Origin: Sphingomonas parva (ex Maeng et al. 2020)
GTDB taxonomy: Bacteria > Pseudomonadota > Alphaproteobacteria > Sphingomonadales > Sphingomonadaceae
Length of the DNA stretch: 64,000 nucleotides
Assembly (NCBI RefSeq): GCF_004564275.1
Contig: NZ_SPDV01000029.1
Span: forward strand, 1-64,000
Direction of reading: 5' to 3'
A program made the translations under genes and the position numbers. Below, one piece after another: positions 1 through 64,000 of this stretch. The notes under the pieces were generated by a model that worked only from the letters and a program-made list of their open reading frames with translations, searched no databases and was not told the origin of the DNA. Each line of letters opens with the position of its first letter. Position 1 is the first letter of the stretch.

Positions 1-30
1 GCAACGGCCTGCACGCGTGCAGGCCGTTGC
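1..30. repeat. perfect 30-bp palindrome
   Basis: The first 30 bases are a perfect inverted repeat, with arms GCAACGGCCTGCACG and its complement and no loop. It could be the stem of a terminator for a gene ending left of the window, but only two T follow it on the plus strand, so a protein-binding dyad is also possible. From here to the EF-hand gene at 359 I see no gene, only the FNR-type site at 249-262. Confidence 0.6.
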
Positions 31-248
31 TTCACATGCGCCGATGCGCGATCACAACCGCCGGTCTCTGGTCCCGGCTGGATGAAAGTTGGGGGTCACG
101 TCAACGACCAGAGCGGACCGACGGCTCTTATCCACCAATTCGGAGAGGGGCACGAAGGGCGGCTATGTGAGGAACTGCTCAGTTCGTAAGCCTAAGAAGG
201 AGCAGATCGTCCACTCCTGTGAAGGCATCCGGCAGTAGTCGCCACCGC

Positions 249-262
249 TTGACCAACGTCAA
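249..262. promoter_or_regulatory. FNR/ANR-type site
   Basis: TTGAC-CAAC-GTCAA is a perfect TTGAY-N4-RTCAA dyad. Its centre (255.5) lies about 103 bp upstream of the EF-hand start at 359. A class II FNR promoter (site at -41.5) would start near 297 and leave a leader of about 60 nt. It is one of seven perfect sites in the first 28.4 kb. Confidence 0.6.
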
Positions 263-358
263 GATTCGGACACTGCTAGCCACTTCGTGCGCTGTCCTGT
301 TGCGAAACAGTCGGCGGAAGCCTGTGACTTTCCGCGACACCAAAACAGGAGATGAAGC

Positions 359-844
359 ATGAACCGACATTTGCTCGGATTTTCCACGATTGCGCTCGCC
401 GCGGCCGTTCCGGCTGCCGCGCAACAACCTTCCGGGGCCCTCCAGCCGCAGACCCGCACCGTCATCAATCCCGTGGCTCCTCCGGGGCTCGTTACCACCC
501 GCGTCGGCCCTGGGACCTGGGTGGTCACCCCGGTCCCCGGGCTTGCCATGGCGACCCAGGTGCGCATCCAGAATTTCGCCGACTATGATCTCAACCATGA
601 CGGCGCCTACAGCCCGATGGAGTTCGCGCAGGCCATCTACTTCGTCGCGACCAGCGATCCAGTCGCGGGGAACCCGAAGCTGCCGGCTGCCGACAAATAC
701 ATACAGCGGGGCGCGCCCCAGCCGATGATGCCGGCGACGGCGGTCGCGTTGCTCAATTCGACCGCGGATGAATTCGCCGCGGTCGACGCGAACAACGACT
801 GGCGGATCACGCCGCAGGAGCTCGACGGCACGGTCGTCGGCTGA
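359..844 (+). CDS. secreted EF-hand calcium-binding protein
   Basis: This 161-residue protein has a clear signal peptide (charged N-terminus, then IALAAAVPAAAQQ) and is probably periplasmic. The C-terminal half has two EF-hand loops, DYDLNHDGAYSPMEF near residue 76 and DANNDWRITPQEL near 142, with acidic residues at the usual calcium positions. The second loop is less regular. The middle is proline- and glycine-rich and has no recognised domain. The start has a good ribosome site (AGGAGATG) just upstream. An FNR-type site lies at 249-262, and an OB-fold lipoprotein follows 33 bp downstream, probably in the same transcript. A second EF-hand protein is encoded at 16572-17228. Calcium binding is inferred from the loops; no enzyme activity is suggested. 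Confidence 0.85.
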   Translation: MNRHLLGFSTIALAAAVPAAAQQPSGALQPQTRTVINPVAPPGLVTTRVGPGTWVVTPVPGLAMATQVRIQNFADYDLNHDGAYSPMEFAQAIYFVATSDPVAGNPKLPAADKYIQRGAPQPMMPATAVALLNSTADEFAAVDANNDWRITPQELDGTVVG

Positions 845-877
845 GCGCACGCCTACCCTTCAGCAACGAGGATCAAG

Positions 878-1597
878 ATGATATCGACGCAAATGTTGGC
901 CGCACTGACGCTCGCCGGCGTCGCGCTTCCACTCGGCGCCTGTTCCGACGACGCATCCGCGGCAAATGAGCAGGTCTCGAACGCCGCCGCACCGACCCCT
1001 GGCGATCGCCTCGCGCACGCCTGGAACGGCAGCTGGATAACGTTGAGCGGCCGAGTAGTCGAAAGCGGACCGAACCGGTTCCAGCTCGACTATGGGAACG
1101 GCAGGGTCACGGTTGAAATGGACGACTGGGACTGGTTCCACGAGGGGCGCGAGCTCGTCGCAGGAGACCAGGTTACGGTAACCGGTCGGATCGACAAGGA
1201 CCTTGCGGAGCAGAAGACGATCGAGGCGTCGAGCGTCTATGTGAAGAATCTCGGCAGCGTCTTCTACGCCAATCCCCATGACGAGGAGGATCTCGTCGGC
1301 ACCACCGTGCTGGTCCCCGGCCAGCCTGGCTGGGTGGTCGCCACCGGCAACGTCGCCGGCATCGAGGGGCGCGAGTTCAGCCTCGGCAGCGGCGGCGCGA
1401 CGGTTCGGGTCGACACGGCCAAGATGGCTGAGAATCCGCTCGATTCCGAGGGCCGGTTCCAGGTGAAGCCGGGTGACCGGGTCCAGGTCTGGGGCAATTA
1501 CAATGCCGGTCCGCGCGAGGATGCGGAGATCATGGCAGACGGCCTTGCCATTCTCACGCCCGACAAGACGAAGACCCAGAGCGCGTCCACCCAATGA
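878..1597 (+). CDS. OB-fold lipoprotein
   Basis: This 239-residue lipoprotein has a signal peptide ending in the lipobox LGAC (lipidated Cys near residue 22). The rest resembles two consecutive OB-fold modules of the kind found in periplasmic DNA- or ligand-binding-like proteins of unknown role. Landmarks are VTVEMDDWDWF, GDQVTVTGRID and IEASSVYVKNL. The protein at 19064-19780 shares the same landmarks (VEMDD, DQVIVTG, EAASVYLPNL, FYAS), so the two are paralogues. It follows the EF-hand gene by 33 bp with a fair ribosome site (GAGGATC), and its stop overlaps the start of the small membrane protein gene. Function is unknown. Membrane attachment in the cell envelope is the only safe statement. 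Confidence 0.8.
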   Translation: MISTQMLAALTLAGVALPLGACSDDASAANEQVSNAAAPTPGDRLAHAWNGSWITLSGRVVESGPNRFQLDYGNGRVTVEMDDWDWFHEGRELVAGDQVTVTGRIDKDLAEQKTIEASSVYVKNLGSVFYANPHDEEDLVGTTVLVPGQPGWVVATGNVAGIEGREFSLGSGGATVRVDTAKMAENPLDSEGRFQVKPGDRVQVWGNYNAGPREDAEIMADGLAILTPDKTKTQSASTQ

Positions 1598-1764
1598 TGC
1601 CGCCGGGCGACGCCCCCAACCGCAGGAGCCGCGCCGGGCTGCGGCTCCTGTTCGGCTGCTTCGGCTTGGCTCTTCTCGTGTTCGTCATCCTCTGCGGGAT
1701 CATCGTCGCCGGTCACCGGGCTTCACTAGGCGCCTATTCGGCGCCGGCGGAAGCGCGTCCCTGA
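1594..1764 (+). CDS. small single-pass membrane protein
   Basis: A 56-residue frame begins with two ATG codons that overlap the stop of the preceding lipoprotein gene (ATGA arrangement), which suggests translational coupling. The product has a basic N-terminus (NRRSRAGLR) and then one hydrophobic helix (LFGCFGLALLVFVILCGIIV), followed by a short tail. It would sit in the inner membrane with its N-terminus inside. I do not recognise a family. The start overlap and the clean membrane helix support it, but a frame this short could still be chance. Confidence 0.5.
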   Translation: MMPPGDAPNRRSRAGLRLLFGCFGLALLVFVILCGIIVAGHRASLGAYSAPAEARP

Positions 1765-1796
1765 CCGAAGCCCTTCACCGAGATCATCACCGAGCC

Positions 1797-2717
1797 TCAA
1801 CCCGCCTCCGGCATCAGGAGCGCCTCGCGCCCACGCCGTCGCTCGCGCGCCAGCGCCAGCCCGAGCATCAGGGCGAAGGCGCCGAGATAGACCGTGCCGG
1901 CCACCACCCACATCATCACCCCGCCGAGACTCTGATCGGAGATGCTGACCGCATCGGTCCCGTAGCTCCTGTAGAGCGGCGTCGAGGCGAGCGTGATCAG
2001 TGCCGCGAGCAGCCCTCCCTGGAAACCCATCAGGGCGAGGATCACGGCCGCTCCGGCACGGCTGAGCCGGCGGCCGCCGCTGGTCAGGATCACGCGCCAG
2101 AAGGAGAGCTCGGCGAGCAGGAAGAGCAGATGCTCGGCATCGTGCACGAGAGGATCACGCCGGGCCCATTCGTAGCTCGAGGGAAGATGCCAGAACCACA
2201 AGACAGCAATCGAGCTCAGGCAGACGAACCAGACCTCGGAGCCGTGCCGAGCGAGCGCCTTGACGCCCGGCAGGGCGGCGATGAAGCGCCCGGCCCGTCG
2301 ACGCGCCCGGAGCGGAAGCGCGTGCAGCATCACGACGTACCCCTGAGACGCGGCGAGCATCGGCGGCGCCGCAACCAGGAGCACGAGATGCTGGGCCATG
2401 TGAGCGGAGAAACGCGCGTCGGCGAGGTGATCGAACGGCGGCAGCAGGACGAAGGCGAGTGAGGCGATGCCGGCGACGAACAGGACCGCCCGCCAGGTTG
2501 GCACGGCCTTGCCGCCGCCGCGACGGCGCGGCAGGCGGCGCCAGCCCGCCGCGAAGGCGCTCAGCGCCAACGCGAGCAGTCCCGCGAGAAGCACATCGCC
2601 GGCTGACGCAGAAGGGTGCTCGTGGCCGTTGCCGTGCGCCCAAGCCGGCGACGACGCGGCGAAAAGCAGCCACGCCAGAAGGTGAGTGCGTACTAGAGCC
2701 ACGTGCCGGGCGCGCAT
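1797..2717 (-). CDS. ctaG: CtaG, caa3 oxidase assembly factor
   Basis: This 306-residue polytopic membrane protein belongs to the caa3_CtaG family, which helps assemble the copper centres of caa3-type oxidases. It has an N-terminal hydrophobic segment followed by a His-rich stretch (AHGNGHEHP). About seven membrane helices follow, with conserved features such as AQHLVLLVAAPPML, VWFVCLSSIAVLWFWHLP and HDAEHLLFLL. It is the last gene of the oxidase operon, and its start overlaps the end of the preceding gene by 25 bp. The start at 2717 begins MRARHVAL. Histidines in helices, as in AQH, HLP and HDAEH, are typical of the family. The position directly after the oxidase subunits supports the assignment. 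Confidence 0.85.
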   Translation of the reverse strand: MRARHVALVRTHLLAWLLFAASSPAWAHGNGHEHPSASAGDVLLAGLLALALSAFAAGWRRLPRRRGGGKAVPTWRAVLFVAGIASLAFVLLPPFDHLADARFSAHMAQHLVLLVAAPPMLAASQGYVVMLHALPLRARRRAGRFIAALPGVKALARHGSEVWFVCLSSIAVLWFWHLPSSYEWARRDPLVHDAEHLLFLLAELSFWRVILTSGGRRLSRAGAAVILALMGFQGGLLAALITLASTPLYRSYGTDAVSISDQSLGGVMMWVVAGTVYLGAFALMLGLALARERRRGREALLMPEAG

Positions 2718-3151
2718 CTTTGGAGGATGAGGAGCGCTGCCGCTTCTGCGGCGATCGCGACAAGGAAGATGCCGCTGACGATCAGCGCTGACACAGCCAT
2801 GAACCGAGTCCGCCCTTCGCCGACGTCGAGGAGAGTATGCCTGCCGCCCGCTTTCTCGCGCCGGCTGCGCCGCCAGGCGGCCCAAGCCAGCCAGATCCCA
2901 ACCGTGCCAGCGGCTAGGCTCGCCAGGTTGATGAGCAGGAGGAGCGTCCACAGACCTGGAACCACCTCCATGTCGACGGAGCTACCGCTTGGATCGCAGG
3001 CCACCGACGAAAGGGAATAAGAGGCGATCAACTGACCCAGCCAGGCGGTGGGCGCCAGGATGAGGGCGAGCAGCAGCCGCGGCGATGAGACGCGCTCGCG
3101 CTGCGGCGAAGGATGGCTGACCGCCGTCTCGGGCGCATCGCGGCTGCTCAT
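2693..3151 (-). CDS. four-helix membrane protein of the oxidase operon
   Basis: This 152-residue protein has four predicted membrane helices, at roughly 24-46, 64-93, 117-136 and the hydrophobic end at 134-146. A pair of cysteines (SVACDP and QRCAPG) would face the same side. It starts inside the stop codon of the subunit III gene (ATGA overlap) and overlaps the start of ctaG, so it is tightly coupled to the oxidase genes. I do not recognise a named family. It could be an accessory or subunit IV-like component of the oxidase. That role is inferred from position and topology only. Confidence 0.75.
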   Translation of the reverse strand: MSSRDAPETAVSHPSPQRERVSSPRLLLALILAPTAWLGQLIASYSLSSVACDPSGSSVDMEVVPGLWTLLLLINLASLAAGTVGIWLAWAAWRRSRREKAGGRHTLLDVGEGRTRFMAVSALIVSGIFLVAIAAEAAALLILQRCAPGTWL

Positions 3152-3747
3152 GGCTGCTGTGGGACAAGATAGATGGTGGTGAAGACGGCAAGCCAGACGA
3201 TGTCCACGAAGTGCCAGTAGATCCGGCCAAGCGCGAGCGGGAGGCTGGGCCGGCGGCGCAGCCGCCCCTGCCAGGACCAGACCGCAAGGACCAGCAACGC
3301 GAACAGGCCGGCGAGGACGTGCGCCAGGTGAAAGCCCGTCAGCGTGAAATAGGAGCAGGCGTAAGCATTGCTGTCGAACGAGAAGGGCTTGTTGGACCAT
3401 TCCTTCAGCTGCACGAGGACGAAGGCGCCGCCCATCGCCGCGGTGACGAGCAGCGCCGGCAGCGGCGAGCCCGCCCTTGCCGTCTCGTAGCGCCGCAATC
3501 CGATCTCGAGCACGATGCTGCTCCCCAGCAGCAGGAACGTATTCGGCAGCGCAAGCGCGAGCGCCGGTGCGCCCCCCGGCGGCCAGTCCCCGACTGCCTG
3601 CGCACCGAGATAGCCGTGGCTGAAAATAAGATAGGCGAAGAGAATGCCCTCTGTCGCCACAAGGCAGAGCATTCCCCACCAGCCGGTGGAAAGCCGCCCC
3701 GTCCCGTTGACCGGCAGCAACCGTGCCGCGACCCTGATCTCAGGCAT
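3148..3747 (-). CDS. ctaE: cytochrome c oxidase subunit III
   Basis: The 199-residue product is a five-helix COX3 protein, as in bacterial caa3/bo3 oxidases (shorter than the seven-helix mitochondrial form). Family landmarks include GWWGMLCLVATEGILFA, with the conserved acidic residue of helix III, FTLTGFHLAHVLAGL, and the C-terminal YWHFVDIVWLAVFTTIYL. It carries no redox centre and stabilises subunit I in the inner membrane. The start at 3747 lies 8 bp inside the end of ctaD, and its stop overlaps the next start, so translation along the operon is coupled. Confidence 0.92.
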   Translation of the reverse strand: MPEIRVAARLLPVNGTGRLSTGWWGMLCLVATEGILFAYLIFSHGYLGAQAVGDWPPGGAPALALALPNTFLLLGSSIVLEIGLRRYETARAGSPLPALLVTAAMGGAFVLVQLKEWSNKPFSFDSNAYACSYFTLTGFHLAHVLAGLFALLVLAVWSWQGRLRRRPSLPLALGRIYWHFVDIVWLAVFTTIYLVPQQP

Positions 3748-5668
3748 AGATCCTCGCTTTCTGCGCTTCGACCGGCGGTGCCGGCGCGAGCCAGGCGACC
3801 AGGACGCCGAGCGCTCCGGCAAGGCCGAGCCCGGCAATCACCCAGGCATGGGCCAGAAGGCCGAGGAACAGCAGCGTGACGCACAGGGCGAGCCCGAGCG
3901 GCAGCAGGCTGTCACCCGGCATGCGCAGGATGACGTTCGGCTCGGCGTCCATCGGCGTCGTGCCGATCGTCTCGCGACCGACGTCGAGCAGATAGCCTCG
4001 ATCGAGCTGCGATCGCTCCTCCACTTCCTCCAGCCTGTCCTCCCACAAGGGGTGGCGGCTGGCGACGATCGGGATGATGTCGAAATTGTGCGGCGGCGGC
4101 GGCGAGCTCGTCGCCCATTCGAGCGTCGGCGCATCCCAAGGATTGGGCCCGGCGGGTGCACCCCGGGAGAGGCTCAGCACCAGGTTGACGAGGAACAGAA
4201 GGATCCCCGCCGCGAACAGGAAGGCGCCAACGCTGATCAGAAGATTCCAGCCGCCGAGGCCGAGATCGGCGGGGTAGGTGTAGACCCGGCGCGGCATGCC
4301 CTCGAGTCCGACAACGTGCATCGGGAAGAAGGCGATGTTGAAGCCGATGAACATCGTCCAGAACGACCAACGTCCCAGACGCTCGCCCATCATCCGGCCG
4401 GTCATTTTGGGAAACCAGTAATAGATGCCACCGACGACCGGGAAGAGGTTGATCCCCAGGAGGACGTAATGGAGGTGGGCGACGACGAAGTAGGTGTCGG
4501 TGAGCTGCCAGTCCAGCGCCGCGGAGGCGGTCATGAACCCCGAGACGCCGCCAATCACGAACAGGATCACGAAGCCGGCGAAGAACAGGAACGGTGTCCT
4601 GAACACCGGCTGCCCGGTCCAGATCGTCGCGAGCCAGGAAAAGACTGCGATCGCGCTGGGGATGGCGATGATGATGCTGGCCGCGCTGAAGAAGGAGATC
4701 GCCATCGCCGGGAGCCCGGTGGCAAACATGTGGTGCACCCAGACGCCGAAGCCGATGACCATGGTCGTGACGGTCGCCAGCGCGACCGCGGTGTACCCGA
4801 CGAGGGGCCGCCGACAAAAGACGGGGAGCGCGTCCGATACGATGCCCATCGCAGGCAGCACGAGCGCGTAGACCCAGGGATGGCCGAAGGCCCAGAACAG
4901 GTGCTGCCAGAGCAGCGGCTGACCGTGTCCCGACACCTCGAAGAAATGCGCGCCGAATGAGCGGTCGAGCCACAGCATCAGACATGCGAGGCTCACCGAG
5001 GGCACCGCTAGAAGGTTCGCCGCCGAGGCGGTCACCGTGCCCCAGACGAGGATCGGCATGCGGTTAATCGACATGCCCGGGGCGCGGGTGCGAAGCAATG
5101 TCACCACGAAGTTCGCCGAGCCGACGGCGGTCGAGATGCCGAGGAAGATCAGCCCGAGCGCATAGATGTCGATGTTGATGCCCGGATCATATTCCCGGCT
5201 GGTGTAAGGGACGTAGTTGAACCACCCGCCGTTCGGCGCCTGTCCCAGCGGCACGCCCACGTAGAGGAACACCCCCGAGAGCAGGTAGAGCCAGTAGGAC
5301 AGAGCGTTGACCCGCGGAAAGGCCATGTCGCGGGACCCGAGCATCAGCGGCCACAGATAATTGCTGAAACCTGAGAGCACGGGCAGCGCGTAGAGGAAGA
5401 TCATGGTAACGCCGTGCAGCGAGAAGAGCTGGTCGTATTGCTCCGGCGCAAGCAGCTTCATCCCTGGCTGCGCCAGCTGCACGCGCATGACGAGCGCCTC
5501 GACGCCGCCGATCAGCAGGAAGACGATCGACGTGACGAGGTAGCGTATGCCGATCTGCTTGTGGTCGACCGTCGCGAACCAGCCGTAGACCCCCGGCGCG
5601 GTTTCCCACGTGGCCCGAAGCTTCTCACGTTCCTGGTCGGGCAGCCGGTTGCGCGCGATCGTGGCCAT
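3740..5668 (-). CDS. ctaD: cytochrome c oxidase subunit I, proton-channel variant
   Basis: This 642-residue protein is the catalytic subunit of a heme-copper oxidase. It reduces oxygen at the heme-copper site in the inner membrane. All metal ligands are present: His85 and His400 (low-spin heme), His398 (high-spin heme), His263, His312 and His313 (copper B), and the cross-linking Tyr267. D-channel entry residues Asp114, Asn103 and Asn121 are kept, as is the propionate pair RR in GMPRRVY. However, the copper motif reads GHPWVY instead of GHPEVY, so Trp265 replaces the usual D-channel glutamate. Position 341, which aligns exactly with the K-channel lysine, is alanine (IPSAIAVFSW). The C-terminal part has extra membrane helices. 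The gene lies 9 bp after subunit II. A working oxygen-reducing site is expected; normal proton pumping is not. Confidence 0.95.
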   Translation of the reverse strand: MATIARNRLPDQEREKLRATWETAPGVYGWFATVDHKQIGIRYLVTSIVFLLIGGVEALVMRVQLAQPGMKLLAPEQYDQLFSLHGVTMIFLYALPVLSGFSNYLWPLMLGSRDMAFPRVNALSYWLYLLSGVFLYVGVPLGQAPNGGWFNYVPYTSREYDPGINIDIYALGLIFLGISTAVGSANFVVTLLRTRAPGMSINRMPILVWGTVTASAANLLAVPSVSLACLMLWLDRSFGAHFFEVSGHGQPLLWQHLFWAFGHPWVYALVLPAMGIVSDALPVFCRRPLVGYTAVALATVTTMVIGFGVWVHHMFATGLPAMAISFFSAASIIIAIPSAIAVFSWLATIWTGQPVFRTPFLFFAGFVILFVIGGVSGFMTASAALDWQLTDTYFVVAHLHYVLLGINLFPVVGGIYYWFPKMTGRMMGERLGRWSFWTMFIGFNIAFFPMHVVGLEGMPRRVYTYPADLGLGGWNLLISVGAFLFAAGILLFLVNLVLSLSRGAPAGPNPWDAPTLEWATSSPPPPHNFDIIPIVASRHPLWEDRLEEVEERSQLDRGYLLDVGRETIGTTPMDAEPNVILRMPGDSLLPLGLALCVTLLFLGLLAHAWVIAGLGLAGALGVLVAWLAPAPPVEAQKARIYA

Positions 5669-5677
5669 GACGTCTCC

Positions 5678-6672
5678 TCAGCGGGTTTCGAGATAAGCGA
5701 CGAGCGGCTGCATCTCGCCGGGCGGAAGGTCGATGTCGGGCATGCGCGCCCCCGGCTTCACCGCCTGCGGGTGCGCAATCCAGCGGGCGAGGTTCGCGGG
5801 CGTGTTGGGCAAGGTTCCCGAGGCCAGGGTCGCGCGACCGGAGAGGTTGGTGAGATCAGGACCGTAGATGCCGCCGGACTCGGTGCCCCGGATTGCGTGG
5901 CAGGCGCTGCAGCGTCGGGCGAACACGCGGTACCCTGGCGCGATTGAGGCTCCGGTCGAAGCCCCCGCAAGCTGCCGCCTGCGCCACGCGGCGAATTGCG
6001 CCGGCGGCTCCGCCACGACCCGAAAGGCCATCAGCGCATGTTCTACGCCGCAATATTCCATGCACTGACCGCGATAGACGCCGGGGGTTCTCGCCTCGAT
6101 CCACATGCTGTTGACACGCCCTGGGATGACATCGGTCTTCCCGGCGAGCTTCGGCACCCAGAAGCTATGGATCACGTCGTCTGCCCGAAGTTCGAGCCTG
6201 ACCGGTACGTTGGTCGGTATGTGGATCTCGCTCGCGGTACGGAACGTCCCATCGGGCTCCGCTCCGGGGTAAGTGGCCTCCCACCACCATTGGTGGCCGG
6301 TCACCGATATGGCGAGTGGCGTGACCCCGCCGCCAGGTTGCGCAACCGCCCTCAGCGTCAGCAACGTCCAAATCGCCGATGCGATGAGGGCCACGGTCGA
6401 GACCGAGACGCCGATGTAGATCCAGCGCATTCCGCCGGCATCGCGGCGCACCGCGAGCCGGTCCGCGTCCCCCCCCGGCGCCGTCGCAAGATTGCCCCAG
6501 CGAGCAAGGCGCCCACGACGATTACGACCACCACCGAGATGATGAGCAATCCCCAGCCGAGCTGCGCGAGGCGACCGGCGATCGGAGCGTCGGCGTCGAG
6601 ATAGGACAGAGGGCGAGCGGCGCACCCGGTGAGACAGATCGAAGGCGCCGTGAGCAGGCACCGGCGAGTCAT
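5678..6672 (-). CDS. ctaC: caa3 oxidase subunit II with cytochrome c domain, frameshifted
   Basis: Subunit II takes electrons from cytochrome c through the CuA centre. The N-terminus (from 6672) has a lipoprotein signal ending LTGC and a first membrane helix. The rest, in another frame, has the second helix, the cupredoxin domain with CuA ligands (VIHSFW, CMEYCGVEHALM) and a C-terminal heme-binding domain (CSACH, with Met in GARMPD), which makes this a caa3 type. The frames join at a run of eight G on the coding strand (plus 6469-6476). One more G would restore a 331-residue protein. This may be a sequencing error, a real mutation or a slippage site. Restarting at ATG 6431 would lose the signal and first helix. 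The gene starts inside the stop of the cytochrome c gene (ATGA). Confidence 0.85.
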
Positions 6673-7271
6673 TTGTCGCCCCCGGCGCCCTCGCCCGAAT
6701 CGCCGTGGGCGGGGCTCTTGCTCGAGCCCGCGCCTCGTTCATCGGCAAGGTCACCCTGCAGACCTGCGTGATAGGCTTCGGTGGGGAAGCTGCCGCCGAG
6801 GGTCTCGATATAGCGGGTGAGCTGCCAGATCGACCTTTGCGGGAGTGCCCGGCCCCATGCCGGCATTCCCTTGGGCCGGCCTTCGTAGATCGACTTGTAG
6901 ATCTGTACGGGTGTGCCGCCATAGCGCCAGTGCGCATCGGTGAGATCGGGGCCCATCCCACCCTTGGCAGCATAACCGTGGCAGCCGGCGCAGTTCATCT
7001 CCTTGTAGAGACGCTCGCCTTCGACGACGGCACCCGGATCACTCTCCAGAGGATTGGCAAGCCGCCCCGGCATCGTCGCCTTTGCCGCCCCGGCGAGGTC
7101 GCCGAGCGGCACCCTGGCCGGCGCGCCCTCCGGTGGAAGCGCGGAAAGGGAGGCGAGGCTCAGTGAGCGACCTCTAGCCCGCCCGTCCGTATGCACAAGC
7201 CAACCCGTGACGCCGGAGCCGAGCACCGCACAAACGGCGCCTGTGACGATCGTGCGCGCCAGATGGTTCAT
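6669..7271 (-). CDS. membrane-anchored class I cytochrome c
   Basis: This 200-residue protein has an uncleaved-looking N-terminal hydrophobic segment (TIVTGAVCAVLGSGVTGWLV) that should hold it at the outer face of the inner membrane. A single heme domain follows, with CAGCH at 94-98 and an axial methionine at 136 in GMPAWG. The heme domain resembles those of cbb3 subunit III and of cytochromes that accept electrons from PQQ dehydrogenases. The C-terminal 35 residues are polar, Gly/Ser-rich and probably disordered. It lies 3 bp after the PQQ dehydrogenase gene and overlaps the start of ctaC. The natural reading is an electron shuttle from the dehydrogenase to the oxidase CuA centre; this is inferred from gene order. 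Confidence 0.88.
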   Translation of the reverse strand: MNHLARTIVTGAVCAVLGSGVTGWLVHTDGRARGRSLSLASLSALPPEGAPARVPLGDLAGAAKATMPGRLANPLESDPGAVVEGERLYKEMNCAGCHGYAAKGGMGPDLTDAHWRYGGTPVQIYKSIYEGRPKGMPAWGRALPQRSIWQLTRYIETLGGSFPTEAYHAGLQGDLADERGAGSSKSPAHGDSGEGAGGDK

Positions 7272-7274
7272 GGC

Positions 7275-9176
7275 TCAGTGCCTGCCTTTCTGGGTCTCGT
7301 CCGACTGGCTTGCGGCGGCACCCGCGGCGGTCACCATCATGCCGGGGCCACTGCCCGGCGAGGCGCCGTCGATCGAGAAGACGTAGAGAGTTCCGCCGCG
7401 CGCGGGGAAGCCTGGCTGGTCAGCCGAGACCATCGCTGCGCCGCCGACGCCGGCGAATACGGCGACATACTGCCTGCCGTCGGGGCCGGTGTAGCTAATC
7501 GGCTGGCTGACGATCCCGGAGGAAAGTTTCTGCGACCACAGTACCTTTCCAGTCCAGGCGTCGACCGCGCGAAACCAGCCGTCGACGGTGCCGTAGAAGA
7601 CGACGTCGCCGGCGGTCGCAAGCGTGCCGCTCATGACCATGAACTTCTCGGGTATCTGCCAGAGCTTGCGCCCGTGCACCGGATCCCAGGCGATGAAACC
7701 GCCCCAATCGTCGCCCGAGGCCGGATACCGGACCATTTCCATCCCGTCATAGGGCGTGCCGGGGATGTAGGAGACCGCGTGGTCGGTGAGGTCCATGCAC
7801 AGGTTGAAGATGCCGGTGTAGACGAGGCCGGTGCGCGGGCTGAACGCGGGCGGCTGCCAGTCCTTGGTGCCGATGTCGGGCGGACAGACGCGCTGGAGCT
7901 TCTGGCCGATCTTCGGCTCCATCGCGGCCCTGACGATGGGCCGGCCGGTGCCGAGATCGATCCCGTCCGCCCAGTTCTGATAGGCATATTGCGCGGCGAC
8001 CAGCACCTCGCCGCTGTTCCTGTCGATCGTGTAGGCGAAGCCGTTGCGATCGAAGTGGACGGCGACGTCCCGGCGTACGCCCTTCCACGGGATGTTCAGC
8101 AGCATGTGCTCGTTGACGCCGTCATAGTCCCACTGGTCGTGCGGCGTGTATTGATAGGCCCACTTTGCCATGCCCGTATCAGCGTCACGGGCGAAGACGG
8201 CGCTCGTCCACAGATTGTCGCCGGGGCGCTGGTCGGGCACCCTCGGTCCTGGATTGCTGGTTCCGTAGAACACGAGGTTCGTCTTCGGATCGTACGACAC
8301 GAAGCCCCAGGTCGCGGCCGCGCCGGTCTTCCACATCCCGGCCGGCCAGGTCTTCACGCCGAGATCCTTGCCCCGCATCCACGGGTAGTAAGGGCGGAAA
8401 TCGGGACCGATGCGCGTCATCGTATCGGGACCGATCCCATAGGCCCGCCACAGGAGCTTGCCGGTTGCGACATCGAGCGCGGCAAGCCAGCCGCTGACCC
8501 CCATCTCGCCACCCGAATTGCCGACCAGAACCTTGTCGCCGGCGACGAAGGCCGCCATCGTCATCGTGACGCCCTTCTCGACGTCGGCGAGCTTGGTTCT
8601 CCAGACCTCCTTGCCGGTCTCCGCGTCGAGCGCGATGGTGTGCGCGTCGAGCAGGTTGTAGATCAGCTTGCCGTCCGCATAGGCCCAGCCGCGAAGCACT
8701 GCGTCGCAGCACGCTTTGCCGAGCGCGATCGGCGAGGTCTTCGGATCATAGGTCCACTTGATCGGTGCGCCAGGCTTCGAGAGATCGAGCGCGTAGGCCA
8801 CGTTGGGATAGGGGGAGACGACATACATCGTGTCGCCCACCACCAGGGGCGGTCCCTCGTGCCCGTAGAGAGTGCCGTCGGAGAAGGTCCATGCCACCTT
8901 GAGGCGCGCGACGTTTGATCGATCAACCTGCCTCAGCGGACTGTAACGGGTGTTCGCATAGTCCCTCGCCGGACTCTTCCACTCGCCCGGAGGATCGTTC
9001 GGCGCGAAGTCCGCGGTCGCACCGGTGAGGGAGGTCGGCGGCGCCGCAGCGGCAGGCGCAGGATTGCTGTACGCGGTGTAGGCGGCATATCCGCCGATCA
9101 GCGGGAATATCGATCCGACAGCCGCCGCGACTATCAGGCCAGACCGACTTGTCGCATTTCCCGATGCAGATGCCAT
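7275..9176 (-). CDS. PQQ-dependent alcohol dehydrogenase, lanthanide-type
   Basis: This 633-residue eight-bladed propeller quinoprotein of the methanol/ethanol dehydrogenase family oxidises alcohols to aldehydes in the periplasm. The vicinal disulfide pair is Cys156-Cys157 (KACCDAV). Metal and cofactor ligands include Glu224 (SGGEMGV) and Asn308 (SNPGP). The catalytic Asp350 is in HDQWDYDGVNE, followed two residues later by Asp352, the marker of lanthanide-dependent (XoxF/PedH-like) enzymes. Tryptophan-dock motifs such as SGGFIAWDP-type repeats are visible. Instead of a cleavable signal it has a membrane helix near residues 12-35, so it is probably anchored. The start at 9176 has a ribosome site (AGAGG) about ten bases upstream. 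It is the first gene of the oxidase operon. Substrate is unknown. Confidence 0.92.
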   Translation of the reverse strand: MASASGNATSRSGLIVAAAVGSIFPLIGGYAAYTAYSNPAPAAAAPPTSLTGATADFAPNDPPGEWKSPARDYANTRYSPLRQVDRSNVARLKVAWTFSDGTLYGHEGPPLVVGDTMYVVSPYPNVAYALDLSKPGAPIKWTYDPKTSPIALGKACCDAVLRGWAYADGKLIYNLLDAHTIALDAETGKEVWRTKLADVEKGVTMTMAAFVAGDKVLVGNSGGEMGVSGWLAALDVATGKLLWRAYGIGPDTMTRIGPDFRPYYPWMRGKDLGVKTWPAGMWKTGAAATWGFVSYDPKTNLVFYGTSNPGPRVPDQRPGDNLWTSAVFARDADTGMAKWAYQYTPHDQWDYDGVNEHMLLNIPWKGVRRDVAVHFDRNGFAYTIDRNSGEVLVAAQYAYQNWADGIDLGTGRPIVRAAMEPKIGQKLQRVCPPDIGTKDWQPPAFSPRTGLVYTGIFNLCMDLTDHAVSYIPGTPYDGMEMVRYPASGDDWGGFIAWDPVHGRKLWQIPEKFMVMSGTLATAGDVVFYGTVDGWFRAVDAWTGKVLWSQKLSSGIVSQPISYTGPDGRQYVAVFAGVGGAAMVSADQPGFPARGGTLYVFSIDGASPGSGPGMMVTAAGAAASQSDETQKGRH

Positions 9177-9261
9177 GCGCCCGCCTCTTCGAACAAGTTC
9201 GACAAAGATGAGCAGAAGCAATATTCTACATGATCAAGTCGTTCAATTGGCGGCAAAAGAA

Positions 9262-9275
9262 TTGACCATCGTCAA
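9262..9275. promoter_or_regulatory. FNR/ANR-type site upstream of the oxidase operon
   Basis: TTGAC-CATC-GTCAA is a perfect dyad centred 92 bp upstream of the PQQ dehydrogenase start. Placed at -41.5, it predicts transcription from about 9227 on the minus strand with a leader of about 50 nt, the usual class II arrangement. It suggests that the alcohol dehydrogenase-oxidase operon is switched by oxygen, redox state or nitric oxide. Confidence 0.65.
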
Positions 9276-9821
9276 GTTGAACCGCTGTTGATGACAAGGA
9301 ACAGTCAAGCGACGACATGCTCGCCCGAGAGATCAACATCAGCAAAGGATGAAGGTAGCTAGCTTTCTGTCGCGACACCTCCGCTGGCCTGCTGGAGTGC
9401 CGGCGCACCTAGGCCGAAACCGGTCGGCACACCATGTCTTGAGTCACCGTACCGCCTTTTCCCCCGACGCATACCGGAGCGCCGCCTCTCAGCGTCCGAC
9501 GTCCAGCGGACGTTCTCGCAGGGGAGATCGCGCCCGGGCTCGTTGCGGAGATGGTGAGGACTGGACGGACCGTGGCGCGCCTCGACGGCGTGCTCCGTCG
9601 CGCCCGCCCGGGCATGCCGACAAGAGGATGCCGGGCACCTGCCAAGGGACCTCCGCTTCGGCTCATACCCAACCTTCGTCATCCCCGGCCCGCTCCCGTC
9701 CCTGGCTGCTCGCGAACCACCAAAGCAGAAGGACCGGATGCCCGTTCCAAGACTTGTCCGCGGTCAAGAACTGCTCGCCACGCCGCCGCATCCGGCGCGA
9801 GCAGGATCCGGTCAGGAGCGG
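9276..9821. other. gap without a convincing gene
   Basis: About 550 bp separate the oxidase operon promoter from the regulator gene. Open frames exist on both strands but read as arginine/serine/proline-rich sequence without ribosome sites or motifs. One half-degenerate FNR-like dyad (TTGTC-CGCG-GTCAA, 9754-9767) is present. I see nothing else I can support. Confidence 0.4.
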
Positions 9822-10631
9822 TTAGAAGGCGTGGACGCCAAGCTTCGCTTCGTCCCGGTCCGGGTAAGGATCAGGACCGCAGAACGCGTCTATCCGCGCC
9901 CGGTCCCGAACGATGATCCGGCTGCCCCGGACGTGCAGGCCATTCTCGGCAAGCAGCTGAAGCGTCCGCGACAGGGTTTCCGCCGTCATTCCGACCCGCG
10001 CCGCCAGATGGCGCTTCGGCACCGGCAGCTCGCCACTCTCGCTGAAAGGTCCTTCGTCCACCAGCCTCAGCAGAAAGGCCGCGAGCCGCTGGGGCGCGGA
10101 ACGGCATTTGAGGTCCAAGATGTGCCTGACCGCCATCCGCCACTGGCCGCCGATCAACTGGATCATCCGCATGGCGAGATCGGGCGTGCGGAGCGCCTCC
10201 TCGTGCAGAACTCCAGCATCGAGCAGCAGGAGCCGCGCCGAGGTGAGCACGCGAGCCGAGGTCAGATAAGGTTCCTGGAAGAGTGCCGCGACCGGCACGA
10301 AGACGTCGCCGCCGTTGGCAAGCAGGACGCCGCACTCGCGGGGACCATCGACCCGCGAGAGCTCCACGATCCCGCTCAGCAGGACGTGCACGACCTTGCC
10401 CACCTCTCCTTGGTTGAAGAGGACGCTTCCCGGAGGGAAGCGCTTGACGCTCGCCTTGGAAAGGAGCCGGTCTGTTACGTCGGACGCGAGACCGGCGAAC
10501 AACGGAACTCTGGAGGCAATTTCCTTGTCGCCGTCCTTCATGCGTGCCCGCTCCAAAGCTCGCTGCCGCGGCTGACCTCCAAGCTCTACTCCGCTGAAAG
10601 AATGGTCCATAAAATCCTGAACAGTCAACAT
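9822..10631 (-). CDS. Crp/Fnr-family regulator with FNR-type DNA recognition
   Basis: This 269-residue regulator has a cyclic-nucleotide-binding-like sensor domain (about residues 40-150, with PPGSVLFNQGEVG and a long dimer helix). A winged helix-turn-helix follows (about 185-245). The recognition helix GMTAETLSR carries the Glu..Ser-Arg pattern that reads TTGA half-sites in FNR, ANR and DNR. There is no N-terminal cysteine cluster, so it is not a classical Fe-S oxygen sensor. DNR-like heme or nitric oxide sensing, or another ligand, is possible. The start at 10631 has a good ribosome site (GAGGTGACC); a second start at 10541 is possible, since the conserved domain begins after it. It is the best candidate to bind the FNR-type sites in this region. 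Confidence 0.88.
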   Translation of the reverse strand: MLTVQDFMDHSFSGVELGGQPRQRALERARMKDGDKEIASRVPLFAGLASDVTDRLLSKASVKRFPPGSVLFNQGEVGKVVHVLLSGIVELSRVDGPRECGVLLANGGDVFVPVAALFQEPYLTSARVLTSARLLLLDAGVLHEEALRTPDLAMRMIQLIGGQWRMAVRHILDLKCRSAPQRLAAFLLRLVDEGPFSESGELPVPKRHLAARVGMTAETLSRTLQLLAENGLHVRGSRIIVRDRARIDAFCGPDPYPDRDEAKLGVHAF

Positions 10632-10780
10632 TCTTGGTCACCTCATTTAGCACGCCCCTGGCCACCCGCGCTCTTGGCGCAGGCCTGCCCCGTCTGGAAA
10701 AGCCGGTTTCGTCCGCATGCTGCTCAAGCTCGACAAACATGAGAAAACTGAGTGAAATCAGAGCGGTCAGGTAGCGGGAC

Positions 10781-10794
10781 TTGATCATCCTCAA
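10781..10794. promoter_or_regulatory. near-match FNR-type site
   Basis: TTGAT-CATC-CTCAA differs from the consensus at one base. Centred 156 bp upstream of the regulator start on the minus strand, it could serve autoregulation. It is equally close to the plus-strand gene at 10912. One mismatch makes it a weak call. Confidence 0.3.
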
Positions 10795-10911
10795 TTCTTC
10801 CGAACCATGGAACTCGCTCCGGTCCCCCGCATTTGGCGGCTGCAACAGCTTTGCGTCCCGCCGGTGCGGCGGGCGGGGGGTGCCGACCACGTCGCGGCAA
10901 AGCGGCAGGGC

Positions 10912-11238
10912 ATGGCAGCAAGGAAGGCGGTGTCCGCAGTGGGCTCCAAAGCAGATCTGATCCAATGGCTGAGCCAGGAGCGCGAGCGCGTGCTTCGCGA
11001 GGTCGAGCGGTTCGCCACCGGCAAGTCCCAGTTGTGCAAGCAACGAAGCGGAGTCATGGTCGATGTAACCGGGGAGGCGCTGAAGGATCTTCGCCGCCGC
11101 AACAACGAGCTTGAACGAAAGCTTGAGGAGCTCGGCTCCCCCGTCGCTCCTGCCGACGCGCGCGCCAGCTCCCATGGGCCGAGAAGCAAGGCGTCTTCGC
11201 CGACCGCATCTGCGGGGCGGCGTCCCGGCGATCCCTGA
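10912..11238 (+). CDS. small coiled-coil protein of unknown function
   Basis: From the ATG at 10912 the frame encodes 108 residues. The central part looks like real protein: SKADLIQWLSQERERVLREV, then DVTGEALKDLRRRNNELE, a charged amphipathic helix with coiled-coil character. The tail is Ser/Pro/Gly-rich. The same frame opens at 10807 with less plausible sequence. No strong ribosome site is visible at 10912, and a competing minus-strand frame exists, so this is a moderate call. It lies next to the FNR-type regulator gene, in divergent orientation. Confidence 0.45.
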   Translation: MAARKAVSAVGSKADLIQWLSQERERVLREVERFATGKSQLCKQRSGVMVDVTGEALKDLRRRNNELERKLEELGSPVAPADARASSHGPRSKASSPTASAGRRPGDP

Positions 11239-11750
11239 GCAAACGACGCCTCTCGACAAGCCCAGCGAGAGCCGTGCTTTGAATGCTCCGCAATCGACTG
11301 AACTGAGCTGGACATGACGATTGTCCCGGTTCGCTCCCGCTCCCCATCTTGCCCCGTTTGAGCTTCATTGCTTGATTGCTCCGTGGAAGTCTGCGGAACG
11401 CCATCACGAGGAAAGGCCGGGCGGGGTCCCGGCGAAGAGAAGGCGCTAAGCAACGGGACCCGGCGGTGGTCGAAGCCGATCGATCCTCGGCCGCGGACGA
11501 CCGAGGATCGACCGGGCAGTCATCGGCACATCGTGCTCGTCGACCGCGCCGCGCCGCTACAATCCCCTTTCGGCAACGACGCCAAACCAACGACAGAGAG
11601 GCGGGTGCGGCCGCAAAACTTGTCTGACGTCAACTCGTGCAACCCGTGAAGACGTTCCACGTCTCTGACCGCGCCCGGCAGGTGGGACGCGCCGGTCGCT
11701 GCACCGGATGACGACCGCCCTCTACCGCCGAGGAGCCGAAAGAGTCCTCA
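11239..11750. other. gap with a strong hairpin
   Basis: No convincing gene is visible here. The main feature is an inverted repeat at 11480-11511, with 11-bp arms around CGATCCTCGG and CCGAGGATCG and a 10-nt loop. It could end transcription of the coiled-coil gene or of an RNA, but no T run follows. A half-degenerate FNR-like dyad (TTGTC-TGAC-GTCAA) lies at 11620-11633. Confidence 0.4.
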
Positions 11751-12488
11751 TCAGCGCGCAATAAGCAGCAACAGCGCGAAGCCTGCCGCGCCGGCAGCCA
11801 GAGCGCCGAAGCGGCTTTCCCGATCCTCCGGCAGTTCCTCTTTCAAGACGTTCAGCACGAGTCCCCCGGCAAGAAAGCCGAAGACGAGCGCGATCAGCAG
11901 GGGCGAAAGCGCGAAGCCTGTCCCGATCAGCCAGCCGAGCGGCGGCGCGGCAGCGAGCAGCCATCTCCCTGTCCTGTCATAGGCGTCGCCGTGATATTCC
12001 CGCAGCCCCTGGTCATTGACGACGAAGTGCAGACCGAGCGCGATCGCATAGATGACGAGCCCGCGGAGGTCCGCTTCCTCGCGATGGACGAGCAGATAGC
12101 CAATCAGGACGGAATAGACCGCGTAGGAGGAGAGATGGATCCAGAACACGCGCGGCGAGGAGCCGGGTTGCCCGACATCCCGATTCTTGCGCTTCGACTG
12201 ACGCACAAGGCGATCGAGGCCATAGAACACCACGAGCCCGAGAAGGGCCGCCAGATAGATGTGCGATTCGACGGCGAAGGCGTTGGCGCCGATGTGGCGC
12301 GCGCTCGCCTTCTGCCATTCCGCCAGTTCCGGCAGGAGGTGAACGAACACATAGGCAAGGGAAACCCCTCCAGCGAGAGACAGCCAGATGCTTCGCGGCG
12401 TACGTTGAAGGAAGCGCAGATCCTTGCCGACGATATGGACGAGCGCGAAGGCGGCAGCGATTATTCCAGTAAGGAGCAGGTTCGGCAT
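11751..12488 (-). CDS. ZIP-like integral membrane protein
   Basis: This 245-residue protein has about eight membrane helices. It distantly resembles ZIP metal transporters: VFVHLLPELAE in the second helix, LHFVVNDQGLRE in the fourth, and a C-terminal GGLVLNVLKEELPEDRES. The standard HEIPHE-type metal motif is not obvious, so transport of zinc or another metal is unproven. The start has a good ribosome site (GGAGGGTAC). A 20-bp perfect dyad containing TTGAG-CGAG-CTCAA lies about 85 bp upstream (12563-12582), at a distance suitable for class II activation. It may belong to the same regulon as its neighbours. Confidence 0.7.
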   Translation of the reverse strand: MPNLLLTGIIAAAFALVHIVGKDLRFLQRTPRSIWLSLAGGVSLAYVFVHLLPELAEWQKASARHIGANAFAVESHIYLAALLGLVVFYGLDRLVRQSKRKNRDVGQPGSSPRVFWIHLSSYAVYSVLIGYLLVHREEADLRGLVIYAIALGLHFVVNDQGLREYHGDAYDRTGRWLLAAAPPLGWLIGTGFALSPLLIALVFGFLAGGLVLNVLKEELPEDRESRFGALAAGAAGFALLLLIAR

Positions 12489-12562
12489 GTACCCTCCGTT
12501 TCCGGCAGCCGATGGCTTGCCGGGTGGTGATGTCCGGCGGAGAACCCCGGGACCGGTTTCGC

Positions 12563-12582
12563 CACTTGAGCGAGCTCAAGTG
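12563..12582. promoter_or_regulatory. 20-bp perfect dyad, FNR-like core
   Basis: CACTTGAGC-GA-GCTCAAGTG is a perfect inverted repeat. Its core TTGA-N6-TCAA has FNR spacing, but the half-sites end in G/C rather than the usual Y/R. It is centred 84 bp upstream of the ZIP-like gene and overlaps the last codons of the PRC-barrel gene. Confidence 0.45.
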
Positions 12583-12995
12583 GCACTCGCCTCTCGCGGC
12601 TCTCTAGAAGTCCCGTAGAAGCGCCGCAGGCGCGCCTCGTAGTCGCTGCCCCACGCGGGCGCAGTTCCATGCTCGTAGCTCGGTGCGCGGCAGAGTCTCC
12701 TGCGATCCACCTCCGCGGTGAACACCTGCCGGCGGACGTCGAACCGAAGCCACTCCCACGGGACTGGGTAGAAGCGTTCGCCGATGGGGAACAAGCCGCC
12801 GAGAGTGAGCACCGCGGCCCGGACGCAGCCGGTGCAAAGGTCGACCATCAGGTACCGAACACTACCAATCCTGGCTCCGCTCGCATCCAAGACGGCCACG
12901 GAGTCTATCGGGGCGCGCACGACGAGGCGTGAGTGCGGCGGCTTGCCCGGCAGGATCGACCCCTGCGCCTCCGCCCCGAGCACATGCCCGCTCAT
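12576..12995 (-). CDS. PRC-barrel domain protein
   Basis: This 139-residue protein has a PRC-barrel-like core (VAVLDASGARIGSVRYLMVD, then GERFYPVPWEWLRFD). It aligns well with the protein at 20910-21287, including the ending APSYE.G.....Y...R..YYG, so the two are paralogues. The two cysteines in DLCTGCVR are unusual for the fold and absent from the paralogue. PRC-barrels act in photosynthetic reaction centres and RNA processing, but small stand-alone versions are mostly uncharacterised stress proteins. ATG 12995 is chosen; a GTG at 13016 is also possible. No signal peptide, so cytoplasmic. Confidence 0.75.
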   Translation of the reverse strand: MSGHVLGAEAQGSILPGKPPHSRLVVRAPIDSVAVLDASGARIGSVRYLMVDLCTGCVRAAVLTLGGLFPIGERFYPVPWEWLRFDVRRQVFTAEVDRRRLCRAPSYEHGTAPAWGSDYEARLRRFYGTSREPREASAT

Positions 12996-13176
12996 CACGC
13001 GGCGCCGAACGCGCACCTGCGCTGCTCACCGCCTGTAGATGCAGCGCGAAGCAACGCGATCGCGTTCGTGAAGCAAACGAGATCCGTGGGCGGACTGGCC
13101 AAACGACGCGTGCCCGCGCCACCGGCCAGCTTTGACCTTCGAACGCTCGGAGAGGACGCGTGCATGCGCGCATCCT

Positions 13177-13806
13177 TCATTCTGCCGACTCCCGCGGCAT
13201 GCGCCAGGTCAGCCGCCAATAGCCTATGCCCTGCGCCAGGAGCATGATCCCGCCGATGACAGCGATCACCCCCACGATTGCGGCCAGGGAGAGCATCGTC
13301 CATTCGGGAGCAACCGCGAGAAGCACGAGCACCGCAAGAGCCGCGCAGATCGACAGGGCGCCATAGAGGATCAGCAGCAGCTCACCCCGGGTTTCCTTCC
13401 GGTGGCGAACCGCCGAAAGGATCTCGACTCCCCCGGTTGCGGCGCACCAGATCGCAATCAGTACCGCGCCGAGGACGCCGACGCTCACCATCGCGAGGAA
13501 GGGCGCCGCGAGGAAGGCCGCGCCCACGAGAACCCCGGCGACTCCCCGAAAGATCAGAGCGACTCGGCGGCTGCGGTGAGAACGGCCGGCGGCGAACAAG
13601 GCCATCATGCCGTCCGAAAGCGCGTAGACGGCAATGATGATCGTCATGCCGAACCAGGCGCGAAACGGGAATGCCACAGCGAGCAGACCAATCAGGACGG
13701 CGACGATGCCGCGGATCATGAACCACGATGGCTCGTGGGGCGCCGTCCATGACCCGAACTCATTTCCGACTGTGTGTTGCTCACCCAAGCTCGCCCTGCC
13801 CGTCAT
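13177..13806 (-). CDS. HdeD-family membrane protein
   Basis: The 209-residue product has six membrane helices and matches the HdeD/DUF308 family, named for an acid-resistance membrane protein of enterobacteria. The conserved pattern of paired helices is visible (WFMIRGIVAVLIGLLAVAFP and LIFRGVAGVLVGAAFLAAP repeat the same motif R.I/V.VL.G). It sits in the inner membrane; the biochemical role is unknown. A strong ribosome site (AAGGAGGCGATCA) marks the start at 13806. Upstream lie a near-match FNR site (13863-13876) and a perfect one (13960-13973), so low-oxygen control is plausible. Confidence 0.88.
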   Translation of the reverse strand: MTGRASLGEQHTVGNEFGSWTAPHEPSWFMIRGIVAVLIGLLAVAFPFRAWFGMTIIIAVYALSDGMMALFAAGRSHRSRRVALIFRGVAGVLVGAAFLAAPFLAMVSVGVLGAVLIAIWCAATGGVEILSAVRHRKETRGELLLILYGALSICAALAVLVLLAVAPEWTMLSLAAIVGVIAVIGGIMLLAQGIGYWRLTWRMPRESAE

Positions 13807-13862
13807 TGATCGCCTCCTTTTCCGACGATTGCACGCGTAAGAGGGGCCCTGCGTTCCGATGA

Positions 13863-13876
13863 TTGAGGTTCGTCAA
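13863..13876. promoter_or_regulatory. near-match FNR-type site
   Basis: TTGAG-GTTC-GTCAA differs from consensus at one base. Its centre is 63 bp upstream of the hdeD-like start, so at -41.5 it would give a leader of about 22 nt covering the ribosome site. Together with the perfect site 97 bp away it forms a pair in the divergent promoter. Confidence 0.4.
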
Positions 13877-13959
13877 GGCCGCTGCCCCATCGTGGACGGA
13901 AGCCGGCACGACGATGACCGGCGGCGCGCTGCGGACGCCAGAGGCGGCGCCGCGCACCT

Positions 13960-13973
13960 TGATCACCGTCAAT
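13960..13973. promoter_or_regulatory. FNR/ANR-type site in a divergent promoter
   Basis: TTGAT-CACC-GTCAA is a perfect dyad in the 320-bp space between the hdeD-like gene (minus) and the small gene at 14126 (plus). It could serve either gene. Nothing else with support lies in this space. Confidence 0.55.
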
Positions 13974-14125
13974 TCGCGGCACGATCTGCGTGGCGCGGAG
14001 TCACGCTCGAGAGAGGTTCGAAGTTCCTGCGGAGCAGGCTGTGGCCCGCCTCGCCGATGCGCCGGCGGCGCGCCGGAAAGATGGTATCGCCGCCGCGGGC
14101 CAGGGCGGCGGGAATGGAGGATCGG

Positions 14126-14425
14126 ATGACTCCCACCGAAGCCCGCGAACGCCACGAGTGCCTCAGCTTCCTGGGGCTGCGCGCCCATGCGACGTCTTCC
14201 GCGCTGGTGCAGCTTCGCCAGGAGCTGGTCGCCGCTAACCTGCTCGACGCAGCAGCAATGGCCCGCATAAAGGAAGCGATCTGCGGCGAGATCAGCGTCT
14301 CCACGCCCCATGTCCACGCGCCGGCAGAGTTCGAGGCCTCGATCAGGAACCGTCTCGACACGATCTTCATAGGCGCCCAGGATCGGGGCACCGCTTGCCC
14401 CCTCGCCGGGCGGAATCCTGGATGA
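14126..14425 (+). CDS. small protein of unknown function
   Basis: A 99-residue frame with a strong ribosome site (GGAGGATCGG). The product is mostly helical: HECLSFLGLRAHATSSALVQ, then QELVAANLLDAAAMARIKEA and EFEASIRNRLDTIF. I do not recognise a family and see no signal peptide or membrane segment, so it is probably cytoplasmic. A perfect FNR-type site lies 160 bp upstream. The frame also opens further upstream (13859), but the ribosome site favours 14126. Confidence 0.65.
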   Translation: MTPTEARERHECLSFLGLRAHATSSALVQLRQELVAANLLDAAAMARIKEAICGEISVSTPHVHAPAEFEASIRNRLDTIFIGAQDRGTACPLAGRNPG

Positions 14426-14508
14426 GGAGAAAGCGTGTTAGGCACGGACGCCCGGCGCGCGGAAACGGTGGCTAGTTCCAGGGGCGGCCGCAAAGACCTC
14501 GGACTCGA

Positions 14509-14979
14509 TCAGTCAGGTCCCTCCCCCGGGTCGTATTTGTCGATGAACGGACCGCTGATCAGCAGCAGCAGCAGGACCGTGACGCCGAGCGCCACGGCAA
14601 TAGCGAGAAACCCTGCGCCGGCGAGGGTCCCGATCGCTCCCGCCGCCCACACGGAAGCCGCCGAACCCGCTCCCTTTACGTAACGGCCCTCGCGGAACAT
14701 CGCTGCGCCGCCCAGAAATCCGATGCCGGTGATGACCCCCTCGAATATTCGGGTTGGATCGACCCGCACCTGCGGATCGGTCGCGCGCTCGCCGAGCTCA
14801 ATGCCCGCGAAGGCGAGTGCGCAAGCTGCGAGAGAGATGATGACGAATGGCCGAAAGTCGATCGGCTTCGACCGGAAGTAGCGTTCGAGCCCAATCAAAA
14901 GGGGCAGCAGGAAGGCGACTGCGAAGCGGAGCAAGGCTTCGTCCCAGCCGATCGAGATTGCGACGAACGTAGCGTCCAT
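14509..14979 (-). CDS. MgtC/SapB family membrane protein
   Basis: This 156-residue protein matches the membrane domain of the MgtC/SapB family, which in pathogens supports growth in low magnesium and modulates F-type ATP synthase. Landmarks are LLPLLIGLERYFRSKPI near residue 25, the conserved ITGIGFLGGAAMFREG near 83, and VKGAGSAASVWAAGAIG near 101. The C-terminal cytoplasmic domain of enterobacterial MgtC is absent, as in most environmental members. It follows the AI-2E exporter gene by 5 bp in the same direction. The ribosome site is weak. Confidence 0.88.
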   Translation of the reverse strand: MDATFVAISIGWDEALLRFAVAFLLPLLIGLERYFRSKPIDFRPFVIISLAACALAFAGIELGERATDPQVRVDPTRIFEGVITGIGFLGGAAMFREGRYVKGAGSAASVWAAGAIGTLAGAGFLAIAVALGVTVLLLLLISGPFIDKYDPGEGPD

Positions 14980-14984
14980 GTCGG

Positions 14985-16025
14985 TCAACGCGCACCCGGT
15001 ATCGGCGTCTGCGTACCGAGCGCTTCCTTGACGTACAGCCGTTTCACCAGCACGTAGGACACGACGAGCAGCGGCGCTGCGAAGATCAGGCCGACCGTTC
15101 CGAAGACGACGCCCCCTGCCACCACGCCGAAGACGGTGAGCGCCGGCGGCAGATAGACCGCCTTGTGCTGGACGATCGGCATCACGAGGCTTCCCTCGAC
15201 CTGTTGCACCCCCAAATAAAGGCCTGCCGCCCAAAGCGCCGTCTCGGGACCGTGCAGCAGCGCGATGAGCACTCCTGGAACGGCGGCCAGGATGGGCCCA
15301 GCGTAAGGGATGGCTTCAAGAAGGCCTGCGATCAGCCCGAGAGCAAGGGCGGTGGGTACGCCTATCATCCAAAGTCCAACACCCGTCATCAGGCCGACAA
15401 CGGTCATCGAGACCAGCTGCCCAAGCAGGAAACGCTTCAAGGCCCGCCCGCTGTCATCGAGGGCATCCGCCACGACGCCCCGCCGCGCTTCTGGAACGAG
15501 CTTCAGCACGCCCTTGCGGTACAAAGGGGGGTTGCTGGCGAGGAACACGGCCCCGAACAGCACGAGCAGCATATCGAGGAAGGCAGCGCTGAGCCCGAGA
15601 GCGATGGATCCGATATCGGCGAAGAACCCTGCTCCTGACGGCGAGAGTCGCCGCAGCTGCCGCACGAGGTGCTCCCCTCCAGGAATGCTCATCAGCTTGC
15701 CCTCGAGCGTGCTCCAGGCAGTGGGCAGCGTCTCGGCAAGCCCGCGGAACTGATCACCGACCCGGTAGCCGAACAAAAGACACAACAGAGCGAGCGAGGC
15801 GGCAATGAGGAGGAGCGCGGTCACGAACGCCAGCCGCGCAGGCACGCCGGTCCACCTCGTAACGAGATCCGCGAGCGCCCGCACCGGCACCGCCAGCACA
15901 ATGGCGCCGAACACCAGCACGAGAAGGTCGAGCAATCGGAAGGCCAGCATCAGAACCAGCATGATGGCTGCGGCCGTCAGCATCACTCGCAAGCAAAGGC
16001 GATATGCCTGATCCTGTTCACCCAT
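14985..16025 (-). CDS. AI-2E family transporter
   Basis: The 346-residue product is a polytopic membrane protein of the AI-2E family, whose members export autoinducer-2 or other small molecules or act as sodium/proton antiporters. There is an N-terminal helix pair and a soluble middle part (about 75-125). The conserved block LGLIAGLLEAIPYAGPILAAVPG (given here as EAIPYAGPILAAVPG) lies near residue 235, then QQVEGSLVMPIVQ and a final helix pair. The start at 16025 begins MGEQDQAYR with a fair GGAG upstream. It precedes the mgtC-like gene closely. The substrate cannot be read from sequence. Confidence 0.88.
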   Translation of the reverse strand: MGEQDQAYRLCLRVMLTAAAIMLVLMLAFRLLDLLVLVFGAIVLAVPVRALADLVTRWTGVPARLAFVTALLLIAASLALLCLLFGYRVGDQFRGLAETLPTAWSTLEGKLMSIPGGEHLVRQLRRLSPSGAGFFADIGSIALGLSAAFLDMLLVLFGAVFLASNPPLYRKGVLKLVPEARRGVVADALDDSGRALKRFLLGQLVSMTVVGLMTGVGLWMIGVPTALALGLIAGLLEAIPYAGPILAAVPGVLIALLHGPETALWAAGLYLGVQQVEGSLVMPIVQHKAVYLPPALTVFGVVAGGVVFGTVGLIFAAPLLVVSYVLVKRLYVKEALGTQTPIPGAR

Positions 16026-16129
16026 CGTGTCGCGGGCGCTCCGCGTCGTCGTTGAAAGCCTTTCCGCAGAAAAGACGGCCGCGCGTGGAGCGTTCCATAA
16101 CTTGTCCAAAGGCAAGATGCGGAGGGCTG

Positions 16130-16570
16130 CTAATGCCGCATCTTGCTCATCGTGCTTACCATGAAGGCCGTAGACCAGCCGATGACGACGAAGCCCACCA
16201 AGGCTTCGATAGCGCCGATGAGCCGCCAAGCCTCGGGGAAACGGTCGGCCGTCCGCCCCAGCGTCGCGTATGCGGAGGCCGAATAATAAAGCGCATCCTC
16301 GAGCGACCCGAATTTGGCGATCACCAAGTAGAATGCCGCAAAGACCCAGATCTCGAGGATGTGAAGCGCGAAGACGAGAAAGCCCAGGCATCCCAGGAGA
16401 AGGACGGCGCCGGCATCGAAGTCGCGCTGCTTCAGCCGTTCGTCCTTCAGACGAAGCACTCTCGCGATGCACACGAGGCCGGTACCGTGGATGATCGTCA
16501 TCAGCAGCACGAAGGCTGCCGACACGGCGAGTTGAATGCCGAGTTGCTCCGCCGGGTTAGCAGCCTGCAC
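16130..16570 (-). CDS. two-helix pore-loop channel protein
   Basis: This 146-residue membrane protein has the layout of the bacterial two-transmembrane potassium channel family. There are hydrophobic segments near 12-35 and 52-82, a pore loop near 88-105 (DALYYSASAYATLG) and a last helix near 115-137. The selectivity sequence reads ATLGRTAD instead of T-x-G-Y-G, so potassium selectivity is doubtful. The start is GTG at 16570, one base after the stop of the EF-hand gene, with GGGGAGACG as ribosome site, so the two are co-translated. A calcium-binding partner for a channel is an interesting but unproven pairing. Confidence 0.75.
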   Translation of the reverse strand: MQAANPAEQLGIQLAVSAAFVLLMTIIHGTGLVCIARVLRLKDERLKQRDFDAGAVLLLGCLGFLVFALHILEIWVFAAFYLVIAKFGSLEDALYYSASAYATLGRTADRFPEAWRLIGAIEALVGFVVIGWSTAFMVSTMSKMRH

Positions 16571-16571
16571 G

Positions 16572-17228
16572 CTACGTCTCCCCGACGGTGCCGTCCGCTA
16601 GGGAGGCGCCGGCCGAGGGCGCCACATCGTTTCGCATCGAACCGGCTCGGCCTCCCCCCGCCTCAGGCCGGATGCGTTCGAATTCAGCGGGACTGACGGT
16701 CAGGTCGTCGTCGCGGTCCCGCTGCATGAAGGACTCGATCGACTGGTTGAGAGCGGCCGTTCCGACATAGGGCGGCATGTCGTCCGCCTTCTGCCCCTGC
16801 CGGCAGGGGCGTACCCCGTCGACCTTCCAGATCGCGAACTCCGCGGGACTCATCCGGCCGTCGCCATTCCGGTCGAGAAGTGCGAAGGGCGTTGCAACAC
16901 CATCGGCGGGTGCCGGCTGGCAGCCTCGCGCGACCGTGCCCGTCGTAGCTGGAGCTGCTTCACTGGATGGCGCCGTCCCACCACTCAAGGCAGCGGTTGT
17001 GCTGCCGGGCACCGGCCAAGACGAGACAGCGAAGGAGGAGCCGGAAAACTCGGGGAAATCGCCCCCCAGTTTCTCGGCCGACGTGAAATTTTCCTCGAAT
17101 GCGACGGCGTCCGGGTCCAATGGGCCGTCGGCTGCAACGCGCGAGCCGACCGCGCCCAGCAGCACGCCTGCAAGAAGAGCCGGTATCCAGCGATGGTGCG
17201 GCCTGTCGGGTTCCGCCTCGGCTGCCAT
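16572..17228 (-). CDS. EF-hand protein with N-terminal membrane segment
   Basis: This 218-residue protein starts with a basic stretch and a hydrophobic segment (WIPALLAGVLLGAVGSRVAA), which is a signal peptide or anchor. A low-complexity Ser/Thr/Pro/Ala region follows. Two EF-hand loops are seen: LLDRNGDGRMSPAEF near residue 118 and QRDRDDDLTVSPAEF near 170, both with acidic ligands and a closing Glu. It relates in layout to the EF-hand protein at 359-844. The start has a GAGGAG ribosome site. It is directly followed by the channel gene. A near-match FNR site (17293-17306) lies about 70 bp upstream. Confidence 0.8.
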   Translation of the reverse strand: MAAEAEPDRPHHRWIPALLAGVLLGAVGSRVAADGPLDPDAVAFEENFTSAEKLGGDFPEFSGSSFAVSSWPVPGSTTAALSGGTAPSSEAAPATTGTVARGCQPAPADGVATPFALLDRNGDGRMSPAEFAIWKVDGVRPCRQGQKADDMPPYVGTAALNQSIESFMQRDRDDDLTVSPAEFERIRPEAGGGRAGSMRNDVAPSAGASLADGTVGET

Positions 17229-17292
17229 GCTCGCTCTGCTCCTCGCGGTCCCCCGATGGAACGACGCACGTTCCGGAGCCGCGTTTCCAGGA

Positions 17293-17306
17293 TTGACCGA
17301 GAGCAA
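17293..17306. promoter_or_regulatory. near-match FNR-type site in divergent promoter
   Basis: TTGAC-CGAG-AGCAA has one mismatch in the right half. It lies 72 bp from the EF-hand start on the minus strand and 118 bp from the KdpD-like start on the plus strand; both distances allow class II activation. It is weaker than the seven perfect sites. Confidence 0.35.
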
Positions 17307-17416
17307 GCCCGCGCCGTCATTCTCGAGCGCTTCGGCCGGAGAACGGCCGGCCGTGGGCACCGAACGTCGGCAGGCACGTTCATTACGGCGATGCATTGAA
17401 ACGCGAGGGAAATCCC

Positions 17417-18673
17417 ATGGATTCGTACCACGGCCTCGCCGGTCCCTCACCGTCAGCGATGGCGCCGCCGACAACGGAACGCCCAGGCGTTGTCCTGGCT
17501 GTGCTCCAAGGCAGCGAAGCGGAGCAGGTGCTCGCGGAAGCGAAACGGCTCGCCGACGGCCTCGGCCAGCCTATGACGGCGCTGCACGTCGAGACGCCGG
17601 AAGGCGCGCCGCCCGCGAAGATCCTCGAAGTCCTGCAAGCGTCCGCCGAAATGGGAGCGGAGACGGTGAGCATCCCCGCGTCGTCGGTGCTCGACGGAGT
17701 CGTGTCGCAAGCAGCTCAGGCGAGTCATGTCGTGCTCGGATCCCGACCGAGACAAAGTCGCATCGCCCGGCCCTCTCTCACCGAGAAGCTGCGCGCCGCT
17801 CTACCGGACAAGGTCCTCGTCTCCGTTGCCTATTCGAAGCAGAGCGAGCCTCTCACTCAGGTGCATGCCAGGTCCGCCGAACGAAATGCCGGGATCGTGT
17901 ATCTCATCGCCTTTGCGGCCATCGCGGCCACCGTGTCGCTCGTTCTGGTCTTGAGGCCTCTCATCGGCCCGCAGGGGCTGGCTCTCCTATTCCTGGTCCC
18001 AACTCTTGCGGTCGCCGCCCGATGGGGTTTCAGGCCAGCAATGTTCGCAAGCGTGCTCGCCGCCGCCAGCTTCAACTTCTTTATCCTCAAGCCGGCTTTT
18101 GCCTTCCGTCCAGGCACGCCGCAGGACGTCCTGATGCTTGGAACGCTCGTGGCTCTGTCAGCCTATACGAGCTTCATCACCGGCAGCCTGCGCAAGCGCG
18201 CGATCCTCAGCGATCGAAGCGCCCAGGAGAATGCCGCCCTCGCCGCCCTGGCCAGGGATCTCACCAAGGCAGCCGATTGGGACAGCACCGCCGAAACCCT
18301 CTGCCGCGGCACCGCGCCGCTGCTGGGGCTGGAAGTCGCTGTCATGCGCGAGATCGACGGTGAACTGGTCATGGCCGGCGCGAGCCCTCCCGATCCAGTC
18401 TTCGGGCCGGTCGATCAGGCTGCGCTCGCCTGGGCCTGGAGCAACGGCGAGGAAGCGGGCAGCGGCACCCAGGTCCTTCCCGCGGCCAATTGGCAGTTCC
18501 ATCCCCTCAAGACATCCCTTGGCCGACTGGCCGTGCTCGCCGTGGCACGACACGACGGCCGAAATCCGCTCGTGGCGGAGAAGCAATTGCTCTTCTCCAC
18601 CATCCTCGCCCAAGCGTCACTCGCCCACGAGCGGCTGCGCCTCGAGGACGAAATGCGCTGCTCGCCCGGCTGA
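17417..18673 (+). CDS. KdpD-like sensor without histidine kinase
   Basis: This 418-residue protein begins with a Usp-like domain (about 22-140: GVVLAVLQGSEAEQVLAEAK, HVVLGSRPRQSRIAR). A KdpD-type four-helix membrane domain (DUF4118, about 155-250, with FFILKPAFAF) follows, then a GAF-like domain (about 270-410). In KdpD a histidine kinase would start here, but this protein stops at LEDEMRCSPG. No kinase H-box or ATP motifs occur in any frame downstream, so it is a natural truncation or a stand-alone sensor rather than a fresh frameshift. ATG 17417 has GAGGGAAAT upstream. It may signal potassium or envelope stress through partners. A perfect FNR site lies 40 bp after its stop. Confidence 0.8.
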   Translation: MDSYHGLAGPSPSAMAPPTTERPGVVLAVLQGSEAEQVLAEAKRLADGLGQPMTALHVETPEGAPPAKILEVLQASAEMGAETVSIPASSVLDGVVSQAAQASHVVLGSRPRQSRIARPSLTEKLRAALPDKVLVSVAYSKQSEPLTQVHARSAERNAGIVYLIAFAAIAATVSLVLVLRPLIGPQGLALLFLVPTLAVAARWGFRPAMFASVLAAASFNFFILKPAFAFRPGTPQDVLMLGTLVALSAYTSFITGSLRKRAILSDRSAQENAALAALARDLTKAADWDSTAETLCRGTAPLLGLEVAVMREIDGELVMAGASPPDPVFGPVDQAALAWAWSNGEEAGSGTQVLPAANWQFHPLKTSLGRLAVLAVARHDGRNPLVAEKQLLFSTILAQASLAHERLRLEDEMRCSPG

Positions 18674-18712
18674 CCGCGACGACGTTCGCAGGAGGAGCGC
18701 CACGGACGGCCC

Positions 18713-18726
18713 TTGACCAGCATCAA
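18713..18726. promoter_or_regulatory. FNR/ANR-type site
   Basis: TTGAC-CAGC-ATCAA is a perfect dyad. At -41.5 it predicts a plus-strand transcript from about 18761. A strong ribosome site (AAGGAGA, 18777-18783) follows at once, then an ATT codon at 18790. The next confident gene starts at 19064. Confidence 0.55.
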
Positions 18727-18789
18727 GTTCCGGAGCCCCCCTCCGCCTTCTCGGTTCGACACGGGAATGCCACCGCAAGGAGAACTACC

Positions 18790-19050
18790 ATTTCCCTCAA
18801 CAACGGGCGCTGGTTCGCACTCGCGGCCGCACGGATGGATTCCCGGAGTGCTCGCAGAAGCAGGGCGACAGAGGCGCGCGGCGTTGCGATCGATGTAGCG
18901 AGCATCAACGCCGCTGCTTCGACGGAAAGGCTCGCCGGAGTCTCTGACGGCGGATGGATCAACCTCGCCGACAACCGCGGGGCGGCGAGCCCCGGTACGG
19001 CCGCTCTCCGACAGGTTGGACAGTCCCGGTCGCGTTCAGGCGAGGAGTGA
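18790..19050 (+). CDS. candidate small protein with ATT start
   Basis: Directly after the FNR-type site and a strong ribosome site (AAGGAGA, six bases before), an open frame starts with ATT and runs 86 residues to a TGA 13 bp before the OB-fold gene. It contains NNGRWFALAAARMDSRSARR and a more acidic end. Composition is Ala/Arg/Ser-rich and no family is recognised. ATT is a rare start codon, so either a single-base change has disabled an ATG start or this is a true rare start. Promoter geometry is the main support. Confidence 0.3.
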   Translation: MSLNNGRWFALAAARMDSRSARRSRATEARGVAIDVASINAAASTERLAGVSDGGWINLADNRGAASPGTAALRQVGQSRSRSGEE

Positions 19051-19063
19051 AGGACGAGGGCGG

Positions 19064-19780
19064 ATGGCCACCACCCAGCAATGGAGCATGAACTCTCGGC
19101 GAGGCCGCCTTGGCCTCATCGGCCTCGCCCTCGCCGCGCTCGCAGTGGGAGTCATTCTCTATTGGGCCACCGAATCGCGGGACGGCAGCGGCGAAGCGTT
19201 GAAACGGCAAGCCGATGCCTCGCAACCAGCATCTTCTCCACCACCGCGCGAATGGATCAGGATCGCCGGTATCGTGAGATCGAGTTCGGGAAAGGGCTTC
19301 GTTCTCGCCCATGGCGGCGAGACGTTCATGGTCGAGATGGACGACGCCGATCCGACGTTCAAGGAAGGGTGTTCGATCCGGCCGAACGACCAGGTGATCG
19401 TGACGGGCACCGTGTCGAGGAGGGATCCGTCACCGCGCGTGATCGAAGCGGCGAGCGTCTACCTGCCTAACCTCAATACCTATTTCTACGCCAGCCCGGC
19501 CGACGAGGAGCGGGGCCTCGCACTGGGGCCTGCAGACGACGTGCAGTCGCCGATCGCGGTCACCGGCGTCGTCGAGGCCGTGCGCGGCTCCAAAATTACG
19601 CTCAGCGTCGGGAACTCGACCTTCTCGACCGACACGCGCGCCTTGCCCGCCGCGAAGATGCCGACGAGCATCGGAGTAGGAGATCGGCTCCGGGTCTCAG
19701 GCGAGCTGGCGCCCGGTTCAGGCGAGATGCGCCTTGTGCCGAGCCAGGTGACGCGCCTGCGCTCGCTGCGTCCCAACTGA
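19064..19780 (+). CDS. membrane-anchored OB-fold protein
   Basis: The 238-residue product has an N-terminal helix (LIGLALAALAVGVILYWA) that anchors it in the inner membrane with the rest outside. Two OB-fold-like modules follow, around 60-140 (FMVEMDDADPTF, DQVIVTGTVS, EAASVYLPNL) and 150-235 (VTGVVEAVRGSKITL, GDRLRVSGEL). It is a paralogue of the lipoprotein at 878-1597, with an uncleaved helix instead of a lipobox. The start has AAGGACGAGGG upstream. Role unknown. It may share a transcript with the candidate gene at 18790 under the FNR-type site. Confidence 0.78.
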   Translation: MATTQQWSMNSRRGRLGLIGLALAALAVGVILYWATESRDGSGEALKRQADASQPASSPPPREWIRIAGIVRSSSGKGFVLAHGGETFMVEMDDADPTFKEGCSIRPNDQVIVTGTVSRRDPSPRVIEAASVYLPNLNTYFYASPADEERGLALGPADDVQSPIAVTGVVEAVRGSKITLSVGNSTFSTDTRALPAAKMPTSIGVGDRLRVSGELAPGSGEMRLVPSQVTRLRSLRPN

Positions 19781-20027
19781 AACGTGCTCGCCCGCCGAGA
19801 CGACCTACCCGTCTGCTGTGGGAGCGCAACGGAGCGGCCAAATCGCCTCCGCCCGGATCCGCGCCGCGGTAAGAGCAATCGCTGCTCCGCTCGCCAATTC
19901 CCAGCCTGCGCCCCATCGCGACCGGGCCCGAAGCGAGGCGCAGGGCAGGCTCGGGCGTGTCGATGGAACATCTCCGCCTGAGTTGAACGTTCGGATCGCC
20001 CCAGCAGCCGCAATCGAGGAAGTGCAC

Positions 20028-20849
20028 ATGGAGGACAGGAGGAGGACGCTGGAAGATCTCGAGGAATGGCTTCGTACCCCGATGCTCGTGCTCAGCCTCT
20101 TCTGGCTGGGCATCGTTCTGCTGGAGCTCACCGGACGAGGCGGAGCTGCCCTGACGTTGATTGCGACGGCGATATGGATCGTCTTCATCGGCGAGTTCGG
20201 CCTGCGATTCTGGCTCGCTCCGGAGAAGATGCCGTTCCTCCGGCGCAACTGGCTCACCGCGCTGGCGCTCCTGGTGCCCGCCTTTCGCATCCTCCGGGGC
20301 CTTGCGGTGCTGCGCGCTGCGCGGGTGCTGCGCGGCGCCCAGCTCGTCAAGGTCGTCGGCAGCGTCAACCGCGGAATGAACAGCCTGCGCGCCTCCCTTC
20401 GCAGACGCGCGTTTCACTACGTGCTGGCACTGACCATGCTCGTTTTGCTGCTCGGCGCCGCAGGAATGGCGAACCTCGAGTCCTCGGGGCAGGTCGAGGG
20501 AGGTTTCGCCTCTTACGGCGATGCGCTCTGGTGGACGGCGATGCTCCTTGCCAGCATCGGCACCGATTTCTGGCCGAGGACCCTCGAGGGCCGCCTGCTT
20601 GCGTTCCTGCTCGCGCTCTACGGCCTTGGGGTCTTTGGCTACCTCACGGCCAGCTTCGCCAGCTATTTCGTCGGACGCGACGCCGACGCGCCCGAGGCGG
20701 AGGTCGCCGGAAGCCGGGACATCAGCGCGCTTCGCGACGAGATCCGTGCTCTGCGCGAGATGCTGGGAAACAGCACCGGCCGGGGTCCAGAGCAGGCATT
20801 GACGCCGGTCAATAACCGGAACGACGCGCCGGCCGATGCGATGAAGTGA
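20028..20849 (+). CDS. voltage-gated-like ion channel protein
   Basis: This 273-residue protein has the layout of a six-helix ion channel: helices near 16-35 and 42-62, an S4-like segment with spaced arginines (FRILRGLAVLRAARVLRGAQ, about 84-103), a helix near 128-146, a pore loop (DALWWTAMLLASIGTDFWP, about 164-182) and a last helix (LLAFLLALYGLGVFGYL). A cytoplasmic coiled tail follows. The selectivity sequence is SIGTD, not T-x-G-Y-G, so ion choice is uncertain. The start has GAGGAAG upstream. It belongs with the two-helix channel at 16130 as a second non-standard pore protein in this region. Confidence 0.82.
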   Translation: MEDRRRTLEDLEEWLRTPMLVLSLFWLGIVLLELTGRGGAALTLIATAIWIVFIGEFGLRFWLAPEKMPFLRRNWLTALALLVPAFRILRGLAVLRAARVLRGAQLVKVVGSVNRGMNSLRASLRRRAFHYVLALTMLVLLLGAAGMANLESSGQVEGGFASYGDALWWTAMLLASIGTDFWPRTLEGRLLAFLLALYGLGVFGYLTASFASYFVGRDADAPEAEVAGSRDISALRDEIRALREMLGNSTGRGPEQALTPVNNRNDAPADAMK

Positions 20850-20909
20850 AGACAGGCGCAGGGCCCGAAGCGGCCGCCGCCTGCCCTCCCACCATGAAAG
20901 GACATCCCG

Positions 20910-21287
20910 ATGACACATGAAAACGACAGCGACACCTTGGCGCGCGACGAGACGAGCGATATGATCGCATCCGACAAGGTGGAGGGTACCACCGTCTACA
21001 ACCAGAGCGGCGATCGGCTCGGCACGGTCAAGCACTTCATGGTCGGCAAGCGTGACGGCAAGGTCCGGTACGCGGTGATGAGCTTTGGTGGCTTCCTCGG
21101 CATGGGCAATCGCTATTACCCGCTGCCGTGGAATGCCCTCACTTACGACGATCGCCAGGGCGGCTACGTCGTGAACCTCACTCGAGACCAGATCGAGCAG
21201 GCGCCGTCATACGAGGACGGGCAGGAGCCGACCTACGACCGCTCTTATGGTCAACGCGTATACGGCTATTATGGCTTCGCCTATTGA
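20910..21287 (+). CDS. PRC-barrel domain protein
   Basis: This 125-residue cytoplasmic protein has a PRC-barrel core: VEGTTVYNQSGDRLGTVKHF, then KVRYAVMSFGGFLGMGNRYY and PLPWNALTYD. The C-terminus is Tyr-rich (YGQRVYGYYGFAY). The closely related protein at 12576-12995 shares the ..YP.PW..L.YD block and the APSYE.G motif. Stand-alone PRC-barrel proteins of this kind are common in alphaproteobacteria, often near stress genes; function is unknown. It follows the ion channel gene by 60 bp, with AAAGGA upstream. Confidence 0.88.
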   Translation: MTHENDSDTLARDETSDMIASDKVEGTTVYNQSGDRLGTVKHFMVGKRDGKVRYAVMSFGGFLGMGNRYYPLPWNALTYDDRQGGYVVNLTRDQIEQAPSYEDGQEPTYDRSYGQRVYGYYGFAY

Positions 21288-21737
21288 GCTGCCGTCCGGG
21301 CCTGAGGCTCGCGTCGGCCCGGTCGCAACGCGGCAACGTCTCGTCAGCGCGCCGTCCGACTGTTTCTCCACGGGGAATTGATCTCGGGCAATTCGGCAGT
21401 CGTTCCTTGCAGTCGGGGGTTCATCTCCCGTCGGCAAGTCTGGCCATGACGCCGGCGCGGCCGAGGGAGCCTCATCACACTCCCTGAAGGCCGCCGATCC
21501 CCGGCCGTTGCTGGTGCGGCCGGGGATCGACTGCCACGCAAATCCTGACGGATTTCCCTCCCGCATGTGCGCGTCCAGTCGGTCCACCGAGGGAAAAAGC
21601 CGCGCTCGAGGAGGACAGTTCGCGAACATAGGCAACGGATGCTGGGCCAACGATGCGTCGACAGCTGATGACGCTCAACTTCACGAGGCTCACGGCGAAC
21701 GGGCGATTATCTGGAACGTTAAAGAGGAGACCGGAAC
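21288..21737. other. gap without a convincing gene
   Basis: About 450 bp with only open frames of non-protein-like composition. A poor FNR-like dyad (CTGAT-GACG-CTCAA, about 21665-21678, two mismatches) lies at a suitable distance before the lipoprotein gene; another (TTGAT-CTCG-GGCAA) is at 21378-21391. Confidence 0.35.
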
Positions 21738-22106
21738 ATGAAGATCGGTGCGGGACTGGTGCTCTTCGCCTGCCTCCTAGGTGCATGCGAAAAAGACAGC
21801 CTTTCGTCGGCCGAGGCAAGCGAGGCTGCCAAGCAGCACGTTCGCGAGCAGCTGGGTCTCGCATCTGGCGCCGCACTGTTCAGCAACGTCTATGTGGGCG
21901 ATCCGGTCGACGGTGAACCGGTGCTCTGCGGGACGGTCAGCGGCAAACGAGAGGACGGGACAATCATCACCCCGAGGCGCTTCGCAATTTCGACCGAAAA
22001 CCCGCGCTGGCTTCTCTTCGAGACGGTCGACCGCCAGCCGCTTCCTTCCCGCCCCGACAAGTTCATCGAATGGCACACTACCTGCTTCAACGAGGAAGAG
22101 ACCTGA
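21738..22106 (+). CDS. small lipoprotein of unknown function
   Basis: This 122-residue protein has a lipoprotein signal with lipobox LLGAC (Cys near 17). The mature part is polar and mixed, with AEASEAAKQHVREQLGLASG and GEPVLCGTVSGKREDG, and one further cysteine near the C-terminus (TTCFNEEET) that could pair with the one in VLCGTV. The start has a strong ribosome site (AAAGAGGAGACC). No family recognised; it resembles the many small envelope lipoproteins of sphingomonads. Location is inner- or outer-membrane periplasmic face. Confidence 0.72.
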   Translation: MKIGAGLVLFACLLGACEKDSLSSAEASEAAKQHVREQLGLASGAALFSNVYVGDPVDGEPVLCGTVSGKREDGTIITPRRFAISTENPRWLLFETVDRQPLPSRPDKFIEWHTTCFNEEET

Positions 22107-22244
22107 TGGAACTGGATCCGCCGCCTTGCCGCGACGGTAAATCCAAGGGTCCGAAGCTCGGCAGCGCGCTGACTGCCAGGACATAGAGCAACGCTCTGCG
22201 GCTGAAAAGGCATCGTCCGCGATCTGCCTCTTGAGTGGAGCGGC

Positions 22245-22397
22245 CTACGGCTGGAGCGAACGAGCAGCCTTCCCAGCCGGCTCCTGCACATTCTGCGCCT
22301 CCCGAACGCGGTTGCTCTCCGCGAGGATCTTGCCCGTCTCTTCCTCGCTGCCGTTCGTGTCCGGCGACTCGCTGCTCAGTGATGCGTCGCTGTCCAT
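22245..22397 (-). CDS. candidate small acidic protein
   Basis: An open frame of 50 residues on the minus strand, starting MDSDASLSSESPDTNGSEEE and continuing with a polar, helical-looking stretch (GKILAESNRVREAQNVQEPA). The composition is more protein-like than the overlapping plus-strand frame, but no clear ribosome site precedes it and no family is recognised. It lies in the 380-bp space between the lipoprotein gene and the next small gene. Low confidence. Confidence 0.25.
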   Translation of the reverse strand: MDSDASLSSESPDTNGSEEETGKILAESNRVREAQNVQEPAGKAARSLQP

Positions 22398-22490
22398 TCA
22401 GAAGAAACTGATAGAGATTGAGCGCGTTCAGGAACCGATTTCGACCTCAGAATAGATGACGTGCTGGCCGACCCCTGCGAAGAACCGAGC

Positions 22491-22673
22491 ATGACCTCAC
22501 CGACCGACTCTCCGGAAGAGCTTCTCACGAAGGCGGGAACCTGCCGCCGCATCGCAGAAGGAATGGGCGCCGATCCGCTCGCGCGGAACTTGATCGAGAT
22601 AGCCGAGGACTACGAAGCCCGTGCTGCCGAACTACAGGGCGTTATCACCGTGATCGCGGATCAGCCCGCTTAG
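22491..22673 (+). CDS. small helical protein of unknown function
   Basis: This 60-residue protein (from ATG 22491) consists of two amphipathic helices: EELLTKAGTCRRIAEGMGAD and ARNLIEIAEDYEARAAELQG. Very similar short proteins of the pattern A..CR.lA....D...r..L..lA..ye..A are common as hypothetical genes in alphaproteobacteria. No membrane segment; cytoplasmic. The frame opens 10 codons earlier, but ATG 22491 fits the family pattern better. A degenerate FNR-like dyad (TTGAG-CGCG-TTCAG) sits about 66 bp upstream. Confidence 0.65.
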   Translation: MTSPTDSPEELLTKAGTCRRIAEGMGADPLARNLIEIAEDYEARAAELQGVITVIADQPA

Positions 22674-22899
22674 CCCCTCCCGCAGGGCGTGTTTGCAGAT
22701 TGCCTAATCGCCTCAGGATCGGGTGCGGTGCTGCCTCGAGGGGCTACGACGCGTGCCGGCGTCCTTTCGGGCAGCGGCCAGTTAAGTGTGGTCCCCGCGT
22801 TGCGAAGAGAGTGCCCGGTCAAATCATTCTTGCGAGCTTCGGGGACAGGGAGGTTGCGCCGTGCCCCCGTGCCTCCCTGCCCCTACCGAGAATGGAAGA

Positions 22900-23181
22900 T
22901 CAGGACGTCCTGCTATGGATTGCCGCGGATAACGCTCTTGGTGACGAACTCAGCGCATCCCAGTCGACACCGCCACGCTCGCGCCAGGACTCGAAAGCCT
23001 CGTCATTGTAGGCGAGGTCGAGATAAAGCGCCGCCATATGATAATGTGATCTGACCACGCCGGGATGATCTGACGACTGTGCGCGGTCGAGTTCCTGCTC
23101 GGCGCGTCGGACGAAGTAGCGTTTGTCCGACCTCTCACGTGCATTCGGTGCTGGCGCCTTCGGCTCGTATGACTTCATCAT
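22900..23181 (-). CDS. small helical protein of unknown function
   Basis: This 93-residue protein has a strong ribosome site (GGGAGGGC) before two ATG codons. The core is RRAEQELDRAQSSDHPGVVR then SHYHMAALYLDLAYNDEAF, a pattern seen in small conserved proteins of sphingomonads (A..EL..A....hp..v..H..lA..YLd). No signal peptide or membrane helix; cytoplasmic. A perfect FNR-type site lies 250 bp upstream (23425-23438), further than usual for direct class II control. Confidence 0.68.
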   Translation of the reverse strand: MMKSYEPKAPAPNARERSDKRYFVRRAEQELDRAQSSDHPGVVRSHYHMAALYLDLAYNDEAFESWRERGGVDWDALSSSPRALSAAIHSRTS

Positions 23182-23424
23182 GCCCTCCCATCTCCGAGAT
23201 TTCCCGAGATTTGCGTCCGGGATCGACGATAGCGATCTGTCGCACGTCCCATCCGGCCCGCGCCCATGCGCGGACGCAAGCTCGGCCTATCGAGACGCAA
23301 GTTGGTTGCTGGAGCATCCAATTAGCACCGAGGAACCTCCCCGCGCCCGCTGACGAACACCGCGGCGACCGCCGACGTAGGCCCTGCATGAAGCAAGCGC
23401 GGGAGAGCCGTTCCGTTCCTATAT

Positions 23425-23438
23425 TTGATGTGGGTCAA
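23425..23438. promoter_or_regulatory. FNR/ANR-type site
   Basis: TTGAT-GTGG-GTCAA is a perfect dyad in a 430-bp gene-free space (23182-23615). On the minus strand it would start a transcript near 23390 toward the small gene at 23181 with a long leader of about 210 nt. On the plus strand no gene follows in the right direction. An unrecognised small RNA or gene here is possible. Confidence 0.5.
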
Positions 23439-23615
23439 ACTCGGGCGCAGTGGCTGCCTGCAGGACCGATGCGGCCCCGCTCTGTCTGGCCGCGGCGGAA
23501 TCCAGTGACTGAAGTCAAAGCGCGTGGATACGGCAGCTCGTCGCTGACTAGTCCTACGGCTGAGGCACATCTCGCGCGGTGGGCGGCGGGAGCCTCGTTG
23601 GGCCCGCATGCACGA

Positions 23616-24326
23616 CTAATCGTCGACCACAACGCTGACGATGCCGCTGCTCGCCCCCGACAGAGCATCGACGAGTTCGTACTTCAGCGTGAGCGGCTCG
23701 GCCGAGTTCGGCGCCTTCTCGAAATACAGATATCCTTCGACGCGGCCGCCGGGATCAAGAACGCCTTCGGGCAAACCCCAGCGGCGCATGCCAGTGGTCG
23801 GGAGCGGCTCGCCGTCGTAATAGCTCTCGTACAGGGCGTAATATGCAGGATCCAGGCCGATGGCCGTGTCAGCCAGGGGCTGCCCGGGATAGGCCCGCCC
23901 ATAGAGCCGAGCCAACCTGAAGCCCGAGACTTCGAACTTCTGATCCCGCACCGCGAAGGCGTGCGGAAGCTCGGCCTCCCCGGCTGCGGAACGCTGCACC
24001 CGGTAAAGGGGCAAGGTGCGGAACTCTCGTCCATCGCGACCAACTAGCTTGATTCGGTTGTAGGCGAGAAGAACCGGCTTGGGTCCGTGGTTTTCGAGGG
24101 TGATCTTCACTGGAGTGAGCTTGGACGTGATACGAGCCGGCCCCGGCCAGCGATCTACTTCCGCCGCGCGCATGACCAGGCTTTGCACCGCGGGCGCCGA
24201 GATCTGCGCGGATGCGGGCAGATCGATGGGCGTGAGCGCCGTCATTGCGAGCAGGATCAGTGCGTGCGCCCAAGGGACGCGCCGACCTTTAATCGAGGGA
24301 ACTCCGCTTGAAAGCATCCCTGCCAT
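23616..24326 (-). CDS. secreted protein of unknown function
   Basis: This 236-residue protein has an N-terminal signal (HALILLAMTALTPIDLPASA) and is probably periplasmic. The mature part looks like an all-beta domain: ITSKLTPVKITLENHGPKPV near residue 70, then LPLYRVQRSAAGEAELP and a C-terminal PGGRVEGYLYFEKAPNSAEP. The PGG..GY.YF pattern is seen in several immunoglobulin-like envelope proteins. No enzyme motif is visible. A perfect FNR-type site (24495-24508) is centred 175 bp upstream. Confidence 0.72.
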   Translation of the reverse strand: MAGMLSSGVPSIKGRRVPWAHALILLAMTALTPIDLPASAQISAPAVQSLVMRAAEVDRWPGPARITSKLTPVKITLENHGPKPVLLAYNRIKLVGRDGREFRTLPLYRVQRSAAGEAELPHAFAVRDQKFEVSGFRLARLYGRAYPGQPLADTAIGLDPAYYALYESYYDGEPLPTTGMRRWGLPEGVLDPGGRVEGYLYFEKAPNSAEPLTLKYELVDALSGASSGIVSVVVDD

Positions 24327-24494
24327 GGTCGCGAACTCCTGTCATCGACGCTATCGCAGTCACGCCCAGCAACATGGCCAGGACGGCTCATGGCCATGGG
24401 CGCGGGTGCGCATGTTCAGGATCCATGCTCTGGATAACCAGGAATGGACCCAGTGAAGCAATATACGCGGCGGGGCGGTAGCCGGTGACACGAT

Positions 24495-24508
24495 TTGACC
24501 TTCGTCAA
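24495..24508. promoter_or_regulatory. FNR/ANR-type site in a long divergent gap
   Basis: TTGAC-CTTC-GTCAA is a perfect dyad in the 657-bp gap between the secreted-protein gene (minus, 24326) and the DUF4403 gene (plus, 24984). The gap also has an AT-rich patch around 24603-24645, unusual for this DNA, that may hold promoter elements. No gene is visible in it. Confidence 0.55.
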
Positions 24509-24983
24509 TCCACTTCCGGGACTGTCAGCATCCTGCCGCACCCCGTCGCCAATGTTGCCCGAGTCGAACGCCCGTTCGGAAAGTGCCCGCTTCAATGGAG
24601 GCGTTAAACTAAGATATTCTTTTTCATAGGGAAATTCTAGGCCCACAGCCGAACAGGATAACTTCGAAGACAATCCAATACGCGGATTGAAGTGATAGGA
24701 TTGAGAGGCCCCATGCATCAAAAGAGCGGCCCGGGAGACCCATTGCCAAGTTTCCGCGTGGACCAGAATCTCCGGACGATCGTTGTTAACCGTGTCTTCT
24801 ATGTGTAGCCGTCGGCCCGGCGCCGAGGCTTGCCAACGTCAACGGCAGAAGATTCAGGCGAAGCAGTCGTGAATTCTGTTGATCCCGCCATTGCGCGTCC
24901 AGCGGCTTCGCAGCGTGGGCCGGCATGATCGCGCCGCTCGCCTGAGTGACGCCGTTTCAACCGTCGCACAGGAAAGGCCCGAG

Positions 24984-26537
24984 ATGTACCGTGCGACGAG
25001 GATGAACTCGGCAACACCGTTGAGTTGGTGGAGTCCATTCGCCGCAACCCGGCTCCTGATGGTGCAGGTGCTTCTGGTTACCGGGTGCAGCCGCGAAGGC
25101 TCCACTGCGGCTCCGCCTCGCGACTATTCACCCGTCGAGATCGCCGAGCGGCAGTCCACGATCGTAGTTCCGGTCTCGACGTCGCTTGCGCGCGTTGAAG
25201 AGCGGCTGAACCAAGCGATTCCGAGTCGCCTGTTCTCTCTCGACCAGTCGTTCGATGCATGTCTGCCGGCGCAATACACGCAGCTCTGCATCGGCGTGAC
25301 CTCCGGCGGCGTATGCCGGGGACGCTCGGTGAAAATCCAGATCACCCCCCCAATCGGCTGCCAGATCGCAGGTCACATCGACCGGGAACATATCCAGCTC
25401 TCTGGCGGTGGGAGCGTGATCAACCTCTCGGTGCCCGTCTCCCTTACCGCGGACGTAAGGGGGAAGGGTCCCGTGGGTCGACTTGTTGCCGAAGACGTCA
25501 CCGGAAGCGTCACGATCACCGGATCGATCATCCCCACGATCGATCGGACCTGGGCGCCTCGCGCCGAGCTGTCGCTCGACGTAGAATGGCGGAACCGCAT
25601 CGGAATCGATGTACTGGGACAGCGCATAACGCTCGCCCGAAGCGTTGATCCAATGATCGACAAGGCACTTCAGCGCGTAGCGGCCGAGGCGCCCGACGCG
25701 CTGAGGAGTCTGCGGCTCGCGCAGCGGATGCAGCGTGTCTGGACGCAACTTGGCCAGCCTATCCGGCTTTCGCAGGAGCCGTCGAGCTGGTTCCGGCTTA
25801 CCCCCGCCGAGGTCGGATACTCGGGGCTCCACGTGTCCGACGGCAGGGCATCGACGACCATCACGATCAGCGGAAGAACGGCCACCTTCCTTGGCGGCGA
25901 GCCCCCAGCAACTGATCCGGGCGCCCTTCCGCCGCTCGCCCGCAGCTCCGCGTCGCCCGGATTTCGGCTCTTCCTGCCGATCCTGGCCAATTACAGCGTC
26001 ATCTCCGCGGCCGCCGAAGACGCTTTGCGAGCGGGAAAGGCGCAAGTCTTGGACATCCCCGTCCTCGGGAAGTGCACCGTCACGTTCGGCAAGGTTGAAA
26101 TCTACCAGACGCGCAATCGGAACCTCGCGATCGGGATCACCTTGAGCCTTTCGAACGATCGCGACTGGCGGGATCTCCGCGGCACCATATGGCTTACCGC
26201 GCGCCCCACGTTCGACAGCAAGAGCAGAACTCTCGGCGTGGATCGGATGCGCGTTTCCGCGGATACCAACAGTCCGGTGGCGGACCAGCTCGTGCGAGTG
26301 ATCAACTTCCCTCCGTTGAACGAGTTGATCCGCTCCTCGCTTCGCTACGATCTGACCAGCGCCTGGGCTCAGGCGCTAAGCCAGGCGACCGCAGCCCTCA
26401 ACAGGGATCTCGGCCACGGAATTCGTATGCGCGGCACCATCGAACGCGCGAGGCTGACGGAGACCTCATCGGCGCCGCGCGGGTACTATCTTGGCCTCGA
26501 AGCGGAAGGTACCGTAACAATCATACTGAGCGATTGA
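24984..26537 (+). CDS. DUF4403-type lipoprotein
   Basis: This 517-residue protein has a lipoprotein signal (LLMVQVLLVTGC). A long beta-rich body follows in which two related halves can be seen: STIVVPVSTSLARVEERLNQ near the start and SVISAAAEDALRAGKAQVLD in the middle. The overall pattern fits the DUF4403 family, whose tubular lipid-binding-like folds have unknown function in the envelope. It ends with EGTVTIILSD. ATG 24984 (AGGAAAG upstream) is preferred; ATG 25002 is also possible. It faces the SEL1-like gene across a 270-bp convergent space in which I see nothing. Confidence 0.8.
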   Translation: MYRATRMNSATPLSWWSPFAATRLLMVQVLLVTGCSREGSTAAPPRDYSPVEIAERQSTIVVPVSTSLARVEERLNQAIPSRLFSLDQSFDACLPAQYTQLCIGVTSGGVCRGRSVKIQITPPIGCQIAGHIDREHIQLSGGGSVINLSVPVSLTADVRGKGPVGRLVAEDVTGSVTITGSIIPTIDRTWAPRAELSLDVEWRNRIGIDVLGQRITLARSVDPMIDKALQRVAAEAPDALRSLRLAQRMQRVWTQLGQPIRLSQEPSSWFRLTPAEVGYSGLHVSDGRASTTITISGRTATFLGGEPPATDPGALPPLARSSASPGFRLFLPILANYSVISAAAEDALRAGKAQVLDIPVLGKCTVTFGKVEIYQTRNRNLAIGITLSLSNDRDWRDLRGTIWLTARPTFDSKSRTLGVDRMRVSADTNSPVADQLVRVINFPPLNELIRSSLRYDLTSAWAQALSQATAALNRDLGHGIRMRGTIERARLTETSSAPRGYYLGLEAEGTVTIILSD

Positions 26538-26806
26538 AGTCACGGACATCGCGCGAGCATCGAAGCACGTTCCGACACGTCGCGGCGTCGCCCGTCGACA
26601 CGCAAACGTTAATTTCCTCGGCGGAACCCGACACCTGGCTGAAGGACCGTCAGCTGCCTAAATGTCCGCTAGCGGGAGCGCAGGCTCGGCGCTGGAACGG
26701 CCGGAATTGGCGCGAAGCTGCCGACGATTTCGAATGAGCAGCCGACGGCGGCAGCGACAGATAAGTGTGATGTCCCTGAAATACGCGGCTCCGAGCCGTC
26801 GCGACA

Positions 26807-27196
26807 TCAGCTTCGATCAGGGGCGAGCCGGTGGAAGGTGCGCATGACCTCGTGGGGAAAGCGTGTCTTGAAGCTGCGCAGCTCCGCGCGAGCGTCGGGA
26901 TCGAGTCTGGCAGCGTAGGCCAGGGCGGTTCGGTACCTGCGCATGTCGCCGCCGTTGCGATAGGTGATCGCCAGATTGTACGCCGAGAGCGCGTCCCCTC
27001 GCCGTGCTGCGCTTCTGAGCAGCCGAACCGCTTCTTCCTTGCTCACATAGTCGCTGAGCAGGTTGCAGGCGGGTGCGAACCCTCTTCGTGCCAGTTTGCG
27101 GATGATGATCGGCAGCGCATGACCGCTCGCGCGACCCTCGAGGATGTCGAGCGCACGCGCATAGCTGTTCCACATCCAGTCGGCATCCCGGTCCAT
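26807..27196 (-). CDS. SEL1-like repeat protein
   Basis: This 129-residue protein is made of short helical pairs of the SEL1/TPR type: ARALDILEGRASGHALPIII, then YVSKEEAVRLLRSAARRGDA and SAYNLAITYRNGGDMRRYRT. The A..GD..A.yNLA..Y..G pattern is characteristic. Such repeats mediate protein contacts. There is no signal peptide, so it is likely cytoplasmic. ATG 27196 (MDRDADWMWN) is chosen because the frame upstream reads as non-protein. It lies between the DUF4403 gene (convergent) and the phosphoesterase gene (same strand, 212 bp upstream). Confidence 0.7.
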   Translation of the reverse strand: MDRDADWMWNSYARALDILEGRASGHALPIIIRKLARRGFAPACNLLSDYVSKEEAVRLLRSAARRGDALSAYNLAITYRNGGDMRRYRTALAYAARLDPDARAELRSFKTRFPHEVMRTFHRLAPDRS

Positions 27197-27408
27197 GGTG
27201 CGCCTGATAGGCGCTGCCGCGATGTTTCCGGAAGGTCCGCAATCCACCCTCTCTGGCCGACCGCGGCGTGGCGTCGAGCGGTGGGTCCACGATCGGGACG
27301 CGACCTTCGCGCCTCGCCGGTGCCTGCCCCGGATCGCGACCCATTGCCGCCGGTCCCTACAGCAGGGAGGGAAGAGAGGCCGCAACGGGTGAACAGCGGA
27401 CAAACGGC

Positions 27409-28329
27409 TCACGGCCCGGCCGCGGCGATCGCCGACAGATGAGTGGATCGGGGCGCCCCGATCCTGATCAGCCACCAATCGGGCGGAGCGCCCAGCCGTA
27501 GCGGGCTCGTTCCCGATCCGAGGCCGGCGGTCACGAGGACGACCCCGCCTCGGTCCTGCACGACTCCGCAGCGATATCGCGGGTCGTAGAGAGGTTTCCA
27601 TTGCTGCTTCGGTCCCCGCGTCAGGAGCGGCCCGATCCACGGCAAGACGATCTGGCCGCAGTGCGTATGGCCCGCCATCACCAGGGGTAGGTCACCAGGC
27701 AGCTTTGGAGCCACGTCGGGCGAATGGGTCAGAACCAGTGGAATACCGCCGACGCGATTCCACGATGCAAGCGTCGCGCCGACGTCGTCATGGCCTGAGA
27801 AGGCGTCATCGATGCCCAGGATCGCGATCGGCCCGCGCCGAACCGCTTCGTTCCGGAGCATCGTCACGCCGGCACGGACCAGAGCGGCACGGACCGCAGT
27901 GGGCGAAGTCCAATGATCATGGTTGCCGAGGACTGCGATCACGCCCAGCCGCGCGGTCAGGCGGGACAAAGGTGCCTGCAGGCCGGCGACGCGCCGGGAT
28001 GCACCAGCGACGTCGTGTCCAACCATGAAGTCTCCGGCCAGCAGCACCAGATCCGGTCGCGCCGCGTTCACCTCGCCGACGATCCGGTCCAGCCGCTCCG
28101 CGTCCATCGCGCGATTGCCGAAGTGAATGTCGGACAGCAGCGCGATCGTGAGCGGCGGCGCGTCGCCTGGCCACCCAGCGAGCCCCAGCGTCAATCGGCG
28201 CGCAACCGGGTCCGATCCTGCTTCCCGCAAGCCTGTCGCCATGAGCAGACCGGCAAGCAGAAGCAGCGTAAGGCTTGCGCCTTTCAGCCACCTCAAGGTC
28301 GGACGCACCTTCTCTCCATGGTCGCTCAT
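27409..28329 (-). CDS. membrane-anchored metallophosphoesterase
   Basis: This 306-residue enzyme is of the YaeI/calcineurin-like family, which hydrolyses phosphoesters such as UDP-diacylglucosamine or lipid-linked pyrophosphates. An N-terminal helix (about 15-32) anchors it. The two-metal motifs are all present in order: LLSDIHFG, LLAGDFMVGHD, LGNHDHW, LTHSPD and AGHTHCGQ. The active site faces outside the inner membrane if the helix is a simple anchor. ATG 28329 is taken; a GTG at 28308 with GGAGAGAAG just upstream is a credible alternative. A perfect FNR-type dyad begins six bases upstream of ATG 28329. Confidence 0.88.
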   Translation of the reverse strand: MSDHGEKVRPTLRWLKGASLTLLLLAGLLMATGLREAGSDPVARRLTLGLAGWPGDAPPLTIALLSDIHFGNRAMDAERLDRIVGEVNAARPDLVLLAGDFMVGHDVAGASRRVAGLQAPLSRLTARLGVIAVLGNHDHWTSPTAVRAALVRAGVTMLRNEAVRRGPIAILGIDDAFSGHDDVGATLASWNRVGGIPLVLTHSPDVAPKLPGDLPLVMAGHTHCGQIVLPWIGPLLTRGPKQQWKPLYDPRYRCGVVQDRGGVVLVTAGLGSGTSPLRLGAPPDWWLIRIGAPRSTHLSAIAAAGP

Positions 28330-28334
28330 TAGCC

Positions 28335-28348
28335 TTGATGGACATCAA
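28335..28348. promoter_or_regulatory. FNR/ANR-type site next to a start codon
   Basis: TTGAT-GGAC-ATCAA is a perfect dyad 6 bp before the phosphoesterase ATG. At this position it could not activate that start by class II geometry; it could repress, act on an internal start, or act rightward on the 376-bp gap up to the TonB receptor at 28706. No other gene is visible in that gap. Confidence 0.5.
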
Positions 28349-28705
28349 TGTCCGAGTCTCGTGGGGCGGGGCCGGGGGTGGCTTTTACTGCCTTCGTCCG
28401 CGCCGACGCTGCATCGGACCAGAAGAGCCACCCCCACGCCCTCCAGCACGTGCTGGATGGGGAGTCCGCAACGAGTCGCGATCCGTCTTCGGCGCCCGAT
28501 CGACTTCGTCCGGCATTTGCCTGCGGCGCGCGGCGACTTGGCCGGGGCCGTCGGCTGTTGTCGTCGTGCAACATGAGAAAGAATTAGCGGCGCCCGGCTT
28601 TACGATCGCGAGGGTTGGTTGCACACCCGCAACGGGATGATCGGAAAAGGGGGCGCGCCTGGCAAAGGTAGCGACGGCCGTCCCGTGCACAGGGGAATGC
28701 TCGAC

Positions 28706-31700
28706 ATGAATCAACGCTTCGTCAACGCGCGGCTGCTCAGCGGCGCCGCCACCCTCGCGCTCGCGGTGCTCAGCACGCCCGCCCTCGCGCAGGCCGGCCC
28801 GGTTACCGAGGACCAGGCGAGTTCCGCCGATCAGACCGACGCGCCGACGACGGACCAGGCGACTCCCGCCGGCCAGACGCCTTCGGCCGGCGGAGCGGCC
28901 GAGCCCGAGATCGTCGTCACGGGCTCGCTGCTGCGCCGCGACCATGTCGAGACCGCTCTGCCGATCACGGTGATCACCAGCGAGTCGCTGGAGGCCGCCG
29001 GCATCACCAACACCGCCGACGCGGTCCGCCAGGCCGCGGCCGACGGCGCCGGCTCGATCGGCGTCGGCTTCACCAGCGGCTTCTCGGCGGGCGGCTCCGC
29101 CGTCTCGCTGCGCAACCTCGGCGTCTCGTCGACCCTGCTGCTGGTCAACGGCCTGCGCTCGGCCAATTTCCCGCTCAGCGACGACGGCCACAATTCCTAC
29201 GCCGACCTGACCAGCATCCCGCAGGTCAACGTCGAGCGGATCGAGGTGCTGAAGGACGGCGCGTCGTCGCTCTACGGCGCCGACGCGATCGGCGGCGTGG
29301 TCAACATCATCACCCGCCGGGAATTCAACGGCCTCGAGGTCGGCGGCGAAGCCGGCGTCACCCAGAAAGGCGACGGCCAGAAATACCGGGTGAAGGCGCT
29401 CGCCGGCATCGGCGACTATGAGGGCCAAGGCTGGAATTTCTACCTCGGCGGCGAATACGAAAGGAACGGCAAGATCACCGCGGATTCGCGCGGCTTCCCG
29501 TTCAACACGCTCGACCTGCGCGCGATCGGCGGCACCGACAACAACCGCGCCGATGACACGCTGACGACGCCGACGCCGGATGCGGTGGTGACGCGGGTGC
29601 GCCAGACCGACCTCAACAACCCGCTGGCGGGCTCGGTCGCAAACGCGACCACGCCGGCGGTGTTCGTCTCGCTCACGCCGCTCTCGAATTGCCGCTTCGG
29701 CACCTTCTCCGAGAACACGTCGGCCCGCGTCGGCACGGCCTGCGCCCACGACCTGACCCGGGAATATGTCCAGATCCTGCCCCCGCAGGAGCGCTACGCC
29801 GGCGTCGCCCGGTTGAGCTACCGCCTCTCCGACACGATCGAGGGCTATGTCGAGGGCAGCTATTCGCACAACAAGGTCGACATCACGCTGCTGCCGCGCG
29901 GCATCCGCCAGAACCAGGCGTTCGGCGGCTCGCCGGCCACCTCGACCACCAACCCCGGCATCGTGCTGCCGGTCTATATCTGCTCGGCGGGGGTGAATTG
30001 CGCCACCGCGGCGGACCGCCAGCTCAACCCGAACAACCCGTTCGCGGCCGCCTTCGCCAACGATCCGGCGAACGGCGCGGCGCGCATCTATTATTCGTTC
30101 GGCGACGTGAAGGCGGGATCGGTCCGCATCAACGAGCTCTACCGCATCACCGGCGGTCTGCGCGGCACGATCGCCGACAGCTGGGACTGGCGGGTCGACG
30201 CCGGCTATTCGCGTGACGACCTGAAGCTGACCCAGACCGGCTTCGCCAATCTGGAAGGGCTGGTCCGGGCGATCAACACCGGATCGTACAACTTCAGGAA
30301 TCCGAGCGCGAACCCGCAGTCGGTCCGGGATTCGGTGCTGCCGCCGATCACGTCGCTGTCGAACTCGAGCGAGCTGACCGTCGACGCCTCGATCGGCCAC
30401 GCCCTGGTCGACCTGCCCGGCGGCCCGCTGCAGCTCGCCGTCGGCGGCCAGTATCGCAAGGAGAAGCTGACCAACCGCAGCGCCAATCCGGACCTCGCCG
30501 TCCCCGGCCTCTCGACCGCGCAGGCCTATGGCAATCGCGACGTCTGGGCGGCCTTCTTCGAGCTGAACGCTCCCGTCCTCGACATCCTCGAGCTCACCGC
30601 CTCGGGCCGCTACGACCATTATTCGGAAGGGTTCAGCCACTTCTCGCCCAAGGCCAGCTTCAAGTTCCAGCCGATCCGGCAGGTCTCGATCCGCGGATCC
30701 TATTCGGAGGGCTTCCGCGCCCCGACCTTCGCCGAGGCGAACCCGCTCAGCTCCTTCTCGGGCTTCGTCGGCTTCAATCCGGGCAACATCCCCGCGTTCC
30801 GGGCCGCCCACGCCGCCAACGCCGGCTATTTCGCCAATTATTCGATCGGCCGCGGCTTCGTCGGCAACCCGGACATCGAGCCGGAGACGGCGAAGAGCTA
30901 TTCGCTCGGCGCAGTGTTCGAGCCGACCCGCTGGCTCACCTTCACCGCCGATTATTTCCACGTGAAGAAGGAGAATCTGATCGTCACCGGGCCTTTGGCC
31001 GGCGCGGCGATCGATGCTTATTATTCGGTGTCGGGCCAGACCTTCGCCTCGGCGGCGGCGGCCTCGGCGGCCGGCTGCGCCGCGGTCGCCGCGGTCGCCC
31101 CGGGCTATTCGTGCAACGTCATCGACGGCGCCGATCCTTCGGCGCTCAACGCGCTGCCGCGCCTGCTGGTGCTCAACGCGCCGTACGTCAACGCGAACTT
31201 CGACGTCGTGACGGGCCTGCAGTTCACCGCCGCGGCCAACGTGCCGATCACCGACGAGCTTCGCTGGCGGAGCCGCCTCGACCTTCAGGAGACCCTGAAG
31301 TTCGACCGTCACCTCGACACCGGCCAGGTGCAGCATTTCACCGGGACGGTCGGTCCGGCCGACCTTTCGTCGGGCGGCGGCACGCCGAAATGGCGCGGCA
31401 ACTGGCAGAACACCCTCGACCTCGGCCAGTTCTCGCTGACCGCGACGACCTATTTCGTCGGCAAGATGAAGGGGGTCGCGGCCGACCAGGGCAATCTCGA
31501 CACGTCGTGCACCGCGACGCTCTACAAGGACGCGAGCGGGGGCAACAGCTTCTGCAAGATCCGCCGCTTCCTCTACACCGACCTGAACGCGACGTTCGAC
31601 GTGAACGAGAACTTCAGCTTCTACATGATGATCAACAACGTCACCAACGCGCGCGCGCCGCTCTACGCGAACGTGCTCTACACGACGCAGCCGAACTATC

Positions 31701-31768
31701 TGGCGTCCTGGCACATCCCCGGCCTGGTCGGCCGGACGTTCCGGGCCGGCGCCAACTTCCGCTTCTAA
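28706..31768 (+). CDS. TonB-dependent outer-membrane receptor
   Basis: This 1020-residue receptor has a signal peptide (LLSGAATLALAVLSTPALAQA) and a TonB-box-like EPEIVVTGSLL. A plug domain follows (about 75-200, with VITSESLEAAGITNTADAVR and VERIEVLKDGASSLYGADAI), then a 22-strand barrel ending in the outer-membrane signature GANFRF. It imports a large ligand using TonB energy. The class with SSLYGADAIGGVVNI and large loops is typical of sphingomonads, whose ligands are often unknown. ATG 28706 has AGGGGA upstream. No regulator or enzyme partner is adjacent, so the substrate cannot be inferred. A terminator hairpin follows at 31790. Confidence 0.93.
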   Translation: MNQRFVNARLLSGAATLALAVLSTPALAQAGPVTEDQASSADQTDAPTTDQATPAGQTPSAGGAAEPEIVVTGSLLRRDHVETALPITVITSESLEAAGITNTADAVRQAAADGAGSIGVGFTSGFSAGGSAVSLRNLGVSSTLLLVNGLRSANFPLSDDGHNSYADLTSIPQVNVERIEVLKDGASSLYGADAIGGVVNIITRREFNGLEVGGEAGVTQKGDGQKYRVKALAGIGDYEGQGWNFYLGGEYERNGKITADSRGFPFNTLDLRAIGGTDNNRADDTLTTPTPDAVVTRVRQTDLNNPLAGSVANATTPAVFVSLTPLSNCRFGTFSENTSARVGTACAHDLTREYVQILPPQERYAGVARLSYRLSDTIEGYVEGSYSHNKVDITLLPRGIRQNQAFGGSPATSTTNPGIVLPVYICSAGVNCATAADRQLNPNNPFAAAFANDPANGAARIYYSFGDVKAGSVRINELYRITGGLRGTIADSWDWRVDAGYSRDDLKLTQTGFANLEGLVRAINTGSYNFRNPSANPQSVRDSVLPPITSLSNSSELTVDASIGHALVDLPGGPLQLAVGGQYRKEKLTNRSANPDLAVPGLSTAQAYGNRDVWAAFFELNAPVLDILELTASGRYDHYSEGFSHFSPKASFKFQPIRQVSIRGSYSEGFRAPTFAEANPLSSFSGFVGFNPGNIPAFRAAHAANAGYFANYSIGRGFVGNPDIEPETAKSYSLGAVFEPTRWLTFTADYFHVKKENLIVTGPLAGAAIDAYYSVSGQTFASAAAASAAGCAAVAAVAPGYSCNVIDGADPSALNALPRLLVLNAPYVNANFDVVTGLQFTAAANVPITDELRWRSRLDLQETLKFDRHLDTGQVQHFTGTVGPADLSSGGGTPKWRGNWQNTLDLGQFSLTATTYFVGKMKGVAADQGNLDTSCTATLYKDASGGNSFCKIRRFLYTDLNATFDVNENFSFYMMINNVTNARAPLYANVLYTTQPNYLASWHIPGLVGRTFRAGANFRF

Positions 31769-31789
31769 AGCGGCGGAACGGCCAAATGC

Positions 31790-31820
31790 GGGCGGCGCCG
31801 GCGGCGCCGCCCGTTTCGTT
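31790..31820 (+). terminator. intrinsic terminator of the TonB receptor gene
   Basis: A perfect 10-bp GC stem (GGGCGGCGCC / GGCGCCGCCC, 3-nt loop, 31790-31812) followed by GTTTCGTT, 22 bp after the stop codon. Confidence 0.7.
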
Positions 31821-31994
31821 CATGCCCCTGGAGCGCGACGAGCCCTGCGTCGTCGGCGGCCGGAGATCTCGACACGACAGGCGAATGAGCGAATTGGAAG
31901 AAGAACGAACCCGTACCTCCCGCGCAGCGGGTTCGTTCCCCGACCCGATACGGACACGCCCAGCCGCCTGTGCGAAGACGGCGACGTGGAGCAG

Positions 31995-32420
31995 TCAGGG
32001 GGTCTTGAGCTTCATGAAGACGAGGGTGAACCTGGCAGGATCTTTCGCGTTCGGGCTGACCGACACGGTCATCTTGGAAGATGGGGCGCGTCGCTCGCTC
32101 GCATGGATGGTGCGGCGACCATTCAGAGTCTCGTCCTCATCGATCCGGTAACCCCTCTCGGTCAGAGCCGCGGAATAGAAGTTTCCGAGTGCCCTCACGT
32201 CAGCGGCAACGGTGACACCCAGGGCCATCCCACCCATCATCGATAGATCGACACGTGCCCCTGGATAGAGCGGCAGGCCGTAGGGAGCGGTTGCGCCGGA
32301 GGCATGTTCTCCAGTCTCAACACTGCGCAAGACCGCGCGGGCACCCTCGTCTGCAGGCTCTGGCGCGAAAGCGCTGCACAACGTCGCCGCGATGACCAGG
32401 CTTGCAAGCTTGTAAGACAT
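31995..32420 (-). CDS. secreted protein of unknown function
   Basis: The 141-residue product has a signal peptide (LASLVIAATLCSAFA) and a small alpha/beta domain. YGLPLYPGARVDLSMMGGMA is followed by VAADVRALGNFYSAALTERG and SSKMTVSVSPNAKDPARFTL. The pattern of a proline-bordered YPGA motif followed by a helix with FY...L...G is seen in small secreted proteins that anchor or bind other factors. No catalytic motif. The start at 32420 has AAGGGG upstream; the frame extends 10 codons earlier without a better site. Confidence 0.7.
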   Translation of the reverse strand: MSYKLASLVIAATLCSAFAPEPADEGARAVLRSVETGEHASGATAPYGLPLYPGARVDLSMMGGMALGVTVAADVRALGNFYSAALTERGYRIDEDETLNGRRTIHASERRAPSSKMTVSVSPNAKDPARFTLVFMKLKTP

Positions 32421-32681
32421 GAGCCCCCTTCTCGAATAATCGTCGCCCATCTAGGCGCGCCCGGGACCAAGACACAACAGATCCCGAAGGTCCCTGACGA
32501 GCAGAAATCGAACGCGCGCGTCGATCCGACGGGAGCTAGTGTGACAATGCGCTCGATGCACTCCCGGGATCGCGGACCGAAGACGGCGCATGCCTGCCAT
32601 GGCGCGCGATGCGGCCCCCTGGACGCCTGGAGCCAGCGGCGGACGCCTGCGGCGGCGTGAACCGAGGCCGCCCGTTCCTCG

Positions 32682-34982
32682 CTACCGCGTCAGCCGGAAC
32701 CGGAGCGCGGCGCCGAAATCGTCCTGCATCGTCTCGATGTGGCCGGGCTCGCGGCGCAGGAAGGCGTTGAGGTCGAGCCAGCCGCCTCCCAGCCGGACGC
32801 CGTACGCCAGCTCGTAATCGATCTCGCGGCCGGTCGGGGCGAGATTGAAGAAGCGCCGGGCGGTGCGGGCGGTGCCCGTCGAATAATCGTAGGTCACCGG
32901 CAGATCGAGAGCGAAGCCGCCGCGTGCGACGCGGAGCGGCTGCATCAGCCGGAACGACAGGCTGTCACCGGGTGCGAACATCCCGCGCCGGGCGAGATCG
33001 ACAGCGAAGGCGTCGGTCTGAAGGCGGCCGTCGCGCACCAGGGCGCCCTGGCCGGGCACCGACGTCCAGCCGCGCCGGTAGCTCGCGAAGGCGCTCCAGC
33101 CCCGGCCGAGATCGAGGCTCGCCGCGCCGTCGACGAAGGCGGTCGTCGTTCCGCCGATCGAGAAAGCGGGGGAGAAGCGCGCGCCGAGCAGGGTCGCTTC
33201 CTCGGTCAGCCGCGACGCGCCGAGGCTGAGCCGCGCCCGCCCCAGCCGGCGGTCGAGCGTCACCGTGCCGAGCGCATAGCCGGGCAGCTCCACCGTCGGA
33301 CGAAAGCCGGGGTTGTAGGCCTTGCCGCGCTCGCCGGTCACGGTCAGCGCCACCGGCCCGAGGTCCTGGCGGACGCCGATGCTGGCGTTTGCGTCGGGAT
33401 GGAAGCCGGCGCGGCTCATCGGATCGCGGGCGACGAGGAAGCCCGCCTCCCATGCGCCGGCGAGCTGCTGCTGCAGCGTTCGCCCGCTATGCGAGAAGCC
33501 GAACGCGGCCGTGGTCTTCGGCGTCAGCCGGCTGATCACGGTGCCGGCGATCGCCCGCGCCCTGCGGCGGTCGTCCGGGTCGAGCAGGGTCTGCGCGATT
33601 CCGACGGTCGGCGCGCCGGCCAAATCGTTGCGGACGGTGAGCGTCACCGAGATCGGGCCGGCCGCCGCGGCGGCGGTGCGGTAGGTGCCGCGGCCGCCGA
33701 TCGCCTCGCGGAGCGGCTGCTCCTGCGGCATCCGCCGCAAAGTCCTGGCAAGATCGAGCGCATAGGCGCGCGAATAGCCGTCGAGGATGACCGCGCCGTC
33801 GCCGGGCTTCGCCGAGGCGTCGCCCATCGGGCCCGAGGTGATGCCGTTGTCGGTGATCGAGACGGCCATGCCCGTGCCGGCGAGCGTCGTCGTCCCCTGC
33901 GGCTGGAAGGCGCGGCCGATGTTGAGGATGCCGCGCCCGAAGATCGCATCGGTGCCGGGGACGCCGGCGTCGTCCGCCGTCTTGAGCAGCAGGTCGACGA
34001 TCTGCGCGCCGGTCAGGTTCGGGAAGGCGCCGGCGACGAGCGCCGCCGCGCCGACGATCGTCGGCGCCGAGAAGGAGGTGCCGTTCGGGGTGACGTGCTG
34101 GCCGAACTGGTTGACCGTGGCGTTGCCGCGGCCGAGCGCCGCCAGATAATATTGCGCGCCGACGCCGGAGCCCGCCCGGTTCGAGAAGCTGCTGATGTTG
34201 CCGCCGACGTCGATCGCGCCGGCGATGATGAACAGGCCGCTCGCGCCATGGTCCTGGATGTTCTTGACCGCGAACGAATTGGGATCGGCGATGCCGGAAT
34301 TGCCGGCCGACATGACGATGACGATGCCGGCGTTCACCGCCCGCTGGATCGCGCCGAAGATGTCCGGCGTCATGCCCTCCTCGTCGCCGAACGACATGTT
34401 GATGATCTTGGCGCCGTTGGTCCGGGCGAGATCGATCGCGGTCGGCAGCGCCGAATCGAGGAAGCAGTCGTTGCCCGGCTTGCAGCCGGCCGGATCGCCG
34501 ACGTTCAGCGACAGGATCGTCGCCTCATAGGCGACGCCCTGCATGTAGAGGCCGTCGCGATTGGCGGCGATGACGCCGGAGACCATCGAGCCGTGCCCCT
34601 GCTGGTCGGTGATGCCGCGGCTGGCGGCGACGTCCTGGCTGGCCGGATCGATCCGCCCGGCGAACTCGGGCAGGGTCGGGTTGATCCCGGTGTCGACGAC
34701 GGCGACCTTCACGCCCTTTCCGGTCGCGCCCGCCTCGTAGGCGGGAAGCGCCTTGGCCGTCGTGGCGGAGTTGGACGCAGCATATTCGGCATCGTTGAGC
34801 CCGCTCGAGGGCGGCGGCGGCGGCGGCGGCGGGGGTGGTGGTGGAGGCGGTGGCGGCGGAGCGGGCGGCGCCGGCGGGAGCGGGTTGACGCCGCCGCCGC
34901 CGCCGCCGCCGCCGCATCCGCTCAGCAACAGGCCGGCGGCGCAGACCGAAAGGACCAAGGCTGCCTTGACGGATCGTCTCAC
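32682..34982 (-). CDS. subtilisin-like protease lipoprotein with C-terminal beta domain
   Basis: This 766-residue protein starts at GTG 34982 (GGGAGGGACGCG upstream) with a lipoprotein signal ending LLLSGC, then a run of eight Gly and about 25 Pro. The S8 protease domain has the full triad: Asp in KVAVVDTGIN (near 98), His in GHGSMVSGVIAA (near 132) and Ser in NGTSFSAPTIVGAAALV (near 320). The last 330 residues are beta-rich with alternating strands (ALTVTGERGKAYN, LSLGASRLTEEA, FASYRRGWTS) and end RFRLTR, like an autotransporter barrel. A lipid anchor together with a barrel-like end is unusual. Role probably surface proteolysis. Divergent from the MFS gene. Confidence 0.88.
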   Translation of the reverse strand: MRRSVKAALVLSVCAAGLLLSGCGGGGGGGGVNPLPPAPPAPPPPPPPPPPPPPPPPPSSGLNDAEYAASNSATTAKALPAYEAGATGKGVKVAVVDTGINPTLPEFAGRIDPASQDVAASRGITDQQGHGSMVSGVIAANRDGLYMQGVAYEATILSLNVGDPAGCKPGNDCFLDSALPTAIDLARTNGAKIINMSFGDEEGMTPDIFGAIQRAVNAGIVIVMSAGNSGIADPNSFAVKNIQDHGASGLFIIAGAIDVGGNISSFSNRAGSGVGAQYYLAALGRGNATVNQFGQHVTPNGTSFSAPTIVGAAALVAGAFPNLTGAQIVDLLLKTADDAGVPGTDAIFGRGILNIGRAFQPQGTTTLAGTGMAVSITDNGITSGPMGDASAKPGDGAVILDGYSRAYALDLARTLRRMPQEQPLREAIGGRGTYRTAAAAAGPISVTLTVRNDLAGAPTVGIAQTLLDPDDRRRARAIAGTVISRLTPKTTAAFGFSHSGRTLQQQLAGAWEAGFLVARDPMSRAGFHPDANASIGVRQDLGPVALTVTGERGKAYNPGFRPTVELPGYALGTVTLDRRLGRARLSLGASRLTEEATLLGARFSPAFSIGGTTTAFVDGAASLDLGRGWSAFASYRRGWTSVPGQGALVRDGRLQTDAFAVDLARRGMFAPGDSLSFRLMQPLRVARGGFALDLPVTYDYSTGTARTARRFFNLAPTGREIDYELAYGVRLGGGWLDLNAFLRREPGHIETMQDDFGAALRFRLTR
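34806..34917. repeat. GGC/GCC trinucleotide tracts
   Basis: Two runs of GGC/GGT-type triplets (34810-34860) and CCG triplets (34891-34914) encode the poly-Pro linker and the poly-Gly stretch after the lipobox of the subtilase. Such tracts can gain or lose triplets, changing linker length without shifting the frame. Confidence 0.7.
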
Positions 34983-35205
34983 CGCGTCCCTCCCCTGCGC
35001 CGCACCGGCGTCCTGCTCCTGCTTCGACTCGCGCTGAGAGCGGGAGCGACGCGTCGCGGCTATCCTACCATCAACGCTCGGGAATTCCACGCCGGCGGCA
35101 GGGCGGCGGCGGGCACGGCCGGCGGGACGCTCCGCCCCCGCTTCCGCAACCGCGGCAAACCGGCTAGGCGGGGCCGGGGATCAGGTCAGCGGGCGGAGCA
35201 GGCAA

Positions 35206-36789
35206 GTGCAGTCGAGCATTCTCAAGGATCGGCGGGGCCTCTGGGCCTTCGTGCTCGGCGTCGCCGCCGTCACGGCCGGAGTCGTGCTCCACCTGCCGAT
35301 GTTCCTGATGGCGCGCGACATGGGCTTCCGCCTCTCCGGGATGGAGATGGGAACGGACATGCTCCTCGGCATGGCGCTGATCGTCGCCGGCGTGGCGGTC
35401 GCGGCTTATGGGCTGCTGCCGCGCAACGTCGCGCAGCAGCTCAGCGCGGCCCAGGACATCGTCGTCTCGCCGCCCGAGGACGCCCCGCTCACCGGCGCGC
35501 ACTGGCGGCTGATGGCGGTGCTCGTCATCGCTCTGGTCATCGACGTGATGAAGCCGGCGAGCCTCGGCTTCACCATCCCCGGCATGATCAGCGAATATCA
35601 TGCCGACAAGGCGACCGCGTCGCTGCTGCCCTTCTTCGCTCTGGTCGGCACCGTGGTCGGCTCGGTGGTCTGGGGGGTGATCGCCGACATCTACGGCCGC
35701 AAGGCCTCGATCCTGCTCTCCGCGGTGATGTTCGTCGGCACCTCGATCTGCGGCGCGATGCCGTCGCTCGCCTGGAACGTCGGCATGTGCTTCATGATGG
35801 GCGCCGCCGCCGGCGGCATGCTGCCCGTCACCTACGCCCTGCTCGCCGAGATGATGCCGAGCAAGCATCGCGGCTGGAGCCTGGTGCTGGTCGGCGGCCT
35901 CGGCGCGGTCGGCGGCTATTTCGCGGCGAGCGGCTTCTCGGCCCTGCTGGTGCCGACCTACAGCTGGCGAATCCTGTGGCTGCTCAACCTCCCGACCGGG
36001 CTCAGCCTGGTGCTGCTCGGCGCGCTGATCCCGGAGAGCGCGAAGTTCCTGTTGGCGCGCGGGCGCCGCGAAGAGGCGCAGAGGATCATGCGCCGCTTCG
36101 GCTCCGAGGCGCGCGGCACCACCCAGGCCGAGACGGCGGCGCTGACCCGCGGCCGCGACGTGCCGCTGACCGGCAAGGCGTTTTTCGGCAAACTGGTGGC
36201 TCTGTGCCTCGCCGCTACCTGCTACGGCCTGATCAACTTCGGCCTGTTGCTCTGGCTGCCCGCCGATCTGGTCAGCCGCGGCTACAGCATGGAGGTGGCG
36301 AGCGGGCTGCTCGCCGCATCGGCGCTGATCGCCTTTCCGACCATCTTCGTCGCGGCCTACGCCTATACGAAGTGGAGCACCAAATGGTCGGTCGCCGGCT
36401 CGGTCGCGGTGACGCTGACCGGGCTGCTCGGCGTGTTCGCGCTCGAATTCCAGCTGATCGCCAGCCCGGTGCTTCCGGTCGCGCTGCTGATCGTCGGGAC
36501 CAACGGCCTGATCGCGATGCTCCTGCCCTACACGGCCGAGAGCTTCCCGCTGCGCATCCGCGGCCGGACCACCGGCGCGGTCGCGGCGTGCAGCAAGGGC
36601 GGCGGCATGTTCGCGCAATTCCTCGCGATCCTCGCCTTGGTCCCGCCGCTCGCCCTGGTGGCGCTGATCATCCTGGTCCCGACGGCACTGGCGCTCGGCC
36701 TGATCGCGCGCTTCGGCAAGGAGACGCGCGGGCGCGACCTGCGCGACCTCGATCCCGACGGCCACACCTTCGCGGCGACCGGGGTGTAG
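35206..36789 (+). CDS. MFS transporter
   Basis: This 527-residue protein of the major facilitator superfamily has about 14 hydrophobic segments, including an extra N-terminal pair. The signature of the loop between helices 2 and 3 is GVIADIYGRKASILLSAVMF; the following helices carry MGAAAGGMLPVTYALLAEMM and the conserved PESAKFLLARGRREEA. The pattern GRKASIL and RGRREEA fits the sugar or aromatic acid porter group, not drug exporters. Start is GTG 35206 with GGAG upstream. It is divergent from the subtilase gene. Substrate unknown; nearby pectin genes are 5 kb away. Its end is close to the left repeat cluster of the RAYT. Confidence 0.88.
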   Translation: MQSSILKDRRGLWAFVLGVAAVTAGVVLHLPMFLMARDMGFRLSGMEMGTDMLLGMALIVAGVAVAAYGLLPRNVAQQLSAAQDIVVSPPEDAPLTGAHWRLMAVLVIALVIDVMKPASLGFTIPGMISEYHADKATASLLPFFALVGTVVGSVVWGVIADIYGRKASILLSAVMFVGTSICGAMPSLAWNVGMCFMMGAAAGGMLPVTYALLAEMMPSKHRGWSLVLVGGLGAVGGYFAASGFSALLVPTYSWRILWLLNLPTGLSLVLLGALIPESAKFLLARGRREEAQRIMRRFGSEARGTTQAETAALTRGRDVPLTGKAFFGKLVALCLAATCYGLINFGLLLWLPADLVSRGYSMEVASGLLAASALIAFPTIFVAAYAYTKWSTKWSVAGSVAVTLTGLLGVFALEFQLIASPVLPVALLIVGTNGLIAMLLPYTAESFPLRIRGRTTGAVAACSKGGGMFAQFLAILALVPPLALVALIILVPTALALGLIARFGKETRGRDLRDLDPDGHTFAATGV

Positions 36790-36811
36790 GGCGGGCGCGC
36801 CGCGGCCGGCT

Positions 36812-36965
36812 CTATTTCGGGGACACTATACTAAATACGTCCAGCGCCCTCCCGCCGGGGCCGCGCCACGCGTCTAATTAGTATAGTGTCCCCGAAATAG
36901 GTAACGGGCAGCGCCCTCCTGCTGGGGCCGCGCCACGCCTGATTAGTATAGTGTCCCCGAAATAG
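36812..36965. repeat. left REP-type repeat cluster
   Basis: Three copies of a 25-bp element (TTTCGGGGACACTATACTAA core): plus orientation at 36812-36836, minus at 36875-36900 and 36941-36965. The first two form a large inverted repeat. The spacers between copies (GCGCCCTCC..GGGGCCGCGCCACGC) are themselves repeated. The third copy encodes the end of the transposase gene. Confidence 0.85.
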
Positions 36966-37665
36966 CGTGGGCAGCAGCTTTGGGTTTGGGTCCGCGCCGG
37001 GCGGGCGCGAGGGGGCGCGCCAGGGCCGTTTCCTGCGCCGCGATCCACGGCGCCGCGGCGAGCGGGCGGCCAGTGCGCAGCCGCGCCTCGATCGCCGCGG
37101 CCAGCCGCTCGCCCTCGACCGTCGCCCCGCCCGCCTCGAGCCCGTAGCGCAGCATCGCCCGCCAGTTGGGCACGTGTCGGGAGAGCGCCGCCACGTCGGT
37201 CAGCGGATCGCCGGCGGCGCGGCGCCCGGCGAGATGGCTGCGCGCGCTCGACCAGCGCCAATCCTCGGCCCGCGCGGCGAGGCCCGCCGCGACCGGGTTC
37301 CGCTCGACGTAGCGGACCGCCGCCATCAGATGGGCGTCGTCCATCGGGTAGCTCGCGAACCTGCCCTGGAAGAGGTAGCCCCGCCATCCCTCGCGCGCGT
37401 TGACGTGGCTGGTGTAGCGGCGGTGGGCCTCGGCGAGCGCGCCGCGCAGGCCGTCCGCCGTCGCCGGCACCAGCACGAGATGGACGTGGTTGTCCATCAG
37501 GCACCAGGCCAGGCAGGTCACGTTCGCGGCCTCGCAGCCGGCGCGGAGCAGGCGAAGATAGAGCGCTCGGTCGGAATCGCCGAAGAATATGGGAAGGCGG
37601 CGATTGCCGCGATGGGTGACGTGGTGCGCCACGCCTGGAACGACGATGCGCGCGATCCGGGCCAT
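36943..37665 (-). CDS. REP-associated tyrosine transposase (RAYT)
   Basis: This 240-residue protein is a Y1/HUH-family transposase (TnpA-REP). The N-terminal motif HHVTHRGNRR is followed by the metal-binding HUH motif in DNHVHLVLVPA near residue 57. A typical YLFQGRFASYPMDDAHLMAA region and RYVERNPVAAGLAARAEDWR follow. RAYTs are single-domain, non-autonomous-looking transposases that act on short REP elements. ATG 37665 (AAGAGGCG upstream) is chosen. The last six residues, ISGTLY, and the TAA stop come from the adjacent repeat. It is flanked on both sides by clusters of the same repeat. Confidence 0.9.
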   Translation of the reverse strand: MARIARIVVPGVAHHVTHRGNRRLPIFFGDSDRALYLRLLRAGCEAANVTCLAWCLMDNHVHLVLVPATADGLRGALAEAHRRYTSHVNAREGWRGYLFQGRFASYPMDDAHLMAAVRYVERNPVAAGLAARAEDWRWSSARSHLAGRRAAGDPLTDVAALSRHVPNWRAMLRYGLEAGGATVEGERLAAAIEARLRTGRPLAAAPWIAAQETALARPLAPARRGPKPKAAAHAISGTLY

Positions 37666-37717
37666 CGCCTCTTGTACCAGATCGGCGCGGGGGCGGCCAA
37701 TTCGCAGAAGGTCCGCG

Positions 37718-37880
37718 GATTTCGGGGACACCGGATTTCGGAGACACTATACTAATTGCCTCCAGCATCGCTCCGCCCGGGGAGAACCGTGGCGGATTTC
37801 GGGGACACTATACTAATTACCTCCAGCATCGCTCCGCCCGGGGAGAGCCGTCGGTAATTAGTATAGTGTCCCCGAATTAG
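37718..37880. repeat. right REP-type repeat cluster
   Basis: Four copies of the same element: a partial one at 37718-37731, plus copies at 37734-37757 and 37795-37818, and a minus copy at 37855-37880. The plus copies are each followed by the same spacer (CCTCCAGCATCGCTCCGCCC), giving a direct repeat of about 60 bp. The minus copy supplies the end of the following gene. Confidence 0.85.
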
Positions 37881-39570
37881 GGGCGGGCGGCCCGTCGGGG
37901 GCGAGGGTGCCGCGGTAGGCGACGATCCGGCCGACCAGCGGCAGCGCGATCTCGACGTCGAAGGCGAAGCGGCCGTCCTGCTCGGCCTCGAAGCTCGTCC
38001 CTCTCGGCAGCAGCGCGCGGGGCATGGGCACGCCGGCCAGCGACCAGCGCCGCGGGACGAGCAGCAGCCGGTCGCCCTCGACGACCAGCGCGAGGGCGAA
38101 GCTTGCCAGGCCGAAGCGCTCGACCAGCAGGTGGCGGTTGCGGCCGGTGCCGGCCGCCTGCAGCGAGGCGAAGCTGCGGCCGGCGAAGCGGCGCGTCCAG
38201 AGCTCGGCGCCGCCGGCGCGCGGCGCGAAGGCGACGGAGACCGGCACCTGCGCCGCGGCCGGCGGGAAGCGGAACAAAGCGGCGACCAGCCGGGCGAGGG
38301 GGTGGCGGCCGCGCCGGACCTCGGCGGTGCCCGACCAGCGGCGCGGCGCCATGCTGTCGTGAAGCTGGCGGAGCCGGGACGGAAGCCCGTCGAAGGCCGA
38401 GCCGAGGATCCGGCGGTAGAGCGGCGCGGCCTCCTCGCCCGCGTCGCGAAAGCCGGTGAAGATCCGCCGGCCGGCGAACAGCGGCGCATAATCGGCGAGC
38501 GCGAGCGCGCGGGCGCCGGAGCGCGCCCCGGGCGGCGGGCGCTCCCCGGCGAGCAGCTTGCGGACGATCGCCTCGATCGCCATCGACGGGATCAGCGGCC
38601 CGTCGTCGCCCTCGGCGATCAGGTGCCAGCTGCGCACCACCGGCCCGCCGTTCGCGACGCCTTCGGCACGGACGTACATGCCGCCGCGGTGCTCGCCGAA
38701 GCGCATCCGGTCGAGCACGAAATGGAACAGCCGGGCGAACGGCACCAGCGAGGGCAGCCGCAGGCGGGCGCGGGCGGCGGCGAGCAGGTTGAGGATGCGG
38801 TGCAGGATCTCGGGCACCGGCCCCGCCCCCATCCAGATGTCGCGCATCGCCGGATGCTCGGGCGGAAGGACCTGCAGGTCCGGCACGTCGACCAGCGAGA
38901 AACGGATGTTGCGCAGCGGCAGGCGGCCCGGCACGGCGATGGTGAAGCGGCGGCTCTCGGCGAGGCCGATGCCGTGCCCGGGCCGGCCGCCGCGGGTGAG
39001 CTTCACCGGCGCGCCGGCATAGCCGAGCACCGCGCGCATGACGTTGCGCCCGATGCCGGCGAACGGCGAGGGCGCGATGCCGCCTTCGACCGAGACGATC
39101 TCCATGTCCTTCGCCATCTCGCGCAGCACCGCGGCGGTGAGCACCGGAAAGCTGCTCACGCCCGAGAGGACGAAGACGCCCGCCGCCCTGGCCGCCGCGT
39201 CGAAGCGCGGCACGCCGAAGACGAAATCGGCGGCGTCGGCGAAATCGCAATAGTCGACGCGCGCGGCGATGCAGGCCGCGATCACGCGATAGGGGTCGGC
39301 GCCGTAATGCTGGAACGGGCCGGAGGCGTCGACGACCAGATCGGGACGCTCGGCCTGCAGCCCGGCGGCGACCTCGGCGCGGTCGAGGGCGAGCGGCCGG
39401 ACCCGCGCCGCCCCGGTCCATCCGGCGCAGAACGCCTCGGCGCGGGCGAGGTCGCGGCCGGCGATGACCAGCTCCAGCGTCGGCACGTCGGCGAGCAGCC
39501 GGGCGAGGCGGCCGCCGAACACGCCGTAGCCGCCGAGGATCAGGATCCTCAAGCGCCCCTCTCCGGTCAC
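37858..39570 (-). CDS. saccharopine dehydrogenase-like protein with DUF4166
   Basis: This 570-residue protein has an N-terminal Rossmann domain (RILILGGYGVFGGRLARLLA). The NAD(P)-binding G-x-G-x-x-G is intact, and VVDASGPFQHYGADPYRVIA is typical of saccharopine dehydrogenase-like reductases. From about residue 380 the sequence changes to a DUF4166-type domain (GLPSRLRQLHD, RFAGRSFASLQAAG, FDVEIALPLVGRIVAYRGTL). The family function is unknown; a cytoplasmic redox enzyme acting on a membrane lipid or amino acid is possible. Start is GTG 39570, overlapping the stop of the DCC gene (GTGA). The C-terminal SGTLY and stop come from the REP element at 37855-37880, so the native end may have been replaced. 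Confidence 0.82.
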   Translation of the reverse strand: MTGEGRLRILILGGYGVFGGRLARLLADVPTLELVIAGRDLARAEAFCAGWTGAARVRPLALDRAEVAAGLQAERPDLVVDASGPFQHYGADPYRVIAACIAARVDYCDFADAADFVFGVPRFDAAARAAGVFVLSGVSSFPVLTAAVLREMAKDMEIVSVEGGIAPSPFAGIGRNVMRAVLGYAGAPVKLTRGGRPGHGIGLAESRRFTIAVPGRLPLRNIRFSLVDVPDLQVLPPEHPAMRDIWMGAGPVPEILHRILNLLAAARARLRLPSLVPFARLFHFVLDRMRFGEHRGGMYVRAEGVANGGPVVRSWHLIAEGDDGPLIPSMAIEAIVRKLLAGERPPPGARSGARALALADYAPLFAGRRIFTGFRDAGEEAAPLYRRILGSAFDGLPSRLRQLHDSMAPRRWSGTAEVRRGRHPLARLVAALFRFPPAAAQVPVSVAFAPRAGGAELWTRRFAGRSFASLQAAGTGRNRHLLVERFGLASFALALVVEGDRLLLVPRRWSLAGVPMPRALLPRGTSFEAEQDGRFAFDVEIALPLVGRIVAYRGTLAPDGPPAPNSGTLY

Positions 39571-40067
39571 AGCAGCCGGTCGCGATATTCGGGCGCCGGC
39601 AGCCAGCAGGTCTCGCGCCGGCCGAACCAGCGATAGCGGTTGCGCGCCACCCAGAGGTAGAGCGGATCGCGCACGAACGCGGGCACGAGCCGCAGGACTC
39701 CGGCGAGCCGCCACGGGAGACCGAGCCCTTCGTAGATGGCGAGCACCGCGTCGCTGTCCCGCCGCACCCGCTCCCCGTCGACCAGCAGGATGCTCAGCGG
39801 ATCGCGCGGATCCATGCCGTGCTCGCGGCACAGCCGCGCCCCCACCTCCCCCTGCACCGAGGCGAGGCGGAACCGGCCTCGCCTGTCGTGCGCGAGGACG
39901 AACTGGGCGTTGCGCGCGCAGAGCACGCATTCGGCATCGAAGAGAATGATCGGGCCGCCGGCCAGCTCGCGCATGGGGTGGGGTTGCGCCGCTTCCGAAG
40001 CCATTTCCACGTGCTTAGCGCGCGAGAGGTCTCCGATCGGGCGCTCGCCGCCGTCAGTCGTTGGCAT
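39567..40067 (-). CDS. DCC-family thiol-disulfide oxidoreductase-like protein
   Basis: The 166-residue protein belongs to the DCC/DUF393 family. Its conserved core begins GGPIILFDAECVLCARNAQF, where D..C..C is the family's namesake motif (usually DG.C.LC; here DAECVLC). YLWVARNRYRWFG near the end is also typical. A redox-active CxxC role is predicted but little studied. ATG 40067 lies inside the end of the regulator gene (14-bp overlap) with GAGGG upstream; ATG 40004 is a possible alternative. It is translationally coupled (GTGA) to the saccharopine dehydrogenase-like gene, suggesting a functional pair. Confidence 0.82.
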   Translation of the reverse strand: MPTTDGGERPIGDLSRAKHVEMASEAAQPHPMRELAGGPIILFDAECVLCARNAQFVLAHDRRGRFRLASVQGEVGARLCREHGMDPRDPLSILLVDGERVRRDSDAVLAIYEGLGLPWRLAGVLRLVPAFVRDPLYLWVARNRYRWFGRRETCWLPAPEYRDRLL

Positions 40068-40806
40068 CGAGATGCGCGCCCTCGTGGTCGAGGTGGAGAT
40101 AATTGTCGTTGAACATCGCCGCGTTCTTCAGCCGCGGCAGGTCCGGAATGGTGAGGGTGCGCCGCTCGAGCGCGATCAGGCCGTCGCGGCGCAGGTCCTG
40201 AAGCGTCCGGTTGACGTGCACCGCGGTCAGCCCGGTCGCATCGGCGAGGTCGGTCTGGGTGAGCGGGAACGGGCACGTATTCCCGGTCGTCAGGCCGACC
40301 GCGCGAAGGCGGAGGAACATCTCGACGAGCAGGTGCGAGATCCGCTCATAGGCGTCGCGCTGGCCGACGTTCAGCGTCCATTCGCGCTGCACCGAGGTGG
40401 TGACGAGCGCGTCCCACCACAGGGCCTGGGTGATGCGGGGATGGTCGAGGGTCAGCGCCTCGAGCTGTTCGCGGCCGATCTCCGCGAGCCGCACCGCGGT
40501 GATGGCGCCGATATAATGGTCCATCTCCTTCAGGATGAGAACGTTGGCGTCGCACAGGTCGCCGGGAATGAAGAGCGAGACGATCTGGCGGCGGCCGTCG
40601 GGGAGGCTCTTGTAGCGGCACGCCCAGCCCTCGAGGATCAGATTGACGGCGCGCGGCCGATCGCCTTCCCGGGCGATGTCCTGCCGCGCGGCGACCTGCC
40701 TCACCGACGATCGGCTCACCCGGTCGATCGCCTCGCGGTCCGCCACGGAAAGCTTGGTGAAGGCCTGCAGCCGAAGTGTCAGCGGGCTCAGCATGATCTG
40801 GAACAT
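40054..40806 (-). CDS. Crp/Fnr-family transcriptional regulator
   Basis: This 250-residue regulator has a sensor domain with a cyclic-nucleotide-binding-like fold (about 25-125: IAREGDRPRAVNLILEGWAC, RQIVSLFIPGDLCD) and a C-terminal winged helix. Its recognition helix TGLTAVHVNRTLQDLR lacks the Glu..Ser-Arg of FNR, so it should read another site. The sensor shows no clear cAMP-binding arginine pair or cysteine cluster. It stands divergent to a homologous regulator at 41166-41885, 360 bp away. ATG 40806 is taken; ATG 40794 is possible. The genes downstream (DCC, saccharopine dehydrogenase-like) overlap it and form an operon. Confidence 0.85.
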   Translation of the reverse strand: MFQIMLSPLTLRLQAFTKLSVADREAIDRVSRSSVRQVAARQDIAREGDRPRAVNLILEGWACRYKSLPDGRRQIVSLFIPGDLCDANVLILKEMDHYIGAITAVRLAEIGREQLEALTLDHPRITQALWWDALVTTSVQREWTLNVGQRDAYERISHLLVEMFLRLRAVGLTTGNTCPFPLTQTDLADATGLTAVHVNRTLQDLRRDGLIALERRTLTIPDLPRLKNAAMFNDNYLHLDHEGAHLDAND

Positions 40807-41165
40807 CCTCGAGGGCCCGGCCCTTCCCGCCCTTATCTCATCTCCGCCATGGAGAAGGAACGCCGGAATCGTCTTCCCGGCGCAGCCGGACGATCCGGGG
40901 GGACGCGCCGTTGCCGGAGGCACGGCGGGCGCGGCGCGCCGGCAGGAGCGCCTTCCGGATCTTTCGGACGTGTCGGCGCCTGGGCCCGCATGTCAAAAGA
41001 TGATTCAGGTAAGCGCGCGCCGGGGGCGAAACGCCTAGCTGGGCCAGATCGTGGAGGAGGATGGCCTTTGCCCTGCTACAGAGTCGACGCATTCCGTTGG
41101 GCGGGAACCTGCCGGTACCGGGTCCGCACGGCCGCCGGCGGACGGAACGGAGCCGGGCATCGCCG
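40807..41165. other. divergent regulator promoter region
   Basis: About 360 bp separate the two Crp/Fnr genes. I see no gene and no FNR-type dyad. It should hold both promoters and perhaps the operators of one or both regulators. Confidence 0.4.
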
Positions 41166-41885
41166 ATGATTGAGAAGCATCTCGCGAAGCTGCGCGCACG
41201 CGACGACATCAGCGAGGAAGAAGAGGCGGCGATCCTCGCCAGCGTCGCCGAGGTGATCGAGGTCCGGGCCGACCGGCGCGTCGTCACCGCCGGCGAGACC
41301 GTGAACGTCTGCACGATCCTGCTCTCCGGCATCGCCTGCCGCCACAAGGATCTGCGCGACGGCAGCCGCCAGATCACCGAGCTGAACGTCGCCGGCGACT
41401 ATACCGATCTCCACAGCTTCACGCTGAAGCGGCTCGACCACGACATCCTGGCGCTCACCGACTGCAGCCTCGCGGTGGTGCCCCACGAGCGGCTGCGGGC
41501 GATCACCGAAGCCTTCCCCCATCTCGCCCGCGTCTATTGGTTCGCGACCAATCTCGACGCCGCCATCCATCGCGAATGGGTGCTCTCGCTCGGGCGGCGC
41601 ACCGCGCTGGCGCGGATCGCGCATCTGTTCTGCGAGATGCAGGTACGGCTCGGCCTCGTCGGCCTGGCCGAGCCCGCCCGCTACGCGCTGCCGATCACCC
41701 AGACCGACATTGCGGAATGCCTCGGCCTCACCAGCGTCCACGTCAACCGCACGCTCAAGGACCTGCGCGAGCGCGGGGTGGTCGAGTTCCGCAACGGCAT
41801 GGTCGAGATCGGCGATCCCGCCCGGCTGAAGGCGGAGGCGGAGTTCGACCCCGCCTATCTCTATTTGGAGAAGCGCGTCCGCTGA
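41166..41885 (+). CDS. Crp/Fnr-family transcriptional regulator
   Basis: This 239-residue protein is homologous to the divergent regulator at 40054-40806: the sensor domain (VTAGETVNVCTILLSGIACR, RQITELNVAGDYTDLHSFTL), long helix and winged helix with recognition motif LTSVHVNRTLKDLR. This helix also lacks the FNR-type Glu..Ser-Arg. ATG 41166 fits the domain start. The gene is convergent with the pectinesterase gene, 46 bp apart. It may regulate its own divergent region or the neighbouring operon; the FNR sites of the first 28 kb are unlikely to be its targets. Confidence 0.85.
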   Translation: MIEKHLAKLRARDDISEEEEAAILASVAEVIEVRADRRVVTAGETVNVCTILLSGIACRHKDLRDGSRQITELNVAGDYTDLHSFTLKRLDHDILALTDCSLAVVPHERLRAITEAFPHLARVYWFATNLDAAIHREWVLSLGRRTALARIAHLFCEMQVRLGLVGLAEPARYALPITQTDIAECLGLTSVHVNRTLKDLRERGVVEFRNGMVEIGDPARLKAEAEFDPAYLYLEKRVR

Positions 41886-41931
41886 GCCGCGCCGGAGCCG
41901 GCAGATCGCCGAGCGGCGCCGTGACGCACGG

Positions 41932-42948
41932 CTAGCGGACCTGCTCCAGGCCTTCCGAGATCCACCGCACGTCGCCCTGGAAGAAGGTGCGCAGCGACCA
42001 TTGCGCCGCCTCCTCGCGGGTGAGCTGGCGCGACGGCGCGGCGCGCGCGGCCGGGGCCGCGCCGCGGCCCGACGACCGATATTCGGCATAATCGGTGGTC
42101 GGCAGCCGGTTCGACGTTCCCGGATACCATTCGCGCCAGCCTTCCGGCATCACCGGCGCGTCCATCCGCGTGTTGAGGAAGACGACGCGGGCATGATCGC
42201 GCCAGGGGCGGCCGAGGGAGACGTTGCGCGCGTCCGGATCGGCGGTGAGGCGGCAGCGATCGAAGACATAGCCGCTGTCCTCGTCCGCCGAAGCGCGGCT
42301 CTGCGCCGTGTACCAGACGTCGGAATGGGCGAGCCCGTGGATATGGCAGTTGCGGAACCACGCCTTGGCGTTGCCGAAGATGAAATCGACATGGCCCTCG
42401 ATATAGCAATCGGAGAAGAATTGCCGCGCCATGCGCCCGCCTTTGCCCTTGTTGGCGAAGAGCGTGTCCTGGTGGCCGAGCAGGCGCACGCGCGTGATCA
42501 CCGCGCGGTCTCCGGTGACCGACAGGGCCACCGCCTGCGAGGGCGGGTTGCCGGGCTGCAGCCACCAGTCGTTCCGGATGGTGAGGTTCGCGATGCGCAG
42601 ATCGTCCCCGCTCGCCGTCACCGTCGCGGAGTTGAAGGTGCCGCCGGCGCTCTTCGCGGAATCGCCATAGACGAGGACGGTCGCCTGCGGGTCCCGCCCG
42701 GTGCCGATCAGGGTGACGCCGTCGCGGGCGATGGTCAGCTTCTCACGCCAGATCCCCGGTGCGATGCGGATCACGCCGCCGCGGTCCGGCAGCGCGTCGA
42801 TCGCCGCCTGGACGCTGCGATAGGCGCCGGCGGCGGAGCGGGAGACGTGGAGATCGCGCGCGACGGCCGGCGCGGCGCTCCACAGCAAGGCGAGCAGCCC
42901 GAGCAGCAGCGCCGGCCAGCGCAGGACGAGGCGCGCTTCAGCCGGCAT
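41932..42948 (-). CDS. pectinesterase (CE8)
   Basis: This 338-residue right-handed beta-helix enzyme removes methyl groups from pectin. Signal peptide: LVLRWPALLLGLLALLWSAA. Family motifs are complete: GHQDTLFA (catalytic Asp and Gln), CYIEGHVDFIFGNAKAWF (nucleophile Asp) and LGRPWRDHARVVFLNT (substrate-binding Arg and Trp). ATG 42948 overlaps the end of the pectate lyase gene by 11 bp, so the two are in one operon with the GH2 gene. Demethylation prepares the polymer for the PL10 lyase. Periplasmic or secreted. Confidence 0.93.
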   Translation of the reverse strand: MPAEARLVLRWPALLLGLLALLWSAAPAVARDLHVSRSAAGAYRSVQAAIDALPDRGGVIRIAPGIWREKLTIARDGVTLIGTGRDPQATVLVYGDSAKSAGGTFNSATVTASGDDLRIANLTIRNDWWLQPGNPPSQAVALSVTGDRAVITRVRLLGHQDTLFANKGKGGRMARQFFSDCYIEGHVDFIFGNAKAWFRNCHIHGLAHSDVWYTAQSRASADEDSGYVFDRCRLTADPDARNVSLGRPWRDHARVVFLNTRMDAPVMPEGWREWYPGTSNRLPTTDYAEYRSSGRGAAPAARAAPSRQLTREEAAQWSLRTFFQGDVRWISEGLEQVR

Positions 42949-44248
42949 CGCGGCACCCCGCCTGCACCGCGGCGCGGCCCTGGTGGCGGGCACGCCAGCG
43001 CTCGAAGCGGGAGAAGGCGCCGGCCGGCGCAGCGTTGAACCAGCTGTAGCCGCGCCGCCTCTCCTCGCTGACATCGGCGATGTCGTCATGAATGGTGCCG
43101 CCGCGGTCCCCGAAGATCGGCCGGGCGGTGTGCAGATCGTAGAAGCGCGCCCAGAGCGGGGCGGCGCCCGGCTGGGCGTCGAGCCGCCCCTCGGCGCGGT
43201 TCCACGCGACGTCGGCGAGCGCGTGCGCCCGCAGCCAGGCGATTCCGTCGCAGACCGAGGCGGCGAGCTCGGCCGAAGGCTCGGGCACCTCCATCAGGAA
43301 GCGCAGGATGCCGGCGCTCTCCGCGCTGGAGAGCGCCGCCGGCTCGAACGCGCGCGCGCCGACCGGCGCCAGGCTCAACGCATCGTGCTGCTGCGCCCAG
43401 ATCGTCCGCCGTCCGTCGACCCGCACCTGCGTCGCGAGCAGCATCGCGATCGCCCGCGCGGCGGCGCTCCGGGCCTCGCCGGCGAGCGCATCGGGCACGA
43501 AGGCCGTCGCGCCGCTGCGCCGTCCGACCTCGTCGAGCAGGCGTGCGGCGTCGGCGACCGCATCGTCGTTGAACGTGATCGCGTCGTGATAACCGCCCTG
43601 CAGCGGAAAGACCTGGGGCCAGCCGCCGTTCGGATATTGCGCGGCGAGGAGGTAGCGGACGCCCTTCAGAAAGGCGGCGCGATAGCGCGCCCCCACCGTC
43701 CCCGGCAGCTGCGCCTGGACCCGGGCGAGGAAGCGCAGCTCGCTGGTGGTGGCGCCGTTGTCGAGCGTCCCGACATAGGCCCAGGCCTTGTCCGCCTGGA
43801 TGTCGCCGGCGGCGGCCGGGGGCAGATGCTCGACGATCGCCCAGCCCTCCCCGGCGACGCGCGGCGGAGTCGCCCGGTTCTGGTTCTTGCCCCAGCCTCC
43901 CGCCGGGGTCTGGAAGCTGACGATGTTGTCGGCGACGCGGCGCGCCTCGGGGCCGGCGTACCACGCGTCCGCGCGGTCGAGCGGCATCGCGTTCCCGCCG
44001 CCGCCGCGATCCGGCCAGGGCCCTCTCGGCGCGGTCCTCCGCTCGGCCGCGAGCGCCGCCTTGTCGGCGGCCATCAACGCCTGCGAGCGGGCGAGATAGA
44101 CCTGCCAGGCGGCCCGTTCGGCGGCCGGGCGCTGCGCGATCCGCGCGGCGGTGAGCGGCGCGGCCGGAACCATGTTGCCGATCACCGCGGCGCTCGCGGT
44201 GAGCGGCGCCGCGGCGAGCGCGATCGGCAGAAGAAGCGACTTGATCAT
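42938..44248 (-). CDS. pectate lyase (PL10)
   Basis: The 436-residue product has a signal peptide (LLLPIALAAAPLTASAA) and matches family 10 pectate lyases, alpha/alpha-toroid enzymes that cut polygalacturonate by beta-elimination with calcium. Landmarks are IVSFQTPAGGWGKNQNRATP, AQYPNGGWPQVFPL, YHDAITFNDDAVADAARLLD and RRGYSWFNAAPAGAF. It starts at 44248, overlapping the end of the GH2 gene by 4 bp, and overlaps pectinesterase at its end. A second, divergent PL10-like protein is encoded at 56942-58561. Periplasmic or extracellular. Confidence 0.92.
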   Translation of the reverse strand: MIKSLLLPIALAAAPLTASAAVIGNMVPAAPLTAARIAQRPAAERAAWQVYLARSQALMAADKAALAAERRTAPRGPWPDRGGGGNAMPLDRADAWYAGPEARRVADNIVSFQTPAGGWGKNQNRATPPRVAGEGWAIVEHLPPAAAGDIQADKAWAYVGTLDNGATTSELRFLARVQAQLPGTVGARYRAAFLKGVRYLLAAQYPNGGWPQVFPLQGGYHDAITFNDDAVADAARLLDEVGRRSGATAFVPDALAGEARSAAARAIAMLLATQVRVDGRRTIWAQQHDALSLAPVGARAFEPAALSSAESAGILRFLMEVPEPSAELAASVCDGIAWLRAHALADVAWNRAEGRLDAQPGAAPLWARFYDLHTARPIFGDRGGTIHDDIADVSEERRRGYSWFNAAPAGAFSRFERWRARHQGRAAVQAGCRDAG

Positions 44249-47200
44249 CGACGGTCTCCGGTCTGGGTCAGCCAGAAGATGGCGTTTTCGAGGAAGCGGC
44301 GCTGCAACGGCGCCACCATGTCGGGCAGCCGGTGGACGAGCACCCGCATCCCGCCGCGGCGCGCGATCAGCGTCGCCGCGCCGTTGCGGCGGTCATGATC
44401 CCGACTGTAGGCGGCAAGGATCTCCACCCCCTCCCCGTCCACGACCAGGCCGTTCGAAGGCTGGCCCTCAACCTGGTGGAGAACGCTGGTCGCGGTGTCG
44501 GCGGGGATGCCGTCGAACAGGGCATGGGCCCTCAGATAGTTCCAATTGCCCATCCAGGGCGCCCGCAGATTGCCGACCTGACCGTCGTAGCGGAAGAGGC
44601 CGAGCCCGGCGAGCTGGCGGGCGACGCCGTCGGCGAGCCCGTCCTCCGGCACCATCGCCAGCAGCGGCGTGCCGGCACGGACCGCGGCGAGCACGGCGTC
44701 CGGCAGAGCCCCGGGGACGAGCTTGGGCGCGTCGCCGGCGGCCGGCTGGGCCTCGAGCCCGGTCTGCTCGCCGATCTGCCGCCGGGCGATCTCGTCCGCG
44801 GCGAGGCCGGATCCGATGATGCCGTCGTAGCGCACGCCGGCGCGGAAATCCTCGAAACGGGCGGCGCCGGTCGCCTCGAGCTGACGGCGGAGCGACTGGG
44901 CCACGCCGGCAAGGGCGATGCGGGGCCTGCGCGACGGCCGCGGCCCGGGCCCGACCACCCAGAACGTCCGCTCGAACCCCGCGTCGGCATGGGCCGAATG
45001 GACGAAGCGGAGACGATGCGCTCCCGCCCGGTCGAACGCCGGCAGCGCCGCCGCTTCGGCGACGAGCGCGCGAAACACGTCCGGAGCGTGCGACGGCGCC
45101 GGGTAGCGCGCCACCTCCCGCTCGCGCCCGCCGGGATCGACCAGCGACAGGCGCAGCGTGCCCGGCGCGGGCCGGCCAGTGTCGTTGAACAGCCAGAGAT
45201 CGACCAGCGCCTGCTCGCCCGGCGAATAGACCAGCCGCCGCTGCTTCGCGCACGGGCGAACCGGGAGCAGGCTGCGCCGGACGATGGCCGGATCCGCCTT
45301 GAAGCGGCGGAGGTTGTCGACGATGCCCGAATGGTTCTCGATCGCGGTGGTTTCCCAGCCGCTGATCGCCGCGATGTCGACCTCGTCGCCGATCCGGATG
45401 TTCTCCAGGTAATTCTCCCACGCCTCGTAGCATTTGAGGCCGATCGACAGGAACAGCGCCTCGGCGGTCGGGAAGGCGGCGCGGAAGCCCCAGCGGTCGA
45501 GAAAGGCCTCGGTCCCGCGCAGGATGATGCGGTGATCGTCGAGGTCATAGGCCTTGCCGCCCCGCGCCTCGAGCTCGGCGACGATGCCGGCGTGATTGTC
45601 GGCGACGGCGCAGCCCTGCATCTCGCCGAACTCGACGATGAACGGCTTTCCGGTCTGGCGATGGATGTAGGAGTCCTTCGACTGGTAGAAGCGATCGTAC
45701 CATTGATCGCCCGCCCCCTGGTGATTGACCCACCAGCCGCCGTGCCGCTCGACGTCCGACCGGTAGTAATGATCGCTGTACGGCAGGTACATCGCCTGGG
45801 CGGCGCCGCGCTCGACGAAGCCGTCGTTGAGGATCACCGCACGGCTCGGATCCATGGCGTGGATCGCCTTCAGCACGGCCTGCACGTCGGGATTGGCGAG
45901 ATTGGCGCCGATCTCGTTCTGCAGCGTGTAGTGGACGAGCGACGGGTTGGAGCGGAAGACGCGCGACATCTCGACGCATTTGGCGACCATGAAATCGCGG
46001 CTGAAGCGGTCGGCCGGCGACAGCGCCTCGCCGGGCTTGAGATCGCGGGCAATCGCGTGGCGGCCGCCCCCCGGCTCCATCACGCGCAGCAGACCGAGAC
46101 GGTTCTGGGCGGCGAACACCTGCTCCTTGCCGACATTGCGGTGGAAGTGGAGGCAGTTGAGACCGAGCGCTTTGGCCGACGTGACCTCGCGCTCGGCGAG
46201 CTCCGGCGTCGGCCAGAGACCGTTATAGCCCCAATAGCCCCAGGAGATGGCCGAATAGAGCCGGATCCGCCGGCCGTTGAGCCGGAGCATCGCGTCGGTG
46301 CCGACTCCGTCGACGCCCAGCCAGCGGAAGCCGAACTCGACCAGCCGGGTGTCCTCGCCCCAGCCGAGGCGGAGGCGATGGAGGGCGGGTGTGTCGAGAT
46401 CCCAGAGCGCGGCATCGGCGGCGCGGACCCGGAAGACGACCGTCGCGACGCGGCCGTCGAGCGTCAGGGTCTCGAGCGTCGCGGCGGCCGCTTTCGGTAC
46501 GCCTTGCGCATCTGCGAGGGCGATTGTCGCGCGGCGGCGCAGCGCGTCGATGTTGCGGGGCGGACGGGCGAACGCCACTTCCATGTGCGCGGTGACGACA
46601 TGCGGATCGGGGGTGTTGAGCACCCAGGCGTCGCGGATGTGGGCGTCGATCGGATGCGCGCTGAGCGTCATGCCGCGATCGAGGCCGCCGAAACCGTGCG
46701 ACGCGAACAATTTCACCGCGCCCCAGCTCATCGTCGTCGAATCGCGCCAGTCGTAACGGCCGCCGGGATTGGTGATCCGGATGGCGAGCCGGTTCGCGCC
46801 GCCCGGGCGCATCGCCGCGGTCAGATCGCAATGGATCGGCAGCTCCGACATGATCGAATAGCCGACCAGCTGCTCGTTGAGGAACACCTCGGCCCGAAGC
46901 CGCGCGCCGCGGATGTGCAGCAGAACGCGCTTGCCCGCCGCCGAGGCTGGAATGTCGACCTCGCGGAACCACCAGGAGACGCCGCGATAGGCGCCGTTCT
47001 GCGGGACCGGATCGTCCGCGGCGTAGCGATATTCGTCGCCGGTATAGGGCCTGAGCCCGAACGCGCCCCAGAGATGCTCCTCGACCGTGGTCGGCAGGGT
47101 GACGGGCAGTGACTCCGCCTGGCTGAGCGAGGCCCAGCCGCCGGTCGGCGGATTGACCGGCAGGGCCGCGAGATCGACATCGGCAGGGAGGTAAAGGCGA

Positions 47201-47355
47201 TCCTCCTCGTAGCGCGCCGCCCGGTCGATCCACAGCCGCCAGCCATGGTCGGGAACGGACGCCAGGACGGGCGCGGCGTGCACCGACGGGATGAAGGCCG
47301 CAGCCGCCCCCGCGCCCGCCGCTCCGAGGAATCCGCGCCTGCTCAGCTCCATCAT
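44245..47355 (-). CDS. GH2-family glycoside hydrolase
   Basis: This 1036-residue protein has a Tat-type signal (SRRGFLGAAGAGAAAAF) and the GH2 layout: sugar-binding jelly roll (about 80-250, RGVSWWFREVDIP, IRGARLRAEVFLNEQLVGYS), an immunoglobulin-like domain, then a TIM barrel. The acid/base is Glu near 479 in HYTLQNEIG and the nucleophile is a Glu near 576 in FIVEFGEMQG. The C-terminal 300 residues contain a glutamine amidotransferase-like domain. GH2 includes beta-galactosidases, glucuronidases and relatives acting on pectin side chains; the exact substrate is not readable. First gene of the minus-strand pectin operon, divergent from the TonB receptor. Confidence 0.87.
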   Translation of the reverse strand: MMELSRRGFLGAAGAGAAAAFIPSVHAAPVLASVPDHGWRLWIDRAARYEEDRLYLPADVDLAALPVNPPTGGWASLSQAESLPVTLPTTVEEHLWGAFGLRPYTGDEYRYAADDPVPQNGAYRGVSWWFREVDIPASAAGKRVLLHIRGARLRAEVFLNEQLVGYSIMSELPIHCDLTAAMRPGGANRLAIRITNPGGRYDWRDSTTMSWGAVKLFASHGFGGLDRGMTLSAHPIDAHIRDAWVLNTPDPHVVTAHMEVAFARPPRNIDALRRRATIALADAQGVPKAAAATLETLTLDGRVATVVFRVRAADAALWDLDTPALHRLRLGWGEDTRLVEFGFRWLGVDGVGTDAMLRLNGRRIRLYSAISWGYWGYNGLWPTPELAEREVTSAKALGLNCLHFHRNVGKEQVFAAQNRLGLLRVMEPGGGRHAIARDLKPGEALSPADRFSRDFMVAKCVEMSRVFRSNPSLVHYTLQNEIGANLANPDVQAVLKAIHAMDPSRAVILNDGFVERGAAQAMYLPYSDHYYRSDVERHGGWWVNHQGAGDQWYDRFYQSKDSYIHRQTGKPFIVEFGEMQGCAVADNHAGIVAELEARGGKAYDLDDHRIILRGTEAFLDRWGFRAAFPTAEALFLSIGLKCYEAWENYLENIRIGDEVDIAAISGWETTAIENHSGIVDNLRRFKADPAIVRRSLLPVRPCAKQRRLVYSPGEQALVDLWLFNDTGRPAPGTLRLSLVDPGGREREVARYPAPSHAPDVFRALVAEAAALPAFDRAGAHRLRFVHSAHADAGFERTFWVVGPGPRPSRRPRIALAGVAQSLRRQLEATGAARFEDFRAGVRYDGIIGSGLAADEIARRQIGEQTGLEAQPAAGDAPKLVPGALPDAVLAAVRAGTPLLAMVPEDGLADGVARQLAGLGLFRYDGQVGNLRAPWMGNWNYLRAHALFDGIPADTATSVLHQVEGQPSNGLVVDGEGVEILAAYSRDHDRRNGAATLIARRGGMRVLVHRLPDMVAPLQRRFLENAIFWLTQTGDRR

Positions 47356-47443
47356 CCCACTCCCCTCAGGACTGCAGCGACGCGCGTCGGAGCGGCTTCT
47401 GCCCAGCCTCTGCCGGCCCTTGTAACGCAGCTGAAAAGCTTAT

Positions 47444-47469
47444 GACACCGGTTTCTTGACACCGGTGTC
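47444..47469. promoter_or_regulatory. double GACACCGGTGTC operator
   Basis: Two 12-bp palindromes 14 bp apart: GACACCGGTTTC (47444-47455, one mismatch) and a perfect GACACCGGTGTC (47458-47469), in the 189-bp space between the GH2 gene and the TonB receptor. The form is typical of LacI- or GntR-type regulators. No such regulator is encoded in the window. It probably controls both arms of the pectin locus. Confidence 0.6.
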
Positions 47470-47544
47470 GTGTTAGCGTTACCACATGATTCGGGCAGAA
47501 GATCGGGGCAACCGGCGCGCTTTGAAAACAGGAGGAGGACTTCG

Positions 47545-50500
47545 ATGGGGCTCAAGCTCACGACGCCGTTCGCATGCACGGTTTCCTCGGCCGCACTGGC
47601 CATCGGCCTGATCGCCGCGCCGGCTGCCGCGCAGACCGCGCCCTCGGCGCCGCCGCCCGGCCAGGCGCCCCAGGACGTGTCCGGCCCGTCCGGCGCCGCG
47701 ACCGACGCAGTCGACGTCGCCGACCAGGCCGCCGATGCCGAAGCGGCCCCGCCGCAGGACGAGAGCATCGTCGTCACCGGCTTCCGCGGCGCGCTGCGCA
47801 ATGCGCTCAACATCAAGCGCAACTCGGACGTGCAGGTCGACGCGATCACTGCGGAGGACATTGCCGACTTCCCCGACACCAACCTTGCGGAATCGCTGCA
47901 GCGGCTTCCCGGCGTCTCGATCGATCGCGACAATGGCGAGGGCCGCTCGATCACCGTCCGCGGCCTCGGCGGCGACTTCAACCGGACCCGGCTGAACGGC
48001 CTCGAGGCGCTGTCGACCTCCGGCGCCAACGATGCGGGCACCGCGCCGAACCGCAGCCGCTCGTTCGACTACAACACCTTCGCCTCGGAGCTGTTCAGCT
48101 CGCTGAAGGTGCAGAAGACGCCGTCCGCCGAGACCGACGAAGGCTCGCTGGGCGCGACGATCGACCTCCAGACCGGACGGCCGTTCGACTATAGAGGCCG
48201 GCAGTTCGCCCTCTCGACCGAGGCGAGCTACCAGGACAACAGCGGCAAGACGAGCCCGCGCATCGCCGGCCTCGCCTCGACCCGCTTCATGGACGGACGC
48301 ATGGGCATCCTCGTCTCGGGCGCGTACAGCCGCGCCCAGAACGAGATCGACCAATATGCGCGCGCCCCCGGATCGGCCGACTATCTGTATCGCGGCACGC
48401 AATGGCAGGGGAACGAATTCCCGCAGCGCGCCGGCTTCTCGGCGCCGGCCGGCACCACCTTCGGCACCGCGATCACCAATCCCGAAGCGATCTCGATCCT
48501 CACCGGATCGGACGCCGCGGCCTATGCCAAATTGTTTCCGAGCGGCTATTCCACGACGGGCCGGTTCAACGACTCGCTGGTGCGCATTCCCGCCCTCGCC
48601 GCGCTCCAGCAGCAGGACGTGAAGAACGAGCGGATCGGGCTCACCGCCTCCTATCAATGGCGGATCACCGACCGCACCCTGCTCAGCGTCGACGGCCTCT
48701 ATTCGAAGTTCGACAATCTCAGCCGCAACAACCAGATCTCCTCGGTCGGCCTCAACCGCAACAACACCAACTCGGTGTTCAACACCGCCGGCAACAATCT
48801 GACGCCGACGGCGGCGCGGGCGCTCTACCCGGGCCTGTGCGTGCCCAACGCCGGCTCGGAGATCACGCCGGCGCAGGATTGCGGCCAGCAGCTCTACGGC
48901 ACCACGCCCGCGTTCGCGACGGCGCTGAACCAGGCGGGCGTCCTCGTCCCCTCGGTGCTCGGCGCGGCGGCGGTCGTGCCCGGCGGCACCAGCCCGGCCA
49001 ACGCCAACATCTTCAGCACCAATCCGTTCAACCTCGATCCCTATGATTATTACAACAACCCGAATTCGGTCGGCTACATCCCGACCTCGAACCGGCTGGC
49101 CTTCCGCGGCGCGCTGATCGGCCGCCCCGGCGTCGACGTGCTCGACGCCAACGTGACCGACGGCACCGCCGACTATCTGGCGCTGCGCAACGTCGACTTC
49201 CGCTCGGCGGTCGACCAGTCGAGCTACACCACCGAGTTCAACCAGGTCTCGGCCAACCTCCAGCACGACTTCACCGACAATTTCCGCGTCGACCTGATCT
49301 ACGGCCGATCCGAATCGACCAACTCGTCGACCGGTCTGCTGGTCGAGTTCAACCGCATGGATTCGCCCGGGACGTTCATCTACGACGAGCGCGACCATGG
49401 CTCGATGCCGGTGATCGACTTCGGCTTCGACGCCGCCGATCCGGCGAACTGGGACACGGTGAAGGGCTTCTCGGCGATCCGCCACTACCAGCGCTTCGTC
49501 AAGAACACCTACGAGGGCTTCAAGGCCGATTTCGACCTCCGGCTGAACGACCAATTCTCGGTCGCCTTCGGCGGCACGCGGCGCGAGTTCGGCTTCGACA
49601 CCAGCCAGTTCGAGCGCAACAACGACCTGCTCAATCCGACGCTGCGCGAGGCCGGCGCCACTGCCGACCAGGTCGGCCGCGTGGTCGACTTCGGCCAGGG
49701 GCTGAACGTGCCGGCCGGCACGGTGACCAGCTTCTACGTGCCCGACATCGCCAAGTTCGAGCAATTGTTCGACTTCACCTGCAATTGCGCCAACAAATGG
49801 GGCGACTGGCGGATCACCGACCGGCGCAACAATTCCGCGGCGTTCGGCGTCGACGAGACCGACACCGCCTTCTACCTGCAGGCGGACTTCAACACCGAGA
49901 TGTTCGGGCGGCCGCTGCGCGGCAACATCGGCTCGCGCGTCGCGATCACCGAAGTGCGCTCCGAGGGCCGCACCACCGCCGGCCGCGAGATCGTCGGCAC
50001 CAACAAGTACACCGACTGGCTGCCGTCGATGAACCTGGTCTACGAGCCGGTCGAGAACCTGTTCCTGCGCTTCGGCGCGTCGCGGGTGATGGCGCGCCCG
50101 CTGCTCGGCAACCTCGCGCCGACGATCACCGCGATCTCGATCCCGAACAACGGCTCGCTCGAGGGCGGCTCGCTGACCGTCGGCAACCCCAAGCTCTCGC
50201 CCTTCTACTCGAACAATCTCGATGCCAGCATCGAATGGTATTTCGCGCCGGGCGGGCTGCTGTCGATCGCCGGCTTCCAGAAGAACATCAGCTCCTTCCC
50301 GCAGACGGTGCTGTTCTCGGCGCCGCTGTCGAGCTTCCTCGACGCCGACAATGTCGCGGCGCTGCGCCAGCAGTTCACCAACGCCAACCAGCTCGCCTAT
50401 ATCGATGCCGACGCGCCGTTCACCGCGCGTCAGTTCCGCGACGCGCCGGGCGGCTATCTGCGCGGCTTCGAGATCAGCTACCAGCAGGACTTCACCTTCC

Positions 50501-51021
50501 TGCCCGGGTTCCTCAGGAATTTCGGCGCGCTGATCAACTACACCCGGATCAAGTCCGAGCTGAACTACATCCTCGATCCGGGCACGGCGACGATCGCGCC
50601 GACGACCGGCAAGGCGCCGTTCCTCAACGTCTCGCCGCAGGCGCTGAACGGCACGCTCTATTACGAGACCGAGCGCTTCCGTGCGCGCGTGTCGGTGGCG
50701 CATCGCAAGGGCTACAGCACCAGCTACCCGATCGCCGCCGGCAATTGCAGCCCGGGCCTCAACCCGGTGCCCGGCAATCCGGCGACCGAGGGCACGGCGT
50801 GCGACAGCCCGCTGATCAACGACTTCGTGTTCAGCCGCTCGACCACCAACGTCGATGCGTCGATGAGCTATCAGCTCACCGATTTCCTGACGATCACCGC
50901 CGAGGGCCTCAACCTCACCAACCAGGCCAGCGAGCGCTACGCTTATTCGGACTCGCCGGTGGTGACGCAATATGCGAGCTCGGGCCCGATCTACCGCATC
51001 GGATTGCGCGCCCGCTTCTGA
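47545..51021 (+). CDS. TonB-dependent receptor of the pectin locus
   Basis: This 1158-residue receptor is of the Caulobacter/Xanthomonas type used for complex carbohydrates. Signal: TVSSAALAIGLIAAPAAAQ. TonB box region DESIVVTGFRGAL; plug with ITAEDIADFPDTNLAESLQR, LPGVSIDRDNGEGRSITVRG and SLGATIDLQTGRPFDYRG; barrel ending IYRIGLRARF. A very strong ribosome site (AGGAGGAGG) precedes ATG 47545, and the double operator lies 75 bp upstream. It probably carries pectin fragments made by the secreted lyases across the outer membrane. It is the first gene of the plus-strand arm. Confidence 0.94.
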   Translation: MGLKLTTPFACTVSSAALAIGLIAAPAAAQTAPSAPPPGQAPQDVSGPSGAATDAVDVADQAADAEAAPPQDESIVVTGFRGALRNALNIKRNSDVQVDAITAEDIADFPDTNLAESLQRLPGVSIDRDNGEGRSITVRGLGGDFNRTRLNGLEALSTSGANDAGTAPNRSRSFDYNTFASELFSSLKVQKTPSAETDEGSLGATIDLQTGRPFDYRGRQFALSTEASYQDNSGKTSPRIAGLASTRFMDGRMGILVSGAYSRAQNEIDQYARAPGSADYLYRGTQWQGNEFPQRAGFSAPAGTTFGTAITNPEAISILTGSDAAAYAKLFPSGYSTTGRFNDSLVRIPALAALQQQDVKNERIGLTASYQWRITDRTLLSVDGLYSKFDNLSRNNQISSVGLNRNNTNSVFNTAGNNLTPTAARALYPGLCVPNAGSEITPAQDCGQQLYGTTPAFATALNQAGVLVPSVLGAAAVVPGGTSPANANIFSTNPFNLDPYDYYNNPNSVGYIPTSNRLAFRGALIGRPGVDVLDANVTDGTADYLALRNVDFRSAVDQSSYTTEFNQVSANLQHDFTDNFRVDLIYGRSESTNSSTGLLVEFNRMDSPGTFIYDERDHGSMPVIDFGFDAADPANWDTVKGFSAIRHYQRFVKNTYEGFKADFDLRLNDQFSVAFGGTRREFGFDTSQFERNNDLLNPTLREAGATADQVGRVVDFGQGLNVPAGTVTSFYVPDIAKFEQLFDFTCNCANKWGDWRITDRRNNSAAFGVDETDTAFYLQADFNTEMFGRPLRGNIGSRVAITEVRSEGRTTAGREIVGTNKYTDWLPSMNLVYEPVENLFLRFGASRVMARPLLGNLAPTITAISIPNNGSLEGGSLTVGNPKLSPFYSNNLDASIEWYFAPGGLLSIAGFQKNISSFPQTVLFSAPLSSFLDADNVAALRQQFTNANQLAYIDADAPFTARQFRDAPGGYLRGFEISYQQDFTFLPGFLRNFGALINYTRIKSELNYILDPGTATIAPTTGKAPFLNVSPQALNGTLYYETERFRARVSVAHRKGYSTSYPIAAGNCSPGLNPVPGNPATEGTACDSPLINDFVFSRSTTNVDASMSYQLTDFLTITAEGLNLTNQASERYAYSDSPVVTQYASSGPIYRIGLRARF

Positions 51022-51082
51022 CCGCGAATATCGCCCGGGGCGCCGCAGCTCCGGGCACCCGATCGAGCGGGAGGCGAGCGTC

Positions 51083-51286
51083 ATGGGCGTCAGTGCCGGC
51101 AAGAGATGGACCGAGGAGGAGCGGCGGCGCCTTGCCGCCCTCGCCCGCCGCGGCGCGTCCGGACCCGAGGCGGCGACGGCGCTCGGCCGCTCGATCGGCG
51201 CGGTGCATCAGAAGGCGACCGAGCTCGGCATCGCGCTCGCCCGCATCTACCGCAGCGGCGGACGGCGCATGACGCCGAAACGGTAA
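51083..51286 (+). CDS. small SANT/HTH-like protein
   Basis: A 67-residue protein with a strong ribosome site (GGGAGGCGAGCG). It starts MGVSAGKRWTEEERRRLAAL and contains RRGASGPEAATALGRSIGAV, a helix-turn-helix-like pattern resembling Myb/SANT or the first domain of GcrA-like proteins (W-x-E-E-E-x-x-x-L). It is basic and could bind DNA. Its position between the TonB receptor and the GH43 gene, in the same direction with short spacings, suggests co-expression with the pectin genes. A regulatory role is possible but unproven. Confidence 0.65.
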   Translation: MGVSAGKRWTEEERRRLAALARRGASGPEAATALGRSIGAVHQKATELGIALARIYRSGGRRMTPKR

Positions 51287-51306
51287 AGCAAGAGAGGAGA
51301 GGAAGA

Positions 51307-52929
51307 GTGGACCTCAGCAGGCGCGACACGATCGGAGCCGCCCTCTTGGGCGGCGCAGGCCTCGCCGCGGGAGCAGGCCCCGCCGCCGCGGCGCTGGCCG
51401 CACAGGCGCCCCGCGCCCCGGCGAGCGGCTGGCGCCGCGGCCACGACAACCAGCGCGTGCCCGATCTCGGCAACGGCTTTTTCCTGAATCCGCTGATGTC
51501 CGGCGACCATCCCGATCCCACCATCCTCAAGGACGGGCGGGATTATTACATGACCTTCTCGACGTTCGATTCCTATCCGGGCCTGGTCATCTGGCACTCG
51601 CAGGACCTGGTGAACTGGCAGCCGCTGAACGCCGCGCTGACGCGCAACATCGGCTCGGTCTGGGCGCCGGAGCTGATCAAGCACAAGGGCCGCTATTACC
51701 TCTACATCCCGACGAAGAAGACCGACGCGCCGGGGACGAAGACGACCTCCTGGGTGATCTGGACCGACGACATTCGCGGTCCCTGGTCGGATCCTGTCGA
51801 CCTCGACCTGCCGAGCCATATCGACCCCGGCCACGCCGTCGGCGAGGACGGATCGCGCTGGCTGTTCCTGTCGGGCGGCGACCGGGTGCGGCTGACCGAC
51901 GACGGCCTCGCCACCGTCGGCAAGCCCGAGCATGTCTACGATCCCTGGCGCTATCCCGAGGATTGGGTGGTGGAGGGCTTCGCGCCCGAGGGCCCGAAGA
52001 TCACGCGGCATGGCGACTATTTCTACCTGATCACCGCCGTCGGCGGCACCGCCGGCCCGCCGACCGGCCATATGGTGATCGCGGCGCGCTCGCGCTCGAT
52101 CAACGGGCCCTGGGAGAACCATCCGGCCAATCCGCTGGTGCGCACCACGTCCGCGGCCGAGAAATGGTGGTCGCGCGGCCACGCCACTCTGGTCGAGGGG
52201 CCGGACGGCGGCTGGTGGACGGTCTATCACGGCTTCGAGAACGGCTTCTGGACGCTCGGCCGCCAGACCCTGCTCGACCGCGTCGAGTGGACTCCGGACG
52301 GCTGGTTCAGGATGACCGGCGGCGACCTCTCGCAGCCGATCGCCAAGCCGAAGGGCGGCCGCGCGGTGCCGCACGGCCAGCCGCTCTCCGACGATTTCCG
52401 CACCCTGAAGCTCGGCAGCAAGTGGAACTTCTTCAAGCCCGGTCCGGACGAGAAGGACCGGGTGCGGACCCAGAACAACACCCTGCTCTTCCGCGCCCGC
52501 GGCAAGGCCCCGAGCGACAGCTCGCCCCTGCTGCTGATCGCCGGAGACCAGGGCTATCGCTTCGAGTGCGACGTGGAGATCGCGCCCGGCGGCACCGCAG
52601 GGCTGATCCTATTCTACGACGAGAGGCTCTATGCCGGCCTCGGCTTCGACGAGACGCGCTTCGTCACTCATCAATATGGCATCGAGCGGGGGCGTCCGGC
52701 CAATCCGCACGGCCGCCGCATGCGGATGCGGGTGACCAACGACCGCCACATCGTCACCTACGACACCAGCGGCGACGGCGGCCGGACGTGGAAGCGCTTC
52801 GATCGCGGCATGGAGGTCTCCGGCTACCACCACAATGTCCGCGGCGGCTTCCTGATGCTGCGCCCCGGCCTCTATTCGGCCGGCGCCGGCGAGGCGAAAT
52901 TCCGCAACTTCAAGTTCGAGGCCCTGTAA
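51307..52929 (+). CDS. GH43 glycoside hydrolase
   Basis: This 540-residue enzyme starts at GTG 51307 (GAGGAGAGG upstream) with a Tat-like signal (LSRRDTIGAALLGGAGL). It is a five-bladed propeller of family 43: the catalytic base Asp near 69 is in SGDHPDPTILKDG, and the general acid Glu near 222 is in VVEGFAPEGPKI. The C-terminal 200 residues form a concanavalin-like beta-sandwich (WNFFKPGPDEKDR, APGGTAGLILFYDERLYAGL). GH43 members are arabinosidases, xylosidases and galactosidases; with the pectin context, arabinan or galactan side chains are likely. Periplasmic. Stop is 17 bp before the small ORF at 52946. Confidence 0.92.
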   Translation: MDLSRRDTIGAALLGGAGLAAGAGPAAAALAAQAPRAPASGWRRGHDNQRVPDLGNGFFLNPLMSGDHPDPTILKDGRDYYMTFSTFDSYPGLVIWHSQDLVNWQPLNAALTRNIGSVWAPELIKHKGRYYLYIPTKKTDAPGTKTTSWVIWTDDIRGPWSDPVDLDLPSHIDPGHAVGEDGSRWLFLSGGDRVRLTDDGLATVGKPEHVYDPWRYPEDWVVEGFAPEGPKITRHGDYFYLITAVGGTAGPPTGHMVIAARSRSINGPWENHPANPLVRTTSAAEKWWSRGHATLVEGPDGGWWTVYHGFENGFWTLGRQTLLDRVEWTPDGWFRMTGGDLSQPIAKPKGGRAVPHGQPLSDDFRTLKLGSKWNFFKPGPDEKDRVRTQNNTLLFRARGKAPSDSSPLLLIAGDQGYRFECDVEIAPGGTAGLILFYDERLYAGLGFDETRFVTHQYGIERGRPANPHGRRMRMRVTNDRHIVTYDTSGDGGRTWKRFDRGMEVSGYHHNVRGGFLMLRPGLYSAGAGEAKFRNFKFEAL

Positions 52930-52945
52930 TCAAGGAGAGTCTGCG

Positions 52946-53068
52946 ATGGACGTCCACCCGATCCTGCTCTGGCTCGCCCGCGCGGCGGCCGAGGCGCGGC
53001 GGCCACGAAGCGGCGCAATCCTCCTGTCCCCGTCCGGCAAGGGCGCGCGCGATGCGGCTCGCCGCTAG
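52946..53068 (+). CDS. possible small coupling ORF
   Basis: A 40-residue frame with a good ribosome site (AAGGAGAG) starts MDVHPILLWLARAAAEARRP and overlaps the next gene by 17 bp. Such short coupled frames can help translation of the following gene. It is not recognised as a family and the basic, Ala-rich content is weak evidence for a stable protein. Confidence 0.35.
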   Translation: MDVHPILLWLARAAAEARRPRSGAILLSPSGKGARDAARR

Positions 53069-53903
53069 CTTCGCCGCCGCCGCGCTCGCCCTCTCGGCGC
53101 CCGCGGCTGCGCAGCAGAGCGCCGAACGCCCGCCGGTGCAGCCGATCCGCGCGTCCAAGATCGTGCTGGTCGGGGATTCCACCGTAGCGGTGCAGGGCGG
53201 ATGGGGGCCGAGCTTCTGCGCCCGCCACGTCACCTCGTTCCTCGCCTGCGTGAACCTCGCCCGCGGCGGCCGCAGCTCGTACAATTATCGCGCCGAGGGA
53301 TCCTGGGACATCGCCCTGGCCGAGATGCGCCGGCGCCCGTGGGAGCAGGTCTATGTGCTGATCCAGTTCGGCCATAATGATCAGCCCGGCAAGCCCGGTC
53401 GCTCGACCGAGCTCGCCACCGAATTCCCGGCCAATCTCAAGCGCTACGTCGCAGAGGCGCGGGCCGCCGGCGCGATCCCGGTGCTGGTGACGCCGCTCAC
53501 CCGCCGCCAGTTCAAGGACGGAACGCTGATCCGCGACCTCGAGCCCTGGGCGGAGGCGACCCGCCGGGTCGCCGCCGAGACCGGCGCGCCGCTGGTCGAC
53601 CTTCACGCGCGCAGCACCGCCGCGGTGCAGGCGATGGGCGCGGCGGCCGCGACGCGCTTTGCCCAGCGACCGCCCTCCCCCACCGTCTGGGCGGCGGCGG
53701 CGACCGGCACCACGATCGACGCCAATGGCGGCGCCGTGCCGGCGCCCGCCGCAGCGAACGCCGCGGCCGAGCCGATGGGCCAGGCGAAGCTGTCGTTCGA
53801 TTACACCCACATCGGCCCGGAAGGCGCCGACTTCTTCGCCGGCCAGGTGGTGGAGGAGCTGGCTCGGGCGGTGCCGGCGCTGCGCCGGAACCTGATCCCG
53901 TGA
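53052..53903 (+). CDS. rhamnogalacturonan acetylesterase (CE12, SGNH)
   Basis: The 283-residue product has a signal peptide (LAASFAAAALALSAPAAAQQ) and the SGNH hydrolase blocks in order: IVLVGDSTVAVQGGWGP with the nucleophile Ser, LARGGRSSYNY, IQFGHNDQPGKPGRSTE and the final DYTHIGPEGADFFA with the catalytic Asp-His pair. This layout is that of rhamnogalacturonan acetylesterases, which remove acetyl groups from the pectin backbone. An Ala-rich insertion lies near residue 200-240. It overlaps the preceding small ORF and ends with GTGA overlapping the GH95 start. Confidence 0.9.
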   Translation: MRLAASFAAAALALSAPAAAQQSAERPPVQPIRASKIVLVGDSTVAVQGGWGPSFCARHVTSFLACVNLARGGRSSYNYRAEGSWDIALAEMRRRPWEQVYVLIQFGHNDQPGKPGRSTELATEFPANLKRYVAEARAAGAIPVLVTPLTRRQFKDGTLIRDLEPWAEATRRVAAETGAPLVDLHARSTAAVQAMGAAAATRFAQRPPSPTVWAAAATGTTIDANGGAVPAPAAANAAAEPMGQAKLSFDYTHIGPEGADFFAGQVVEELARAVPALRRNLIP

Positions 53904-56221
53904 CCTGGGACCTCAACCGACGCCAGGCGCTGCTCGCCGGTCTCGCCGGCGGCGCGTTGCTGGCCGGTCCGGCGCGTGGCCAGGCCGCCGCGCCGCCGCC
54001 GGTCGGGGCATCGCCCTGGACCCTGTGGTACCACCAGCCGGCGACGCGCTGGGTGGAGGCACTGCCGGTGGGCAACGGCCGGATGGGCGCGATGGTGTTC
54101 GGCGGCGCCGGGGCCGAGCGGCTGCAGCTCAACGAGGACAGCTTCTGGGCGGGCGGGCCGTACGACCCGACCAATGCGGACGCCCGCGCAGCGCTGCCGC
54201 AGGTGCGGGCGCTGCTGCGCGCGCAGCGCTACGAGGAAGCGCAGGCGCTCGCCCAGGAGAGGCTGATGGCGCGGCCGATCCGCCAGATGTCGTACCAGAC
54301 CCTGGGCGAGTTGCTGATCGACATGCCGGGCCAGGACGATCCCGACGATTATCGCCGCTGGCTCGACCTCGACGGCGCGATTGCCGCGACCGAATGGCAA
54401 AGCGGCGGCCGGCGCTTTCGCCGCATTGTCTTCGCCTCGGCGGCCGACGGCGTCATCGCGGTGCGGCTGGAGGCGCTCGACGGCGCCCCGGCCGCCTGGT
54501 CGCTGCGCTTCGCGGCAGGCGGCGGCACCGCGCGCGGCGACACGCTGGTTCAGACCGGACGCAACCGCGAGGAGCATGGCATCGCCGGCGCGCTCACCTA
54601 TGCGATCGCGCTGCGCGCGCTGGACGGCGCCGGCCGGATCGAGGGCGAGCGGCTCCACGTCGACGGGCCAGCGGCGACCGTGCTGATCGCCGCCCGCACC
54701 AGCTATCGCAACTGGCGCGACGTCTCGGGTGCGCCGGAGGCGGAGGCGCTCCGCGACTTGGACTCCGCCGGCCGTCGAACCGCAGAGACGCTGCTCGCTC
54801 GCCACCAGCACGACCATCGCAGCCTGTTCCGGCGCTTCGACATCGATCTCGGGCCCGACCGTTCTGCGGAAACGCCGACCGACGCGCGGGTGCGCTACAG
54901 CCATGAGCGCGGCAACGACGATCCGGTCCTCGCCGCGCTCTACGTGCAATATGGCCGCTACCTGCTGATCGCCTCGTCGCGGGCCGGCGGCCAGCCGGCC
55001 AATCTGCAGGGGCTGTGGAACGACAGCAACCGGCCGCCCTGGGGCTCCAAATATACGATCAACATCAACACCGAGATGAACTACTGGCCGGCCGAGCCGA
55101 CCGGCCTCTCCGAGACGATTGAGCCGCTGATCGCGATGGCCGAGGATCTGGCGGTGAGCGGCGCCCGCATCGCTCGCGCCCATTTCGGCGCCCGCGGCTG
55201 GGTCGCGCATCACAACACCGATCTGTGGCGGGCGGCGGCGCCGATCGACGGCGCCTTCTACGGTATCTGGCCGACGGGCGGTGCCTGGCTGTGCAAGCAT
55301 CTCTGGGACCGCTGGGACTTCAGCCGCGACCGCGCGGTGCTGCAGCGCATCTACCCGGTGTTGCGCGACGCTGCCCTGTTCTTCCTCGATGCGATGGTCG
55401 AGCACCCGGCCGGTCTCGTCACCTCTCCGTCGATCTCGCCCGAGAACGCCCATCATCCCAAGGTCAGCCTGTGCGAGGGCCCGGCGATGGACCGCCAGAT
55501 CCTGCGCGAGCTGTTTGCGAACGTGATCGAGGCCTCGCGCCTGCTCGGCCGCGATGCCGCGCTGCGGGCGCAGCTCGAGGCGGCCCGGGCGCGAATTCCG
55601 GCCGACCGGATCGGCAAGGCCGGCCAGCTCCAGGAATGGCTCGAGGACTGGGACCTGGAGGTGCCGGAGATCCAGCACCGCCATGTCTCGCACCTCTACG
55701 CGCTCTACCCGGGCCACGAGATCCGCCCCGCCGATCCGGCCCTGTTCAAGGCGGCGCGGCGGGCGCTGGAGATACGCGGCGACGATGCGACCGGCTGGGG
55801 CATAGGCTGGCGGATCAACCTGTGGGCACGGCTCGGCGACGGCGAGCGCGCCTATACGGTGCTGCGGAAGCTGCTTGGCCCCGACCGCACCTATCCGAAC
55901 CTGTTCGATGCCCACCCGCCTTTCCAGATCGACGGGAATTTCGGCGGCGCCGCCGGCGTGGTCGAGATGCTGGTCCGCGACCAGCCGGACGGCGTCACCC
56001 TGCTGCCGGCCTTGCCCAAGGCGTGGCCCAGCGGCCGCCTGCGCGGCGTGCGCCTGCGCGGCGGCCTGACCATGGACCTGGCCTGGCGGGACGGCGCCCT
56101 GGCGGAGGCGGCGATCACTGCCGCAGGACCGGTCGAGCGGCATTTCACCTATGGCGCGGCGCAGCGCAATCTCGCCTTCAAGCGCGGCGAGAGGAGGATT
56201 TTCGATGGCACGGCCCGCTGA
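53900..56221 (+). CDS. GH95 alpha-L-fucosidase/galactosidase
   Basis: This 773-residue enzyme begins at GTG 53900 inside the preceding stop codon. Signal: ALLAGLAGGALLAGPARG. Family 95 landmarks: WVEALPVGNGRMGAMVFGG near the start, ININTEMNYWPAEPTGLSE near 390 with the asparagines that activate water, and the general acid Glu near 580 in GQLQEWLEDWD. The catalytic domain is an alpha/alpha-barrel between beta domains. Members hydrolyse alpha-1,2-linked L-fucose or L-galactose, sugars of xyloglucan and rhamnogalacturonan II. Its place in a pectin locus suits the latter. Confidence 0.92.
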   Translation: MTWDLNRRQALLAGLAGGALLAGPARGQAAAPPPVGASPWTLWYHQPATRWVEALPVGNGRMGAMVFGGAGAERLQLNEDSFWAGGPYDPTNADARAALPQVRALLRAQRYEEAQALAQERLMARPIRQMSYQTLGELLIDMPGQDDPDDYRRWLDLDGAIAATEWQSGGRRFRRIVFASAADGVIAVRLEALDGAPAAWSLRFAAGGGTARGDTLVQTGRNREEHGIAGALTYAIALRALDGAGRIEGERLHVDGPAATVLIAARTSYRNWRDVSGAPEAEALRDLDSAGRRTAETLLARHQHDHRSLFRRFDIDLGPDRSAETPTDARVRYSHERGNDDPVLAALYVQYGRYLLIASSRAGGQPANLQGLWNDSNRPPWGSKYTININTEMNYWPAEPTGLSETIEPLIAMAEDLAVSGARIARAHFGARGWVAHHNTDLWRAAAPIDGAFYGIWPTGGAWLCKHLWDRWDFSRDRAVLQRIYPVLRDAALFFLDAMVEHPAGLVTSPSISPENAHHPKVSLCEGPAMDRQILRELFANVIEASRLLGRDAALRAQLEAARARIPADRIGKAGQLQEWLEDWDLEVPEIQHRHVSHLYALYPGHEIRPADPALFKAARRALEIRGDDATGWGIGWRINLWARLGDGERAYTVLRKLLGPDRTYPNLFDAHPPFQIDGNFGGAAGVVEMLVRDQPDGVTLLPALPKAWPSGRLRGVRLRGGLTMDLAWRDGALAEAAITAAGPVERHFTYGAAQRNLAFKRGERRIFDGTAR

Positions 56222-56945
56222 CGTCACCCGCCGCGTCCTGGCATCCGCGGCGCTGGCGCTGCTGCCCTGGCTCGCGGCCTGCGCGCATGAACAAGGCGCG
56301 TCCGGCGGCGCCACCGCCTGGCGCTTCGACCGTATCGACCGGATCGGCAACATGCCGGTCCGCGCCGAAGGCGGACCGCAGGTGATCGAGACGGAGCACG
56401 GAAAGGCGGTGGCGTTCGACGGACTCGACGACGCACTGTTCCTGCCGACCCATCCGCTGGCCGGCGCGTCCAAGTTCACGATCGAGGCGGTGTTCCGCCC
56501 CGACGGGGGCGCGTTCGAGCAGCGCTGGCTGCACCTCGCGGAAGCTTCGGGCAATGCGCCGCCCGACGCCTCGCCCCCCGTCCCGCCGAGCGGCCCGCGC
56601 TTCCTGTTCGAGATCCGAGTGGTCGGGGATCGGTGGTATCTCGACGCCTTCACCGCGGGGAACGGCTACAACAAGGCGCTGATGGCGCCGGACAAGACCT
56701 TCCCGGTCGGCCGCTGGTACCATGTCGCCCAGACCTATGACGGGCGGACCTACCGCGCCTATGTCGACGGCGTGCTGCAGACCGAGGCCGAAATCGCGTT
56801 CACGCCGCAGGCCGAGGGCTTCACCTCGATCGGCACGCGGATCAACCGGCGCAACTATTTCCACGGCGCGGTCCTCTCCGCGCGGTTCACGCCGCGGGCG
56901 CTGCCGCCGGAGCGCTTCCATATCCCCGGAAAGGCGCGGAAATGA
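56205..56945 (+). CDS. LamG-like lipoprotein
   Basis: This 246-residue lipoprotein (lipobox LAAC) starts with a GAGGAGG ribosome site, 17 bp inside the end of the GH95 gene. The body is one concanavalin/LamG sandwich: KAVAFDGLDDALFLPTHPLA, FTIEAVFRPDGGAFEQRWLH and WYHVAQTYDGRTYRAYVDGV. Such domains bind sugars. It could hold pectin fragments at the membrane for the lyases next to it. Its stop overlaps the next start (ATGA). No catalytic residues are seen. Confidence 0.85.
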   Translation: MARPADVTRRVLASAALALLPWLAACAHEQGASGGATAWRFDRIDRIGNMPVRAEGGPQVIETEHGKAVAFDGLDDALFLPTHPLAGASKFTIEAVFRPDGGAFEQRWLHLAEASGNAPPDASPPVPPSGPRFLFEIRVVGDRWYLDAFTAGNGYNKALMAPDKTFPVGRWYHVAQTYDGRTYRAYVDGVLQTEAEIAFTPQAEGFTSIGTRINRRNYFHGAVLSARFTPRALPPERFHIPGKARK

Positions 56946-58561
56946 CCGGCGCGATCACCCGGCGGAGCGCGCTGGCCGGCGCCGGCGCACTCGCCCTGCT
57001 CGCCGCCGCGCCGGCGATGGCCGCGGGCGCCGGCCGCGAGACCCTGCTCGCCACGATGCGGCGCGCGACCCGCTTCATGACCGATCGGGTCGCGACCGAG
57101 GGCGGTTACGTCTGGTCCTACCTTCCCGACATGTCGCGGCGCTGGGGCGAGATGGAGGCGAAGCCGACGATGATCTGGGTCCAGGACCCGGGCACCGCGG
57201 CGATGGGTCACCTCTTCCTCGATGCCTGGCACGCGACCGGAGAGGAGCAATATTACCGTGCCGCCGAGCAGGTCGCCGGCGCCCTCGTCCGCGGACAGCA
57301 TCCGTCCGGCGGCTGGCATTATTTCATCGACTTCGGCGGCGACGCCTCGGCGCGCGACTGGCACGAGACGATCGGGCGGCAGGGCCGGCGGCTGGAGGAG
57401 TTCCGCCATTATTACGGCAATGCCACGTTCGACGACGGCGGCACGGTGGAGAGTGGCAAGTTCCTGCTCCGCCTCTACCTCGCCAGGAACGATCCGACCT
57501 GGCGCGCCCCGCTCGACCGCGTCGTCGATTTCGTGCTCGACGCCCAATATCCGATCGGCGGCTGGCCGCAGCGCTTCCCGATCGACCGCAGCTATTCGAA
57601 CGGCGGCCTGCCCGACTATACGGCGAACATCACGTTCAACGACGACGTCGCGTCGAACAACATCGCGTTCCTGATGCTGGTCCACCAGGCGCTCGGCGAG
57701 CGGCGGGTGCTCGATTCGATCCGCCGCGGCATGGGCGTGTTCCTGCTCGCCCAGCAGGGCCAGCCGCAGCCCGGCTGGGCGCTGCAATATACGCGCGAGC
57801 TGGAGCCCGCGGGCGCCCGCACGTCCGAGCCGCCCTCGCTGGCGACCCACACCACCTACGCCTGTGTCCAGCAATTGATGCAATTCTACCGCTGGACCGG
57901 CGACAGCAAATATCTGGCCCGCATTCCCGAAGCGATCGCCTGGCTCGAGAAGCTCCAATTGCCGCCCGAGCGGCAGCTGAACGGCTTCACCCACCCGACC
58001 TTCATCGAAGTCGGCACCGACCGGGCGCTCTACCTCAAGGAGAGCGGCAGCTGGACCGGCGATACCAGGAACGAGATCGTCTACGAGCCGAAGGACGGGG
58101 TGAGCTGGGTCAATCGCAAGCTCGACCTCGCCCGCCTGCGCGAAGGCTATCGGCGGCTGCTGGCGCTTTCCAGGAACGAGGCGACCAGGGGATCGCCGTT
58201 GCTCGCCCGCGACCGCATTCCGCTGCCGCGCTATTTCGTCGTGCGCGAGGTGCGCGGCTCCGACCTCAACATCGCGGAAGGCGATGGCAGGCGAGCGGCC
58301 GACGTGGTCGCCGCTCTCAACCGCGAAGGCTATTGGCCGACGCCGCTCCGCGCGACGAGCAATCGCTGGCGCCCGCCGGCCGAAGCGGCGCTGCTGCCGC
58401 CCTCCCGCGCGGCGGACGGCCGGCTGCTCGATGCCCGCGACACCTCGCCCTACATCACCGACACGCCCGCGGTCGGAATCTCCACCGGCACGTACATCAA
58501 CAACATGGCGGTCCTGATCCGCGCGCTCGACGACACAGCGCGCCTCGACAAGAAGGCGTGA
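56942..58561 (+). CDS. PL10-like pectate lyase
   Basis: This 539-residue enzyme has a Tat-like signal (TRRSALAGAGALALLAAAPA). It is an alpha/alpha toroid related to PL10: AAEQVAGALVRGQHPSGGWH, then DAQYPIGGWPQRFPIDRSYS and ITFNDDVASNNIAFLMLVHQ, matching the GGWPQ.FP and ITFNDD blocks of the PL10 enzyme at 42938-44248. It is longer by 100 residues and has a C-terminal extension. The different signal suggests Tat export of a folded, perhaps calcium-loaded, protein. It starts inside the stop of the LamG gene. A lyase on a different pectin region is likely. Confidence 0.85.
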   Translation: MTGAITRRSALAGAGALALLAAAPAMAAGAGRETLLATMRRATRFMTDRVATEGGYVWSYLPDMSRRWGEMEAKPTMIWVQDPGTAAMGHLFLDAWHATGEEQYYRAAEQVAGALVRGQHPSGGWHYFIDFGGDASARDWHETIGRQGRRLEEFRHYYGNATFDDGGTVESGKFLLRLYLARNDPTWRAPLDRVVDFVLDAQYPIGGWPQRFPIDRSYSNGGLPDYTANITFNDDVASNNIAFLMLVHQALGERRVLDSIRRGMGVFLLAQQGQPQPGWALQYTRELEPAGARTSEPPSLATHTTYACVQQLMQFYRWTGDSKYLARIPEAIAWLEKLQLPPERQLNGFTHPTFIEVGTDRALYLKESGSWTGDTRNEIVYEPKDGVSWVNRKLDLARLREGYRRLLALSRNEATRGSPLLARDRIPLPRYFVVREVRGSDLNIAEGDGRRAADVVAALNREGYWPTPLRATSNRWRPPAEAALLPPSRAADGRLLDARDTSPYITDTPAVGISTGTYINNMAVLIRALDDTARLDKKA

Positions 58562-58610
58562 CAGACGCCATGTGGCGACACGGGGAACGGCGAAGGGGAG
58601 GAATGCAGCC

Positions 58611-59621
58611 ATGACACGAATCCGGGCTTTCGCACGCCGGCGGCCCTCATGGGCTGTCGCTGTCGCCATCGGCGCATGCCTGACGGCGGCGACGGCGCCG
58701 GCCCAGGGCCCCGCGGCCGCGCCCCCCGCCACCGGGCGACCGCTCGGCGTCGCCGAGGAGGCGAAGTTCACGCCGATTTCGTCCAACGTCACCGTCTATG
58801 GCGGGATCGTCAACGCCGAGAGCTGCTCCTACGACCCGGGGCGCAAGCTGATCCTCGCCTTCAACCGTGGCGCCAATCCGAACCAGATCGCCGACGACGG
58901 CTTCGTCTCGCTGATCAACCCCGACGGATCGGTCCACACGCCGCGCTGGATCGGCCTCGACCCCAAGGGGCCCCTGCTCCACCATCCGTTCGGCAGCGCG
59001 ATCCACCAGGACAGCCTCTACGTCGCCGACAGCAAGGGCGGCACGGCCGATGGCTCGCCGCGCATCGCATTGCTGCGACGCTTCGACCTCTCCACCGGCG
59101 CGCTGCAGGGCGAGGTGACGGTGCCGGAGTCGCAATGGCTCAACGACATCGCGGTCGCGGCGGATGGAACGGTCTACGCCTCGCAGACCGGCGCAGCGGA
59201 CGGCAGCATCCCCTACCGCATCTATCGGGTGACGCCGGACGGCAAAGTCTCGGTCTTCCTCGAGGGCGCGCCGCTCGCCCGCCCCAACGGCGTGGCGATC
59301 GACCGCGACGGCAACATCGTGATCGTCAACCTCGAGGACGACAGAGTGATGACCTTCTCGCCCGCCGCGCGGCTGCTGCGCACGGAACAGGCGGCGCTGC
59401 CCGGCAACGACGGGCTGGTGATCATGGCGGACGGCACCAAATACGTCAGCAGCGTGCTGCATGGCGGAGTCTCGCGCATTCGCCCGGGCAGACCGGCCGA
59501 GCTGATCGCCAGCGGCATCCCGAACGCAGCGTCGATGTGCTGGGACAGCGACGCGAACCAGCTCGTCATCCCGATGAACGCCAACAACGGCCTCGCCTTC
59601 ATCAAGCTGGGACGGCGCTAG
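58611..59621 (+). CDS. SMP-30/gluconolactonase-like protein
   Basis: This 336-residue secreted protein (signal AVAVAIGACLTAATAPAQG) is a six-bladed propeller of the SMP-30/gluconolaconase/strictosidine synthase-like group. Propeller motifs include LYVADSKGG, WLNDIAVAADGTVYASQTG, RPNGVAIDRDGNIVIVNLED and ASMCWDSDANQLVIPMNANN. The calcium/lactone-binding Asn and Asp positions (N in RPNGVA, D in CWDSDA) are kept. It could act on sugar lactones formed in pectin breakdown, or be a lyase-associated sensor. GGGGAGG ribosome site. Last gene of the locus; hairpin at 59670 follows. Confidence 0.8.
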   Translation: MTRIRAFARRRPSWAVAVAIGACLTAATAPAQGPAAAPPATGRPLGVAEEAKFTPISSNVTVYGGIVNAESCSYDPGRKLILAFNRGANPNQIADDGFVSLINPDGSVHTPRWIGLDPKGPLLHHPFGSAIHQDSLYVADSKGGTADGSPRIALLRRFDLSTGALQGEVTVPESQWLNDIAVAADGTVYASQTGAADGSIPYRIYRVTPDGKVSVFLEGAPLARPNGVAIDRDGNIVIVNLEDDRVMTFSPAARLLRTEQAALPGNDGLVIMADGTKYVSSVLHGGVSRIRPGRPAELIASGIPNAASMCWDSDANQLVIPMNANNGLAFIKLGRR

Positions 59622-59669
59622 AGCCTGTTCGCGGGCGCTGGAGGCGATACCGGGCCGCCCCACCCCCAG

Positions 59670-59691
59670 CCCCTCCCGCAAGCGGGAGGGG
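59670..59691. terminator. strong hairpin after the pectin locus
   Basis: CCCCTCCCGC-AA-GCGGGAGGGG is a perfect 10-bp stem with 2-nt loop, 49 bp after the SMP-30 stop. No T run follows; it may act as a terminator or be a copy of a dispersed palindromic repeat common in sphingomonads. Confidence 0.5.
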
Positions 59692-59882
59692 AGTTGCGCT
59701 CGACGGGCGGGGCGGCGATGGTGGCCGCGTGGGGGCATTGTTCAGACGTCGCAACATCGTGATCGCGCTCTTGGCGAGACGATCGGCCGTCCCTGACGCG
59801 CGGTCCGCGCGCCCACGCGCGCCGCGTTGAACCCTGCGGCCCGCGGGCGTAGGATTGTCGCAGGGTCTGACAGGAGGCTGCC

Positions 59883-60368
59883 ATGCGTCTCGATCCTTTC
59901 CCTGCCCCGCACGCCGTTCTCGCCGCTGCGCTCCTGCTGCTCGGCATCCCTGCGGCCGCACAGCCGGCACCGTCGCTCGAGGCGCGGCTGCGCGCGATCG
60001 AGGCGCGCCTCGCGGCGCTCGAGGGGCGCCAGGGATCGCCGCCCGCGGCGGCGCCTGCCGCCGGCCCCGCCTGCCGCAAGCTCAACCTCAACGGCTCGTC
60101 GATCACCCCCGAGGCGGCGCTGACCGTGACCGTCAACGGCACGACGGTCGGCACGTTCGAGGAGAATGCCTATAGCGATCTCGAGACGTTCATGCGGCCC
60201 GGCGCGAATACCATCGGCATCGCGTTCAGGGCGCCCGGCCCCGGCGCCTCGGCCGAGCTGCGCTGCCTGCCGCCGGGCAGCGACAGCAGCCGCAACACGA
60301 TCTTCAGCTTCACGCCGCGGCCGAACCGCCTGTCCGCGCAGACCGAAGTGACCCTCGCGCCGCGCTAG
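59883..60368 (+). CDS. secreted coiled-coil protein of unknown function
   Basis: This 161-residue protein has a signal peptide (AVLAAALLLLGIPAAAQP). A short coiled coil follows (EARLRAIEARLAALEGRQGS), then a small beta domain with NLNGSSITPEAALTVTVNGT and TFEENAYSDLETFMRPGANT. Two cysteines (ACRKLN and LRCLPPG) may form a disulfide in the periplasm. It has a good ribosome site (GACAGGAGG). I do not recognise a family; the NGT.VG.F and PG.NT.. patterns suggest a small beta-sandwich of carbohydrate-binding style. Confidence 0.72.
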   Translation: MRLDPFPAPHAVLAAALLLLGIPAAAQPAPSLEARLRAIEARLAALEGRQGSPPAAAPAAGPACRKLNLNGSSITPEAALTVTVNGTTVGTFEENAYSDLETFMRPGANTIGIAFRAPGPGASAELRCLPPGSDSSRNTIFSFTPRPNRLSAQTEVTLAPR

Positions 60369-60428
60369 GGACTCCGCTTCGCGGCCCGAGAATGTTCTCG
60401 CGCTTCCCCGCCCGGACACGACCGCCTA

Positions 60429-60550
60429 GACCAGGATCGCCTCAGGCTGAATCAGCCTGAGGCGATGCTGGTCTCAACTATCTGAATAGAGCGCGATTCC
60501 CGCCGTCGGTGGAAGCGCGAAGCGCTTCCACCTCAGCCGATCGCGCTCTA
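60429..60550. repeat. tandem hairpin repeat element
   Basis: Two structures sit side by side. At 60429-60473 a 15-bp stem (ATCGCCTCAGGCTGA) with a 1-nt loop is extended by GACCAG/CTGGTC across one mismatch. At 60487-60550 an outer pair TAGAGCGCGA/TCGCGCTCTA encloses GGTGGAAGCGC-GAA-GCGCTTCCACC. The form is that of a dispersed palindromic element. Confidence 0.6.
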
Positions 60551-60560
60551 GGGCGTTCCG

Positions 60561-61319
60561 ATGGACGAGATGCCCGAGCCGATTCCCGCCGCGACCCTGA
60601 TCCTGATGCGGCCGGCGCCGCGGGATGGCGCGCCCGAGCTGCTGATGGTCGAGCGGGCGAAGACCATGGCCTTCGCCGCCGGCGCCCTGGTCTTCCCGGG
60701 CGGGCGGATCGATCCCGAGGACGAGGTCGCGGCGGCTTTGCTCGCCCCGCAGCTTTCCGACGGCGCGGCGCGGATCGCCGCGATCCGCGAGACGATCGAA
60801 GAGACCGGGATCGCGCCCGCCCTGCTCCCTCCGGCCGACGAGGAGCGCGCGCAGGCGCTGCGCCGGGGCCTCGCCGCCGGCGAACCTTTCCATCGGCTGC
60901 TCGAAGCCTTGGGTGTCGGGATCGATCCTACCGCACTGACGCCGTTCGCCCGCTGGTGCCCCAATTTCCGCGAGACGCGGCGGTTCGACACGCTCTTCTA
61001 TCTGGCGGAGGCGCCCGACGACGCGCCGGCGAGCGCCGATCGCGGCGAGGCGGTGCGCACCTTCTGGGCGAGCGCCGAAGCGACGCTGGCCGAGCTGGCG
61101 GCAGGCCGCGCCCATGCGATCTTCCCGACCCGCCGCAACCTCGAGCGGCTCGCGCGTTTCGCCTCGCTGGAGGAGGCGCGCGCCGATGCCGCCCGCCACG
61201 CGGTGCGCAAGATCACCCCCTGGGTCGAGGAGCGGACGGGCGGGCGCTTCCTCTGCATCCCGGAGGACGCCGGCTATCCGGTGACGGCGGAGCCGCTCGA
61301 GACGGCGCGGCGAAGTTGA
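60561..61319 (+). CDS. Nudix hydrolase
   Basis: This 252-residue cytoplasmic enzyme hydrolyses a nucleoside diphosphate linked to another group. The Nudix box is split by an insertion: FPGGRIDPEDEV begins it, and AAIRETIEETGIAPALL completes it with the REx(2)EE.G residues that bind metal. The split and the following RWCPNFRETRRFDTLFYLAE match the NUDT19/RppA-like group, in which acyl-CoA is a known substrate. Substrate here is not proven. The stop codon overlaps a TTG start of the extensin-like gene (TTGA), so the two are co-translated. Confidence 0.86.
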   Translation: MDEMPEPIPAATLILMRPAPRDGAPELLMVERAKTMAFAAGALVFPGGRIDPEDEVAAALLAPQLSDGAARIAAIRETIEETGIAPALLPPADEERAQALRRGLAAGEPFHRLLEALGVGIDPTALTPFARWCPNFRETRRFDTLFYLAEAPDDAPASADRGEAVRTFWASAEATLAELAAGRAHAIFPTRRNLERLARFASLEEARADAARHAVRKITPWVEERTGGRFLCIPEDAGYPVTAEPLETARRS

Positions 61320-62083
61320 AGCGCAGCCGGCGATCGCGACGCGGCGCGCGGCGCCTTCCGCTGCTGCGCTGGCTGAAGATCGCCCTCGCGCTCGGCCTGC
61401 TCGGCTTCGCCGGCCTCCTGCTCTACGGCTATGCGCGCGGCCACCCCGAGGACATGCCGTGGACGCCGCTCGACCTCGCACAGCCGGTCGGCGCGTTCAC
61501 CGGCCGCAAGCTGGTGGCGCTGCGCGACGATCCCGCCCAATGCCGGGCGCTGCTGCGCCGGGCGGGCGTGACCTTCGTCGCCCTGCCCGCGCGCGAAGCG
61601 GGCGAGCAATGCGGCTATAAGGATGGGGTGCGGCTGGCGCCGGGCGGCGCCCTCACCATCCGCTACCGGCCGGCGGGGCTCGGCACGAGCTGCCCGGTCG
61701 CCGCCGCTCTGGCGCTTTGGGAATGGCACGGCCTGCAGGAGGCGGCGATCGCCTATCTCGGCAGCCGCGTCACCGCGATCGAGCATTTCGGCAGCTACAA
61801 TTGCCGGCGCATCTACGGCCGCGCGGAGGGCGCTTGGAGCGAGCACGCCACCGCCAACGCAGTCGACGTCGCCGGCTTCCGCCTCGCCGACGGCCGGCGG
61901 ATCAGCGTGCTGCGCGACTGGCCGGACAGCGGCGCCAAGGGCCGCTTCCTGCGCGCCGCCCGCGACCGCGCCTGCCCGGTGTTCGCCACCGTGCTCTCGC
62001 CCGACTACAAGTCCGCGCACCGCGACCACCTCCACCTCGACCAGGCCCAGCGCGGCGCGATGGGCTGGCGGGGGTGCCGGTAA
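61316..62083 (+). CDS. extensin-like family membrane protein
   Basis: The 255-residue product starts at TTG 61316, overlapping the Nudix stop. A basic N-terminus and one helix (IALALGLLGFAGLLLYGY) anchor it in the inner membrane. The extracytoplasmic domain is of the Extensin-like_C (DUF) type with conserved CPVAAALALWEW, SYNCRRIYGRAEGAWSEHAT, ANAVDVAGFRLADGRRISVL and the final SAHRDHLHLDQA. The last motif (H..HLH.D) recalls the metal site of D-Ala-D-Ala peptidases, so a peptidoglycan role is possible. Five cysteines may form disulfides. A terminator hairpin follows at 62086. Confidence 0.85.
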   Translation: MKRSRRSRRGARRLPLLRWLKIALALGLLGFAGLLLYGYARGHPEDMPWTPLDLAQPVGAFTGRKLVALRDDPAQCRALLRRAGVTFVALPAREAGEQCGYKDGVRLAPGGALTIRYRPAGLGTSCPVAAALALWEWHGLQEAAIAYLGSRVTAIEHFGSYNCRRIYGRAEGAWSEHATANAVDVAGFRLADGRRISVLRDWPDSGAKGRFLRAARDRACPVFATVLSPDYKSAHRDHLHLDQAQRGAMGWRGCR

Positions 62084-62085
62084 CT

Positions 62086-62114
62086 CTCCCTGCCGGCGGG
62101 ACGCCGGCAGGGAG
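62086..62114. terminator. bidirectional hairpin terminator
   Basis: CTCCCTGCCGGCG-GGA-CGCCGGCAGGGAG is a perfect 13-bp stem with 3-nt loop placed between the convergent ends of the extensin-like gene (62083) and the minus-strand gene (62127). Confidence 0.7.
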
Positions 62115-62126
62115 GAAGCTGGTGCC

Positions 62127-62936
62127 TCAGCCGAATTCGTAGGTGACGCCGCCGACCTGGAGGTTGTCGAGATACATGACGCCGGTGCCGTTGCCCGAGC
62201 CGTAGGCGACCGACCAGCCGAGGACGAGGCTGTTCTCGTCGAAATGGAGCGCGCCCGGAGGCCCGCCGACCGGCGTGTAGCCGCTCGCGTCCGCCCAGTC
62301 GCTGAGCGGAACGATGTTCGGATAGCCGTCGCGATTCTGTCCGCCGGAGCGCTGCCACGCGTTCCAGTCGGCGCCGGCGAGATCGGCGTGCTGCCAGCTG
62401 CCCGTGGTCGTCGGCCCGAGCCCCTGATAGGCATATTCGAAGACCAGCTCGCCGCGATCGCCGGTGGTGGCGAGATTGCCGTCGGCGTCGATCGCCAGCC
62501 GGATCACCGGCGTGACGTCGGTGCGGGTCGAGCTCTGGATGTAATAATCGAAGCTCAGATCCTCGAGATCGCCGAGCTTGATCTGCTGGTCGGTGGTGAA
62601 GGCGTCGTTGAGGCGCAGCCGGCCGTTGTTGGTGTCGGTCTCGAGCCGCAGCGCACTGCTGTCGCCGCCGAGGGCGGGCGCGGTGCCGGTGCTGATCGAG
62701 CCCTGGCGCACCTCGGTCCACATCTGCGAGCCGTCGGCGAGGGTGGTGGGCGCGCTGGTCTGATCGACCGGCGTCGGATTGTCGTGGTTTATCCCCGAAA
62801 TGACGATCGTATATTCGCCGTCGTCCATCGCGGCGTGCTGATGCTTGGTATGGCCTACGCCCTTGCCGTTGCCGTGCTGGGTGTGGCCCTTGCCGCGGCC
62901 GTTGCCTTCCTCGACGATATAGCTGCTGATCGGCAT
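62127..62936 (-). CDS. His/Gly-rich protein of unknown function
   Basis: This 269-residue protein starts at ATG 62936 with GGGAGAAG upstream. There is no signal peptide. The N-terminus is rich in His, Gly and Lys (GRGKGHTQHGNGKGVGHTKH) and could bind metal. The rest reads as one beta-sandwich: WTEVRQGSISTGTAPALGGD, LEDLSFDYYIQSSTRTDVTP, LVLGWSVAYGSGNGTGVMYL and the ending VGGVTYEFG. Concanavalin-like domains with such endings occur in proteins secreted by type I systems or released as surface proteins, but no secretion signal is certain. I do not recognise a family. Confidence 0.75.
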   Translation of the reverse strand: MPISSYIVEEGNGRGKGHTQHGNGKGVGHTKHQHAAMDDGEYTIVISGINHDNPTPVDQTSAPTTLADGSQMWTEVRQGSISTGTAPALGGDSSALRLETDTNNGRLRLNDAFTTDQQIKLGDLEDLSFDYYIQSSTRTDVTPVIRLAIDADGNLATTGDRGELVFEYAYQGLGPTTTGSWQHADLAGADWNAWQRSGGQNRDGYPNIVPLSDWADASGYTPVGGPPGALHFDENSLVLGWSVAYGSGNGTGVMYLDNLQVGGVTYEFG

Positions 62937-63130
62937 GATCGCTTCTCCCTGGTCATTGCTGGAGCGACTTACGCGTGCCGGCCCGGACGCGCGGGATCGA
63001 GATCCCCCCACGGCGCCTCCCGAGTCGATGCGCGGACTGTGCTCCCGTCGTCCAAACGAGTCCAGCAGCAGCGCCCCATCGCGGGACCCGCGGAACAATG
63101 AAGCGGGACGAGCGGGACAGAGCCTGCGCA

Positions 63131-63187
63131 CCGCAAAAAAGTAGCGGCCGCTTCGATCCTCCCGAACGAGAGGGCCGAAGCGGCCGC
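63131..63187 (-). terminator. intrinsic terminator of the SWIB gene
   Basis: A 12-bp perfect stem (GCGGCCGCTTCG / CGAAGCGGCCGC, loop 20 nt, 63144-63187) is followed on the minus strand by a run of six T. It lies 34 bp after the SWIB stop codon. Confidence 0.85.
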
Positions 63188-63220
63188 GAAACCGTCAGAC
63201 CGGCTGGTGCCGGGCGAGGC

Positions 63221-63484
63221 TTACTTCAGATGATTGGACAGGTGCTTGTTCATCTCGAACATCGACACCTTGTCCTTGCCGAAGATCTTGCGGAGCTTGT
63301 CGTCCGCCAGGATCTCGCGCTTGTTCTCGGGGTTCTGCAGGTTGTTCGAGCGGATGTAGTCCCACATCTTGCTCACAACCTGGCTGCGCGGCAGCGGATC
63401 GGAGCCCGTGATCGGAGCCAGATCCGCAGAAGGCTGCACCGGACGCTGAAGTCCACCGCCGCCGCCAGAAGTCCCTTTTGCCAT
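63221..63484 (-). CDS. SWIB/MDM2 domain protein
   Basis: This 87-residue protein has a flexible Gly-rich start (AKGTSGGGGGLQRP) and one SWIB domain with RSQVVSKMWDYIRSNNLQNP, KREILADDKLRKIFGKDKVS and MFEMNKHLSNHLK. The SWIB fold is best known in eukaryotic chromatin remodellers and in chlamydiae, where it acts with topoisomerase or chromatin. A stand-alone bacterial version probably binds DNA or a nucleoid protein; this is inference. A clean intrinsic terminator follows. No membrane segment; cytoplasmic. Confidence 0.92.
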   Translation of the reverse strand: MAKGTSGGGGGLQRPVQPSADLAPITGSDPLPRSQVVSKMWDYIRSNNLQNPENKREILADDKLRKIFGKDKVSMFEMNKHLSNHLK

Positions 63485-63593
63485 ATAACCCTCCCTGTGG
63501 ATGTGTGGGTGATAAGCCCCAAACGCGCGGCGAGTGCAAGCGATTCTGAGAGGGAAATCGTCACGTCGCCCTCTGAGGCCGGTTTACCGTGAA

Positions 63594-64000
63594 TTAACCC
63601 TTGTTAGGGCCGGCGCCGAACGGAACCACCCGGTTGGCGCCGTCGTGGCCGATGTCGGCCCGGCCGAGGAACGCGATGGCCGCCCGCTCGCACCAATAGC
63701 GGACCACCTCTTCCTCGTCGGCGACGAAGTCCGGCTCGTTGACCGGCACGTCGCTGACCCGGCCGAGCCTGATGCCGGCGACCGCGCGCACGCCCGGGTT
63801 GCTGGTGATGTGGAACATCGAGCGATCGATGCTGTACATATATTCGGAGACGTCCTCGAGCAGCAGCACATGGCCGGAAAGATCGGGCTGCAGCGCGGTG
63901 CCGAGCAGCTGGCTGAGCACGGTGATGTTGAAGGCGACCGAGGGGCGGCCATCCAGCCCCGGCTCCAGCGCATCGGGATCGCGCCGCACGCACCAGCCGA
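63594..64000 (-). CDS. LD-carboxypeptidase (S66), partial
   Basis: The C-terminal 135 residues of a muramoyl-tetrapeptide carboxypeptidase of family S66, an enzyme that trims D-alanine from peptidoglycan peptides during recycling. Visible motifs are FNITVLSQLLGTALQPDLSG, VLLLEDVSEYMYSIDRSMFH and IGHDGANRVVPFGA, the last containing the catalytic His. The nucleophile Ser lies outside the window. The C-terminus is shorter than usual, ending GAGPNKG. The gene starts beyond base 64000. Confidence 0.88.
   Translation of the reverse strand, partial: GWCVRRDPDALEPGLDGRPSVAFNITVLSQLLGTALQPDLSGHVLLLEDVSEYMYSIDRSMFHITSNPGVRAVAGIRLGRVSDVPVNEPDFVADEEEVVRYWCERAAIAFLGRADIGHDGANRVVPFGAGPNKG

Follow-up and report, generated by a model that had tools for sequence, protein, structure and literature searches.

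The window, by which we mean the whole stretch of 64,000 nucleotides, carries a run of cytochrome oxidase genes, all of them on the minus strand. Upstream of the oxidase genes lies a Crp/Fnr-type regulator (9822-10631), followed by a PQQ-dependent alcohol dehydrogenase of the methanol/ethanol family (7275-9221), which bears the motifs HDQWDYDGV and ACCD, and by a small c-type cytochrome (6669-7271). Subunit II starts with a lipobox-like LTGC and the first helix (6477-6672), in a frame that differs from that of the remainder (5678-6476), which holds the second helix, the CuA domain (CMEYCGVEHALM) and a fused cytochrome c domain. Subunit I is an open frame of 642 amino acids (3740-5668), the end of which is overlapped by subunit III (3148-3747, start inferred at MPEIRVA). 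The run continues with a small membrane protein (2693-3151), the frame of which gave no family match in a profile search, and with a CtaG (caa3) assembly protein (1797-2717), the starts of both being inferred. Elsewhere in the window, two arrays of 61-67 bp repeats lie about 800 bp apart (36842-37851); their units look like inverted copies of one another and are perhaps the ends of a mobile element.

Subunit I and its closest relatives

By its sequence, subunit I is a heme-copper oxidase of family A, in which the COX1 profile, the His ligands and the Tyr that is normally cross-linked are all present. It matches PF00115 with 508 bits in a profile search, and its score against the NCBIfam CtaD_CoxA equivalog is 692.3 bits, above the cut-off of 670.75. 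The best solved aa3 chain reached 493 bits in phmmer and the ba3 chains about 40-46. In the phmmer alignments with the solved mycobacterial aa3 chains, GHPWVY of the window pairs gaplessly with GHPEVY, and PSAIAVFSW with PTGIKFFNW. On the numbering of the R. sphaeroides chain 1M56_A (Rs), Trp265 (codon TGG, 4874-4876, minus strand) falls in the column of Glu286 and Ala341 (codon GCA, 4646-4648, minus strand) in that of Lys362. This bears out the original prediction, which had given no strand and in which Trp265 replaces the gating Glu of the D channel and Ala341 stands at the position of the K-channel Lys; the local alignment shift that it had named as its possible undoing, one restoring a Glu or a Lys, was not found, both sites being free of gaps. 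The D-channel entry of A1-type oxidases (Asp132, Asn121 and Asn139) is present as Asp114, Asn103 and Asn121, and so are the metal ligands, again as foreseen. His85, 263, 312, 313, 398 and 400 and Tyr267 are kept in all of the 25 closest rows of our alignment, window included. Superfamily nitric oxide reductases have lost the Tyr beside the CuB His; in these 25 rows the corresponding Tyr267 is always retained.

The alignment comprises 123 subunits I, including that of the window. It was built from 80 loci, the best 80 of at least 585 confirmed relatives, and from the loci of further genomes; 17 loci were left out by choice. We grouped the rows by their residues in the Glu286 and Lys362 columns, and the sizes of these groups reflect sampling by likeness to the window: 25 rows have Trp with a small residue (18 Ala, 4 Gly, 2 Thr and 1 Ser; hereafter Trp/small), 6 are Trp/Gln, 4 Asp/Gln, 39 Glu/Gln and 48 Glu/Lys, and one row of the Tyr-Ser type (L109) is Ala/Lys. 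The Tyr-Ser substitute, which A2-type oxidases have before the CuB His, had been predicted to be absent. The window indeed has Phe-Gly there, and the corresponding columns 282 and 283 of the 31 Trp rows hold Phe in 30 and Trp in one, and Gly in 28 and Ala in three, respectively.

From 73 of the 123 aligned rows, stripped of the two trait columns, we built a tree and rooted it on a quinol-oxidase-like row from the window's genome (L004). It was obtained by a quick search, with SH-aLRT as the only support and no bootstrap. The original prediction had proposed a tree as a check and suggested that the enzyme may belong to a deviating clade. In our tree the 31 Trp rows form a branch of their own (support 99), inside which the 25 small-residue rows are grouped with support 97, and the 51 Lys-less rows of the tree are held together with support 100. 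A sequencing error behind Trp265 is ruled out by this Trp-only branch, which is recovered with the trait columns removed. Overall, the tree requires a single change from Lys to another residue. The Glu site changes three times, once to Trp, and the Lys site twice if Gln is scored separately from the small residues. These counts imply that Lys was lost first, that Glu was then replaced by Trp, and that Gln gave way to a small residue afterwards. Long branches lead to L004, L006 and L022, and the order of the forks within the Lys-less group (Trp, Glu/Gln, Asp/Gln and the row L055) is left unsettled.

The Trp loci are found in several lineages of Proteobacteria (Hyphomicrobiales, Sphingomonas, Caulobacter, Methyloligella, Nitrosospira, Nitrosovibrio, Noviherbaspirillum and Lysobacter) as well as in Gemmatimonadota and Acidobacteriota, several of them being metagenome bins. 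The 31 Trp rows include near-copies: L044 and L148 are identical, and L040 and L042 almost so. The latter two come from one bin series and are labelled Burkholderiales and Gemmatimonadaceae, which means that one of the labels could be mistaken; Gemmatimonadota are also represented by the Trp loci L051 and L057. We rejected GHPWVY as a motif for a census, because it matched 34 of 385 alphaproteobacterial genomes, yet just 3 of the 30 inspected matches were subunit I. The other 27 were other open frames, mostly of one family, presumably an RNA methyltransferase; four matches without a locus, that of the window's own genome among them, were outside the 30 inspected. With a tighter motif, six of 398 Pseudomonadota genomes matched, the own genome included, and all six matches were subunit I. 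In four Micromonosporaceae rows (L058, L059, L060 and L073) an Asp occupies the Glu286 column and a Gln the Lys362 column, with D132, N121 and N139 kept.

The two proton channels

The K channel is entered at Glu101 of subunit II (PMC8239185), which sits in the motif E..WT of helix 2. Among the readable partners of rows with the Lys, L109 counted, 43 of 44 have this motif (the exception is L006), each match having been inspected. It is absent from all 57 readable partners of Lys-less rows, namely 38 Glu/Gln, 4 Asp/Gln, 13 Trp/small and 2 Trp/Gln. A regular-expression match in L046 was discounted, since it falls in the loop after the helix. Outside the count are 12 Trp/small partners including that of the window, 4 of the 6 Trp/Gln, 1 Glu/Gln and 5 Glu/Lys; the 12 comprise six loci without the stretch and others without a match to the CuA pattern. 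Because the Lys of subunit I and the E..WT of subunit II are missing together, the K channel is, to judge from these residues, dismantled in both subunits. The suggestion of a deviating clade is thus confirmed and extended: the clade is supported and spans several phyla, its losses are ordered, and the K-channel Glu motif of subunit II is gone as well. The further suggestion, that the enzyme may reduce oxygen without pumping or over a different proton path, is plausible, given the loss of the canonical relay residues.

The window's subunit II likewise has no E..WT in helix 2. In this assembly the frame of that subunit changes at a run of eight G (6469-6476, minus strand), the cause being either an error of sequencing or a genuine break of the gene. 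Helix 2 and CuA are in one frame in the readable relatives, among them 13 of the 24 Trp/small rows besides the window, and the argument for the clade is independent of the window's own copy of subunit II.

The picture is different for the D channel. The residues D132, N139, S200, N207 and Y33 are present in every one of the 25 Trp/small rows, N121 is kept in 23 rows and S142 in 24, and S201 is replaced by Thr in 23. Eight of nine D-channel sites are at least 90% conserved in these rows, compared to 259 of 518 columns overall (hypergeometric test, 0.019). The corresponding figures are six of nine over all 31 Trp rows (0.10), six of nine in the Glu/Lys rows (0.015) and three of nine in the Glu/Gln rows (0.64), and the statistic is modest. 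N121 is lost in five of the six Trp/Gln rows and in two of the 25 Trp/small rows. The lower D channel of the Trp/small rows is thus kept about as in ordinary pumps, which argues that it may still carry protons. The original statement that both proton-channel key residues are lacking is therefore right for the Glu and the Lys, and overdrawn if it is read as the loss of both channels.

The Glu/Gln rows (L003, L005, L061 and 36 more) have taken another course. Asp132 is missing in 28 of the 39 and N121 in 38, L055 being the one that keeps it, and new Glu residues occur at Rs 117, 198 and 207. All three are found together in 34 of these 39 rows and in none of the other 83. Taken with the frequent lack of Asp132, this three-Glu set is apparently a rebuilt proton entry. 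As far as these columns tell, the two branches of one Lys-less group have diverged in the D channel, one keeping its lower part and the other acquiring new Glu residues.

Gene neighbourhood and related oxidases

We surveyed the fetched flanks of the 80 loci (the best 80 of at least 585 relatives) by tblastn. Ten of the 20 Trp loci have a relative of the PQQ dehydrogenase nearby (1e-20), at distances and on sides that differ among the loci: six of the 14 Trp/small loci and four of the six Trp/Gln loci. Of the 12 Trp loci whose flanks reach 5 kb or more in both directions, seven have it. Such relatives are found near 2 of 22 Glu/Gln loci and near none of the 4 Asp/Gln, 33 Glu/Lys and 1 other loci. 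The dehydrogenase is missing from the flanks of the remaining 10 Trp loci, five of which have at least 5 kb on either side. Near one Trp-type operon (L043), a large open frame at 11587-13869 resembles a molybdopterin oxidoreductase on inspection by eye, which suggests that other dehydrogenases may feed the Trp-type oxidase. The small membrane protein gave matches at 13 of 14 Trp/small, 2 of 6 Trp/Gln and none of 60 other loci, and one weak match in L060 (Asp/Gln) in a smaller tblastn search; the Crp/Fnr-type regulator had no tblastn match in the flanks of the 80 loci, so that its link to the operon is tentative. A search of 29 loci with one rough pattern showed the second Asp of HDQWDYDGV, which we take to be a signature of lanthanide use by the enzyme, in L044, L045 and the window.

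The genome has two matches to the PqqD family and a second PQQ dehydrogenase, which lies near a Glu/Gln subunit I on contig 11. Overall, it holds seven COX1-family genes, including Glu/Lys types (L001, L004 and L006) and two Glu/Gln copies of the rhizobial type. With such a complement, the cell could afford a weakly coupled extra oxidase.

The enzyme shares with A1-type aa3 and caa3 oxidases (R. sphaeroides 1M56, mycobacterial 6adq and 8hcr) the fold, the metal ligands, the Tyr of the His-Tyr pair, the lower D channel and a subunit II with CuA, but lacks Glu286, Lys362 and the Glu101 motif of subunit II. The AlphaFold2 model of subunit I (mean pLDDT 90.2, pTM 0.92) has 2yev as its best Foldseek match, and reaches a TM-score of 0.89 by target with 2gsm_A. 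The absence of Glu286 is a trait in common with the A2 type, represented by the Thermus caa3 oxidase 2yev, which we take to have no Glu286 and a Tyr-Ser motif, and likewise by L109 (YSHPAVY). However, the window has no Tyr-Ser, and L109 retains the Lys and the subunit II Glu motif. Members of the B and C families (ba3, cbb3) are also Glu-less at 286 and are listed with Ser at 359 and Thr or Gly at 362 (PMC12901375, Table 2), whereas the sequence and the D channel of the window are those of family A. The Glu/Gln rows of the rhizobial type resemble the window in that the Lys is replaced, in their case by Gln, and their subunit II motif is absent (38 of 38), but they keep Glu286 and are mostly without Asp132.

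With a PQQ dehydrogenase in the operon and extra C-terminal helices in subunit I, the locus may belong to COX operon type a-II, or A1 subtype a (Degli Esposti 2014, 2019). Type a-II is described as having a COX1-COX4 fusion and, often, a PQQ dehydrogenase in the operon (PMC4013037). The two additional C-terminal helices predicted in the model (residues 589-605 and 609-627) would fit such a fusion. Rhizobia are given as carriers of type a-II (PMC4013037) and also occur in the Lys-less group. The type is defined by gene order and fusion, and the main-text passages on it (PMC4013037, PMC6431628) are silent on the two residues. Variants and losses of the K channel are discussed for archaeal family A oxidases, with seven losses under one of two scenarios (PMC8239418, which cites a 2020 review by Degli Esposti for channel variants). 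We found no description of the Trp/Ala clade in the literature searched, outside which most subscription papers and supplements fell.

Proton route and its meaning

We infer a working, accessory caa3-like oxidase of family A that would draw the protons for its chemistry through a D channel without the Glu and pump few protons or none, a reading to which we give a probability of about 0.45. Electrons would pass from the periplasmic PQQ alcohol dehydrogenase to the small cytochrome c, then to heme c and CuA of subunit II, and through heme a to the heme a3-CuB site, where oxygen would be reduced to water. With its lower part kept and the K route dismantled, the D channel is the likeliest path for the chemical protons, which would enter at Asp114, move up the Asn, Ser and Thr lining and make the last step past Trp265 by way of water and hydroxyl groups, with no carboxylate. 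Without the Glu that stores and gates protons, and without the Lys, few or no protons would be pumped. The oxidase may thus act as a sink for the electrons of alcohol oxidation in the periplasm, alongside proper pumps in the same cell.

In normal family A enzymes, the D channel carries six of every eight protons and the K channel the other two, Glu286 is isolated and essential, and a change 3 Å from it slows proton transfer 50-100 fold (PMC8239185, PMC6934443); mutants without the channel-end residues lose activity (PMC8239185). As an isolated storing and gating Glu is absent here, pumping is likely weak or lost. Nothing in the Trp rows clearly stands in for the carboxylate of Glu286. At the position of Tyr93 (Rs 110), a Tyr occurs in 28 of 30 Trp rows and in none of 92 others of the set; we rejected it as a stand-in and keep it as a weak lead, since a mycobacterial aa3 oxidase that has the Glu has a Tyr there too, and since by helix counting position 110 faces away from the Glu286 neighbours M107 and I112 (PMC6934443, PMC12901375).

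Protons might instead follow a lysine-free, K-like route similar to that of the B and C families, through Ser278, Ser331, Ser338, Thr299 and Thr302 toward Tyr267, the D channel being a remnant. Ser or Thr occupies Rs 359 in all 31 Trp rows as opposed to 7 of 39 Glu/Gln rows, Rs 320 in all 31 and Rs 323 in 29 (the latter two only putatively facing the channel). This arrangement is much like that of the T. thermophilus and P. stutzeri enzymes, where 286 is not Glu, 359 is Ser and 362 is either Thr or Gly (PMC12901375, Table 2). However, 27 of 31 Trp rows have Ala at position 365, Ser or Thr at 323 is also frequent in the Glu/Gln rows (34 of 39), subunit II is without the entry Glu motif, and the lower D channel is conserved, as a remnant would not have to be. 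We therefore regard this route as possible but unlikely.

A full pump, in which the Glu is dispensable and its role is taken by another residue or by the H pathway, seems to us rather improbable. A Tyr engineered near position 286 permits pumping in mutants, and A2 oxidases use their Tyr-Ser motif; in the Trp clade, Tyr93, Thr213, Thr299 and Asn407 are clade-specific polar residues. A conserved H pathway has been argued for (PMC12901375), although the yeast oxidase is unaffected by changes in it, and R. sphaeroides is cited likewise (PMC6934443). In the window the Tyr-Ser pair is absent, and the Tyr93 column holds Tyr in mycobacterial aa3 oxidases as well.

Like cNOR, the enzyme might take its protons from the periplasm, and its turnover would then be electrically neutral. 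The key ionisable residue is missing from both cytoplasmic relays, and alcohol oxidation would release protons in the periplasm, but the D132, N139 and N207 columns are invariant in the 25 rows, and so are the ordinary residues of the periplasmic-side Arg pair and the Asp407 column, which leaves uptake from that side with a small chance. Least credible of all is that the protein no longer reduces oxygen or that the gene decays: the frame change of subunit II in this assembly would fit, but none of the 25 rows has lost a metal ligand or the cross-link Tyr, these rows have a mean pairwise identity of 0.72 with half of the columns at least 90% conserved as given above, and helix 2 and CuA of subunit II share a single frame in 13 of the 24 Trp/small rows besides the window.

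Returning to oxygen reduction through a Glu-free D channel, we propose, more tentatively, that the Trp rows are a natural multi-phylum clade that would reduce oxygen without an ionisable key relay residue in either channel, in which case Glu286 and Lys362 would be needed for pumping and not for the chemistry. The two residues are the basis of the models of proton uptake and pumping for the mitochondrial-type oxidase. A natural lineage from which first the Lys and then the Glu disappeared, together with the three-Glu branch, offers ready-made variants for studying residue roles. The oxidase of the Trp clade probably moves protons by a route that does without these two residues, and the annotation as CtaD, for which the family cut-off is reached, may overstate the energy yield of such strains.
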